A stretch of DNA of 64,000 nucleotides from Hexactinellida sp. DTS-2022 (Eukaryota; Porifera; Hexactinellida): assembly GCA_028753945.1 (NCBI GenBank), contig JAPNXP010000001.1, positions 10,034,501 through 10,098,500 of the forward strand, written 5' to 3'. Position 1 is the stretch's first letter. Each line of letters begins with the position of its first letter. A program made the translations under genes and the position numbers. Shown one piece after another: positions 1 through 64,000 of this stretch. The notes below the pieces were generated by a model. It was not told the origin of the DNA. It saw nothing but the letters and a program-made list of their open reading frames with translations, and did no database searches.

Positions 1-1959
1 GACGCCTCTGGTGTCCGCTTCGAAGTCTCGGTCTTTGCTGATATCGTTGAGAGAGTTAATCAGCTCGAGAATGAGGCCGTCCTTTAGCTGCTGCGTCGTT
101 GTCTGCCCATGCCACCGTCCAAAGATACGGGACATGGCCTGACAACGCCCGTGCCACTTGTGGGTGAGGAACTTGGCCAGGCGCATTTTCTGTGCGTGCC
201 CCTCCCTATTACCCTTGATCTTTTCCGCAAATACATCGTACCTCTTGTATCCTGCTGTGAAAAAGTTGAACACAGACTGAATGACATCAAAGAGGAGCAT
301 CGAGGCAGGATCACCCGCGTTCTAGCTGTGGTCCACAACAACCAAGCTCATCCGGTGAGAATGACACCAGATGTGCTGGTTCACGTTGTTGGTGGCAGCG
401 CGGAACTTTTCCGCAAGTTTCTCCATCACAGATGCGCCATCAAAGGAGTGACCGATACAATTTACCCTCCAGTTCAATTTCGAGGCATCCAGCATTCCAG
501 AAGCATAGTCGAACAAATCGGTGGCTCTGCCTATCTGCACTTTGCACACATCCAGGAGGCGCTCTTCGATCATCTCTGACTGCGGTAGCGCTTGAGTACC
601 CGAGGGCTGGGGTTCCATGTAGTACTTACGAACACTCCGTACGACAAGACACATCTGATCCCAAACCGCCACGTCAGTAGTTGAGTCCAGCTGAATAGTG
701 AGACACCATCTTTCTTGACGCGGGCGGTGATCCGCTTCTGCACGGCAGCCGTGAAGACAGTGAGCATGGAGTCAAACGTTCGGTTACTTAGCCAGGTAAC
801 TTTGCTACCTCTACCTTTTGACACCGACGGCTGATTTGTCAGCCTCTTCTGCCGCCGCTATGGACCGAATGTGTTCGCTAAGGATCGGGTCACTCTGTAT
901 CATCAGCCGTACTGTAGCGTGGATGTTACCAAGTCGTACGTGAGGCTTCAGCAGTGCTCCGGCACCCTCGTTGCGGTGCCCACGATAAGGCAGCCCCTGC
1001 ACAATGAGGAAACGAAACGCCTTCATGATTCCCTTGACGACCATGCGGTTTCTTTCGTGAACGGGTTTCATACCAGCTGCCTGGTGGAGGCTCCGGCCAA
1101 TTCTTTGAAGAACAAATCGAGGACGGTATTGTGCTGATCGCTGGTTTCGTGTCTGTTGATGTTGGTGACGTGATGAGACTTCCCGGTCATGTCGAGGAGT
1201 TGGCCGCGGACGAGATTTGACTCGGGGTTCGTGCCAAAGCAGTTACACACGCTGCAGAAGAACAGCTGGCGGTTGTTATCGTAGCTTAGCCAGGACCGCT
1301 TGCAACCTTCCTCTGCATCGTCGCCACTGTAGTAATTGCGGGAGACCGTCACCTTGACATTCGGTGGTTGAATGGGATGCACACCCGAAATGAACCTCAG
1401 CTCTAGTCCACCAAGAGGCCTAAGCCAGGGGTCCAAATCTTTCTCATGGGAGTGTTCATTAAGCTCCTCCACATCCCCGACAACCTCCAGCATAGGGCAC
1501 TGTGGCAGCAGGGAAGGCTGGACAGTCGAGGCATCGCCAGTTTCTGGCAATCCATCTATCTGCGGATGAGGGAATTCGGGAAGTACTTGTTCCTCTTGGT
1601 GAGCAATAGCAGCATGGTTAAGAGTGAGAGATACGAGAGGCGTTGGGTTGGTATCAGCTGTAAAGGTCAGTGCCTACTCCTCCTGCGAGGGGCTGGTCCA
1701 CTCTTGGACGTTTTAGGAACTGGGCAAGGGGTTGTGTCATCTTAGCGGCTTTTGCCTTTTCCCTGTCCTCCTTCAACTTCCTCTTTTGGAAACCGGACAG
1801 ATTACCCGACTTCGCCCTAACATTGGGACCCACTGCAGCAGCCGGTGGGGCATTGACCTGTGTCACAAAACAGCCATCCACGACACAGACCTCGGTTGTC
1901 GCCTGCGTAACATCCTCAGGCTGATGCTCTATGTCTTCTCGGAATAAAGAATTGTGCAT
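1..1959 (-). pseudogene. hAT transposase (TTF zinc finger + DUF4371-like), broken, runs off left edge
   Basis: Read on the minus strand from an ATG at 1959. The N-terminal part (1654-1959) is lysine/arginine rich with the KRKLKEDREKAKAA stretch common ahead of hAT zinc fingers. The next part (1068-1550) has a TTF/BED-like zinc finger: RSWLSYD, FFCSVCNCFG, then H and RHETSDQH. Parts at 811-1071, 570-824 and 322-672 match the DUF4371 region of hAT transposases (ERNRMVVKGIMKA, SKGRGSKVTWLSNRT, SFDGASVMEK, CHSHRMSLVVVD). The frame switches between these blocks, so there are several indels. An in-frame TAG lies at 322-324, after which the same frame stays open to base 1. A working enzyme would bind TIRs and excise the element; this copy cannot. 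The C-terminal dimerisation region lies outside the window. Seen: motifs and breaks. Known: the family role in transposition. Confidence 0.85.
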
Positions 1960-2200
1960 TGTGATAATTGAAATCTAGAGAGTAAAAGCTTGCTATTACA
2001 TCTAAAGAAGCAGATTCCAACTTGCAATAATGGTTGATCAATAAATAAAACAATTCGTGGTTTACGAACGGCCCTCCCAGGATGACCTAACATGCATGGA
2101 GCATGCATGACCCAGTATTCGCAGTGGGGGTCTGCGGTCCCAAAAGGGGGCCCTAGGGCGGACCCCTTAAGGGGGGCCCGAGCGGGAATCCCGCATCGAG

Positions 2201-2221
2201 TGTATGGCCAGCACGCCCCTG
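2201..2221 (-). repeat. 5' terminal inverted repeat of the hAT element
   Basis: On the minus strand the sequence starts CAGGGGCGTGCTGGCC, a typical hAT terminus, about 260 bp upstream of the transposase ATG at 1959. The partner TIR is beyond the left edge, so the 8-bp target duplication cannot be tested. Confidence 0.55.
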
Positions 2222-2242
2222 ACAAACACTTCTACATCAGAC

Positions 2243-2300
2243 CCAACAACAACAACAACAACAACAACAACTACAGCTACAACAACAACAGCACCAAAAT
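2243..2300 (+). repeat. (AAC)n microsatellite
   Basis: Imperfect AAC trinucleotide run, giving poly-Asn in one frame. It lies just outside the hAT terminus. The region 2301-2939 has no recognised gene. Confidence 0.8.
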
Positions 2301-2445
2301 AAGTCTGCTTTCAAATCCCCCTATTCTCCCCAGTTCTGTACACAGAGCAGCTACGCCATCCTATCTACGACCCGCGGCACGGACCCGAGCTGATCTCGGT
2401 ACAGACATGAGCTGGAGGAGATGGACGAGAGAATGAAGGCCACAA

Positions 2446-2694
2446 GTGGCCAAAATCGATATGTTCGAGAGTCCTGTCGGATGTCAGAAATTATTCGACA
2501 CATTAGCTGACAAACTTGCAACCTTTATTAGCGCCAAGAAACAGCTCTACTCCGGACAGGAGGCTAGTCCCCTCAGCGATATCGCTACAAAGCTACAAAG
2601 CTCTTTCAAATTTTATGAAAAATTGTTGAGTCTTAAAACCGTACACGGCCCGCCATATTTTTTAGAAATATGTGGAATATTAAACTCGCTCTAA
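2446..2694 (+). CDS. Unrecognised 82-aa ORF, doubtful
   Basis: Open frame of 82 codons with ordinary amino-acid composition (no low-complexity run) and a stop at 2692-2694. I recognise no family. The upstream bases 2236-2436 are also open but are microsatellite. It may be a fragment of an old gene or transposon ORF; no splice sites or neighbour support it. Confidence 0.2.
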   Translation: MAKIDMFESPVGCQKLFDTLADKLATFISAKKQLYSGQEASPLSDIATKLQSSFKFYEKLLSLKTVHGPPYFLEICGILNSL

Positions 2695-3952
2695 CTTTTA
2701 TGTTATAAATAATTGGGTTTAGGTAATTGGCACATATATTTATATATATCTTCTATTTGGATTTTCACCCATCTGAATATTTTTTTATCATCAAACTAAT
2801 CCAATTATAACGTAACTTGTGAAAACGAAAAACCCCTTAATTCAGCGAATAATTCACTTTTATAATATTTTTTTGAATGAATATATAGAACGTCGTTCAA
2901 TGTTTGTTTGGTGATATTATATCATGCCATTCAGATATATGTTGCAGGCCATATGCGTTTCCAGGCGAAACGCGTTTCGCCTAGGCCAAACGCGTTTCGC
3001 CTGAGAAAAGACGCCAAACGCGTTTCGCCTAGGCCAATCGCGTTTCCATTTTAATATAATCCTCATGGGTGTCTATTATTAGATATTGAAATCACTATAT
3101 GCTATTTATCGTTGATGTGGTAATTAGAGGCTATTATTAAGCAGTTAATTAAGATCATCCAAGCTCTTCCTTTTCATTCATACACGTATTTAATTATTAT
3201 TTATTTATACGAATTAACCTAACCTTCGTTATAGTATAGTATTTTATTATTTTAATTCATTATTAATTAAGGATCAATACAATTTACACAAATTTTAATA
3301 CTGAGTACTGTGAGTAGCGAATTTTTATATCTAAGTGGCCGATGTGACTTATTTGACTTATGTAGCATTACTATTACATACTGACAACTAATTTTAAGTG
3401 TTGCATATCATCCCAATATTATACATTTCTATCACTTTAGTCTTTGTTTAGTAACTATGTTTTTCCTCCATCAAAAATGCCACGGAAAATGGACTTAGAG
3501 AGATGGCATAAGATGATGCTAGTGAAATAGATTTGTAAGTAATATATGTAGTTATTGTAGCGATTCTATAGTTTTCAACATGATACTGTGCAGGCTTTCA
3601 TCCAGGAAAAATTACCCCGCTCCTAGATTTTGTTAGAGCTCGTTCAGTTTTCATTTAGTACGCCTAGATTAGTCAACTTGTATTAAGTCTATGGGAGGAA
3701 CTCTCGATATTGTACGCCTAGATAAAAATCCTGCCAAATTAAGCTCCTTTGGGCGCACGCAGCACGCCTGGATAACACCCTGATACTGTGTCAGCTGTTA
3801 GGATATGGGATAATTGCTGTCGGGAGGACATCTGTGTTTGTTATTCGCATTGTATTAAAGCGTTAGGAGAATAGAAACCGAATTTAAATTGGAGATATAA
3901 CTAACTTCCAAAAGTTAAATAAGGTAAACAAGTACAGTCAGCTGCAGTATTC

Positions 3953-4045
3953 ACTAAGATCGATCTTAACTAAGATCGGTCTTAAGACTTAAGATCGACC
4001 TTAAGACTTAAGATCGATCTTAAGATTAATCAACTTAGTAAATAT
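3953..4045. repeat. Array of AAGATCGATCTTAA palindromes inside composite copy 1
   Basis: Starts TATTCACTAAGA and ends in a related inverse, enclosing four variants of the self-complementary AAGATCGATCTT word. The same border word TATTCACTAAGA opens the MITE at 10341-10946, so this is probably a mini-element of that family. Repeated in composite copy 2 at ~13687-13787. Confidence 0.6.
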
Positions 4046-4363
4046 ATATTGTCGACTGAATGAACTCTGAGGCGGTTTCCTATTTATGAGACAGTCCGTA
4101 ACTTATACAACATAATGCTATCATAGATTACACCAAACAATCTATATTTTGCACATGCTATTATAAACGAAGATAGGAGGAATATTCTGGGCTAGCCCAG
4201 TTTAACCCCTGGGGTACAAACTAGGCTAGGGCTAGTTATACACCGGGTATATTCTGGTGGGGGTATAATCTGGGATGCTACACAGGGCGATGATCCGCTT
4301 TGAATCATGGTTGCGTTAGTTGTGTATCCAGAACACAGCTATTAGATAGGTCTCATAGTACAC

Positions 4364-5766
4364 CAGTGGCGTAGCCAGACCTTGAGGTCAACCTGGGCAC
4401 ACACATGGGGCACTCACCCATGCGTATCCAGAAGAAAATCTAGGGGAGTCAAAATTTTATCGCAGCGAGCGTAGCGAGCGATCTAGAGTGGGCTTGGGGG
4501 TGTGACCCTAACCCCCCGTAAAATCTTTCATAGAGTTTATGTGAAAAACCAGGGCATTATTGTTCTTGCTGCTACTAGTCATACAATCATTCATAATAAT
4601 AATAATAATAATAATAATAATAGGGGATACGGCATCCCATACAACAAAGTATTTTAACTATAATATTATATAATACTAGCGTACAACGCTTGCTCGGTCG
4701 CTTCGACACCTCTAATTTCCACAGAGCAACCGCTTCACGGTTGTTCTGTGGTACTAATCTCAACAATTCTCGTAGATAGTATGCCATTGTTCTAGATACA
4801 ATAATTACCTTCCATTATTAAGCACAATCTCATACAGGCTCATAGCAAGGAAATTATTATTGGTGCGGCGAAGTGACGTCGAGTTATTGAATCTCAGTTT
4901 GACTCAAAATGGTACCCGAATATTGATGCGGCTTTCTAAAATATTGTTGCAGTCAAGGCCACACCTGCCGCACCTGCTCCTGCAGGCAAGGCTGGATTCG
5001 GTTAACGGTTAGAGATTTTATTAACCAGTTAGCCGGTCTGTTGAATATCAGCAGAGTTATTGGGAAATTAATGTATAAAGTATTAAATCTTTTTGAATTT
5101 TATCAGAATATGTAGTCCAAAATCTATTCTCATCACCACTTATAAATTTTCTTAGAAAACATTGATTTAAATTTACCTAAAGCACGAAATGTATCAGTTA
5201 TTATACTTATGCGGTTATACTATATACAGCTGAGCCTGAGCTGAGTCTTATTCTGCAGTATAATCAAAATTTATAAAGGATTTATAGTATTGAGTAGGAT
5301 GGGCGGTTTACCAGTTAACCGTGGCGAGAAATCGAATTGTAACCGTAGCCTCATCGGTTAACCAACCCCACCCTTGTGCGAGCCTTTAGCTAATTGTATG
5401 ATTTCATTCGACAGCAAATCTATAATTAAAATTCAGAATTTATCGGCGGCGGACGAATACTTTTGGTAGGGCACTGTACATAGTTCGGATAATAGAGGTT
5501 GCACACTTTTGAAAAGAAAAGCTCGAGAAAGTATGAGATTAATTAGATTTTGAACGAGAGTATTTGGTTTGAACAATAATAGGACAGTAAAGTAACGGTA
5601 TCCACGAAGAATATGTTTCCTTGTCCTAGATGCGCCTTTGCAGCAGGCCCTGACTATGTATTTCAGCAGCCTCCCAGGATTGAAATCCTGAGCCGGTCGG
5701 GCCCCAAGCCTCAACCGCGCTAACCGGGGCCTGGCCCCGTCTGGCCCCTCCCTGGCTACGCCACTG
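4364..5766. mobile_element. Nested non-autonomous hAT element, copy 1
   Basis: Terminal repeats CAGTGGCGTAGCCAG and CTGGCTACGCCACTG. Flanks are TAGTACAC and TTGTACAC, an 8-bp target duplication with one mismatch, diagnostic of hAT. It contains a (TAA)n run at 4592-4622 and a further CAAGG...CCTTG bounded insert (~4984-5373). Open frames at 4587-4787 and 5433-5774 on the minus strand are translations of microsatellite and TIR sequence, not genes. Confidence 0.85.
4984..5373. mobile_element. MITE nested within the hAT insert (CAAGG ends)
   Basis: Left end CAAGGCTGGATTCGGTTAAC and right end GTTAACCAACCCCACCCTTG form an imperfect ~20 bp inverted repeat. A related end is at ~19545-19583 (GGTTAACCGAATCCAGCCTTG). 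No clean 8-bp duplication was seen, so the call is tentative. Same arrangement in composite copy 2 (~14810-15200). Confidence 0.45.
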
Positions 5767-6431
5767 TTGTACACCCATTAAATGTCATACTGTTGACAAA
5801 GAAATTACTTGAGGAGACACCTTACAATAAATATTCCTACAATTAGTTTTTAACTTAGTCACTTTAAATTTGTGCCACCTGTGCCACAAGTGGAACATGG
5901 TAGGAATATGCAGGCCACTTTTGAAATGTCGACGGCCCCAATTGCCCCAAACATTTAGCATAACAAGCAATCAACCAAACTTGGAAAATTAATAAGTTAA
6001 TAAGTCACATAAGATACTAATCACAAAATCGGCCACTTAGATATAAAAATTCGCTACTCACAGTACTCAGTATTAAAATTTGTGTAAATTGTATTGATCC
6101 TTAATTAATAATGAATTATAATAATAAAATACTATACTATAACGAAGGTTAGGTTAATTCGTATAAATAAATAATAATTAAATACGTGTATGAATGAAAA
6201 GGAAGAGCTTGGATGATCTTAATTAACTGCTTAATAATAGCCTCTAATTACCACATCAACGATAAATAGCATATAGTGATTTCAATATCTAATAATAGAC
6301 ACCCATGAGGATTATATTAAAATGGAAACGCGATTGGCCTAGGCGAAACGCGTTTGGCGTCTTTTCTCAGGCGAAACGCGTTTGGCCTAGGCGAAACGCG
6401 TTTCGCCTGGAAACTCATTTGGCCTGCAACA

Positions 6432-7360
6432 TATACATTTCCAAATAATAGGAAAAGTCTGAAAGTATTATTTTGATTTTGAATCTCTCCATTGTGATCC
6501 TTGGTTCATAATCCCCTTTTATATCATCCATGGTTTAAATTTTCGCTAGTGCCCTCGAAAAAATTTAGTTCTAAAAATTTTTATAGTTGCATTCTTATTG
6601 TACGTGTTCTGATCTGTAAGAAAATACAATTTTTATTTCTATTTCTAGAAAATTCACTTGGCTCTAAGGCCTTTCATGTCCACCTTATTTGGATTTTGTA
6701 TGATAATTCTGAATAATTTACTCTAGATTATATATATATCCTTCATTCATTCAGATATGGTTTCTAAAATATTTTTGTGATAATTATAACTTGCTTTTTT
6801 GAAATTCGTGTTCAGCATAATTGTTAACCTATCATATCCGTAAAGCTAACTTCTAGTTTTATTTTGAATTTTCATTAATTTACTAGCGCGCTTCGCTTGC
6901 TATGTCGCTTCGCACCAGAACACAACCACACACCAACCGCTTCGCGGTTGGTGTGTGGTTTATACTCCTAATATTGATTATAAAGCGTAAATAGGCCTAA
7001 ATAATCGAATTTAACAATGTGTAATTTTAATGATTACGTCATCATGCAATAATGAGTAAGCATATTGGTGATCGGTGTGACCAACGTGTCCGCATCATTA
7101 ATGTCTATGTTCTATTAAATTTTCAGATTTTTATCTCTTAGAGGCGCGAATTATGTGCGATTAATTAAGTGACTTTTCAGGGTTCTCGAAATGTGACAAT
7201 GACGTCATAACTTATCGAGGTGTGAGAAATTTTGAGTGGAAACCTCAAGTTGTTGGCGGGTGCCAAAAGTTACCCCTATATGCCAAAAATCTCATTTGGA
7301 AACAGTCCAGTTTCTTCAATCAACTCGGAACATACAAACAAATATATATATATACACATA
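6432..7360. other. AT-rich intergenic stretch with hairpin run; no gene
   Basis: No credible coding region. About 6779-6885 resembles the tandem-repeat monomer at 63660-64000 (shared CGTGTTCAGCAT, GCTAACTTCTAG and TTTTCATTAATTT words). It is followed by short GC-rich hairpins at 6889-6960. Confidence 0.6.
6924..6960. repeat. Perfect 17-bp stem, 3-nt loop hairpin
   Basis: AACCACACACCAACCGC, loop TTC, then its exact reverse complement. Directly upstream (6889-6922) are two imperfect small hairpins also closed by TTC. Similar triloop hairpins recur at 4675-4755 and 63527-63600. Confidence 0.85.
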
Positions 7361-7510
7361 CAGTGTACTCCGCATAATTGGGACACCGGTTAATTGGGAC
7401 AACTCCGCAAGAACCGAATCATTTCCATAGAAGCTAATACTAAAAATTTCGGTTAATCGGGACAAACTCCGCTTAATTGGGACAAACTCAACAAATTGGG
7501 TTCAAAATTG
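7361..7510. mobile_element. pogo/Tigger-like element end
   Basis: CAGTGTACTCCGCATAATTG followed by several GGTTAATTGGGACA-like words, matching the style of pogo/Tigger termini, which start CAGT and carry repeated AATTGGGAC. The other end was not located. 7511-7956 holds a CA-rich run and no gene. Confidence 0.5.
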
Positions 7511-7964
7511 TGCTCACTTATAATAGAAAATTAATATTGATCAAAAAATTGTAATAATCTTGGTCAATTCGGTCACTCTAATACATTCCGGACAAACAAA
7601 CAAACACACACACAACAATCGAGATTTAATAATATAGATATAATATACTGTACATACTTATACCGGTTACCTGGCCTAATAATATTATAACATTTATACG
7701 ATCAGCAAACCTCAATACATTATTTACGGGTTACCTATTCGAATAGTATTCTAATATTGAATAGTATTGTGTTTATTCGGTCAGGTACCCCCACGCCCCC
7801 CCCCCCAGAAAATCATAATATTTATTGAGTTAGCCGTTCAAAATTTTGATTATATTTTTTCGGTCAACTAAAAGTTTTTCCCGGACGCACTAAAAATTTA
7901 TTTATCGACTTTGCACATCATCAAGCTTGGATGGTTGCACCTAAATAAATTGCATGGCCGCTAT

Positions 7965-8263
7965 CAGTGCTCGACAAATCTGGTGGTTTGGTGGCGCTAG
8001 CCACCAAAAATCTGATTTAAGCCACCAAATTTTGCCTTTGGTGGCTTAACTAATCTACCATATATTGTGGATTATTGACTTTATGTACATTATATGTTTC
8101 GTTGCATCATTTGTTATTAACATTAGTGTTGTTTTACGGCATCAAAACTTTGTTAAGTCATCAGTGGTTTGCTAAACCGGCCGTTGTTTATTCTTTAGCC
8201 ACCAGAAAAAGTGAGGTGGTGGCTTAATTAGCCACCATCAAAATTTTATTTTGTCGAGCACTG
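7965..8263. mobile_element. hAT MITE (CAGTGCTCGAC family), copy 1
   Basis: 299 bp, TIRs CAGTGCTCGACAAA and TTTTGTCGAGCACTG, perfect 8-bp target duplication GCCGCTAT (7957-7964 and 8264-8271). Subterminal GGTGGCTAA/TTAGCCACC words occur in both orientations. Other copies: 10213-11056 and a decayed one at 37580-37866. Confidence 0.95.
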
Positions 8264-8307
8264 GCCGCTATACTCAATCTTATTACATTATCTCTACAAC
8301 AAATATT

Positions 8308-8363
8308 TGCTGTTTCGACCTTTCTAGGTCTCATCAGCAGTGTAGTAACAACACCGGACAGCA
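8308..8363 (-). ncRNA. Hammerhead ribozyme, helix-III-open form, self-cleaving motif
   Basis: On the minus strand this 56-nt stretch holds every element of the hammerhead fold: helix III strand TGCTGT, cleavage-site base C17 (GUC triplet, cut predicted between 8357 and 8356), helix I CGGTGT/ACACTG (one G-U pair) with a 7-nt loop, core CTGATGA, helix II GACCT/AGGTC with loop AGAA, core GAA, and the returning helix III strand ACAGCA. All core bases C3-A9, G12-A14, A15.1-U16.1 are present. It would cut its own transcript. Hammerheads are known in Penelope-like elements and retrozymes; which host element this one belongs to is unresolved. It lies downstream, in minus sense, of the small ORF at 8469-8744. 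Confidence 0.88.
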
Positions 8364-8468
8364 CTTTACAACACAAACATTGTGTAGTATTCTGAGATCG
8401 GGATCGAAATCCGTCATAGTGAATACTACACCACAAGTAACTAACACATAACTAGACAACAGTGGAAC

Positions 8469-8744
8469 TCACGTCCGGGTGCTGTCGCTGCCCTTCCCTG
8501 TGTCCAGGGTGCCGACTCCTAGCGATAGGATTTCTGCGGTCTGGGCTTCTAACCGCATGTCGTTGAGAAGCTTATTCTGGAGCCGTATTTGACGGGCCTG
8601 TACTCGGATGGCTCTTCTCCTCTGTCGGGCCTCACCGCGGGCGAGAGCTTTAGCCGCAGTGATGGCATCATGGAGCACCCTTAGTGTGTCCGAATTATTA
8701 GTCAGCCTGACTAGTCGCTGCAGATCAATTATATGCGCTTGCAT
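8469..8744 (-). CDS. Small basic, helix-prone ORF beside the hammerhead; unrecognised
   Basis: 91 codons from ATG at 8744. Notably GC-rich against its AT-rich surroundings and rich in Arg, Leu, Gln and Ala (ARQRRRAIRVQARQIRLQNK), suggesting a basic coiled coil. No family recognised. Near the 3' end GACGTGAGT makes a good splice donor, so it may be the first coding exon of a longer gene or of a retroelement. The same-strand hammerhead lies 105 bp downstream. It could be a remnant of a Penelope-like or retrozyme-carrying element, but no GIY-YIG or RT motif is visible. Confidence 0.4.
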   Translation of the reverse strand: MQAHIIDLQRLVRLTNNSDTLRVLHDAITAAKALARGEARQRRRAIRVQARQIRLQNKLLNDMRLEAQTAEILSLGVGTLDTGKGSDSTRT

Positions 8745-9009
8745 AGTGTTTATGAATTTTCTAATCGGCTTGATTATATATATTGCCGAATACTAGTCAA
8801 TGTGGGATGTCAAGAAATACCTATTTCTGGCAACTGAGTCTCAACACGTGATAACACGTATTTGATAAATATTATAAACGAGTTAGGAATTCAAATTCCA
8901 TATCATAATAATAATATTCCATTGAGCACGATAAACGCTTTTTCTGAATGTTTTATATCTATGTTACCACCTCCCATAATTATTTTTTATATATATCTGG
9001 TTTGGGACT

Positions 9010-9250
9010 TTACTTCCTTCTATCCAACAAATGAATCTCAGGGGAAACAAATGAGCCTTAAGGGAAACAAATGAGTTAAGAGGAAACAAATGAGAGTAAT
9101 TAAAAACAAAGTAGCCTAAGGTGCAACAAATGAACATCAGGAAAAACAAATGAGAGTAATTATAAACAAAGTAGCTCAACGTGCAACAAATGAACCTCAG
9201 GGCAGTCAGGGGATACAAATGAACCTGAGGGGCTACAAATGAGAGTGAAC
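9010..9250. repeat. Degenerate tandem repeat of AAACAAATGA words
   Basis: About eleven AACAAATGA-type words separated by variable 10-20 bp spacers. A larger unit of ~60 bp (GAGAGTAATTA, AAACAAAGTAG, GTGCAACAAATGAAC) is present twice. The minus-strand open frame across it is an artefact of the repeat. Confidence 0.7.
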
Positions 9251-9317
9251 CTGAGTCCCTAAATATGAATTCCCATTTCCCATTCGCCAATAATAAATTT
9301 CATATGTATAAAACTAA

Positions 9318-9495
9318 CTAATCTCGAGATTTTAACAATATTACCAATTAATAGAAAGGTGTGAAAATCGCATAACTTACATTCCACAAATAAAATATGA
9401 TTTCCTGTACGAAAATGTAACAATACTGTTTTAGGCCTACGCTAATTTTACCGTAAAACGAAGTTTACAGTCCCTATATTAAAGAAGTCCCTGGG
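9318..9495. repeat. Dispersed repeat, copy 1
   Basis: Shares long blocks with 19277-19535: GAGATTTTAACAATATTACC, ATCGCATAACTTACA and a final block TTTACAGTCCCTATATTA. Copy 2 has ~80 bp extra. Downstream at ~9536-9551 is a poly-C run. Confidence 0.7.
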
Positions 9496-10212
9496 AATAT
9501 CATTAGCCCTTCACCATTCTGGGGCGGTGCAGTTGCCCCCCCCCCCCCCCACCCTTTCGGTGGCCCCAGTCATAATAAATCAGCGTCCTGTTACATGTGG
9601 CAATTAAAATATTACTAAATAACTAATTGACGCACTAGTTGTCCACTGGTCATAGAATATGATGCCATCTTGGATATCTTTTATTTCCGGGACAATTCGG
9701 TTTTCCATTAAATATTATGGTCAAAGATAATAATATGTAATTCAATGTTGCTATAACCAGCTTGCATTCTTTGTCATTGAAACCTAATTTTCCTCCCGTT
9801 CGATGCATTGATTTCCATCGACTCTTCCAAATTCAAACGGGAATACTCAATTGTTTTGCGAGTCTTGAGGAAAGCACGATTGTATATTCTCTACTCTAGC
9901 AGCTATAGTTGGACATATGAGAGTCAATAAGTCGGGACGTAACGGACAAACAGTCACCGAGAAACAATCCATTTACAATTGGTAAATCCTTGTGGAAATT
10001 TTATGGTTTACTCCCAATTGTCTCAAATAAATGAATCATATTTTCTGGTCATTTCTCAACAAGATCAATGAACTTCGAATTATCATCACATATTTACTGG
10101 ATATTTATCGAGTGTTCATTCTTCATGTCTACTAATATTTCTTCATTACCTGTAGGTGCAACGATTTGTACATAGGTACCATCGATGCAGCCTAGTACCG
10201 AAGTAAATTCAG

Positions 10213-11056
10213 CAGTGCTCGACAAAATGAAATTTTGATGGTGGCTAATTAAGCCACCACCTCACTTTTTCTGGTGGCTAAAGAACAATCAACGGCTGGT
10301 TTAACAAACCACTGATAGATTGACAAACTTCTGCAGGGCCCGTATTCACTAAGATTACTTAGTACTTAAGTACTAAGTATATACTTAAGTACTAAGTACC
10401 TACTTAGTTAAGTACATACTTAAGTCGTATTCACTAAGAAATTTAAGTACATACTTAAGTCGTATTCACTAAGAAATTTAAGTACATACTTAAGTCGTAT
10501 TCACTAAGAAATATTGTTGTACTTAAGTACATACTTAACTAAGTACGTACTTAAGTACGAAATTGAATTATATTTATTGAATTATATTTAATAGCATAGC
10601 ATATTAGTGTATGCTATTGTAATAGCTTGCTGTATTCTTTTAACTTTAAAAAGAATATTCTCAATGAAGTTCCTGCGATTTTTGTGCTTGAGAAAAAACA
10701 GAACTTCTAGAAAACAACAACCAATTGTAATAAATGTTGAAAATAAAATCATAAACTTCCCCTAAAGTAAAGCAAGTACTACTAGAAATCTAATACAATG
10801 TTCTAATTAAACACCAACGTCTAAAGAGTCAATAAAAGAAAATTCTTATAAGTTAAGTCAACTTAGTAGGTTACTTAAGTTTTGTACTCAAGTATGTACT
10901 TAAGTACGCACTTAAATCTTAGTGAATACCAATCTTAGTGAATACGACTTAAGTACGTACTTATTAGTTAAGCCACCAAAAATAAAATTTGGTGGCTTAT
11001 ATAATAAAGAATTTTGGTGGCTAACGCCACCAAACCACCTAATTTGTCGAGCACTG
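10213..11056. mobile_element. hAT MITE (CAGTGCTCGAC family), copy 2, with nested element
   Basis: TIRs CAGTGCTCGACAAA and TTTGTCGAGCACTG with perfect 8-bp target duplication AAATTCAG (10205-10212 and 11057-11064). The arms match copy 1 at 7965-8263. Extra length comes from a second element at 10341-10946. It landed inside the Harbinger fossil. Confidence 0.95.
10341..10946. mobile_element. Palindrome-array MITE (CGTATTCACTAAGA ends)
   Basis: Starts CGTATTCACTAAGATT and ends AATCTTAGTGAATACG. Inside are many AAGTACTTAAGTAC-type self-complementary words. Three tandem 35-bp units carrying an internal copy of the terminal CGTATTCACTAAGAAAT word lie at ~10408-10512. Inserted within the hAT MITE, making a three-level nest. 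Confidence 0.75.
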
Positions 11057-11262
11057 AAATTCAGTCTTATATTGAAGTGACTACATTTGGGTAGTAGTTG
11101 GAATAGAAAGTGATTTGTGAGTGGATCGATTCAGAAAACTTAACTATTTCGTGTACTAGTTGCATGAAAACATAACGATCAGTCTATCTGGAAAGATTCA
11201 TTGCTGGGGTAGACTCTCTGAGTTGTTTCAGCCTCAATTATAAAAAGTGAAAGTGCCATTCA

Positions 11263-11646
11263 CAGGGATGTCGCCAGGATTTTTAATCAAGGGGGGGCAT
11301 AGAAATTTCCAGTTGGAGCAAACATTCTATTGGTGTTAGATCTAACAGTTGACGTTACCAATAACTAGGCAATTAAGGTGAAACTTTCTAGTTAAATGTT
11401 TTCCAAACTATGAAAAGTAACCTACAAAAATCAAATACATTAACAAGAATTTAGCAATCCTAACATATACTACAGAAAATCTACTAGCTATAATGACAGG
11501 TAAAGTCAATTTTGACAGGTAAAAGTTCTAAAGTAAAGGTGTATTGGGTTTGTAAAACAGTTGATTGGAAGTTAGAACCAAAATTGCCAAATAAATAGGA
11601 ATATCCTATAAGGTAAAACTAGATGAGTCTAAGATGACTAACAGTT
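11263..11646. mobile_element. hAT-like repeat, left end (CAGGGATGTCGCCAGG), copy A
   Basis: CAGGGATGTCGCCAGGATTTT is a hAT-style terminus. The following 250 bp match 32652-32755 and then 35610-35670, where the same element is split by a retrotransposon. The right terminus was not located. Confidence 0.6.
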
Positions 11647-12136
11647 GTTTTGACGGAAATGGACCCCCTACAGATTTGGAACGGGGGGTCCATTTCCGTC
11701 AAATATGTAAAATATAGATAGTGTTTGTGGACCCCCCTTTAACTTGATAATCAAGTCATCATTATTGAGCCTTTACTTCCTGTTTGTTATCATACTTGCT
11801 TACTTCCCAACTCTCTTGATATTAGTACTCTTATTTGAACATTTCTGTAAATTTGTGTCATTTATCAATACACTAACAAACATAGATATACTGAGCACTC
11901 AAGTTAATATTTGTGTATATCTGTGAAACTCAGGCCCCTTGATTACAGGCAATTCCAAAAATTGGAGAAATTAATGAAGATTACAATAAGTAAAATTGAG
12001 TTTTAATAAACTCATAGGTTATCTATTATGTTATTAAAGGGGGGTCCAAATCCGTCAAACACTATCTATATTTTACATATTTGACGGAAATGGACCCCCC
12101 GGTCCAAATCTGTAGGGGGTCCATTTCCGTCAAAAC
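11647..12136. mobile_element. MITE with ~110 bp inverted termini (GTTTTGACGGAAATGG)
   Basis: Left GTTTTGACGGAAATGGACCC and right GGGTCCATTTCCGTCAAAAC are exact inverses. A second inverted block (GACGGAAATGGACCCCCC, AAATATAGATAGTGTTTG) follows inside. Flanks suggest a short ACAGT duplication. The open frame at 11744-11926 is AT-rich filler. 12137-12654 holds no gene. Confidence 0.8.
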
Positions 12137-12654
12137 ACAGTCCATTCCTGTATACTACAGGGATTTGCGGACAGGGATGTATTAAATTTGTATCTGCATT
12201 GCTAGTTTGGAAAAATTATTGATTGGAGCCTGTACAGGGAAATGACTCAAATGATTGGCAAGTATGAATTCATTAAATTGAATTTATAGCATCAATGAGG
12301 GGCATTGCCCCCCTAAAGATTGTCTTTCAACACTATTAAAATCTTAAATACTGCCGGTGTTGATTCTGCATATTGAGTTTTTAATTAAATGATAGTTAGC
12401 TAAACTTAGTGCAAACTAAGTAAATACTTAGTTTTGGATGAATACTTAGTTTCTATTTATGTAGATTATTTGGCAAACTTGAGAATACTTTATTAACGAA
12501 AAGTAAGTAAAAGTCCATTAAAATAAAGAACTTGTTTATCATCTCGGTCCGTCCCTAGTTTTTACCCTCCGTCCGGATATATATTATTATTATCTTATTA
12601 ACATAATTGTACAAAATATTAGCTATAAAAGTACACCTAATGTATCAATATATA

Positions 12655-16261
<3,607 letters not shown>

Positions 16262-16384
16262 TATACATACGTATAAAAGTTTGGTATTAGTATAGGGCTG
16301 AAACGAAATTATCAAATATTCATTCGAAATGATTGAACAAATATTAGATTGAAACGGATATTATTTTGTTTTTATTGTATACAT

Positions 16385-17005
16385 ATTAGAGCTCTGCGCG
16401 GGTCATATGCGGGACCCGCACCCGCCCCGCATCTATTAGTAATTGACCCGCACCCGCCCCGCAAATCCGACAATATAAACAAATGAACCCGCACCAACCC
16501 GCAACTAACACACATTAACCCGCGCTCAACCCGCACCAAAACTCGTTGACCAGTATTATCGCTAGGATTATATAATAGGGTGTAAACACTCGGCGCACAA
16601 TGCGGGCACAAAATATTTACATCATTAAGGAATAAAGAAGACGGCAATATGTTTTGGTGCGGAAATTTGAACATAGAATTACGTGTTTATTATTCGGGAA
16701 TACGAAATAATTCACCGTAAAATTCGTTCCATCGCAAGAATTCTGCCATCTTAAGATTATATTGATCATTAATTTTGTTTAGGAACTATAGAGGGGTACA
16801 TTGTTACAATTAGTGGACACTGCACCCCCAAATAATCCTTAGCGAGAACTCTTGCGCAAACCCGCGCTGACCCGCATCAACCCGCACCCGCCCCGCATTA
16901 CGATTCCGTGACCCGCACCCGACCCGCCCCGCAAATATTCTGATTCTTTGACCCGCAAGAACCCGCAACCCGCATTTATTAACCCGCCCCGCGCAGTGCT
17001 CTAAT
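16385..17005. mobile_element. MITE built of ACCCGC arrays, copy 1
   Basis: Ends ATTAGAGCTCTGCGCGGG and CCCGCGCAGTGCTCTAAT (one mismatch). Both ends carry dense runs of ACCCGC/CCCGCCCCGC words, all in one strand sense, around an AT-rich core. Related element at ~39190-39680. Confidence 0.75.
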
Positions 17006-17049
17006 ACATATACGTAAATATATATACGTGTATATATTATTGAATGTGC

Positions 17050-17530
17050 GGAGTTCAAATATTATAACCAAATTCAATTTTAATTAATAATTATTCCAAA
17101 TAATTAAACTAAATAAATTTAAATGTCAGTCAAATTAGTTTGTTAATTAATTAACTTTTGCTAAATTTGTTAATTATTTATACTAATTTATCTAAACATC
17201 TCTAATCAGCAGAGATGATACAAGATAGCAACAAAATTCAAATTTATCAATTGATCCTTATGCCACGTTTTACCTCTACAAATGGGGTTTGACACCTTGA
17301 GGTGATGGTGACATCGTATAAAAATGGGTTTTACAATTTAGTAAATTCAATATATCGTAAGTATTGTTTGGAAACTCAAACTAACATAACTATGAAATGA
17401 AGTGAGCTAGAAGGAAACTTCAGACGCAAATTGGGTCGTTACCTTTCGAAACACCTTTCTGAAATAGTTTAACACCTTTATAGTGATGATGATATAACAA
17501 AAATATAAAATTACACCTTTGCCAATAGCA
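17050..17530. repeat. Dispersed repeat (GACACCTTGAGGTGATG family), reverse copy
   Basis: Shares TATCAATTGATCCTTATGCC, GACACCTTGAGGTGATG and GTTTAACACCTTTATAGTGA with 31600-31970 and, in reverse, with 22030-22760 and 23560-24060. Its right end abuts a fragment of the foldback MITE (AGCATGTTCTTTTGGAGGCA). Confidence 0.65.
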
Positions 17531-17544
17531 TGTTCTTTTGGAGG

Positions 17545-17745
17545 CACTATAAAACGACCTGTCACGAAATATTCGGTTCGGGTTGTTTTGGTCCGGCCGG
17601 ACCAAATATTTCAGACATTACTGGTCCGGGTGTATTTTTGGTCCCCCCGGACCAAATATTTCAAATAATTTGTCCTGGTTTACATTTTGGTCCCCCAAGA
17701 CGAAATATTTCAGATGTTTTTGGTCCGATTGTATATTATTGTGTC
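17545..17745. mobile_element. GGTCC-dyad MITE fragment
   Basis: Opens CTGTCACGAAATATTCGGT, then repeats of TTTTGGTCCnnnnGGACCAAATATTTCA three times at ~55-60 bp spacing. A matching inverse end, CGAATATTTCGTGACAGTAC, lies at 19247-19266, and a related full element is at 48072-48552. Confidence 0.6.
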
Positions 17746-17975
17746 CAATAGGGTAATATATTCTAGAATCTAGATTTAGAGAGCAATATTTCTAAATAAA
17801 TATGCATTTCTTAAACAGATAAATATGGAGTTAATTTAACAAAAACATTGATTTTAATCATTAGTGTACTTCTTTTTGTTTGGTCACTTTGGGGAACACG
17901 CATTACAACTATTTTTTTAAATGTGTGTCATCTTTTCGGGCAGCTGTTTCTTCTCTCTGTAAGTCTCAATAATAA

Positions 17976-18386
<411 letters not shown>

Positions 18387-18527
18387 CTATACTAAGTTCC
18401 AGTACTTAACACCAATTTATAACTCCATGGTAATTACGTAGTACGTGTATACAAACTAAATGTGCTTTTTCTAAACAACAATTTAAATTTCTGTTTTATT
18501 CTGTTTTACTTCTAGTTAATGGATGTA

Positions 18528-20966
18528 TTAAGTCAATATAATTATGAAGTAGGTTAAGAGAGCCTTTTGGCTATTCAAGTTAATGAATTCATAAGTGCTC
18601 TCTGGTGGCACTAGAAATGTGTCCCCAACATTATCCAATAACCCGATTAGCTGGGAATCTAAATGAATTTCAACAGAGCCGGACATCAGATTAAACACCA
18701 TCCAGTCCTTGCTAAAAGAGGTGGGCTTAACGCCCCCTCCCAGAATCTCCAGAAGCCCCCACTTGAACTGCTCAGTCGTTGTACCCACCGAGTAGTTAAT
18801 GTCTCCTGTCTTGCTCCATCTAGCGGACTCGCTCTTGTATATTACCTACGAGAGGTGTACAGAGAAATACTTATGTCTCGCAACTAACTGAATACATGAG
18901 AGACTTTAAATCAGTTCAGCTCTCAACACAAATAACTAAGAGAGAGCTAGACAGATACGCTATAGTGCCTGTAGTGTAGGGTTTCATTTGGGGGGGGGCC
19001 TCCCCAAATTTGGGGTAGTCCCCCCAAAAATACCAACAGTAGTTCACTTTGGGGGGAAGTCCCCCAATATTTGAGGGAGACCCTCCCAAATCTTTGTTTT
19101 GATTTCTGAAGTTTGGGGTTCCTCCTGGACTTTTTAATGCGCTTCCTATACTATAGTATTGATTGGAAAATCCATTGCACACTTCTAAAATGGAGATGTC
19201 CGGCAGGTTGGGCGGGCGTCCTGAATAGTACCAAATTTACCCCGGACCGAATATTTCGTGACAGTACAAAGCTAACTGATGCGAGATTTTAACAATATTA
19301 CCATATATGGAAAGGTGTGAACATCGCATAACTTACACTCCAAAATATTTCCGACAAACCAATATGGCCGTTGGACTCCAAAAATATGACTTCCTATACG
19401 ACAATAATACATTTCCTGTGTCTAGCATTAGCGGATTACGGGATATCAATAAGTAACAATACTGTTTTAGGCCTACGATAATTTTACCGTAAAACGAAGT
19501 TTACAGTCCCTATATTATAGAAGTCCCTGACCGATGTCAGCAACGGTTAGCCGGTTAACCGAATCCAGCCTTGAATGTAGAAGTTCGTAGTAGCTATCTA
19601 ATCTATCGACAAATTAATCATACTTGGAAATAATTCAGTAATCCTTGACAAAACATGGCATTATAGAGGATCGAATTTAGGGGGCAAAATAACCCGATGA
19701 AAAACACATTAATATTGTACATTTTGCATGATAAAGGTAGCTAAAAAACAGGCGGCAAATAAACCTGATTTCGACAATATATAAATTGTGTTATGGAGAA
19801 ACAAGGACATGCAAAGGGCAAAATAACCAGGGGAGGCAAAAAATCCCAGCGGCAAAACCTGATTTCGACTGTACAATAAACAAAACAAGAATATTGCAAA
19901 ATGATTCGTCATTGTAGTAATTTAGCATACAGAATATCGAAAATCGTATACCGAGGTGCACATCTAGTAATCCACATATATGTTCACACCTTCAGTAATA
20001 ATTCAAGTCATTACCACCTAAACTCTGTTCAAGACAGCGGGTACGGACGACCTGACATCACAATTTCAGAAGTGTGCACGTATACTATAGTATTGGATTT
20101 TAAATCCAATACTATAGTATAGGAAGCGCACTTATTAGCCTAGGAGCAACCCTAAATTTCACAAACCTAAAGAAAAATTTGGGAGGGTCTCCCCAAAATA
20201 TTGGGGGACTTCCCCGTTCCCCCCAAAGTGAGCTAATGTTGGTATTTTTGGGGGGACTACCCCAAATTTGGGGAGGACCCCCAAATATATATTCAGTTGT
20301 ATAAAATGGGGAGGTCCCCCGAAAAATGGGGGAGTCCCCCCCAAACATATTTTGAAGTTTACATATTAGGGAGAGTCCCCCCCCCCCAATTTGGGGAGGC
20401 CCCCCCAAATGAAACCTTACAGTGCCTACCCTCAAGTCCAGAGTGGATCCGCCCACTACTTTTACAGATTTGCATGCGAACTGTCCCGTCCTCTCTTCCG
20501 TCTCTGCCCCTCTCTTGCTGGCACTCTCTTGGATGCGTCTCCTCTTGGGGAGAGGAGCCTCGTCACAAACCTCTGCTGATGCAACTTCAGGTGCTGCGAT
20601 ATTAACCGCGGCTACAGCTCTCTTATCACCAGTATTCGGATGATATATCTTCACTTTAGCTAACTTTGGCTTCTTCTTCTTCGCCGGAGTTTTCATTTTT
20701 GTTATAATGGGCGAGTGTACAATGGGAGAGAGCAGAGACTGGAGCTCCTCTGGAGGGGAGTAAGAGATCGGAGTTATGTCCTTATTTGGTGTTATCCGTA
20801 TCGGAGAAGAGGTGTGAGATAGGATGGAGCGAGAACTGCGGGCCGGGGCCGGGACCGGTGTTGAGGTGTTGTGACTTACTTGGGTACAGGGGGGCTGCGG
20901 GGAAACCAGGCTGTACCTGTTCCCAACCTTCATAACTCTAGAGTCACTCTTTCTAGAAGGCTTCAT
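18528..20966 (-). CDS. CENP-C/Mif2-like C-terminal cupin protein, two exons
   Basis: Exon 1 is 20966-20430 (179 codons), basic and Pro/Ser rich with a nuclear-localisation-like stretch (AKKKKPKLAKVK; PKRRR). It ends TTGAGG|GTAGGC in phase 0. Exon 2 is 18845-18528, preceded by CTCTCGTAG, also phase 0, giving 284 residues. Exon 2 resembles the CENP-C dimerising cupin: FKWGLLEILGGGVKP, then DWMVFNLMSGSVEI, GDTFLVPPESTYEFINLNSQ and a hydrophobic last strand. CENP-C links centromeric chromatin to the kinetochore and its cupin dimerises it. The short CENP-C motif (RRSxR...W) is not visible, so upstream exons may be missing; TTAGTTAG before the ATG could be an acceptor. Another nuclear cupin is the alternative. 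The 1,584-bp intron holds two MITEs and a dispersed repeat. Confidence 0.55.
18964..19168 (+). mobile_element. CCCCAAATTTGGGG-array MITE, copy 1 (in CENP-C-like intron)
   Basis: Starts near GTAGTGTAGGGTTTCATTTG and ends GCGCTTCCTATACTATAGTA. Between are alternating TTTGGGGGGA and TCCCCCCAAA words forming many possible hairpins. Shares both ends with the reversed copy at 20080-20430. Confidence 0.65.
19277..19535. repeat. Dispersed repeat, copy 2, in CENP-C-like intron
   Basis: Matches 9318-9495 with an extra internal block. It is followed at ~19545-19583 by a CAAGG-type MITE end. 19584-20079 holds no gene. Confidence 0.7.
20080..20430 (-). mobile_element. CCCCAAATTTGGGG-array MITE, copy 2, at the exon 1 donor
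   Basis: Same family as 18964-19168, reversed. Carries about ten CCCCAAA/TTTGGGG dyads. Its outer end (GTAGGCACTGTAAGG on the minus strand) coincides with the 5' splice donor of the CENP-C-like gene. The inner end shows a TACTATAGTATTGGATTT / AAATCCAATACTATAGTA palindrome (20080-20121). Confidence 0.65.
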
Positions 20967-21069
20967 CTAACTAAGTTATAACAAGTACAGTTATAGTCAT
21001 GTCTTGATAAGTCCACCAACTTCACAAGTCACAAGTCAGAATAATTTGTCCCGCGCTTCCTTGTTCTGG

Positions 21070-21192
21070 AGTCTAAACAATTGTTCTTTATCCGGAGTAA
21101 TACCCATTGAATAACCATTGTAGGGACCTAATTTTGTGGAACTGTTTGTTCGTCTTATCCGGAAATTAGTAGTGTGTTACGAGGTTCTACTG
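21070..21192. mobile_element. pogo-like element end
   Basis: ATCCGGAGTAATACCC and CGTCTTATCCGGAAATTAG words, then ACGAGGTTCTACTGTA, the inverse of the common pogo/Tigger end TACAGTAGAACCTC. Confidence 0.45.
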
Positions 21193-21197
21193 TATAT

Positions 21198-21344
21198 CAG
21201 TGCCGTAGCCACCAATTAAAAGTGGTCAGGTTAGACCGGGCTGGATACAGTACCAACAGGGCCAAGGGTTCAGGTTAACCTGTCCAACCAACTAAAAGTG
21301 GTCAGGTTGAAACCTGACCAACCTGACCAGTGGCTACGGCCCTG
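21198..21344. mobile_element. hAT5-type MITE (CAGGGCCGTAGCCAC), copy 1
   Basis: TIRs CAGTGCCGTAGCCAC and GTGGCTACGGCCCTG. Flanks give a 5-bp duplication TATAT. Subterminal GGTCAGGTT/AACCTGACC words occur in pairs. Copy 2 at 30047-30182 also has a 5-bp duplication. Confidence 0.8.
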
Positions 21345-21546
21345 TATATTCATATATAGTATATAATGTAAATCAAAATACTTATTAATAATTCCTAACT
21401 TATCAAAGGTAGCGTTGATTGGCGGGGCATGGCGAGCTACAGGCTGTTTGATTTCCCACAGATGATCGTGGGGGACGCGGCACTCATGACACCCTCATTT
21501 CATGGGGATGTCACGTTTCCTCGGGATGTTCATTAATTAACAATAA

Positions 21547-21789
21547 TTAGCGGCTAAGTTTCCGCAGCACGGTTAGGACAGATCCAGTCCATATTGTGTT
21601 GTTGGTGTTTTGTTTTAGAGGGTGTGTGAATACAAGAGAAACTTGAATACTGTGCATGATTTCGTAAGAATCAAAACTTTCGCCTATATGGAGAATGTTC
21701 CATGTATGATTCAATGGGCCCACAGCATGAAGTAATGCTGTTTTATAGCCAGAGAGAACTCCGTCGTTTGTCTTTGAGATACCAGGCAT
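21547..21789 (-). CDS. Unrecognised 80-aa ORF, possible exon
   Basis: Balanced composition with no repeats (MPGISKTNDGVLSGYKTALL at the start; WTGSVLTVLRKLSR at the end). Immediately upstream CCAAG|GTAAG is a good splice donor, so the ATG may lie in an intron or the frame may be chance. I do not recognise a family. It may be part of the CENP-C-like transcript upstream or an isolated remnant. Confidence 0.3.
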   Translation of the reverse strand: MPGISKTNDGVLSGYKTALLHAVGPLNHTWNILHIGESFDSYEIMHSIQVSLVFTHPLKQNTNNTIWTGSVLTVLRKLSR

Positions 21790-22029
21790 CTTACCTTGGA
21801 TTATAGAATCCAGATTTGGTCACTTTCATAATTGGCAAGTCTGGATGAGGAATTTGTTAGGAATTTCCTTCTTACCTCGAAACCAGACCAGTAGCCAGGG
21901 GAGGGGCTAGGGGGACTGCCCCCCTGAAATTCTTAATGTTCAAATAAACTCCGTTGAATATACTTTGGGTTTTCATAATCAGATTCAGACTCAGCCCCTC
22001 CTACTATGATAGCACTTACAGGTGGTATG

Positions 22030-22565
22030 TGGCATAAGGTCCAATTAATAAATTTAATGTTTGTTTCTATCTTCTATAATCTCTGAGATTAATGATATTT
22101 AATTAATTAGTATAAAAAATTATTAATATTATTTATAATTTAACACCAATTTAAATGTCAACTTACATTTATTAAGTTAAATTATTTTATCATAAATAAT
22201 TAATTAATTATTAATTTGGCTATCAAATTTAAATTCCGCACACTCGATAACCCCAATAATCTAATTGGAACCGTCTCTATAAGTTAAACACCCAGCGAAT
22301 TAATTAGAATTAAATATGTCATGTATCCATTGTGCAAGAATATTCTTACCAGAAATAAATATAATCACATAATCTGTCGTTGTTTTGGAATGTAAAATCT
22401 TGGTTTTCAATTGGAAAATAGAAGCCTAACCGATCTCACAGGTTGAATCAATACAATAATAACGCATTGAAACAATAGAATTAGATTTAACACTTTAATT
22501 GAACTGAAGTGTTAGTAAACAAAGGGAATTTGCAACTCAATTGTGGCAAAAACGAAACCCATTAA
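22030..22565. repeat. Dispersed repeat, direct copy 1
   Basis: Matches 23840-24375 over ~530 bp: GTTTGTTTCTATCTT, ACCCCAATAAT, TATAATCACATAATCTGTCG, AGATTTAACACTTTAATTGA. It runs straight into a foldback MITE at 22564. Confidence 0.75.
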
Positions 22566-22696
22566 AAAAAAATCCAAAATTGCAGCCTGTGCCGACGCAT
22601 GTTCCTTTGGTGGCACTATATTTTGATAGTGGTTTATTGATAGTGCCTCCAAATGAACATGCTGTCGGCACAGGCTGCAATTTTGGATTTTTTTAG
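22564..22696. mobile_element. Foldback MITE (AAATCCAAAATTGCAGC), copy 1
   Basis: Nearly whole-length inverted repeat: ATCCAAAATTGCAGCCTGTG, GCATGTTCCTTTGGTGGCAC, then the reverse. ~130 bp with a short central loop. Copies at 23421, 40877, 51936 and 53570, with a half copy at 24629. Confidence 0.85.
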
Positions 22697-23420
22697 CCCA
22701 GTTATCAACGCCTCAAGGTGTCAAGAACCATTTGTTAATTGGCCCGAGTCCAAGTAACGGTAGACAAATTTGAAGTTTGTTTCTATCATAAAACATCTTG
22801 AGTTTAATGCCATTCATTCATTATGAATTGATAAAAGATTATATTATTAGTTATATAATTTAGCAATGTTATCCACGGTGAGTTTTGTTGAGTCAACAAA
22901 TTCCTAATATTATTTTAATATATGTAATCCATTGTATAGTAATACTACTATTAAATAGAAGCCAGCTGGAATTTATAAGTTAAATCAATATAATTATCGC
23001 AAGTTGAAACAATAGAGTAGGATTTAACAAGTTAAATCAATATAATTAACACAAGTTGAAACAATAGAATTAGATTTAACACTTTTACAGAAATTGAAGT
23101 GTGAGTAAAAAAGAAATTTCAACCCCCATTTATGGCAGAAAATTAAAAAAAATTCTTCTCCCATCAGACGCAGAGTTTTAAGATGAATCCAAATATGAAA
23201 TATACTTTGGGGATTTAGTAAAACATATTTTGAGTTATGGGCCAGACAAATTTTGAAACGTGCTAAAGATGTGTCCAAAATTTGTTAATAAAAAATCGTA
23301 ACCCCAGGTGCAAATTGGACGTTGACTCCGAACCTACATGCCAAGTTTCAGCCCTCTATGTATATAGGTGTGGCCAGGGCCCAGGGCACCTGCTACGGGG
23401 ATAATAAAAATAAAAATAAA

Positions 23421-23550
23421 ATAAAAAATCCAAAATTGCAGCTGTGCCGACGCATGTTCCTTTGGTGGCACTATATTTTGGTGGTGGTTTATTGATAGTG
23501 CCTCCAAAGGAACATGCTGTCGGCACAGCTCCAATTTTGGATTTTTTTTC
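23421..23550. mobile_element. Foldback MITE, copy 2
   Basis: Same arms as 22564-22696. The flanking CACCTTCATAGTGATGATGA-type words recur around other copies, so the foldback is the core of a longer element. Confidence 0.85.
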
Positions 23551-23839
23551 GCCATGTCATCTGACTATGAAGGTGTTAAATTATTTCAGAAAGGTGTTTC
23601 AAAAGGCAACGACCCTTAGTGAGTTGGAAGTTTCCATTTAGCTCACTTCATTTGAGAGATATTCAAGTTTCAGTAGAATATAATCTGTGATGACTCAGCA
23701 TTTTGTAAGTTTGGTTTGGGTATTCACCCAACCCAACCAACCCATGCGAATTATTTAATTTTCAAAATTGTAAAAATACATTTTTTTTAACGATGCATAA
23801 TCACCTCAAGGTGTCAAAACCCACTTGTATAGGTGGAAC

Positions 23840-24375
23840 GTGGCATAAGGACCAATTGATAAATTTAAAGTTTGTTTCTATCTTGTATCATCTCTGAGAT
23901 TAATGCCATTTAGCAAATTAGTATAAATAATTATTCAATTATTAAGAATTTAACACCATTATTATTTACAGCAAAATAAATTAGTTCAATTATTTTCAAT
24001 AATTATTAATCTAAATTGAATTTCATTCAAATATTTGAATTCAGCGTACTCGAAAACCCCAATAATTTAATTGGAAGCAATCCGAAGCATCTGTATAAGT
24101 CATATACTGACTGAATTAATTATAATTAATTACGTCAGTATATTAACAGTGCAATAATATTCTCGCAGAAGTAAATATAATCACATAATCTGTCGTTGTT
24201 ATGAATTATACAATCTTAGTTTTCAATTGGAAAATAGAAGCCTACTCAATCTCACAAGTTGAATCAATATAATTATAACGCATTAACAATAGAATTAGAT
24301 TTAACACTTTAATTGAACTGAAGTGTTAGTAAACAAAGGAAATTTGCAACTCAATCGTGGCTCTAACGAAACCCA
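23840..24375. repeat. Dispersed repeat, direct copy 2
   Basis: Direct repeat of 22030-22565. Ends close to a half foldback MITE at 24629-24700. Confidence 0.75.
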
Positions 24376-24738
24376 ATATAAAAATTCGTGCACTGTGAAA
24401 AGGTGTAGAATTTAATTCTCTATCGAATGCATATAAATTGAATATTCGGGCACCATTTATTGTTCTATTTCCAACATTAAACAGGTGTAGAAATGTGTCC
24501 AAAAAATGTAATAAAAAATCGTGACCACAGGTGCACATCTGTAACCCATGAGACACCTGTCAATGGCTGTCATGAAAATTTTAGTTCTTAGTTAATTATG
24601 CTCAGTTCTGTGGAGACGATACGGACCAATAAAAATCCAAAATTGCAGCTTGTGCCGACGCATGTTCCTTTGGTGGCACTATATTTTGTTGGTTTTTATT
24701 GATTTAATAGACTCACAATCAATAATATAATTTTTCCC

Positions 24739-25211
24739 TAGCTAAAAATCCCTTGTACGGTCCAGCCAAAATGGTCAAAATCCCTGTTCTGTACAGGGAA
24801 TCCCTGTACGGTTGGCAGGTATTATTTAATTATTTGTGCCTACAAAGCGGACCAACTTGCATACCTGCCAACCGTACAGGGATTCCCTGTACAGTACAGG
24901 GATTTTGACCATTTTGGCTGGACCGTACAGGGATTTTTTAATTTGTACAGGTATTTTTAGCTAGGAAAAAATTATTGATTGTGAGTTTCTTAATACCTAA
25001 ACATGTCTACACTATCTAAATATAGCATTTTGTTTTGTGTAAATAATCTGTTCCTATTCGAGCATACAAGGATCCCCTGTACAGTCTATATAAACTAATG
25101 TTTTCACCTTTACAAGAAAGATTTTTGGGGGTGTACAGGGATTTTGGCCAATGTACAGGGGGTAATAGGAGCCTCGTACAGGGATATGTCTCAAATAGGT
25201 TGGGAGGTATG
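24739..25211. mobile_element. CCTGCCAACC MITE with GTACAGGGA-TCCCTGTAC dyads
   Basis: 24739-24825 and 24858-24966 are inverse to each other. Each holds CCAACCGTACAGGGATTCCC and GGTCCAGCCAAAATGG. Another end, CAAATAGGTTGGGAGGTATG, is at 25193-25212. Related ends at 35704, 35908, 36307 and 61767. The small minus ORF at 25016-25300 is inside the element. Confidence 0.65.
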
Positions 25212-25451
25212 AACTTGATGACCCGATACAGTACGATTAGTTTAGAGCTGTCACACCAATGATTGGCCGATATATAAGTTAGCTCATCATCACACATCAA
25301 AGCAATATCTTCACTCGATCACAAAGTCTGAATTCAATTAGGTATTCGAGTTAATTGAGGGTAGATCACTTCAGTAAACATTAAATTACTTTAATATATC
25401 TTTGTAAAAACAAATATTTATCTCAATTAAAGCAACATATTTAGTAGGAAA

Positions 25452-26111
25452 CAGGGCCGGTCTTTCCACTAGGCGAATTAGGCAGTCGCCTAGGGCGGCA
25501 CAATTTAGGGGGCGGCATATTTGTAAACTGAGTGAACAATTGAAGTACACACAACGATCACTTGCTTATGTAAATTGAAAATGCTCATCGTCTGATTATC
25601 CCACACCCATAATCCAAAACACACATCAATTAGACTTATTTTTCACCCAATTTGATTTTATAATCCGTAAACTAAATGGCCCAATTCTCTAAAATACTTT
25701 ATCCTCGTAAATACCAAGTACTCAATGTTTTGTTTGTTTTTAGAATTTAGCAGGGCCGTAACTTCCCCGGTTTATCAGGTTCCAATCAGGTCTTCATCTA
25801 GAGTTAGGTATCCCACATCCTAAGTATGCATAGTTGAAATTTCGTCCAACCTAATGTATTATGAACATGGAGATAGCACCTGATATGGGCCATTTTCCCG
25901 CTCCCTCATAAATATTTCCCCAAAAAACTCACCCCTGGGTGCGCGGGCCCGCCCAAATAAGGTCTAGTTCCAACCTGACCTCTTTTGTTGTTAATTTTCC
26001 CAATATGATATACTACTAAATTAGGACATGTATTCGAAAATTTGTAGGGCGGCACGGCTTCAAATTTGCCTAGGAGGGCGGATTTAGAACCCGACTCAAG
26101 GACCGCTCCTG
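25452..26111. mobile_element. Non-autonomous hAT element (CAGGGCCGG)
   Basis: 660 bp. Starts CAGGGCCGGTC, ends GACCGCTCCTG, with perfect 8-bp duplication GTAGGAAA (25444-25451 and 26112-26119). GGGCGGCA-type words occur near both ends. No coding region. Confidence 0.9.
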
Positions 26112-26205
26112 GTAGGAAACATCATCAATATAAGAACAACCACACAGTTTAACATTAACAATATGTAGTTATTAGATACAGCTAATAGGATCTACAAAAT
26201 TATAA

Positions 26206-27483
26206 TTACTTCTTTGAAAAGAAAGATTTCAAGGGATTTCGGATGGAATATTTTGGAGAAAAAGGATCAATAACTGTTGGCACAGATTGTATGACCTTTT
26301 TATTCTCTATTGCGCGAAGAGGTGGTTGAGTATTGATATCAAAATAGAATCTAACTGATATACAGTTATTATCTATGTATCTTCCACAGGTGTCATTATC
26401 TATACTAAAGAATTCCTCGCTATTTCCACCGATCTTAAGCTGATAATTCATTGGTCCATCTGCATAATGAGACTTGCTATAGTTCTGTTTATCTACTATA
26501 ATAACTCTGTAATGAGTAATGGCAGCTATTCCCAATTGTGTGTCGAACTCTCCTTCTATCCTCTTGACAAAGAAACATAGTGGTTTATGAAAGAAATATT
26601 CGATATTGTAGATTCTCAGTTTATAGTTGTTAACATAAAAAGTAGGGCCTTCTATAGGATGTTTTTCAAGATTCTTTATTTCCCATTCAACTCCATCAAG
26701 TTGTTTCGTGGTCCTTAACTTCCATTCGTTCGCAACCTTTTCAGTTTCGAGTTTTCTAATCCTATTCTGGCTCATATCCAAATGCTCTATAAGGAATGCC
26801 TTCTTGTGTGCTAGGAGATCCTTCCTTAACATAGGATTAGCCTCACACCCATACTCACTGAAGGGACATATCACCTCTTCTAGCTCACACTCACTCCTGT
26901 GAGCAGCTAATGTATTCCTTTGTAGATGCATCCCACAACCATTCGGACAATCGATTGGGTAATTTATGCAAACCTCAAAATGTGTCTCTAGATCTTTCGA
27001 GGGACCGAATCGAAAATGACAATAGTCACAATCGACGATACGCATTGGACATAATTTAGATCTATGATTGTCTGTATCTCCTCTAGGAAATATCTGTTCA
27101 CAATTACTACATTCGACCAGGAAAGCAGCACACGTTTTCAAATGTTTCTCAGCTTCTGAAAGTTTTCCATTCCATTTACAATTTCGGAGGAGAGGGCACT
27201 TAATTTCAAGTGCCATGACAGAATCCTTTACCATATTAACTGCGTTTAACTCGTTTGGATTTTCACTGCACATCAAACAAGTTGTTACTCCTTTGTATAA
27301 AGTGGGTTGTCTCATTATGCCAGTGCAAACCTTACAAACAATGAACCCTTGTTCCATCATGGTTAAGTTTCTAGCTAGATACTCCCCCTTATACCCACAA
27401 CACTTTTCAGTACCTTTAACAACTCTCCTGATATACAACAGATCTTTGGAATTGTCTAGAAGATTTGATAATTTGGATGCCAT
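26206..27483 (-). CDS. TRAF-like protein: RING remnant, TRAF zinc fingers, MATH/TRAF-like C-terminus
   Basis: 425 codons, single exon, ATG at 27483. Residues ~48-75 keep a CxxC...CxxC pattern (VCKVC ... CLMC), a reduced RING. Residues ~95-235 hold several TRAF-type zinc fingers (CPLLRNCKW, CSNC, CPMRIVDCDYC, CPNGCGMHLQ, CPFSEYGCEANP). A short coiled coil follows at ~238-275 and a TRAF/MATH-like fold at ~280-390 (YKLRIYNIEYFF, DGPMNYQLKIGG). TRAF proteins couple receptors to NF-kB/MAPK signalling, usually as ubiquitin ligases; with a partial RING, ligase activity is uncertain. A decayed tandem copy lies upstream at 28638-29809. The protein is intact and probably expressed. A hAT element ends 94 bp past its stop. 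Confidence 0.85.
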   Translation of the reverse strand: MASKLSNLLDNSKDLLYIRRVVKGTEKCCGYKGEYLARNLTMMEQGFIVCKVCTGIMRQPTLYKGVTTCLMCSENPNELNAVNMVKDSVMALEIKCPLLRNCKWNGKLSEAEKHLKTCAAFLVECSNCEQIFPRGDTDNHRSKLCPMRIVDCDYCHFRFGPSKDLETHFEVCINYPIDCPNGCGMHLQRNTLAAHRSECELEEVICPFSEYGCEANPMLRKDLLAHKKAFLIEHLDMSQNRIRKLETEKVANEWKLRTTKQLDGVEWEIKNLEKHPIEGPTFYVNNYKLRIYNIEYFFHKPLCFFVKRIEGEFDTQLGIAAITHYRVIIVDKQNYSKSHYADGPMNYQLKIGGNSEEFFSIDNDTCGRYIDNNCISVRFYFDINTQPPLRAIENKKVIQSVPTVIDPFSPKYSIRNPLKSFFSKK

Positions 27484-27699
27484 TATTTATTAGAACTAAT
27501 CTTATCATAATATTTTAATTTACTTTCATAGAATAGTTTTTTATTATAGTTCATTTAAAATGGGATACCCTCAGTATGTTGTAATCTCTCATCTAAATTG
27601 TTACCTTGCTCTCTCATAATTAGACCAGTTATTGTGCAGAGAATATAACTTCATGGTGCTAGGAAATTGCTAACTCCATCAATAATCCAATTAATGACA

Positions 27700-28465
27700 C
27701 GTGTATTGTATATTAACTGTAATAGCATCGGTGCACATTTACATGTTGGGCAGCTCTGTTCTGATAGTTAACATTCTTGAGTGACGGATTGAACTATGGC
27801 TCTCAAATAGTAAGTTAGCACTGCGGTAGATTATATAGTCCGGATGGCTCGGAGAGAAGACCCGTAAATATACGATGTCTATGTTGCCCAGTATTTTTGT
27901 GGCTGATCCAATCATGCATTGTACTACGGGACAGCGCTACAAGTGAGAGGAAGGATACAAGAGGCATGCTAGTAACAGCTGGCATTAAGGAACCGCGAGC
28001 AACCTACGCCAGTAGTGCCAGTAGAGCCGCATGATGAATCTATATAATGAGATAAGTACAGTCAAAACCGGTGTTTTCTTACTATTCGGTATTTCTTTAT
28101 AACTAATTATTCTAAATGTGTAAGAAATTCCAATTTTTGTTTATTTTCAATCGGTTTATTATTTTCAATCGGTTTATTTCTTAGATATTATGAAATTCTA
28201 TTAAGTATTCAAATAGGCTAAATCATGATCAATAAATTATTAAGTAATTTAGTTCAATTACGTATTGCAAAAAATATCCACATTGTAGAATATATAATCT
28301 AGATAATTGTTTTTACTGTGCCGACGATACTATAGTATAGTGGCCCAGTTCTAATCTTACTGCCTTTTTTAGGTCGATATAATTAATAAATTAATTAACT
28401 TCAACGCAAATTTACAAACAAAATTCCATATACAGATTAGTCTGGAAAAAGATACTATGTTATGA
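27700..28465. repeat. Flank of the TRAF duplication, block A
   Basis: 27770-27850 (GGGCAGCTCTGTTCTGATAG) matches 30955-31050. 28170-28310 and 28378-28465 match 30585-30690 and 30708-30795. Block order differs between the two copies, so the duplication was rearranged. No gene seen from 27484 to 28637. Confidence 0.7.
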
Positions 28466-28637
28466 CCGAGAGCGTCGTTCCTGGTGGGGGCAAGGAGGGC
28501 ATTAAATTGTACGTTATTGATCATGGTTAATCGATATAAGGATTATAGGATTAACAAAAAAATGTAAACATTATATTTCAAAAAGGAATATAGTATTAAT
28601 TCAAGAAAATGGATTAGTATCGGATATTCTAGCTGTA

Positions 28638-29809
28638 TTAACTTAGCAGATTATCTTTAGGCACTGTTCTAAGAGGTGGTTGAGTATTGGTATCAAAATA
28701 GAATCTAACTGATATACAGTTATCATCTATGTATCTTCCACAGGTGTCATTATCTATACTAAAGAATTCCTCGCTATTTCCACCGATCTTAAGCTGATAA
28801 TTCATTGGTCCATCTGCATAATGCGACTTGCTATAGTTCTGTTTATCTACTATAATAACTCTGTAATGAGTAATGGCAGCTATTCCCAATTGTTTATCGA
28901 ACTCTCCTTCTATCCTCTTGATATAGACCAGCAAATGCCCGGAAAATACACGTGTAATATAGAGTCTCAGTTTGTAGTTGTTAACATAGAAAGCAGGACC
29001 CTCTACGTGTATGCCAATAATATGGAATATCTTTATATTGGAATTCCCATTCAACTCCGTCCAACTGTATCACTGTCCATTCAAATAAATTTTTTCTCGC
29101 TTTCAAGTTTTTCTAGTCTATTTAAGCTGAAGTCTGTGTGTTCCACTATGTTATCTTTCTTGTGAGCAAATAAGTCTTTCTTAGCATTGGACTAGCTTTA
29201 CAGCCATATTCAGCATAAGGACATGTGATCTCCTCTAATTCACAGACATTCCTGTGTGCAGAGGAGCCTTCTCGAGGAAATATCATTCCACAACCATTCG
29301 GACGGGTTTTTCTAAATCTTTGGCATAACCGGATTTCCCACACTCGTGTTTGTAAAAGATTTCACGCATTTGGCATATCTCACTATTATGTCTGTTTTCT
29401 TCTTTCCTAGCAAATGTCTGTTTACACTTAGCACATTTTATTACAAAGCTATCACAAACTTCCAAATTCTTTTCTGCTTCTGAAAGTTTCCCTTTCCATT
29501 TGCAAATTCTCAGAATTGGACAATTTATCTCAAGCTCTGCTACCGAATTCTGTACAATATTTACAGCATTCAACTTGTCTGGACTTTTGCTACAAAACAA
29601 GCAAGTTGTTTCTCCCTCGCTAAAAGAAGCTTTCCGCATTATTCCAGAACACATCCTACAAACCACGAAACTTTTCTCCATTTGTGTCAGATTCCTAACT
29701 AATACTCCCTCCTATACCCACAGTACCATTGCTTTCCTTTAACGGTTGTCTTTACATATAGTATTATATCATCTATGCTGTCTGGTAGGTTTGATAGTTT
29801 TGATGCCAT
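28638..29809 (-). pseudogene. TRAF-like tandem copy, frameshifted
   Basis: Paralog of 26206-27483 read from ATG at 29809 (MASKLSNL shared). The first frame fails near 29700 by an indel, the zinc-finger block 29283-29681 (FVVCRMCSGIMRKASF) is open, another shift falls near 29300 (29146-29343, NGCGMIFPREG), and the MATH-like end 28638-29054 is open and very close to the intact copy (SHYADGPMNYQLKIGGNSEE). It stops after the MATH part and lacks the last ~35 residues. At least three lesions make a full product unlikely. Confidence 0.85.
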
Positions 29810-30046
29810 TTCTCTCAAAATTATATTATTTATTCATCTCATAAGCTATTCCACTTGACTTCTATTTGTGTACAGTCAGGTTCTTTTATTATGAACATTC
29901 AAGGGACCAAAAATTGTGTTCAAAATAGAGAGACTTCATAATAAGCCAACTAAACTTAATACAAACCCTATGTAAGTTGTTAAATTGGGACCATAAGGCT
30001 TGTTCATAATAAAAAATCTTCACATTAAGCAGACGAAATCTTGTTC

Positions 30047-30182
30047 CAGGGCCGTAGCCACCAAAATCAAAGTGGTCAGGTTAATCTGACCAACCTGACC
30101 GAGTGGTGCCATATTGGGAAATTAATCAACCAAAAGTGGTCAGGTTGAAACCTGACCAACCTGACCAGTGGCTACGGCCCTG
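30047..30182. mobile_element. hAT5-type MITE (CAGGGCCGTAGCCAC), copy 2
   Basis: TIRs CAGGGCCGTAGCCAC and GTGGCTACGGCCCTG with 5-bp duplication TGTTC (30042-30046 and 30183-30187). Same subterminal AACCTGACC pairs as 21198-21344. Confidence 0.85.
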
Positions 30183-30294
30183 TGTTCATAATAAGCAGAC
30201 CTGACTGTATTTATAGTTCAGTAGAAGTGTGATATCTTCCTTGTTATTTGTGTAACTTACTGGCTATTAGATATTCTATTAGATCAGTGGTTTT

Positions 30295-30586
30295 CAACCT
30301 TTTTGGTAATAGGGAACCCATTAATTGTTTGTGGCAGCCCGCGGAATCCTACACTTCTAATTCCTCTACGAATATATTTCTAACAAATTTAAATACAATT
30401 ATTAATTAACTAGTATTGTCAGGTACACTTTCAATGTGAGATACTTTTGCATATTTCTTTTATTCGTGGTCTGATAGTCAATAAGCTGCTAAAGATTGAA
30501 TTTCCGATTGACTATTATGAGTCTGTCTCTGATGTATTTACATCGATTTGCCAATATTCCCACGGGACCCCGGTTGAAAACCATTG
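30295..30586. mobile_element. hAT MITE (CAGTGGTTTTCAACC)
   Basis: 292 bp, ends CAGTGGTTTTCAACC and GGTTGAAAACCATTG, perfect 8-bp duplication TATTAGAT (30287-30294 and 30587-30594). This terminus is widespread among animal hAT elements. Confidence 0.95.
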
Positions 30587-31059
30587 TATTAGATATTCAA
30601 ATAGGCTAAATAATCATAAAAAATTATCAAGTAATTTAGTTTCAATTATTACCAAAAATATCTACATTGTAGAATACAACTCTAGATAATTAGTTTTGTA
30701 TGTCGGTATAGTTAATAAATTAATTAACTTTAGCGCAAAATTTACAAACAAATGCCATATACAGGTTAGTCTGAAAATAGACACTATGTTATGACCCACA
30801 CCCACTAGAGAGTGCCTTGCCTAGGTCGGAAGCACGGGGTAGTAACATGTTAAGGCATTACTGCAACCGCTTAGCCAGGATTTTAGATTCAAGGCTCCTA
30901 AGTGTACGAAGCCAGGGGGTATGAGTGTAATAGCATCGATGTGCATTTGCATGTTGGGCAGCTCTGTTCTGATAGTTAACATTCTTGAGTGACGGGTTGA
31001 ACTTTAGCTCTCAAATAGTCACTTAGAACTGGTCTAGTTATATAGCCCGGATGGCTCGA

Positions 31060-31970
31060 AGGCAGGGCCGGAATACCGGACGGGCCTATGGGGCCTGTGC
31101 CCAGGGGCCTCTGACCACAGGAGCCTGACTTTGGTTCCCTTAGCAATCCTATTGTGCATACTTTATTACATCTCAAAAATGTGACTAGATATTGTCCCTC
31201 ATTGCGATTATGTATTTCAAAACTATCTAATTGTATCCTAATTATTACTATCTTTTTTTTCCTTTAGTAAATGCGTACATGCTAGGCTTAAGTTAATAGT
31301 AATAGAAAATTACTTATATAGAGCTCAGCTTCAGTTTTTCACTATGTGTATTCAGGCACTGAGAAAGGTCAGTTTTTTTCCAGAATTGAAATTGAGCTTT
31401 AGAAAGTAAGCCTGGGCTTTTAGTATGGGGAAAAATCTGAACTCTACAAAGCTCAGCTCTATATAAGCATTCTCATAGTTTACTGTTATATCATGTTCTT
31501 ATGGTGAATAATTAGTGGTTGGAATTTGAATGATATTTGACCAACGAGCATTTTTGGCTTTCGTAGAAATATTCGCCTATGAAATCGAGGCGTTCTCGAA
31601 CATTAATCTCAGAGATTATAGAAGATAGAAACAAATTTCAAATTTATCAATTGATCCTTATGCCACGTAACACCTCTACAAATGGGTCTTGACACCTTGA
31701 GGTGATGATGATATCGTCAAAAAAATGTGTTTTTACAATTTTGTGAATTATATATTTCGAATGGGTTGGTTGGTGTTGGGTGATCACCCAGCACGCACAT
31801 AAAAAATGTTGACTTATCACTTATTATATTCTACTGAAACTTGAATATCTTTGAAATGAAGAGGTAAAACGAAACTTCCAACTCACTAAGGGTCGTTGCC
31901 TTTTGAAACACCTTACACTGAAATAATTTAACACCTTCATAGTGATGATGACATGGCGAAAGGAGACAAG
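31060..31970. repeat. Repeat-rich stretch; no gene
   Basis: A hAT-style end CAGGGCCGGAATACCGG lies at ~31065. 31600-31970 is a copy of the GACACCTTGAGGTGATG dispersed repeat. 31200-31600 is AT-rich with nothing recognised. Confidence 0.55.
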
Positions 31971-31974
31971 GAGT

Positions 31975-32570
31975 TTATCCAGGTGCCTGGCCGAAACTTT
32001 TAGGTGGCTGCCAGGCATCGGTCGAAGTTCAAAAGTGCTCTCAGTGTGATTCCATTTAGGTGCCAGGTTGGCACTTAATTTGGTACCAGCTCTCTGACAA
32101 GATTTTGATCATAGAAATTCCTGGATAAATCCCTATTTATCGGGTACCATACGTATTACCACCTTCAAATAATGCCTCATCATTGAATTATACCGATTAT
32201 TTCAGGATTCCGAAAACCACATATTCTTAACAAAATTTTCCTCAGGCCGCAAACAATATCGAAATTTATAACAATACTATTATGTTGTTGCAATACTAGA
32301 AATATACTAATTTCTAAGCAAAAGTCAGCAATTTACTGTTTAATAGTACATTAATCAGTGTGTATATGTGACAGGCAAGATGAAAATTAGAAATGTCTCT
32401 CAGGCCACACATGATACAAATTTCCATTGGGCTATCAGGTCACACATAAGGTTGTTTCAGGCCGCATGTGGCCTGAAAAACCTAGTTTGCTGAACCCTTA
32501 ATTATTTATTATGGCTAACACCTTTAGGGTGGCATAAAATTTAACTTCTCTTAAAAAAGTGCCGGCCAAG
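31975..32570. repeat. Dispersed repeat (CACCTTTAGGGTG), copy 1
   Basis: Shares GCCAGGTTGGCACTTAATTT, CTTCAAATAATGCC and AACACCTTTAGGGTG words with 37900-38190. No coding potential. The middle part 32200-32480 is not in the second copy. Confidence 0.5.
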
Positions 32571-32651
32571 AAAATCCCGGATATATTCGGTCCCTGGAGG
32601 AGACCGAAGAAATATGTGTTGTATTTTCCGGAAATTCCTATTATCCATAAT

Positions 32652-32756
32652 CAGGGACGTCGCCAGGATTTTCATCTAGGGGAGGGGCATAGAAATTGCC
32701 ATTTGGGAGGGATTCTATTGGTGTTAGATCTAACAGTTTACGCGAACCTTTCTTGT

Positions 32757-32758
<2 letters not shown>
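32652..32758. mobile_element. hAT-like repeat, copy B, left end, split by retrotransposon
   Basis: CAGGGACGTCGCCAGGATTTT, then a block matching 11320-11355 (CTATTGGTGTTAGATCTAAC). The sequence resumes at ~35610 with CTATCTATAATAACAGG, matching 11480-11500. Confidence 0.65.
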
Positions 32759-32800
<42 letters not shown>

Positions 32801-35609
32801 TAGTGCAGGTTGACAAGAATGAAGTTCAGGAAATAAAAGTACTGCCCAGTAAGTGGGCTTATGCACATCTAATCTAATCTTAATCTAATTTTAAGGTTTG
32901 TAACAGGAGCACGGGGGAAGTTTTTTGTGGTCTTCCCAATGACTGTCCAGTCTACCCTTGAATGTGGATATAGACGGAGCTGTAACAATTTCATTTGGTA
33001 GTTTGTTCCAAATACTCACAATTCTTTCAGTGAAAAAGTTACTCCTTATTCTTGTGTTAGGCGGCCGGTTTGAAGGTGTTAATAAAGTTAGAGAATTACC
33101 ACGGAGATAACCGCTTAAAGGATTGAATTGATTCGGTTGACTAAACTTAATGCCGGATGTGCCATTTATGTATTTCCACATAAGAATTAAGTCACCACGT
33201 TTCCTTCTTATTTCTAGACAAGTTAACCCTAATAATTCCAGTCTAACACGGTAGGGAAGATGTTTCATGCCCTGGACACATTTAGTGGCTCTCCGTTGGA
33301 TTTTTTCTAGTTTCTGTATATCTTTAATGAGGAAGGGTGACCAGATCTGACTAGCGTATTCGAGTTTTGGACGAATCAGAGATCTATAGACTATTTTAAA
33401 TATATTTGGCGTTATGCAGGCAAAAGTCTGCTTAACTAAACCCAATGCTCTATTTCCTTCAAGTGATATTTTAGCAATATGCGCTGTGAAGGTGAGCTGG
33501 TCATCCATCAATACACCCATATCTTTTATTAGTGAAGTCTGGTGAAGAGTAATTGTGTCGATAGAGTATGAGTAATTTTGGTGAAGTCTTTTACCAAGGT
33601 GAAGTAAGTTACATTTATCCATATTGATAGACATATAATTTCTTTGGGACCAATTCAGTAGTGAGGTTAATGTAGATTCGAGTTTAAGGCAGTTGTTATC
33701 CAAGTGCGCATCAGTATAATACTTGGTGTCATCAGCAAAGGAAGAAATAAATACACTGTTATCAAGCGGAGGTTTGCTATATAAGGATTTAGATGGGATG
33801 TCAAATGTGTATATTAAGAAAAGGATGGGGCCCTAGAACTGATCCTTGTGGAATTCCACTAGTTAAAGTAGACCATTTAGAAAGAGTTTCCTGTAATTTA
33901 ACTCTCTGTTTCCTGTTTATCAGAAAACATTCAAGCCAGTGAAAAAGTTTACCTCTTATGCCTACAGAATCTAGTTTATCCAAGAGAATACTATGCTGTA
34001 CCTTGTCAAAGGCCTTTTCGAAGTCAATATAGACAATATCTACATCTAACTTGTTATCCAGGGATAATGTCCAATTTTCCAGGGCTTCTAGTAGGTTAGA
34101 CACAGTTGATCTGCCGGGAACAAACCCATGTTGGTCAGGATGGATAATGTCATTCTTTATCAGATGGTCAACAATGTGTGGTTTAATGATAGATTCTAAT
34201 ATCTTTATTATTGCTGAAGTGATTGAAATGGGCCTGAAATTCTTTGCATGCTGCTTGGAAAGTTTTTTATGAATTGGAATTATGTAAGCATTCTTCCAGT
34301 CACTAGGTAGTACACCTGTTAGGATACTTTTTGAAAACAGGATCGTTAGTAGGATAGAAAAATGATGGGAGAACATTTTCAGTAATCTGGGATGTATATT
34401 ATCAGGACCTGGTGATTTAGAAGTATCTAAAAGTTCCAATTTCTGAAGTAGTATCTGTTCTGTGATTATTACATCGTCCAGTGATGTTAGAACTCGAGGA
34501 AGAGTGTTTAGGTAATTCCCACGAGCTACAGGTCTGTTATAGACTGTTTCAAAATGTTTAATAAAAGTATCTGCCGTTTCTGAGTCAGTAACAGTTAGGT
34601 TTCCAGAATCTTTAAGTAAAGATATAGCAGAAGTATTGGAATTTCTGTATTGTTTGGCATGTTTAAAGAACTTGCGGACCGAAGAGGGGGATTTAAAATC
34701 GTTTACAAGTTGATTCTCATAATCCAGTCTCAATTTTTTTGAAAGTTTAGATACTGTATCCCTTGTTTTCTTATATGCGGATAAACTGTGTAGATTTGGA
34801 CTATTTCTATACTTGGACCAACAAGAAAATTTCTCTGTCAGAGCAAGCTTGAAGGTTATTGATCTTAAATATGATGGTTTTACGTCTTTCCGATTAGTAG
34901 TAGGGACTAGGGAAAGCAGACGAGAGTATAGATCTAAAAATTTATTCCATAATGTATCTAAAGAATGAGCAAGTGTGAAGGCTGGTAGCGAGTCCTTGAA
35001 AAGTTGTTCAGCTAGGAACATGTCTATTTTGTGGTATAGGTACACTTTTCCTAGTCTTTTCGGAACTGCGGTGTTGTAGTTGAAGAAGATAACATCGTGG
35101 TCGCATCCACTGAGAGGAGGTCTATATACTAGTTTGCTGACCTGATACTGATTATTTGTAAATACTAAATCCAGTATGGCTTTATAGGAAGCAGTATTAA
35201 AAATAGGTTGAAACTTCTTACGTGTAGGTTCGGTAATATGTTGATAGAGGAATAGGTCATCAATAGCATTTAAGAATTCAGTTGCAACCGATTGATTTTG
35301 GCAACCAGAAGCTAGGTGAGAGGACCAATCAATCCCGGGTAGATTTAAGTCACCCAATAGAATAACATTTTTACCTTCAAAGGTTTTGATGTAATCGCAT
35401 AATAATTTTGTATCTTGGGTCGAAGAGTTTGGAGGTCGATACACTAAACAAATGTAGGTAGACTTGATGAATTCCACCTTGATGACTAATATGTTAATAC
35501 GGTTAAATGATTTAGATTCTATCGGATAGTGCTTTATTGTCATTTTGTCATCTATGTAAAGCGCTACACCTCCTCCTCTATAGTCTTCTCTTGAGCAGAA
35601 AAAGCCTAC
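32759..35609 (-). mobile_element. CR1/L2-like non-LTR retrotransposon, 5' truncated
   Basis: Minus-strand insertion within the hAT-like repeat. Its 3' end is an (ATT)n run (32759-32803 on the plus strand as AAT), as in CR1/L2-type tails. The 5' end stops abruptly inside the endonuclease at ~35609, next to a short poly-A run. This is typical target-primed insertion with 5' truncation. Confidence 0.85.
32891..35605 (-). pseudogene. Endonuclease-reverse transcriptase ORF2, one frameshift
   Basis: An APE-type endonuclease is partly present (YRGGGVALYIDD upstream of the first ATG at 35543; GDLNLPGIDW; DLVFTN; SGCDHDVIFF). The reverse transcriptase follows: SPGPDNIHPRLLK, FRPISIT, HGFVPGRST, VYIDFEKAFD, SGIPQGSVLGP, FADDTK. 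The frame changes near 33830 at a run of C after GSVLGP, consistent with a single added base; the rest (32891-33703) is the RT thumb and C-terminus (KLEKIQRRATK, RRKRGDLILMWK). No RNase H. It would copy element RNA at a nicked target; this copy is inactive because of the truncation and shift. Confidence 0.9.
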
Positions 35610-35703
35610 AAAAAAAACTACTATCTATAATAACAGGAAAAACTAAATTTTGACGTGTAAAGTTATCAAGTAAATTATAATATTATAAAGCCCACTGAAA
35701 TAT

Positions 35704-36326
35704 GTCATACCTGCCAACCAAGGAATTATCCAGGAGCTCGAGATGCTCCTTTTGGAGCATGATTTTTTGGAAATTTTTTATTAGGAGCGCGAAAATTCGG
35801 AATCCTCTCCTAGTATACTGTAACATTAATTTGTGATTTAGGCGTATGAAAATTGGATCAGATCAGGATTAGGAGCGTATTTACAAATGACTGTATAATA
35901 CACTGAGCTGCCAACCGTACAGGGATTCCCTGTTCAGTACAGGGATTTTAACCAATTTGGCTGTTCTGTACAGGCGTACAGGGATTTGTTCCATTTGTAC
36001 AGGGATTTTTTATTTACTAATTATTAGTCAAATAATGCCTAAAAATGTCTACAGTGTTGATATAATATTCTGCCATGCATTCTGCATTGTCCACATAAAG
36101 GCACAAGTGGTTTATATATTTATTCAAGCGTACAGAGATTCCCTATACTGTACAGTATATAATTCAATGCTTCCTTCCTTTTCAAAGTCTTATTTTTGAC
36201 ATCCTTAGGCGAGCAAGCGCAGCGAGCGAGAAAGATTTTTGGGAGGTGTACAGGGATTTTGGGCAATGTACAGGGGAAAATTGGAACACTGTACAGGGAT
36301 ATGACTCAAATAGGTTGGCAGGTATG
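35704..36326. mobile_element. CCTGCCAACC MITE cluster
   Basis: CATACCTGCCAACCAAGG at 35704, CTGCCAACCGTACAGGGATT at ~35910 and AGGTTGGCAGGTATG at ~36311. GTACAGGGA and TCCCTGT words are scattered between. A GCGAGCAAGCGCAGCGAGCG run is at 36209-36228. The plus-strand ORF at 35957 is not a gene. Confidence 0.6.
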
Positions 36327-37579
36327 TTAAAATGTTTGTACTATCCTGAAATTCCTATTGGCCGTAGTAAAATGCATTCATTTGCATAGTGTCTAAGACT
36401 CTAAGGGAATTAAACTGTGTACTACTTAATACCCAGTGGCTGACATCTGGTGAATATCAGGAGTCATATTAGCATTTATTAGTTTTGTTTAAGACAGTCT
36501 TTCATTTGTAAAGTATTAACACATTAACTCTCAGTATACAAAGTATAAGTAACAGACTTTATCGACCTTAAGAGAACATGTAGTTACAAGTAGTGACGCT
36601 AACCTTATAATTATGTTACTGACATAAACTAATGTTGAAAGTTAATAAGTCTACTTTAATATTTAAATTTGGTTAAGTATATGGTTACAATGGAATATGA
36701 ATAGAGACTTTCCTATAATTTGTCTCATATTGTATCTATCTATAAATAAGCTGATTTAGTGTCTCTATTCTATTCTACTCAAACTTATACCATTCCATAT
36801 TAACTGTATTATACTTGAATATATTTGTGCAAACTCAGAAATAAAACTACTCATCTACAATTCTTAATTTGTCCATTTATCAGGTTAGTATATTTTAGAA
36901 TTTAATAGAAAATATATTCCATCTTAGTTCAATAAATTTTTGTCTTAATATCTGTTCCTAGGAAACCTATCCGTAATTGAAGAATTCTATCACAAAAGAA
37001 ATTTGTTAGAATCACAAATACTCCAATTCTCATCTATTTACAGTGAGTTGTCTTTATGTTTATTATAATTTTGAACAAATATATTATTTTTCACTTAATC
37101 TGAATTAAAGTATCAAATTCTTATTCCCTTCTTTCTAATGCTCCTATTCATATAATGTAATTCATTTATTTGTGTTTACTTGTGTTTATAGATTCTATCA
37201 CAATTATTTACAAAACTAACATCCTAAACCAATTGAAACTCAGATACCAAGTAAGTTATTTTATATTTAATGTTAATAGCATTCAATAATTAAATTTTCT
37301 GCTTGATCGAGACACCAGTTTATAGCTTAGTTTAATCGGATAATAATGCCTTCAGGCCAAAGTGACCCAATAAATTAAGCGAAACTACTGTATGTACAAC
37401 ATAATACACATTGATAATATTAAGCAAAATACAACTGTGTTGTAGTAAAAATGTACCCTCTTAATTCTGTAAACATTCAATTATTATTTGTATAGACTCT
37501 ATGGGAGTAGAGTAGTATCCTACTGTGAGCTACCAAAGTAACTAATCTTTGCACTTCGAGCCTCGCTGTAGTTAGATTC
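36327..37579. other. AT-rich stretch, nothing recognised
   Basis: No ORF, repeat family or RNA signature that I can support. Confidence 0.5.
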
Positions 37580-37866
37580 CTGTTAGATTCCTGTGCTCGA
37601 CAAAATGAAATTTTTTGATGGTGGCTAATTTAGCCACCACCTCACTTTTTCTGTTGGATAAAGTAAACAACGGCCGGTTAAACAAATCAATGATGGGCTA
37701 TTAACAAACTTCTGATTCCGTAAATAATACTATAGAAAATGTATTTTCTATACAAATTCAAATAATCCACATATGGTGGATTAGTTAAGCCACCAAATGC
37801 AAGATTTGTTGGCCTAAGAAAGTTCTTTGATGGCTAGCAGCACCAAGCAACCTAATTTGTCAGCTC
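37580..37866. mobile_element. hAT MITE (CAGTGCTCGAC family), decayed copy 3
   Basis: GTGCTCGACAAAATGAAATT start and TAATTTGTCAGCTCAGC end, with the family's GGTGGCTAA/TTAGCCACC blocks. TIRs are mutated and no duplication is visible. Confidence 0.7.
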
Positions 37867-37899
37867 AGCTGGATTCCCCAGGATTAGGGTAGTAGTGAC

Positions 37900-38190
37900 A
37901 GCTGGGTTAATCTAGTGCCGGCAGGCATAGGTTGAGGTGCCAAGGTGCTTGAAGTGTCACTCGATTTAAATGCTGGATTGGTGCTTAATTTGGTGCCCAG
38001 TGTTGGCTAGATTTCTTACCACTAATTTTATGGATAAACCCCTGTTTGGGTTCCGGACAAATTTTACAATCTTCAAATAATGCCACATCATTGATTAGAC
38101 CGACCATGTATTATGACCAACACCTTTAGGGTGCCATAAAACCATACCTCCATGATGAAGTACAGGCCAATAAAATCCTAGATAAACTCC
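37900..38190. repeat. Dispersed repeat (CACCTTTAGGGTG), copy 2
   Basis: Matches parts of 31975-32560. 38191-38560 holds no gene. A pogo-like CCTCGATTATCCGAACTT end is at 38569. Confidence 0.5.
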
Positions 38191-38819
38191 TGGGTGACAG
38201 GTAATACGAGCTATGTAGCATTTGTAAAGTGCTACGGCATTGCTGTATCACTTTTCTAATTGATTCCTTAATATTGGGACTATATCTCACAATGCTAAAT
38301 GCTATGAGTTTATTTATTATTCTATCAATGTCCCATATAAGAACTGCGAATTATTCTGTGTGTTCGAAAAAGCGCCGGGAGCTTGAATAATTTCCGGATC
38401 AATAAAGATAAGATTGATATAATTGAGTTGAACCACATTAATAGATAACTGGAGTGTAATTAAATTTATTTGGCAACTACGGTATATAATACTTTCGCTT
38501 AGAACCATTAGAACACAAGCAAAGATTATTTTCTGGATTTTTCCCAAAGCAACACGGTATATAGGAGTGCAACCTCGATTATCCGAACTTCGATAAATTC
38601 CATAAACTAGTTCAGCGTTAAATTATTCGAACTGTAAATTATTCGAACATGTTTGACTGGTCCCAACTAGTTAATAATCTCATATATTATCTTACATCTG
38701 TAATACAACATAAAATACAATTCTTCTGTTCAATTAATTGATTGATCATCCTAATACTAAATATAAAGTGTACCTTGTTAATAACTTAATACGTATACCA
38801 AGGGACCTTCAAAATGTGT

Positions 38820-39840
38820 CTACACAGCCCAAAAGTATTTGAACAACATTAATTTGTATCAAGCATAATAACATTTGTAGAAGCTTCAACAAGTCTGTTT
38901 ACATTAAAGATTAAACGATATTGTAAAGTATAATAAAATAGCAAAATTTTAGCAAATACAATTTTATAGGGTGTTAAACTCATTAACTATATAATGAACT
39001 AATTTAATATATAATTTCGGATCATTATGAGGTCATTTTAAAATAAAAATTCTGATTTTAGATTTGAATACCACATGGTCGTATTACTCTAGGTATATAA
39101 TTTCTAGTCATTACGATTATTTTCCACTGAGATACAGCCACTTTCCCATTTGTGCCACAGGTGGCAAGTGGCAGAAACAATATACGTACTCGTAGCGGGT
39201 CCCGCACTCGCCCCGCATCTATTGGTGATTGACCCGCCCCGCCCACAAGACCCAGTTCTATAATCAAATTAACCCGCACCTAACTCACAATAACCCGCTC
39301 CCAACCCGCGACCAACCCGCGCTAGTACCAGTATTCTCGCCAGGATATAATAGGGTAAACACTCGGCGAACATTGCCAGCATAAAAATATTTACAGCCTT
39401 AAGGAATAAGGTAGACGACAATACGTTTTGGGCGGATATATACGAGATTACAGAATAATTTTCTGTCAATTCTTTCGATTGCAACACTTCTGCCATCTTA
39501 AGAAAATATTGACCATTTTAGGAACTATAGAGGGGACAATTTACAATAGAAGGCGAGAGCGCTTATCCCTGCTAACCCCTACTAACCTAAGAATCTCTGA
39601 CGGCCCGCAAGAAGAATCCGTGACCCGCACCCGCCCTGCCCCGCCCGCATATTTTTCTGATCCTTAACCCGCCCCGCGCAGAGGTTGGCTAAAAATAACT
39701 TAAAATCACCTATGTTATGAAATTTATAACTATGTATAGTAAGATATATAACTTCGTTTCAAACTTTCAGAGTAGTTTAATTAATTAAACAGCGCTACAG
39801 CTCCAAAGAAGCATATTGTGTCTGGATCGCCTCCCCAGGC
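38820..39840. mobile_element. Tc1-like repeat, copy 1, split by ACCCGC MITE
   Basis: ACACAGCCCAAAAGTATTTG opens it. 38830-39180 and 39690-39830 match 61856-62330 (ATTTGAATACCACATGGTCG, CCACTGAGATACAGCC, TTGTGTCTGGA). Between them sits an ACCCGC-array MITE at ~39190-39680. CAAAAGTATTTGAAC ends are typical of Tc1/mariner-type elements; no transposase is left. Confidence 0.55.
39190..39680. mobile_element. ACCCGC-array MITE, copy 2
   Basis: Same layout as 16385-17005: CCCGCACTCGCCCCGCATCT near the left, CGTGACCCGCACCCGCCC and CCCGCCCCGCGCAG near the right, AT-rich core with shared TAGGAACTATAGAGGGGAC. TIRs are decayed. Confidence 0.7.
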
Positions 39841-40289
39841 TAAACCATAAGTGCTATAGCTCTGAGATTTTCAGGATAGGTGTCTGGTTGTTGATTAATG
39901 TGCATCTCGTGGCCCGATTTTCAATTTCGACTTGGGAAATTTTTTAACGGGACTTTTTGCTTTTTTTGTCCCATCAGAAAATGAAAGCAATAACAAGAAA
40001 AAATTTCGAATCATTAGTGAATCATTCGAATCAAAAAGTATTTTGGAACTGATAGCTCTTCAAGATTTTTTAAATTCGTCCTCATTTTCTTGATAATTAT
40101 GCTCAAAGTTGCCACAATTCACCCTTAACTTTATAAAATAGGGATTTCATTAATATTAACTTATGCAATCTAATCTTGGTTTCGATGTTGATCTACTATT
40201 TATGAATATTTCAATTAGATTCAATGTTATTAGGATTCAAATTTATTGCTGATATTATAGTTGCAAAAAAGAATTCTAGTATTGGAACC

Positions 40290-40455
40290 TCCACAAACGG
40301 GGCCTATGGAAACGGGGATCCTCTGAAAATTGGGTAAAAAAATTGCATCAAATTCCTAGTCCCACATAAATGAACCTCCACAAACGGGGAATCGGGGTGG
40401 CTAAGACCTTGCGTCCCTGGCACCCCATTTCTGCAGGTTCTACTGTATATGATAA
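40290..40455. mobile_element. pogo-like element end
   Basis: Two CCTCCACAAACGGGG words and a terminal GCAGGTTCTACTGTA, the inverse of TACAGTAGAACC. 40456-40570 has repeated ATTCCCAnTCCCAC words. 40571-40870 has no gene. Confidence 0.45.
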
Positions 40456-40876
40456 TTATCTACATTTAATAGCTATTACTTCAGGGTTGCCGTGGGAAGG
40501 GAATTTTCATTCCCATTCCCACTCCCACAAGATTCCCACATGTGGGAATAAAATTCCTTAATAAATTCCAAATATAGGTGTAGTAAACAAGTAGTATGGA
40601 TATCATATCTATTTATCGATAATATTTTAATTTCATTAATATATTAATATCCACTATATGATGGAAGCGAAAGGGTATTACAGATAAATTCGTATACTGA
40701 AGACTTTGTCAACTGGGAATTGATTATTAATTGTTGCGTGTAGTGGTAAAGTTGAAGAATATATAATAAGACACTATAGCGAATATATCTAAATACGTAG
40801 CAGTTAGGTGATCCATCGCGAAGGTGACGAGAACAAAGGGGTAGTTACATTTATAATACATTCCACCCTATGGGAG

Positions 40877-41004
40877 AAAAAATCTAAAATTACAGCTATG
40901 CAGACAGCATATTCTGGTGGAGGCACTATTAGTCATTGAACCACCGAATATAATGCCTCCAAATGAATATGCAGTGGGCACAGCTGTAATTTTAGATTTC
41001 TTTT
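40877..41004. mobile_element. Foldback MITE, copy 3
   Basis: AATCTAAAATTACAGCTATG to CAGCTGTAATTTTAGATTTC, with the GGAGGCACTAT centre of the family. Confidence 0.85.
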
Positions 41005-41096
41005 TTCAACTGTGAACAACTCAAACAGAATTTAAACAAATTTCAAATTGAGTCTGCAGCTCTACCTCACATAGTAAAATGTCAGCACAGCTGTAA

Positions 41097-41275
41097 TTCT
41101 GAAATTTACAGACAACTCTCGTTATAACGAAGTGCTTTGGACCTGTAAATTTCTCGTTATCTCCGGATATTCGTTATAAGGGGATAATAATTTGAATGCA
41201 TTTAGTGCTTTGGGAGAAAATATCCATTTCGTTATATCCGACTTCGTTATAAAAATATCTTCTGTATATCAATGT
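41097..41275. mobile_element. pogo/Tigger-like fragment, copy 1
   Basis: TACAGACAACTCTCGTTATA start and repeated CGTTATAACGAAG, CGTTATATCCGAC words. Closely related to 47442-47615. 41276-41875 holds no gene. Confidence 0.6.
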
Positions 41276-41885
41276 ACTAGTATAAGATATATTAATTTGT
41301 TATACAATAATTAATATGTACTCTTAATTAGCCAGGCACGTCTGTACAACCATATTCTACTGGTATTGGATTTGTATGCAATATTGAACACATGTTTAAG
41401 GTTTAATTTTCACTAATTATTTAATGAGAGTACTTTCAGTGCCTAACTCCATGCTATACTGATTATAATTAAATCATTATTTGTGGAATTATCTCTAAGT
41501 TATGGAATATCACTGCGTATATATTTGGAATATTTTCACTAAAATTACAAAGTATAATAGGGAAACAACCGCAAACACATCATTAGAAATAAGAAGGTCC
41601 TTACGGCCTTTCTTAACTTGAGGTAAGTAACACCTCTGTCGCAAAGTGACCGATACCGAAGGGCTCGTTTCACAATCACTATATTCCATTATATTCCCAA
41701 GGATTCCACAAAAACAAGTAATCTTTTTGTAATATACTCTAGTTTATTATAACTGTGTTTAATCTTTTAAAGGTTTTTTAGTCGATTTCGTGTCTTAAAA
41801 GCTCTGAGCTTTAGGGAAACTTTATAGAGCTATGGAAAAAATAGTTTATTAACATTTTCTGCAGGCTTGTCTAGTATTAAATTAA

Positions 41886-43200
41886 GGGAAAATTCCAAAA
41901 ATACTCAAGTTTTTTAAAAATTTCCAAATATACTCAACTTTTTACTGATACTCAAATAGAAAACTAGATCTTTCCGAATCTACTCAAGTTTTTCAAAATA
42001 ATTCCAAATCTACTCAAGTTTTTCAGAATAATTCCAATTCTGATCAAGTTTTTTCAATAAATTCCAAATCTACTCAACTTTTCAGTAAATTCACAGATCT
42101 ACTCAAGTTTAGAAAGGCTATATTTAATCTATCTTATATATTAAATCACAATGTTTTTGTTTTGTTTGTTTGTGTGTTTGTTCAGAATTGATTGAGGAAC
42201 TGGTAAAAGCTACAGACCTAAAATTTGGCAGTGGGGTGGGGAATACTAGTATTGTATGTACAAACAAGTTCAATATCTAAAAAGATATTCTAATCTTCCA
42301 TCACAAAAGGTGTCAAAACCTTTATCCAATTAAATTCGAGGGTTGTTCCAGTATGGATTAGCAGCTAGCATTTCAATTAATATAATCGAATGCTTTAGTG
42401 TCTGTCAAATGTTAAGTATGCATTATGGAATACTGAGAAAGTAATCTAATTGATCGAGAGGAAGTTCAGGCATTTAATCAGTTATTTGTGTTCTGTCTGT
42501 CTAGCCATACATTTATAACATTCCATTGTGTTATTTGATATAAAATTATTATCAATCAATACAATAACTTCTCCACATCCCAAAGTTAGGGGTCCACTGG
42601 TACAGTTTCTTAGTGATATTTAATTATATATTTGGAATTGGTATATTATTATACACGGACAAGCTTATATATCTAGAAAATTATCTGTTCAAATTTGCAT
42701 AAATATCCAAATTATTTAATCTGTCCTTATAGAAACCTGTAGCTAGGATGAACGGATATAAATAGACAGCTAGCGGCCAACCATCAAGAACGACATTTAA
42801 TTTGAAAAGCAGATGCTTTAAACACAAGCGAGGGCCGTAGGCCCGAGTACAAGTTGTAAGGACGCGCGTAGAGCAGACGAGCAGCTTGTACTAATAAATA
42901 TTTTTGTGGTTGGGATCTCCATACTAGTTTCAATAATCCAATAAAACTTGAGTATATTCGGAATAATCCAATAAAACTTGAGTATATTTGGAATAATCCA
43001 ATAAAACTTGAGTATATTTGGAATAATCCAATAAAACTTGAGTATATTTGGAATAATCCGGTAAAACTTGAGTATATTTGGAATAATCCTGTAAAACTTG
43101 AGTATATTTGGAAAAACTTGAGTATATTTACAAATTAGTTGAGTATTGTTGAGTATATTTGGAAATTTTTAAAAAACTTGAGTATTTTTGGAATTTTCCC
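41886..43200. mobile_element. MITE with minisatellite termini, just upstream of the NLR gene
   Basis: Perfect 10-bp flanking repeat ATTAAATTAA (41876-41885 and 43201-43210) and at least 50 bp of matching inverted ends (GGGAAAATTCCAAAAATACT...). Both ends extend into arrays of a ~30-bp word containing CTTGAGTATATTTGGAAT: six head-to-tail 30-bp units at 42932-43110, and degenerate inverse units at 41910-42110. The duplication contains TTAA, but superfamily is uncertain. The NLR start codon is 109 bp downstream. Confidence 0.85.
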
Positions 43201-43309
43201 ATTAAATTAACAAAGTCTCTCATACGATCGATGTGACATTTAATGTATTTATACCATACATAATACCCGTGTATTTAGTGTATCTCCCTCTAGGCTCTAC
43301 CATTGTCGA

Positions 43310-46300
43310 ATGGATATCTCTGAATTAACTGCGTTGACAGAGTTATCGAATGAGTTAACAAATGGTGACGTGAAGCAAATACGAAATGAAATTGGAATAC
43401 CAGAAGCATTGTGTGAAGATATGTCGCAAGTTACGAAGTTTCTTTTTGCAATCAAAAGATGGACTGAACGAAAACCGTTCCTTTTTTATTTGGCCCTAAA
43501 GCGTGTGAGGCCTGAATTAACGGAAAAAGCATGTAAAGTTCAATGGCTTTGTAATTCCTCGCCCGATGGGACTGAATTCCAAGAAGAAGAAAAGTTATCC
43601 ATTAAAACACTGGTACAACTTTTGAAATCAGAAATAACTAATGTGCAATGGCTACTGATTTACATGACAGTAGCATCTGAAGCAAAGGAAAATGTTAGTT
43701 TTGCAGAAACACTGAGCCTGCTAATGGAGAAAGGTATGGTTAAGAAAGACTTGAGTGCACTTTGTCAAATCATTAAAGGAATCCAGAGGGAGGATGTCGT
43801 GAGAAAACTTGTGGCTTATAAGAATCTATTCTCCCAAATGGATGATGGTGAATTTGAAAATAAATTTAAGCGAGAATTGACAAGTCAAGTCAAAGAAATG
43901 AAACAGTGGGATGCGAATTTAAAGGATTTCATACAAATGCAACACAGCACAGTTCGATAAATGTTAGGAGATGACGTATCGGTTAATCTAGCAGAGGTGT
44001 TCATCGAATTAACAATCCTAAAAGAGAAACCTCGACCCATTAATTTCCAAGATGAAACAACCTACAACGAGATTGCTTATCTCAGAAAGATAGCAAATAA
44101 AGAAGTGACAATACAGCCAGTTGACTTCACAAAAGAATTGACGACATATGAATCTAAAAATCCGGAAATTTGGTGCATCATTGGCAACCCCGGCTGTGGC
44201 AAAACATTCCTGGCGAAGCGAACAGCTCTCAGATTTAGCAGTAACGAACTAACCGAGATTCAATACTCAATTTCAATTCCCTGCCGCAATGAAGAATGGC
44301 ATTCCATGGAGGTAGCAAGAATTCAGGAGGATAAGAAAGTCGACTCGGTATTTATACAAAAATGGATATGTCTGGGATTGCCGGTTGGACCCAGTTGGAC
44401 AAACGATTTAGCGAAGCATTTAAATGAATCGAGTGGAGATGGAGCCCTGTTCATTATTGACGGACTAGATGAGTTTACCAGGAAAGTGCCATTCGAGAAA
44501 ACATTCTTATGTTTGTTGCTGACCCGTCAAACATTGATAAAATCCACTATAATTCTCACGAGTCGCCCCGGGGCATGGACTGACATCTCCTCTGCACACC
44601 AATTGAAAGTTAACAGGTACTATCAGGTGCTTGGGTTCTCGCCAGCCAACAGAGACCTATACTTCGAGAAACAAATACGCAACGAAAAGAAATTGGAGGA
44701 ATGCAAAAGCTTGCTAAAGCGACATGACGAAATGGATCAGCTCTCGTTAATCCCAGTAAATGCGTCCCTTTTCGCAGCTCTATTGAAAGGAGAAGATTCC
44801 ACTCTCATTAACACTCTGACAAACCTCTACTACGAATTAACGCTTTACCTGATAAGGAGAGAATTGGCCCGAACGGGACTTCCAGAATTCACACGAGTGG
44901 AACGCATATCCGATCTCCATGCCGACATACTTGAATGCCTAAGTAAAGTAGGATTCATCGCAATGCTCGGGGTAGCGAACAGAGAACTAACATCGGAGGA
45001 AAACGTGCCTCTAACAATCGGACAAGAGGTATACCCCAGTCAGTGCTTAGGTCTAGCTCATGAGCACTACAGAACTAACTCTGTCGGGTTGATAACTAAG
45101 GTGTGGACATTTGTGCATCTGACCATGCAAGAGTTCGTATCTGCTCACTGGGTTAGCAACACTTCATGGACAAAGCAGTGCTTCAGCACAAGATACATAT
45201 CCCACTCAGTTGATAACTTCTCGCTTTTCAAAATGGTGACGAGATTCCTGTGCGGGCTCGTGACAGAAAAAGCAGCTGTTTTGCTTGTCATTATGTACAG
45301 AAACCTAACCCCGCAACCAATCCCATTGATTGGAATGCCTATTACTTATCAGCTAAAATATCAAAATATATATGGCATGAGTGTGTGGGAAGAATTCACT
45401 AAAATATTTTTCGAATTAATCTCCATTGTATATGAAACAAATTCATTTTCAATAGCTATCTGGTTTAATAACTTCAAACAGTATTTTCCTACTCACATAT
45501 ACCTCTATGTGCAACAAGCAGTTTCTCCTAATGAATGGTTTTGTTTCTGTCAGTCTCTCGAACTTGTTAGTCGAATTCAACTCATTTACATTGACACTAG
45601 TCGCATCAACCCTACTCAATTCAAATCTTTCATAGAGAAAATGAGAATTTGTTCCGTTAATTTGTTGTCATTGCGTTTCGAAAAGAAAGATTCCACTTCA
45701 GTACTATCCTATACTGATACAATGAAAGAGACAGGAATTAAGTTTGACACTAAAATTAGTATTGAACTATCCGACTGTAATTTTAGTGCGGAGACAGGTG
45801 TTAATCTCTTTCTTAAACCAACCAATCAGATTATAGATAGTTTGAGCCTAACTAGGAATGAATATTCACATACAGCACTTCTGGAATTAACAAATAAATT
45901 CTCTGCGATTCAATGCCTATGTGTTGAGGAATTAATTACTAATTACGACACTATGGTACCAGCTCTGTGTCAGGCGACACAATTAAGAGTACTACACCTC
46001 CATAAGATTCCTTCTGAACACATTCCTAGCCTAACAGCTGTGCTACCTCAGTTCTCTAAGCTACAAGAGATTGCATTCAGTAATAACTCACTGCTACCTG
46101 CAATTAGTCATCTGTCCAATCTAACTTATCTACAGATACGAGATACTACAACAGAAGACACAACTCTCTGTGATTATTTGTTAGAGTTTATTAATGGGAA
46201 CAGACACTCATTAAGAGGAATGGTTTTGTTCTATTTGCACAGAATTGGATTGAATAATTGGAGTTCACTTCTCAATTGTTTGGAATTTTGCACTAATTTA

Positions 46301-46654
46301 GTTCAGCTAAAGCTATGGCTCATTACTCTACCATCTAATGACGTCACTCACTGGAGTAGCGCTGTTAAGAAAATGAAGTCTTTAGATGAATTGTTTTTCT
46401 TCGATGTCTCCCTCTATGACACAGGATTATTATCTCTCTGTGAAGGCCTGATATACCATCCTGCTATTAGGAGTCTAGATCTATTCAACTGTGAGCTGAC
46501 TTCTCTATCCTGTGAGCCTCTAACTAACTTAATACCCACTGTCTCACTGCTGGAGAAACTGACAATCTATAGACTATCTGAACCTGACAGAGATCATATC
46601 TCATTGCTCAAGGAAACAGCTGATGAGTTTGGTATTGAGTTTAAGTTAGATTAA
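43310..46654 (+). CDS. NLR-type receptor: tandem death-fold, NACHT, LRR-like; one in-frame stop
   Basis: Two open frames in the same reading frame, 43310-43957 (216 aa) and 43961-46654 (897 aa), are separated only by TAA at 43958-43960 followed immediately by ATG. The first looks like two tandem death-effector-type folds (LTELSNELTNGDVKQIRN; LVQLLKSEITNVQWLL then DLSALCQIIKGIQREDVVRK). The second has Walker A GNPGCGKT (residues 75-82), Walker B ALFIIDGLDEF, sensor TIILTSRPGAW, then a helical region and LRR-like repeats from ~560 to the end (LRSLDLFNCELTSLSCEPL). NLRs sense microbial or danger signals and oligomerise through NACHT. The 16- and 40-nt introns considered across the stop both break the frame. 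It may be a nonsense allele, readthrough, reinitiation or a sequence error. No introns in the coding part. Confidence 0.85.
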
Positions 46655-46674
46655 CTTCTCATCTCTGCTAATAA

Positions 46675-47326
46675 GGTATGTATTCACTTTACTATATGTT
46701 AATAAAGCCAATTCCTCTAAATTGGGTCACTTTAGTCCCAGGATAATTTGACAATATTTAGCGGAGAACTCTATTATCGTATTTATTGTATACGTATGCT
46801 GCAAGAATATGAATACTTGCATATATATTCTCTCGACGATTGATATATGCATACATTAGGTACCTAGTACCTACTTGGCATTATTTACCGAATATTGATC
46901 CTCTTAATTGAACATCTTTAGTTTTGTAGTTTTGTAATTATTAACCAAATTTTGTGTTTATTACCATTATCTACTATGTTACTTTTCATACAGTTTGTTA
47001 TTATTTACAACATTCCAACTTAACTTCCACTAACAGTTCTATAAGAGCCATTAACCACTGCATCTATATTTACCTAACAACTGCTATACAGATAGTTATT
47101 AACCACTTGGTTAACCACTCCCTATGTTTGATACCTTCTCTGTCTCCTCTAGACTACACCTCGTATTCCTCTCCTCTCCAGTCTCCCTCTCGTTCTCATC
47201 TGTTTATTCGTATTTTGGTGTTTATTTGTGTATTCTCTTTAGTGTTTTTTGTGACTTTAGTGTTTATTTGTGTATTTGTGTAACTTTAGTGTTTATTTGT
47301 GTATTCTCTTGTTTGTATTTATCAAT
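46675..47326 (+). other. Probable 3' UTR of the NLR gene
   Basis: 20 bp past the NLR stop is AAG|GTATGT, a good donor. AATAAA signals are at ~46701 and ~47322 (CAATAAACACTC). A 3' UTR intron is possible. The open frames 46954-47363 are low-complexity; 47205-47315 is a tandem TTTAGTGTTTATTTGTGTAT repeat. Confidence 0.35.
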
Positions 47327-47441
47327 AAACACTCTTTCAATTGAATTGTGTTCAATCTACTGAGTCTACTGTAATGCAATCCTTTAAATAACTAAACCTT
47401 ACTTCTACATGAATCAGCTCACATTCTAATTTTCATTTATA

Positions 47442-47615
47442 CAGTGAACTCCCGTTATAATGTCGGATATAACGAAATATCCGCTTAAACCGAAATGGAG
47501 ATTACCCCAGAGCACTACTTGATTAATTATTATCCGCTTATAACGAATATTCGGATATATCGAAAGGATTTACAAGTCCCAAGCACTTCGTTATAACGAT
47601 GTTTTACAATGCGTA
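47442..47615. mobile_element. pogo/Tigger-like MITE, copy 2
   Basis: TACAGTGAACTCCCGTTATA at the left and CTTCGTTATAACGATGTTTT at the right. Internal ATATCCGCTTA words match 41097-41275 in inverse order. 47616-47730 has tandem TGGATCAATnTGT / GGGTAACT words. Confidence 0.65.
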
Positions 47616-47889
47616 ACTCAATGGATCAATTTGTAACTCGTTGGGTCATGTGCCACACAATGGGTAACTTGATGGGTCATTGGATCAATGTGTGACAATG
47701 GGTATCGATGAGTCAAAGATGTTGACCCATGGTCCACTCTGGCAGGGATCTCAACCCGCATAATAGGGTTGTAGCATGAACCGAGGTATTCCTATTTCCT
47801 TTCATGATTAATTAATTTCCCCCTCTGGCACTAGCTCTGTTACACATTGTTTTATGTGCTCTATAGCCCAGGCCAGGTGTCATTGTACT

Positions 47890-48069
47890 CAGTGGTGTTT
47901 TGCCAAAAAAAGAAGTGGGGGGCACTCCATTTTCAAATTTAGCATTTTCTTAGATAACATAGGTGAAAACGGCCCCAAATAATGAATTCTATAAATAACT
48001 GATATGAAGGAGCGCCCCCCCCTGGGATACAAGCGCCCCCCCGAGCCCCCCCCCCCCCAAACAACACTG
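47890..48069. mobile_element. hAT MITE (CAGTGGTGTTTTG), 180 bp
   Basis: Ends CAGTGGTGTTTTG and CAAACAACACTG with perfect 8-bp duplication ATTGTACT (47882-47889 and 48070-48077). C/G-rich subterminal runs. Confidence 0.9.
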
Positions 48070-48071
48070 AT

Positions 48072-48552
48072 TGTACTGTCACGGGAATTTTGATCCCCTT
48101 TAAAAATTCCTCCGGGGCACCAAAATCTTCATGGAAATGTGGTCCTTCTGTGGAAAATTGGTTCTTCTGAGGTTTATTTTTATTTAGTTACTCAATAAAT
48201 ATTTAATATCAACTTGATGGAAGATTTAATTTGGGAGACTCAGGTTCTGATACAAAACGTGTAACAGTACCTGAAAAGGCAGCCAATGGAAAATTTATCT
48301 CCAGAAAAATAGTCAGGGGCATAGGGGGACCAAATCTTTAGAGGAAATTGGTCCGGTGGACCACTAATCGATGGTAAAATGGTTATAGGACCAAAATTCC
48401 ATGAAGTATTGGTCCCTTGGACCAATTTTCTCCTGAAAAAAATGGTCCGGGGGACCAATATCCCATGCAAAAATGGTTCTAGGTAATTTTTCCACGGAAA
48501 CTTTGGTCCCCCTGACCATTTTTTCGGGGACCAATTTACAGTGACAGTACTA
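48072..48552. mobile_element. GGTCC-dyad MITE
   Basis: GTACTGTCAC at the left and GTGACAGTAC at the right. Between are about eight GGTCC/GGACC words in ATTGGTCCnnnGGACCAAT-like dyads. Related to 17545-17745 by terminal CTGTCAC and the GGTCC array. It abuts the hAT MITE at 47890. Confidence 0.7.
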
Positions 48553-49002
48553 CGTAATTCCCTATGATTCCACTCTAGCTATCCACTGTCTGAATTCCAC
48601 CAGAATGACAAGAATCCAATATATTGAGTACACTGGATTCCACTAGATTTTAATAGTTGCCACTATATTAAACTATGTACACTTACATTATTGAAGTGGG
48701 GCACAGGCCCCACCTGGTCCCACCCTCGCGCCGCCTCTGTTTCGAACAGATAAGAGGTGGTACAGCAAAGCTGGCCATCCTAAAAGTGGACCAGCATTAC
48801 CGGGTATCCCGCTCTGAGTTCGATACTAATAATCACTGCAATCCAACTTAATACCCTGTGCCCCTCCAGTGGCTGCTGGGTAGCGCCGCCACTGGTTCGA
48901 AATTAAGCAATTAATTGATAATTTATCCGATTAATTATTTTATGATTAATGATTTTATGATGACCACATTCGAAACTGCAAAATTCTCCGCCGTACCACT
49001 TA
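48553..49002. other. GC-richer repeat debris, no gene
   Basis: 48700-48900 is GC-rich, with GTAGCGCCGCCACTG at ~48881 matching a hAT-type terminus in inverse. Nothing coding. Confidence 0.4.
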
Positions 49003-49112
49003 TCGAAAGGACGTGCCGCCCCTGTAGTAGATCCTGTTCCCCATCTTATTGTTCCCAGAACAATATTTCCTATGAAATCCTGTTGACCATACCATATTTC
49101 CATGGGTGTAGC
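49003..49112. mobile_element. GTTCCCCGAAC-family MITE fragment
   Basis: GATCCTGTTCCCCATCTTAT, then AACAATATTTCCTATGAAAT, matching the left end of 56565-57505. Confidence 0.65.
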
Positions 49113-49434
49113 CGCCAAAAATTATTTTAGGGGGGGGACATTATTTAGAGAAAATTTACAAATTTCTAATATATCTGTCACTGGAAAATCGCCTAGGTTA
49201 CTATTCTAGTAAATACGGTAGCTGAATAAACACAAACCTCAGAGGGACCAATTATTCCTTATTATCAGCATTACTACACTAATTTAATCAATAAGTATCT
49301 TTGAATAGTCGTGAGATCAATTCCACAAATGAATCGACACCCATTCCTATCCCTGAGGAACAAACGTCTCTTCTGGAGTCTCAAATCCCCGTTTCTATAG
49401 TTCCATCGCACCTCCATAGCCTTCCCAACCTGGG

Positions 49435-50660
49435 AGGTTTTAAAAACCGTACCACTAACTCCCCATAGCTTCCCTACAGCAGACGGAGTAGTGACTAACA
49501 TCACAGCTTGCATCGATAGAGCTAGCCAGTGTGGCACTGCATTCAGTGGAAATATGCTAAGTGGATTCTATAACTCAGGTATTTTATAAAAGCAAAATTT
49601 TGTAAAAATCTTTTTATTTCTGTCAGGTAACTAAGGTTACCTTAGTTTGTTAACGGGTTATCACTTAGTAGGTGATCTAGTAATCAATAGGCATAGGTAG
49701 ATAAACTAATACAAACTATTTAATGCAGACTTATTTAGTTAATTGTATAATCATTCTTTCTCAATTTAGTATTTATTAAACCTAAACTTGCTTAGTATTT
49801 TATCATCAGCATAAGTCGGTTTCGTCACATTTCCCTAATAATGCAAATTCTGTTTCTCCAAAGCTTTGATTTTCCAAAGATTTTGAGATTTTTATTTACA
49901 GAGAATCCTCCTACTACTACTCAGCCCACTACTCCTACCGTTAGTGAGATAACGAGTACAGCTGCTATAGTAACCACTGGTAAGGTTATGTAGTGACAGT
50001 AGAGGAGGTATGTAACTGTGTTATTGTTATTGTGTTATTTGTTTCAAGGCCACTCAACCAATTCAACCTACTCAAACTGCTCAATCATCATTCCTTATTA
50101 GTGAGCTGCCATTTAATATTGCATGGTCTCTATTTAAATAACTCTAATCTTAAAGGCATTGTCACAAATTTAGATTTTGGTCCATGGCTACAAAGACTCG
50201 TATATTTACTCGATTTTTTTATATTATTAATATACTATTTTAGCTGTATTAGCTGGAGCAATAGTAGGAGCCGTAGCTGTACTATTAATATTGGGACTAA
50301 TCCACCTCATTATATTTAAAGATGAGTTTGCATTAGCTTATTCTAATCATACTACATTATACCCTTGTTAGTGCGTTCGCCTTACCGGAATTCGTGTAAC
50401 CATTGTCATTTATGTTTAAAAGGCTTTGAAGGGACTGAAATAGTGTTCTTGTCAACCGAAATTTCGTATTAACCGTGTTCGTACTAGCGAGGTTCTACTG
50501 TATTTATGACTGTAATCCCATAGACAAATCCCATTCTGCTCCTATACAACCTCATACCTATGGATACATAGATATTAACGAAATAACTCTACCAATCAAA
50601 CCAAATCCTACCTACTACACTGCCAAGCCGCCTAATAGCCCTTATGCTAATCTGAAATAA
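49435..50660 (+). pseudogene. Receptor paralog A: 3' part of an Ig/FN3-TM gene, broken
   Basis: Exon-5-like block ends at 49578 (SQCGTAFSGNM shared with copy B) but is closed upstream by a stop. Exon-6-like 49902-49979 (ENPPTTTQPTTPT). A transmembrane block begins at 50244 (VLAGAIVGAVAVLLILGLI). The tail is in 50500-50660 (YGYIDINEI ... NSPYANLK stop). The joint between TM and tail cannot be kept in frame because a pogo-like insert (~50366-50502, ending CGAGGTTCTACTGTA) lies between. Upstream exons are missing. Function as for copy B if ever expressed. Confidence 0.65.
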
Positions 50661-51029
50661 CTAACCTAATGATTGTATATTTAATCTACCTTTATATGTA
50701 TGAGAGAGGTATCTTTTATTAAACTTTGTTTTTCAGATTGAAGACAAAATGGTTTTACTTCTCCTTATGAGAATACTAATATTATAATGTATCAATTCGA
50801 ATGTAGTATGGAATAGGTATTGTCTTTTTTATTCTGTTTATAATTTGGTTTTAGATTACAATAATTGAATGCTCCTTTTAGAAAATTCGTTTTAATATTT
50901 TTTGACTTTTACAGATTCATAATTATTGTTATTTGGTAAAAATAGAAATTGTATCTCAGAATTATATGAGATTTTGTCAATTTGTTTGCAAGAATATATG
51001 TATAATTTTTGATTATTTGTTAATTAGCT

Positions 51030-53280
51030 ATGAAATTGTTGTTGTTGTTGTTGTTGTTTATTTCTGGTATTGAGTCATCTCATGGACAAGGTTTGTTCAA
51101 TATGATATACATAATATGACTCTACTTATTATTGTTCCTCTCTAGGCAACATCATATCATTCTCTCCCAATGTACCTCTCTGTATAGGAGAGGAGGTGCA
51201 GATGGTTTGCTACATAGTTCCTCCTCCTTCTACCACGTTTATACTCGACTTTGCTTATGTCTCATTCAACAGATCTAGTCCAGCTGCTAGTCGAGATAAC
51301 ATAAACAATAACCTGATTGTAGGAGGAATAGACCTTAGTAGGTACACTGCTAACACAGATGGATTAGGTTTAACTATCAGCAGACCTGGAATTAGAATTA
51401 TATTTAGCTACATTCCTTCTGACAGTAATACTGTAATCGGTTGTCATGGATTGTTTTCTAATGGGAGCATATCTGATGCCATAGTATCTGGTATGCCTAT
51501 GGGACTAGCTGGTGAGTGGTATTACTCAATTCTTAGATTTCATAGTTTATCCCTTGGCTATTTTCCAGCTCCCCTTACGGTTGTTACTCTGTCCGTCTCC
51601 CTGACTTCTCTCATTCCCGCCACTTGTTCCGGTGTGGTTAGTGTGGCATGGATACCTGGTGCTACTGACAGGCCTATACTCTCCTATTCCCTGTCCCTCA
51701 ACGGAGATAGTCTGGGGACATTCAACGCTTCTGTTACAAGCAATGATAGCAGTCTTAGTGTAGCAACAGATATGGTATATAGGTATTCTGTTACTGCTAG
51801 CAGCTGTGCTGGCATCTCTACTCCATCCAATGGGAGTATATCTGTTCAGAGTAAGTTGTTGTTGTTGTTGTTGCTACCTCCCGAAACACCTTTGTGAAAT
51901 AGTTTGCACATATAGCTCTATAGCGATGTTGACATACAAAAAATCTGAAATTACTGCTGTGCAGACACACAGTAAGTTTATTTTCCTTTTGGAGGCACTA
52001 CCAATCAACCAACCACCAAAGGAATATTCTGTCGGCACAGCTGTAATTTTAGATTTTTTCTTGTTGATATTGAGTTCTATTCTACCCCAAAATTTTTAAA
52101 ATAGGCTATTCATTGGTAAACTCTCCTCCTTTGTATCTTTCATATGACCAGTCTACTAGCATGCTAACTGTTGATTGGGTAAGTTGTTGTTGTTGTTGTT
52201 GTTTATCCTATGATACTTTATTAACAGGGTTTGGTTCCAGGGAATCATCCTCTCCTCCTTGGCTACTTTCTACAGCTTAACTATTCCCATTCTCAGTATG
52301 GTACTACTAACGAGTTTGCTAACTCATCTTATTTCTCCCTTATCTCTGGCACCAGTCTCTATTCCGTACCACTAACTCCCCATTGCTTTCCTACAGCAGA
52401 CGGAGTAGTGACTAACAATTGTAACATCACAGCTTGCATTGATATAGCTAGCCAGTGTGGCACTGCATTCAGTGGAAATATGTTATGTGGATCCTTTAAC
52501 TCAGGTAGCTTAATATAGCAAATTTTTGTGTCTCCAAGGCTTTTATTCTTCAAAGATTTTGATATTTTCATTTACAGAGAATCCTCCTATCACTACCCAG
52601 TCCACTACTCCTACCGTTAGTGAGGTAACGAATACGCCTATAGTGACTAGTGCAACCGCAGGTATGGTTATTAGTCATATGTAATGGATGATATGAGGTA
52701 CTTTATTTACTGTGTTGTTCTTAGTTTCTTATACGTGATTATTATTGTTTAGATGGTTCTCAATCTACTCAATCACCAACACTGGTCCCTATTGGTGAGT
52801 TGTCTGCTCCTACAATACTGTCAATAACTGCATTGTAAGGCCTTTACACAAATTTAATATCTGAGCCATTGGATGTCTATCAAGTTAACTGCTACGGTGT
52901 GCATATTGATTGTTCTTATTTGATTAACATCAACAATTGATGTTTACAAAGTTGTTTCTAATTTATTTTTAGATTCGGTGAATAATCTCGGCGCAATTAT
53001 TATCGCATTTATTCTAACAGTCATTCTGATGTCAATTTTTTTTCTGTCGATAATAACAATACTTGTTGTCGTTATTGTTGTTATGTACAGAAAGATCAAA
53101 CACCTGCAGGCTGTCCCCAAAGAGCCTCCTCATCCCTACGAGTACATAGATCTAAATGTAGTATCCCCTGTGTCAGCTAATATTCCCTCTCCCCCTGAGG
53201 ACTCTGCTTACTACTCCCGTATGCAGTCCGTAGGCACTCAGAACACCAGTGATACTCACAACTACGCTAACCTTAAGTGA
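51030..53280 (+). CDS. Receptor B: signal peptide, Ig-like, two FN3-like, TM, tyrosine-motif tail (8 exons)
   Basis: Exons by GT-AG sites and phase: 51030-51090, 51146-51511, 51569-51850, 52105-52178, 52228-52504, 52578-52661, 52753-52794, 52973-53280; 497 residues, mostly phase-1 introns. Exon 1 is a signal peptide (MKLLLLLLLF). Exon 2 is Ig-like, with Cys in VQMVCYIV and VIGCHGLF. Exon 3 is FN3-like (VVSVAWIPGATDRPILSYSL). Exons 4-5 form a second FN3-like unit (LTVDW ... LLLGYFLQLNY) plus a Cys-rich end. Exons 6-7 are Thr/Ser/Pro linkers. Exon 8 has a long hydrophobic TM segment and a ~63-residue tail with YEYIDL, AYYSRM and a final NYANLK. YxxL motifs are typical SH2 docking sites, so signalling is inferred. 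A foldback MITE sits in intron 3. Family name unknown to me. Confidence 0.75.
51936..52061. mobile_element. Foldback MITE, copy 4, in receptor B intron 3
   Basis: AAAATCTGAAATTACTGCTG to CAGCTGTAATTTTAGATTTT. It accounts for much of the enlarged intron between exons 3 and 4. Confidence 0.8.
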
Positions 53281-53290
53281 TGCTGTGTTG

Positions 53291-53352
53291 TGGTTGTGGA
53301 CTGGTTATGGTTGTTGTGGTTGTGGTTGTTGTGGTTGTGGTTGTTGTTTGTA
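53291..53352 (+). repeat. (GTTGTG)n-like microsatellite after receptor B stop
   Basis: GGTTGTTGTGGTTGTG repeats start ~10 bp after the stop codon, probably within the 3' UTR. Confidence 0.7.
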
Positions 53353-53569
53353 TCTATTATTATTAGTATTGCTATTTTGAATATACTAGTTGTTTTTGAA
53401 CTCTAATTGTGCATATTTGCAAGTTTAAAATTTTATTTTTAGATATACATCTTTTTAGCTTTTTGCAATGGTGAGGACACAATAGGAAATTTGGAACCTT
53501 CAAAAAAGTAGTTGAAGGCTTCTGATTAGTAGAACATTCATAAAGAGATGTAAAAATATTTAGATTTAG

Positions 53570-53698
53570 ATATAAAAATCTAAAATTACAGCTGTGCCGA
53601 CAGCATTTCTTTGGGGACACTATCAATCAACCAACCACCAAAAGATAGTGTCTTCTTAGGAACATGCTGTCGGCACAGCTGTAATTTTAGATTTTTTG
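53570..53698. mobile_element. Foldback MITE, copy 5, with extended inverted flanks
   Basis: AAAATCTAAAATTACAGCTG to its inverse at 53698. Outer sequences also pair loosely: GGAACCTTCAAAAAAGTA (~53498) with TACTTTTGAAGGTTC (~53758), so the full element may be ~300 bp. Confidence 0.8.
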
Positions 53699-53866
53699 TA
53701 AATATACGTGCTTTTAACACCTCTTTAGAATATTCTACGAATCTGAAACCTTTAATTACTTTTGAAGGTTCAAAATTTGAGTCTTTCGTACTCACATCTT
53801 TGTGGCATAATCTATAGAGTTAATTTATAATTCTACTTTACTTAGCAACTATATAACAGCTGAGGA

Positions 53867-55140
53867 ATGTTAGAATTGGAACACAAAATATATTTTATCT
53901 TTATACTGACACTAATACACATTGGATATACTCGTATATACGCTGGTGAGATTTTATTGTGTGTCTCATATTTATACATACAGTAGACCCATTATTAGGA
54001 ACACAGAAGAGAATTATCGGTACATGCTAGTGACTCCGGTTAATACGAACACAGCATCCTTTTAAAAATTGGTACGGCGGAAGATTTATAGTAATTTAAG
54101 TATTTCGGCGATGACAGACTACCTAAATACAAAATCGTCATCAATTATTAAACATCATTGTTCCAGTGGTTCCAAACCTGGGTCCACGGATGGCTGTAGG
54201 GGGTCCACAGGATGTATTACGGTCAATGGGAGGGGATCTACAGAATGACTATAGGGGGTCCAGAGTTTAAAAAGATTGAGAATTGCTGGTCTACACCAGG
54301 GCTCTTCAATTAGTTTTATCCCCGGGCCACTTTTGAAAAATCAGGCACTTCCCCGGGCCACCCCGGGCTACTTCGTAAATGGAGTAGCCATAATTGATTA
54401 CTTATACGTACGCTAATAACAAAGGTAAGAATAAAACACATTATGTGATATACAAATAAACATAATATGGATACAAGACTACAAGTACAAGCAAGAAAGG
54501 CAATTGGGCATATTAATGCATGTGATAATTTAATGAAGAATATCGGGAAACGTAACGTGCTGTAAAACACTATGCCGATGGTTGTATAATAGTTAAACAT
54601 AAATTTGAACATTGGAATTACCAAGTAACTACTATATCCTAGGACCTAGAAGGACAAATTACATTTTCAGTTGCAGAGCATGTAGCTATGAGCGAAAGAA
54701 TATCGAATAAATATATAAACTGAAAAGATTGGGCGGGCCACCAAAATATAGGCAGCGGGCCACTAATTGAAGAGCCCTGGTCTATACCATTAACCTTTCA
54801 ATTTATGATCATAGCATCCGTACCCGTTGCACCAGACTTGAATTTGCACTTGTTTTTAGCGAGTTCAGTCCATTTCATTTTAGCATTAAAGCCCCCTATA
54901 TTTGGAAATCAATAAAAAAGGGGCACATATTTCGACGATCCCCTGGTGTTCCTATTTTCGAGATTCAACAGATAGATAGATAGATAGTGTAAAATTGTAA
55001 ATGCATATTCCCTCTCAGGTACACTGACCATAGACCCTACTACAGCTTGTGTAGGAGATAGCATACAAGTGAGCTTTGCGATTTGTTTACTAGCTATGAA
55101 GATGTTATTGTTCTTTATTTCTTGTATTGAGTAATCTAAT
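53867..55140 (+). pseudogene. Receptor paralog C: 5' fragment
   Basis: Exon 1 at 53867-53946 encodes a signal peptide (FIFILTLIHIGYT) ending ACGCTG|GTGAG, phase 1 as in copy B. The next exon starts at 55017 after CCCTCTCAG and reads TLTIDPTTACVGDSIQ, matching the Ig-like opening of copy B (SPNVPLCIGEEVQ), then breaks off at ~55066. At 55097 another signal-peptide start (MKMLLFFISCIE, stop) resembles exon 1 of copy B, so two partial copies were joined here. The first intron holds a hAT MITE. Confidence 0.6.
54299..54779. mobile_element. hAT MITE (CAGGGCTCTTCAATTAG)
   Basis: Ends CAGGGCTCTTCAATTAG and CTAATTGAAGAGCCCTG. Flanks GTCTACAC and GTCTATAC make an 8-bp duplication with one mismatch. 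The minus-strand ORF 54316-54624 is filler. Confidence 0.85.
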
Positions 55141-55284
55141 TTGGAAGTTTCAAGTTTTATTAATGTGTAATGCACTCTTTAACACCTCTTGATCGATATT
55201 CTACAAATATGAAATGTCTTACATACATACACAACCACCACATTTCATACTCCGTAACCTTCGATAGTGATAAATTTAGCCCTT

Positions 55285-55425
55285 TTACACTGCTCCGTTA
55301 ATCAGTAACGGTAACGGACATCCGTTACTTTTAACTAGTTACCGTTATCTTTATTCAGTTGTTCTTACCATTACATTACCGTAACACTGTTGCCGTTACT
55401 ATGTTAAACCGTGACCTTCGTTATA
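55285..55425. repeat. GTAACGG/CCGTTAC word array
   Basis: At least six GTAACGG or CCGTTAC words in both orientations over 140 bp, probably a small MITE. Confidence 0.5.
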
Positions 55426-55716
55426 TAAGGCCAATTCACCACTTAAAAAGATTGGACCATGGATGAATTCGAAGTCCATTGTAAAATAGAGGGTACTTTT
55501 TTATCTCGATTATTAGTAATGGTAGATCTGAAATATAACTTGTAACTATATGGAAACATCCGAACATGATATCAAGGTATACATAGCACCTTTCAAAATC
55601 GCAATATGTCATCATCTGATGGCGTAATCGTCAATTTTCGCGCGAATTATCATGTTTTAAAAGCCTGCTTTTAACATAGTTAAACGCTTTGTAAATGTTC
55701 AACATTGGTACATAGT

Positions 55717-56194
55717 GATACCCAGATCTAGTTAAATAAAATATATCGAAATTATAAATGGAATGTTGACACATTCCTCGGTTGTGAGGCAATTGTATAT
55801 TTCCTAAAATGAGCCCTAACTCCAAAACTATAAATGTTATGTAAACTAGACTAGTGCTAATCTGTCCACAATAGGTAACTTCCTATTCATAGATAGTACA
55901 TTATATATGCCTAACTTTAATACTTTTTGAGTTTATGAGCTCATACCATATACGGAATACGAGTTAATTATCTCATAAACTCAAAAAGTATTAAAGTTAG
56001 GCATATATAATGTACTATCTATGAATAGGAAGTTACCTATTGTGGACAGATTAGCACTAGTCTAGTTTACATAACATTTATAGTTTTGGAGTTAGGGCTC
56101 ATTTTAGGAAATATACAATTGCCTCACAACCGAGGAATGTGTCAACATTCCATTTATAATTTCGATATATTTTATTTAACTAGATCTGGGTATC
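55717..56194. repeat. Perfect palindrome: 223-bp identical arms, 32-bp spacer
   Basis: 55717-55939 is the exact reverse complement of 55972-56194 as far as I can read, with a 32-nt spacer (55940-55971). The outer sequence (left ACATAGT, right ATGGAAGC) is unrelated. No TIR-style terminus or duplication. A transcript through it would form a long hairpin. The ORF 55631-55825 (minus) lies in the left arm and is not convincing. Confidence 0.9.
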
Positions 56195-56564
56195 ATGGAA
56201 GCGTGTCACGCACGCCTAGATTAAAACTTGGTTGCCCAACTTAGCTACTCATTCCAATCACACTATTTATGGAGACTAATTCATCGCATGGAGACTGGTC
56301 ACTGGCTAGTAGCTATTATGGTAGTTAGACATGCACACCAACTAGTATTTATATATAGAACAAATCACGATTATAACTATAATGCATTTCAAATTTTGTA
56401 TTATTCAAATAGCATTAATATTGTCAAGATACATCTTCAACTCACTGATCTTTTATGAAAATGCGAGAGTGCTCTCGTGGATTCTACTTTAGTGTGCAAC
56501 GTTGATAGTCATACAGTTTGAATTAATTCAACGCCTTATTAGGCCATTGTTAGTAGAAATCTTG

Positions 56565-57505
56565 TTACAGTTCCACCGCCAGGTGTCATAGTAAATCCTG
56601 TTCCCCCACCTTTTTGTTTCCCCGAACAATATTTCCTAGGAAATCCTGTTCCCCACACCATATTTGCTAGGGAATAATGTACCCCCGAGTGTTTCCCCCT
56701 GGTTAATTTTGTTCCCCGAACAATATTCACTTGTAAATATTGTTCCCCCGAACAGTATTCACTAGTAAATATTCTTCCCCCGAACAGTATTCCCTAGTAA
56801 ATATTGTTCCCCCGAACAGTATTCGCTAGTAAATATTGTTCCCCCGAACAGTATTCGCTAGTAAATATTGTTCCCCCGAACAGTGCAGATTCACTAGAAA
56901 ATTGGTGTATACTTTCCTCCCGGAAGATATAAGCGAATATGGAGGTATTGAAAAGTACACAACACATGTACCTTAAGGCACATGTGTTGTGTACCTAAGG
57001 CACATGTGTTTCAATATATGGAATATGGTCGAATTTCTCCACTGTGTTATGGATAATTGCAGAATAATACGTAATACTGTTTAGTTTCTATAATTGTTTA
57101 ATTAATATATGGATAAATAATAATTGGATTTTCTCGAATTCACTTTCGATTGTGTCATATCAATATAATATACTGTACGTATATTAATATTACTACTGTA
57201 CTAAAAGGGGAGACAGTATTCCCTAGTGAATACTGTTCGGGGGAACAATATTTACTAGTGAATACTGTTCGGGGGAACAATATTTACTAGTGAATACTGT
57301 TCGGGGGAACAATATTTTATAGTGAATACTGTTTGGGGGAACAATATTTTCTATTAGGCAGAGGGGAACAGTATTTCCTAGGAAAAATAGTTCGGGGAAC
57401 AATATTTCCTAGGAAAAATAGTTCGGGGAACAATATTTCCTAGGAGATATTGTTCGGGGGAACAATTTTCACGGGGGAACAGGATCTCCTCTGACACCGG
57501 TCAGA
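56565..57505. mobile_element. GTTCCCCCGAAC dyad-array MITE
   Basis: Left and right halves are inverted: CCAGGTGTCATAGTAAATCC at the left, GGATCTCCTCTGACACCGG at the right. The left half has about seven 31-32 bp units containing TGTTCCCCCGAACAGTATTC and CTAGTAAATAT; the right half has about seven inverse units. Each unit is itself a dyad (GTTCCCCCGAAC). The core contains a hairpin (GTACACAACACATGT and inverse, ~56956-56995). A fragment is at 49003-49112. Confidence 0.85.
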
Positions 57506-58386
57506 TATCATATCAATTGAAATTGTTATCATTGTAATTATTATTCTTATACTCGCATCCTCAGATATACTTCGTGTGGAGCTGAAACAATATTACCATT
57601 AACACTGGTGTTTGTGCTGCAAAAATAAATACCATTAATTTTAATATTTAATAGTTTCAAGAAAACGGTAGTTTACGAAGACTGTTGATAGGGCAGTGTA
57701 TAGGAGATATGTAGCAAAAGGAAGCTCACCGACTATGTGAAACAAATTCAATAATTTAATGCACGAAGAACTTATGTGTCTGATGAATAATTAACGTTTT
57801 TTAACGTCTGTGCGAATATAGCTATTTTATGCATCGCCCAATCAGATGAAGCCCATTCACTTCATATTTTTAATGGATCTGAGACTGAAATTTCATTGGT
57901 TGTGGATCTGTTAGAACGTATAGGCTTATATAAAAAGAAAATCTTTAATCAGAAATATAAACGATTAATCTTTGTGTTGTTTAAACAGAATATTCCATAG
58001 AATCTATTCTATAGATTCATTTCGAATATCAACATTTCAGAGAAACAGATCAAGTGAGTATCAATTATAGTTGCTAAATTGACATATATGTAGACAAACT
58101 CTTCCATCAGAGTTCAAAACCATAGTAAATTTGGTTCTAACGTACCCCTTCTGCAAAAGAAAATTGGTTACAACTTACAAGATTGTAAGTACTTACCCTA
58201 CATAGAAATACGTACATATTATTTGGCAGCACATCTTGTGCGGGACGTGCGGAAAGCTCTGTACTACTTTTTAAAAAGAGAAACTTCTAAGTTTCGGCAT
58301 AGAGTCATCTGATTAACGAGAAAATCTGATGATAGAATCGGTTGTGTACTGTAGGCGCTATGTTACCTCCATACAGGTCGAAAAAT
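57506..58386. other. AT-rich stretch, nothing recognised
   Basis: No coding region, RNA gene or repeat family that I can support. Confidence 0.5.
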
Positions 58387-58394
58387 AAATTAAT

Positions 58395-58793
58395 CAAGGT
58401 TGCAACCGAATAGTTGACCGAATAGTTGCTTGCCGATTAGTTAAGAATCGGTCGCTTACCGAAACACAGTATTATTTGTCATTTTGGACCGCATATATAT
58501 CCATGTCAACAAATACAAGTATTTGTTTCACCTGATAAAGATATTTTGGTGAATATATGTTAGTATTCGGTTGACAAACTGTACTATTCGGTCAACCGAA
58601 TAGTACTATTTTGTCAACCGAATACTAAGATCAAATCAGTTAAATATAATCTTTAGGTAAGTCCAATGCTTTTATTTGATGAGCTAAATACATCAGGGTT
58701 CATAAAAAACAAATAAACCTGAATTTGGGTAAGAGACCGATTCATTGCTAATCGGCAAGCAACTATTCGGTCAACTATTCGGTTGCAACCTTG
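58395..58793. mobile_element. hAT MITE (CAAGGTTGCAACCGAATAG)
   Basis: 399 bp with ~55 bp TIRs starting CAAGGTTGCAACCGAATAG and perfect 8-bp duplication AAATTAAT (58387-58394 and 58794-58801). GTTGACCGAATAG words are repeated within. Confidence 0.95.
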
Positions 58794-58801
58794 AAATTAA
58801 T

Positions 58802-61189
58802 TCATATTTTACCGTTTGGTAGTAAATATGAGTCACCCTATAATGAGTCAAATTCGGCTAACGAGTGTGACAATTCTATCCATAAAGAGAGACAATACCA
58901 AAGTTACGAATTTTGACAAAATTATCAATGGCTTTGAGGTTATGAATTCAAGAAAACTTTTTTATATAAATGTAAATGTATTAAAAAGTATTATTATTTT
59001 ATCATAATATCTCACGCCTGGGTAAGGGGGCGGAATAATGTGATGGTGCCACACTGGATCGAATTAATTTAGTCCAATGCCCTGTATCAGTAAAGTCCTG
59101 AGGGTTTCATTGAAAGATTACACTGAGGTTATGAGGTCATATATAATTAGCTTACATTTCTGTTAGTACTACTATCTGTATCAGCTCTATGGTACAGTTC
59201 AACGTGCCACGTGCTACGCTTCTGATAATGCATAGCTTGTGAATAAGTATGCAGATATAGCCATAGCTCTTAGTGTATACTGAGTATAAGAATACTTAGA
59301 TTAATAGTAGCCATAAAATACTAAACGCAAATTCAACTGTAGCAACAAACTCAAACAATAATAACAATTCAATAACACTGCTTGTAACGATCTACTACAT
59401 TAGAAGTGAGATTTGTAAACAAACTGTGCACAATGTGAGTTAAATATGTAGATATAATTGTCAGTTTTAAGTTAACAAGCCGTTTCCTGGCTGTAGTGTG
59501 ATTAAACTCTTTGTAGTTCCCTTGATAAAATCATTTCCGTACCCTTTCCGTCATCAAACTTGAAAATATATTTTAATGAATCAATTATGATCAACTTGTA
59601 ATGTTTTACTGTTCAGCTTAATTGGGTGATTTTTCACTGTAGCAGAATTATAGTTAAAAGGCTAGTGGAAAATGGAAAGGAATTTCAGGTTTTTACATAA
59701 TTCAAACTTTGGTTAAGTACATACATCAAAGTTTTGGAAATTCGTGTCCATATTTGTTTAATCTAGGGATATATACTATTATATAATTTTGTTATTTTGT
59801 ATTATGTATTTGAATCAAAGATTCTGTAAAATTCACGGTATTGTGTCAAAGTACTTACTTAAATATATGGATGTATCACTCGTTTAGTGAATATTATTGC
59901 TCACAAGATAGCATATTTTCGGTTTACTGGTCGCTTCACCGCAATACTACCTCTAAATTAACTATACATAAAGTTATCATTCAAGCTACCATATAATTAC
60001 ATTCTGTAAAAAACGTAACTTGTAATACATTGAATGAGCTCACCAAAGTGTAGTACACTAAAATAATTATTGACATCGATACACTGTTAGTATCAAATTT
60101 TTCTACGTAATGAACTTTATAATTCCAGAATGTTCTTAGACAATTATTTCAACTTAGGGTTCATTAATTTATTCTCAATAAACTATATCGTCTTACAGAG
60201 ACTAGTACAAACAACTCCAGTAGAGTCTATGACATGCTTTTGAATTATAGCTATTCTAATTACTGCATTCCTGTGAACCACATCTTCACTAAGATAATAT
60301 TTTCCTAAATGCATTAGACTAATGGATAAACAAGTGTATTTAAAATTCGTTTCATTGAGAAAGTTAATTTTAGGCGATCTGTTCCAAAGACTATTAAATG
60401 TAAATTAATCCACTCCATTAAATTATGAAACAATCTCAACACATTTTGTCTTCTGTTATTTTATGTTTATTGACATCATCTATACATTTAATTTATGTCG
60501 CATTATTGAATGCTGATTTTCAAAGTTGTAAATTGATTGAACATCACTTATGCCATGGACATTAATTATACAAAACTATAGAACAGAATTACAATTGAGA
60601 GGTTATTCCTGTAATATGAAATAACTACATTATTTACAAAGATTAATTTTTCATCAAGAATTTATTTTATAGATAAACACTTGACTATTAATGTGTGTTA
60701 GCTAATTATTATTAACATTATATTATTGCTAGTATCTATTTGTAGAATAAAGAAATCAATCAATAACCGAGAATCGAGTATCAATTCTATTCCAAATAAC
60801 GCACAATAACAATTGACTGCTGTAAGTATTATCTGAATACAAAGTGAGTTAATATTTGAATTAGCTTCGGTCTCATTGGCTTGCTACGTATCATTCAATT
60901 GCTACTCTAAAATAACATTATTAATAATTCGGCCAATTTGGTGCCGTACAAACGTTAAGTAACTTAAAGTCATAAGATATTTACACCCCCTTCTTATTCA
61001 AGCTTTACTATTTTGTAAACAAAAGTATTATATCATACACAATAGTCAACTCCATCCCCTTTGAAAAGGTTTATTGATATTTAACTTTATGCCGCATTAT
61101 TTTGTAGAATCGACTCAACAAACACTAACAAACTCCGATACGAACAGACCACACATTCTGTATCAAGTGAGTTATTATTGAGTTGAGTA
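58802..61189. other. 2.4 kb AT-rich stretch, no gene seen
   Basis: No open frame above ~63 codons has any protein character. No splice-linked exon series, TIR pair or RNA fold that I can support. Confidence 0.5.
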
Positions 61190-61738
61190 CAGTGGATACC
61201 GGTTACCGAATATAACAACCGATGAGCATTTTAATATTCGTTTGAATTGACAAGATTCCGGATCTAAGAACATTCGATTTTTGGAACATTTTAGCAATGA
61301 TGAAATTCGATTTCTCGCCTCGGTTAACAGGTTAACCACCGATATTATGCAACAAATATAGTAGTGTATAACATTTAATATTTTCTACAGAATAAAATAG
61401 AGCAACACAACGTATTACTTATTCCATAACTACAATAATTAACCCACAAGGAGATTACCTATACATTTTATACTGCTGAGTTAATTTGATATTTCTTTGT
61501 TAAGAATCTCTTTAGCTTGGTTCCTAATTTAGTTATAACCGATAGTGAATTAGTAAAGCTTTTCCTTCTGTGTTAGTGAAACAGTAAAATGTTACTGTAT
61601 TGTAGTTTGTAGATCCATATACTATGTTTTTAAATCCTGATTAACATTACGTAGTATAGAAAACTATACTGTTTACAAGGACATATTGGTTATAAGAATA
61701 TATCTGTTATAATATTTTCTCTAAACCGGTATCCACTG
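61190..61738. mobile_element. pogo/Tc1-type MITE (CAGTGGATACCGGTT)
   Basis: 549 bp, exact TIRs CAGTGGATACCGGTT and AACCGGTATCCACTG flanked by TA on both sides. Form and TA duplication fit pogo/Tigger. Confidence 0.9.
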
Positions 61739-61766
61739 TATTGTGTAGTTTGTGAATTGTTTATAC

Positions 61767-62592
61767 CTGCCAACCGTACAGGTTATACACTATTTGTCCA
61801 GGGATTTAGTTATTGTAAACAGTCTATGTTTGAATTTAACGCACCTAAAATTAGTATGTATACAAAAGTATTTGAACTACAATAATTTAAATAAAACTAT
61901 ATGTTGGTATAATAAAATAGCAAAATATGTGAATTTATATTTCTATGGAGGTGTTATACTCATTAACTAATAATGATCTAGTGAAATATATAATTTCTGA
62001 TCATTTTGAGGCAAATTGGAATATATAATTTTGATTTCAGATTTGAATACCACATGGTCGAATTGCTATACGTGCAGAATTTCTAATCCGTGCGATACTC
62101 TTCCACTGAGATACAGCCCATTCCCCTATGTGCTCCTTGTGCCCAAAGTGGTTCGTGCCAGCGACACTAATGCCACTTCATGAATATTGAATACAAATGA
62201 CTTAAAGTCACAATTTTATGAAATGTATAATTAGTGTAAGATATTTTATTAAAGATATTTAATTAGAGTAGTTTAAACAGAGTTAATGAGAAACAAGAAA
62301 TTTGTGTCTGGAATAAATTTCGTGTGGTCTAAATACTTTTGGCCGGGTTGTTTACATCATGGTTCGACAGTAAACTTTCCAGCAATCCCCTGGACATGTC
62401 CACCATAGAAACATAATTGAAAGATATTCTTCAAATTAATCACATTCCTAAACACATTCATTATGTTTTCACTATTAATGACTTCGAGCTTGTAGCAAGC
62501 AAGCGAAATTTCAGAGCCTCTAGCCTTGTAGAAATGTGTCCAGGGAATTATTGGCATCCATTGATTTGTCTTGACTAAGTTGGCAGGTATTA
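61767..62592. mobile_element. CCTGCCAACC element enclosing Tc1-like repeat copy 2
   Basis: ACCTGCCAACCGTACAGG at the left and AGTTGGCAGGTAT at the right. The interior 61856-62340 matches the Tc1-like repeat at 38830-39830 and ends CTAAATACTTTTGGCCG. It may be a coincidental bracket or a nested insertion. The minus ORF 62357-62659 is not convincing. Confidence 0.5.
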
Positions 62593-62645
62593 TATTTGAA
62601 TCTGATACATATTTCAACATGTAGTATTTCACACATAGACTCCTT

Positions 62646-63110
62646 AAGGATATTTCCATTGTTTCTTTTGATGATAAGTATTATTTAGTCTCAAAAGTGT
62701 CCTAACAGTAAGTACCCTGAAAATCAACTTCCTCAATTTACATTCATTTAAGGCCTAAAATCGAGAAAAACCATTTTTTGGTGCAATGAATGTCGAAAAC
62801 ACCCAAATTGATAAATTATTGTTTTAAGGGCGTTTCCAGTAGTTTCTTTTGATGATAAGTATTATTACCGTCAAAAGTGTCCACACAGTACCCATGAAAT
62901 TCTTCTCTCTCAATCTACATTTATTTAAGTGCCTAAAATTGAGAAAAACAATTTTTTGGAGCAATGAATGTCGAAAACTCCCAAATTGATAAATTAGGGG
63001 TTAAAGGATATTTCCATTGTTTCTTTTGATGATAAGTATTATTTATCGTCAAGTGTCCAAACAGTACCCTGAAAATCAACTTCCTCAATTTACATTCATT
63101 TAACAGTAGA
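62646..63110. repeat. Tandem repeat, ~180-bp unit, 2.6 copies
   Basis: Units start at ~62646, ~62826 and ~63004, each with TTTCTTTTGATGATAAGTAT, then TGTCC...ACAGTACC, ATTCATTTAA and GAATGTCGAAAAC. Units differ by ~10-15%. Confidence 0.85.
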
Positions 63111-63526
63111 TGCCCAAGTGATTTTCAGAAAAATATCATACCCTGTAGTTCTTTGTATTTAATATTTAGAACCTATTAATTTGAAATCCAACAAGAGCAC
63201 AATAATATATCAATATGCTAGAATCTTTGAAAAAATTCACTTGAGGATTTAGACAAAAAGGGGTGACACATACTTTCTCATTAAATCGATATAACGCCGT
63301 TAACATGCATGTAATCCTTTGTTTATATAAGTAAACAATGACAACTATCTTATTAGTTATCAGATCTCAAAAATTGAACAAATCCGATTTACTAAACGAA
63401 AGTTACATGATTTTTAAAAAATCAACAAATTTGTCTTAGATGAACCATGGATTACGAAAAAATACTTATATTTGAGTTATATCTATCACAACTCTGTATT
63501 AGTCAAACCAAATCTACTAAATACGA

Positions 63527-63600
63527 GCCCTTCGGTCTCGGTCGCTTTGCGACAGATCGGTGCTACGCACCTCAAGTTAACGGCCGCTGTGCGGCCTTAC
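63527..63600. repeat. Run of four small triloop hairpins
   Basis: GAGCCC-TTC-GGTCTC, GTCGC-TTT-GCGAC, GGTGC-TAC-GCACC and GGCCGC-TGT-GCGGCC follow one another within 74 bp, in an otherwise AT-rich region. Confidence 0.75.
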
Positions 63601-63659
63601 TCCTCACATTTTCTACCATGAAAATGGTAGATAGGGACGTTATGATTTTGAATTTCATT

Positions 63660-64000
63660 AATTTGTTTACCTATTTTATGTAAACAACAACAACAAATAT
63701 TAATATGAGAAATTTATAAACGCGAAATTCGTGTCCAGCATACTTGTTTACCTATTATAACATTTGAAAGCTAACTTCTAGGTTGATTTTAAATTTTCAT
63801 TTATTTGTTTACCTATTTTGTGTAAACAACAACAACAAATATTAATAAAAGAATTTTTTACACGCGAAATTCGAAATCAGCATACTTGTTTACCTATTAT
63901 ACCCGTTGAAAGCAAACTTCTAGGTTGATTTTGAATTTTCATTAATTTGTTTACCTATTTTGTGTAAACAACAACAACAAATATTAATATGAGAAATTTA
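63660..64000. repeat. Tandem repeat, ~143-bp unit, runs off right edge
   Basis: TGTAAACAACAACAACAAAT occurs at ~63679, ~63822 and ~63965. Each unit also has CGCGAAATTCG, ACTTGTTTACCTATTATA and CTTCTAGGTTGATTTT. A single related unit is at 6779-6885. Confidence 0.85.

Follow-up and report, generated by a model that had tools for sequence, protein, structure and literature searches.

A hammerhead ribozyme behind a small protein gene, in decayed copies of a transposon, is an unexpected setting and raises the question of what effect it would have on the mRNA. Type III hammerheads are self-cutting RNAs mostly known from plants and plant pathogens. The one considered here lies in 64,000 nucleotides of contig JAPNXP010000001.1 of the sponge Hexactinellida sp. 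DTS-2022, a stretch that we call the window. A first-pass annotation of these letters had reported a complete hammerhead with a GUC cut site on the minus strand, and had assigned it to a small unclassified retroelement that would include or neighbour the open reading frame (ORF) at 8469-8744.

A Complete Type III Hammerhead Motif in the Window

The presence of the hammerhead was confirmed. When the part of the window from 7000 to 10000 was searched with permissive filters, the Rfam model RF00008 (Hammerhead_3) matched positions 8364-8307 of the minus strand over its full length (1-54), with 44.2 bits and an E-value of 1e-7. The Rfam gathering score of 48.5 bits, which is a curation cut-off and not a structural feature, was not reached, and a search of the whole window at the gathering threshold thus gave no match. 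The covariance-model check that had been proposed for the motif was positive in E-value and model coverage and fell short in the gathering score.

The three helices could be read in the letters themselves. Helix III pairs 8363-8358 with 8313-8308 (6 bp, including A15.1-U16.1), helix I pairs 8356-8351 with 8343-8338 (6 bp, with a 7-nt loop), and helix II pairs 8330-8326 with 8321-8317 (5 bp, with a 4-nt loop). The core strands CUGAUGA (8337-8331) and GAAA (8316-8313) provide all core bases, and the predicted cut falls after the GUC, between C8357 and C8356, which agrees with the 5' end at 8356 that had been predicted earlier. The conserved core, the NUH cut site, the open helix III and the loops on helices I and II are those of a type III hammerhead, which supports the topology with a closed helix I loop described in the first-pass annotation as well as the contrast that it drew to the minimal type I motif of Penelope-like elements. 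The ribozyme is single and not tandem, and neither RF00008 nor a strict descriptor found a hammerhead on the plus strand of this region.

The minimum free energy fold of the bare ribozyme was the hammerhead structure (z -2.34; 4 of 200 shuffles were equally good). The core pattern alone means little, since 2.57 occurrences of the loose form CUGANGA..GAAA are expected by chance in the window. By contrast, the strict descriptor, which requires all three helices, had its single match in the window at 8364-8307 and none in 400 simulated 64-kb strands. We thus consider this segment to be a complete canonical type III hammerhead, for which cleavage is predicted (Table 1).

Table 1. Features of the window, and of the LTR retrozyme-like element found elsewhere in the genome (last line). 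Positions are those of the window unless a locus is named.
Feature	Position	Strand	Basis or details
Type III hammerhead ribozyme	8307..8364	minus	RF00008, strict descriptor, 8 full genome copies
Hairpin 5' of the ribozyme; perfect stem of 11 bp (8431-8421 with 8392-8382)	8382..8431	minus	Sequence, conserved segment, folds
Small ORF, 91 aa	8469..8744	minus	11 matches at 10 loci; dN/dS 0.22-0.35
Conserved ORF leader, with TATA-like stretch at ~8772-8784	8745..8900	minus	Alignment
Right end of piggyBac-like element, terminal CCGTACACGG beside TTAA (TTAAAA here)	2637..2940	minus	93% to L052:6295-6595
Further right-part pieces of piggyBac-like element	6431..6798	minus	Sequence comparison
Main piece of piggyBac-like right half (leader, ORF, hairpin, ribozyme), interrupted by the MITE	7632..9024	minus	blastn to L050-L056
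MITE downstream of the ribozyme, ends CAGTGCTCGACAAA / TTTGTCGAGCACTG	7965..8263	.	Sequence
Later transposon insertion splitting the right part, ~3.5 kb, 408-bp inverted repeats	~2936-6435 (2941..6430 inserted)	.	
Full LTR retrozyme-like element	L064:105-938 (C15:3147900-3148950)		LTR 330 bp, centre 174 bp, LTR 330 bp

The Ribozyme and the Small ORF Form One Unit

In the genome of origin (G000; 112.4 Mb, 18 contigs), we obtained 10 matches to the ribozyme region and 11 matches, at 10 loci, to the small ORF, which together define 11 loci (L050-L060, the last being the window). The full ribozyme is kept at eight of them (L050-L056 and L060); it is missing from L057 and L059, and L058 begins inside it. 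Five of the eight full ribozymes are identical over 58 nt and three carry one change each, GUU for GUC in L050, a helix I G-U pair turned into A-U in L052, both of which still allow the fold, and one broken helix II pair in L056. RF00008 matched seven of the eight at E <= 0.01 (L052 with 31.7 bits) and missed L050 with its GUU. At all eight loci the ORF sequence lies upstream of the ribozyme in the same orientation, and the two form one unit. The first-pass annotation had linked the ribozyme to this very ORF and had made its reading depend on conservation in other genomic copies; both expectations were borne out. The ORF is broken early in L050 and L054, as it is in L057 and L059, and has lost its 3' part in L055 and L056. 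Contig C11 bears 8 of the 11 loci together with many piggyBac matches, and may be a repeat-rich or special chromosome.

The product of the ORF is basic and has 91 residues in the window and 118 in L051. An AlphaFold (AF2) model built from a five-row alignment predicted helices at residues 2-14 and 18-76 (mean pLDDT 82, pTM 0.50). No convincing relatives were found in Pfam, the PDB, phages or viral contigs; the matches to PF15745, PEHE (E 0.04) and PDB entries (E 0.12 upwards) were attributed to chance, given the basic and helical nature of the protein, and a distant-relative search of the same genome with the ORF gave no new locus. The TATA-like stretch in the conserved leader may be part of a promoter.

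A Host Element That Is at Least in Part piggyBac-Like

DNA transposons of the piggyBac type are recognised by a DDE_Tnp_1_7 transposase and by a TTAA at the end. Six of the eight ribozyme-bearing copies lie inside pieces of such a piggyBac-like transposon. Matches to the transposase were found upstream and in the same orientation in five of the eight (L051, L052, L054, L055, and L056) and none at the window copy, and DDE_Tnp_1_7, which we take to be the piggyBac domain, was read in L056 and in a relative, L062. L051, L052, and L054 match each other from the transposase to the right end, and share with L059 the terminal sequence GGCGGGCCGTGTACGG beside TTAA, followed by unrelated DNA. Looking for paired terminal repeats, we recovered the right end with TTAA in these four loci and in the window, and did not locate the left end. 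The host of the unit is thus piggyBac-like, at least in part.

The copy in the window is a decayed relic that has lost its left part and received two insertions (Table 1). The MITE is flanked by an 8-bp duplication, GCCGCTAT, at 7957-7964 and 8264-8271; it has relatives in the window and is absent from the eight other copies that span the insertion place. The inserted transposon with 408-bp inverted repeats has a nearly identical second copy at ~12647-16268. Beyond position 9024 lies a 20-nt minisatellite.

Several further features of the neighbourhood were observed. The right-end piece at 2637-2940 recurs at C1:9909622 and C1:9975468, ~128 and 62 kb away, which suggests local duplication. Two transposase ORFs of the piggyBac kind stand head to head in L061, ~8-15 kb upstream of the ribozyme copy L054, on two 2,070-bp arms that are 100% identical, and similar inverted pairs occur on C5 and C11. 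A giant piggyBac composite was considered; the inverted transposase pairs do exist, but nothing connected them with the ribozyme. Elsewhere in the window, neighbouring ORFs at 43310-46654 carry a DED-like domain (below cut-off) and a NACHT domain, resembling an innate-immunity receptor, and a TRAF zinc finger domain is also present; this set of domains indicates animal DNA.

An Independent Element, and the Retroelement Reading

In L050 and L053, ORF and ribozyme stand together and the 10 kb examined contain no piggyBac piece; the unit may thus not belong to piggyBac. It could instead be a small mobile element in its own right (e.g., an RNA-borne, retrozyme-like one that codes for a protein), which once inserted into a piggyBac-like element and was multiplied together with it from then on; this is possible, if rather doubtful in our judgement. 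L057 and L058 likewise showed no piggyBac piece within 10 kb; remnants of other transposons stand near such copies, namely MULE and FLYWCH (L050), hAT and DUF4371 (L057), and the Pif1 helicase 2B domain (L058), besides a PARP domain (L050). An independent element would also suit L058, which is cut off 5' inside the ribozyme and has a further 3' stretch in common with L053, and L062, in which the transposase frame is open and the 10 kb examined lack the ribozyme region. No empty piggyBac site could be read in L062, the homology of which to L052 extends only to ~L052:3470. Against this reading, pairwise comparison of the copies revealed no LTR, primer-binding site (PBS), tail, target duplication or shared ends of the unit, and there is no second ribozyme per unit. 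The 3' stretch of L053 and L058 was rejected as a defining tail, as pieces of it recur elsewhere as other repeats, and a foldback repeat flanking L050 and L057 (repeat X) was rejected as an LTR, being an inverted repeat of the MITE kind.

The same comparison bears on the small unclassified retroelement proposed earlier, which is not supported: nothing in the window unit shows it. No reverse transcriptase was found in the eight ORFs of at least 120 aa scanned around L050, L053, L057, and L058. Among the eight ORFs scanned of the nine of at least 150 aa in the window, the sole reverse transcriptase (33801-35543) lies 25 kb away and has the LINE-type linkage to an Exo_endo_phos_2 endonuclease. 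The window unit has one ribozyme per copy; neither the LTRs and the target site duplication (TSD) of an LTR retrozyme nor the reverse transcriptase and the minimal type I hammerheads of Penelope-like elements (PLE) were found. Of the interpretation as a whole, the type III topology, the distinction from Penelope and the link to the ORF have thus stood, and the retroelement has not.

Conservation of the Unit

L053 and L057 form a divergent lineage. Compared with the seven other full copies, L053 differed at 35-41% of positions in the first part of the ORF (68/193 to 94/230), at 12-15% in the leader (19/154 to 25/164), at 8-15% in the stretch directly 3' of the ribozyme, and at 0-1 of 58 positions in the ribozyme, which is the least changed part over this deep split. 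In a comparison that left out the copies with early stops (L050, L054, L057, and L059), the ORF of L053 gave dS values of 0.94-1.96 and dN/dS values of 0.22-0.35 against five copies, the rows for L055 and L056 including a few misaligned codons after their deletion. These values between the lineages indicate that the protein was under selection. The tail of the window ORF is closer to L053 (8/92 changes) than to L052 (24/92), so the lineages have recombined, and the high identity of the ribozyme between them could stem from recombination spreading one version.

Among the closer copies, the ribozyme was not clearly more conserved than the neighbouring sequence. Here dN/dS was 0.53-0.68 when L051 and L052 were compared with L055, L056, and the window, and 1.40-1.45 when the window was compared with L055 and L056, which is what decay of the copies would produce. 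In an RNAalifold analysis of seven of the eight full copies, two-sided changes occurred at none of the 41 predicted pairs; the support for the structure thus comes from conservation and not from covariation.

A Possible Self-Cutting Transcript

We tentatively favour the view that the unit, made of the leader, the ORF for a basic helical protein, the hairpin and the hammerhead, and placed in most copies between the piggyBac-like transposase and the right end, gives a self-cutting transcript. From the structure, the copies, the linkage to ORF and piggyBac pieces and the conservation, we infer that the unit would be transcribed in the orientation of the ORF and that the transcript would cut itself ~112 nt after the stop codon. 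The coding part would then end in a 2',3'-cyclic phosphate, lack a poly(A) tail and be separated from any sequence read through into the end of the transposon and the host DNA.

Folding of the ribozyme may depend on the hairpin immediately upstream of it. The 5' arm of this hairpin can alternatively pair with the helix I strand of the ribozyme at 8348-8338: the 8-mer UACUACAC (RNA) occurs both in the 3' arm of the hairpin (8382-8392) and in helix I (8338-8348), and two rival folds are therefore possible. An energy model, which leaves out tertiary contacts and cotranscriptional folding (where the hairpin would form ahead of the ribozyme), favoured a blocked form: the ribozyme fold accounted for 36% for the bare motif and for less than 1% with flanks in all eight copies. 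The hairpin 5' arm is lost in L055 and L056, and since these also remained below 1%, the block is not due to this arm alone, which speaks against a simple switch. A blocked conformation has also been reported for the hammerheads of plant retrozymes (PMC4918200). In its most specific form, the proposal would be that the mRNA of a protein gene in a DNA transposon is ended by its own type III hammerhead, the upstream hairpin choosing between open and blocked states, hence a self-terminating and switchable message in an animal; so far-reaching a version we regard as unlikely.

The ribozyme might instead be a dead relic that worked in the ancestral element, no present copy being transcribed or of consequence. 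The truncated and twice interrupted window copy, the ORF broken early at four loci, the concentration of loci on C11 and the near-neutral pattern among the close copies would all fit, but five of the eight full ribozymes are identical and two of the three changes in the others preserve the fold, and we find this explanation quite improbable.

A relationship to the hepatitis-delta-like circular RNAs, of which the unit would be an integrated relative, comes to mind through the combination of a type III hammerhead with a small basic helical protein, and agents with a small protein and, in some animals, type III hammerheads are in print (PMC7936874). Their known ribozymes occur in the two polarities of a single small circular RNA, with helices I and II that are longer (PMC7936874), whereas here there is one ribozyme of canonical dimensions, the plus strand of the region carries no hammerhead and the protein has no convincing relative in viral contigs; such an origin is highly improbable. 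Finally, that the resemblance to a hammerhead is due to chance has a practically negligible probability, for while the loose core is common and the score lies under the Rfam cut-off, the full descriptor was met in no simulated strand and the motif recurs in eight copies as the part least changed across the deep split.

A Second Type III Family with LTR Retrozyme Anatomy

The RF00008 search of the genome reduced 12,319 loose candidates to 68 scored matches, a lower bound as the window's own copy is absent from the list, with 64 of them over the cut-off; none of 14 control genomes was positive. In the 30 matches examined (L020-L049), the ribozyme lies in a GC-rich stretch. Twenty of these loci could be aligned over ~300 columns; most of the others have little in common with L047 apart from the ribozyme. 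Sequence common to the window neighbourhood and the compared loci of this second family consisted of other repeats and not of the unit. With L047 as query, at least 13 places on 6 contigs were 98-100% identical over ~325 nt (the query included, and the best 40 of 390 candidates being scored), five of them in a single cluster, L063.

Six of the 30 loci (L046, L047, L048, L049, L035, and L028) begin at the first base of the element and run TG...CA, as solo LTRs do. Read from the flanks, 4-bp duplications stand at both ends of the first five (AGTA, GCAT, TTAT, TTAG, and GTGT, respectively); L028 has none directly at its ends. One full element, L064 (Table 1), has a single difference between its LTRs, a TSD (TACT), a GC content of 0.54, and a polypurine stretch, AAAAAGGGAAGGTGA, before the 3' LTR. 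Each LTR carries a hammerhead of 53.7 bits, and the 504 nt between the cut sites are the predicted unit; in the rearranged cluster L063, similar units have their cut sites 486 nt apart. L064 thus shows the hallmarks of LTR retrozymes, that is LTRs of 300-400 bp with a type III hammerhead, a 4-bp TSD, a non-coding centre and a polypurine tract (PPT). Inspection by eye showed no tRNA-Met PBS after the 5' LTR: there is no TGG start, and an inverted repeat lies in this place in L064 and L063.

Plant LTR retrozymes are described with such features and a tRNA-Met PBS, and their centres are longer, 300-600 bp (PMC4918200), compared with 174 bp in L064. Animal repeats with hammerheads are described as lacking PBS and PPT (PMC4918200, PMC7229834) and also LTRs (PMC7229834). 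The sources consulted, PMC4918200 and PMC7229834 among them, describe LTR retrozymes from plants only, and there was no LTR retrozyme from an animal among the matches listed in our literature searches.

The genome holds two type III lineages, which in the loci compared resemble each other in the ribozyme alone. One accompanies a protein gene in copies of a DNA transposon, and the other is built like the LTR retrozymes of plants. If active, the window unit would provide a natural example of a transposon in which mRNA ends are made by a ribozyme, and the second family would mean that LTR retrozymes are not a plant invention, so that their origin becomes testable.

Comparison with Known Hammerheads and Elements

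Genomic type III hammerheads are reported mostly from plants and type I from animals (PMC7229834, PMC7761336, PMC6155905), and eukaryotic hammerheads associated with repeats are overwhelmingly of type I (PMC3088659). Exceptions have been reported: mammalian Clec2 genes have a discontinuous type III hammerhead in their 3' UTR (PMC6155905), and type III forms with longer helices are described from dipterans, from termite genomes and from the delta-like RNAs of a toad and a termite (PMC7936874). The canonical type III form is given as having a helix I of 6 bp with a loop of 6-8 nt and a helix II of typically 4 bp with a loop of 4 nt (PMC7936874).

With plant retrozymes and subviral circular RNAs, the window ribozyme has its type III topology, core and dimensions in common, apart from a helix II of 5 bp; it differs from them in being a single ribozyme behind a protein gene, in an animal genome and without LTR. 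The Clec2 hammerhead is likewise an animal type III form that follows a coding region, but it has a very large helix I, whereas the window form is compact and lies in transposon copies. With piggyBac-type transposons, the host element shares the DDE_Tnp_1_7 transposase and the TTAA at its right end, and differs from them in its extra small gene and ribozyme. We know of no piggyBac element with a hammerhead. None appeared, by title or start of abstract, in a joint literature search (most subscription journals, and bioRxiv preprints, lying outside its coverage), nor was there such a case among the matches listed in further searches; PMC6431247 mentions hammerhead and piggyBac in separate sections. 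Metazoan non-LTR retrozymes and Penelope-like elements also carry hammerheads in animal mobile DNA (PMC7229834, PMC7761336), but those described are of type I and often tandem, whereas the ribozyme of the window is of type III, single, and placed beside an ORF.
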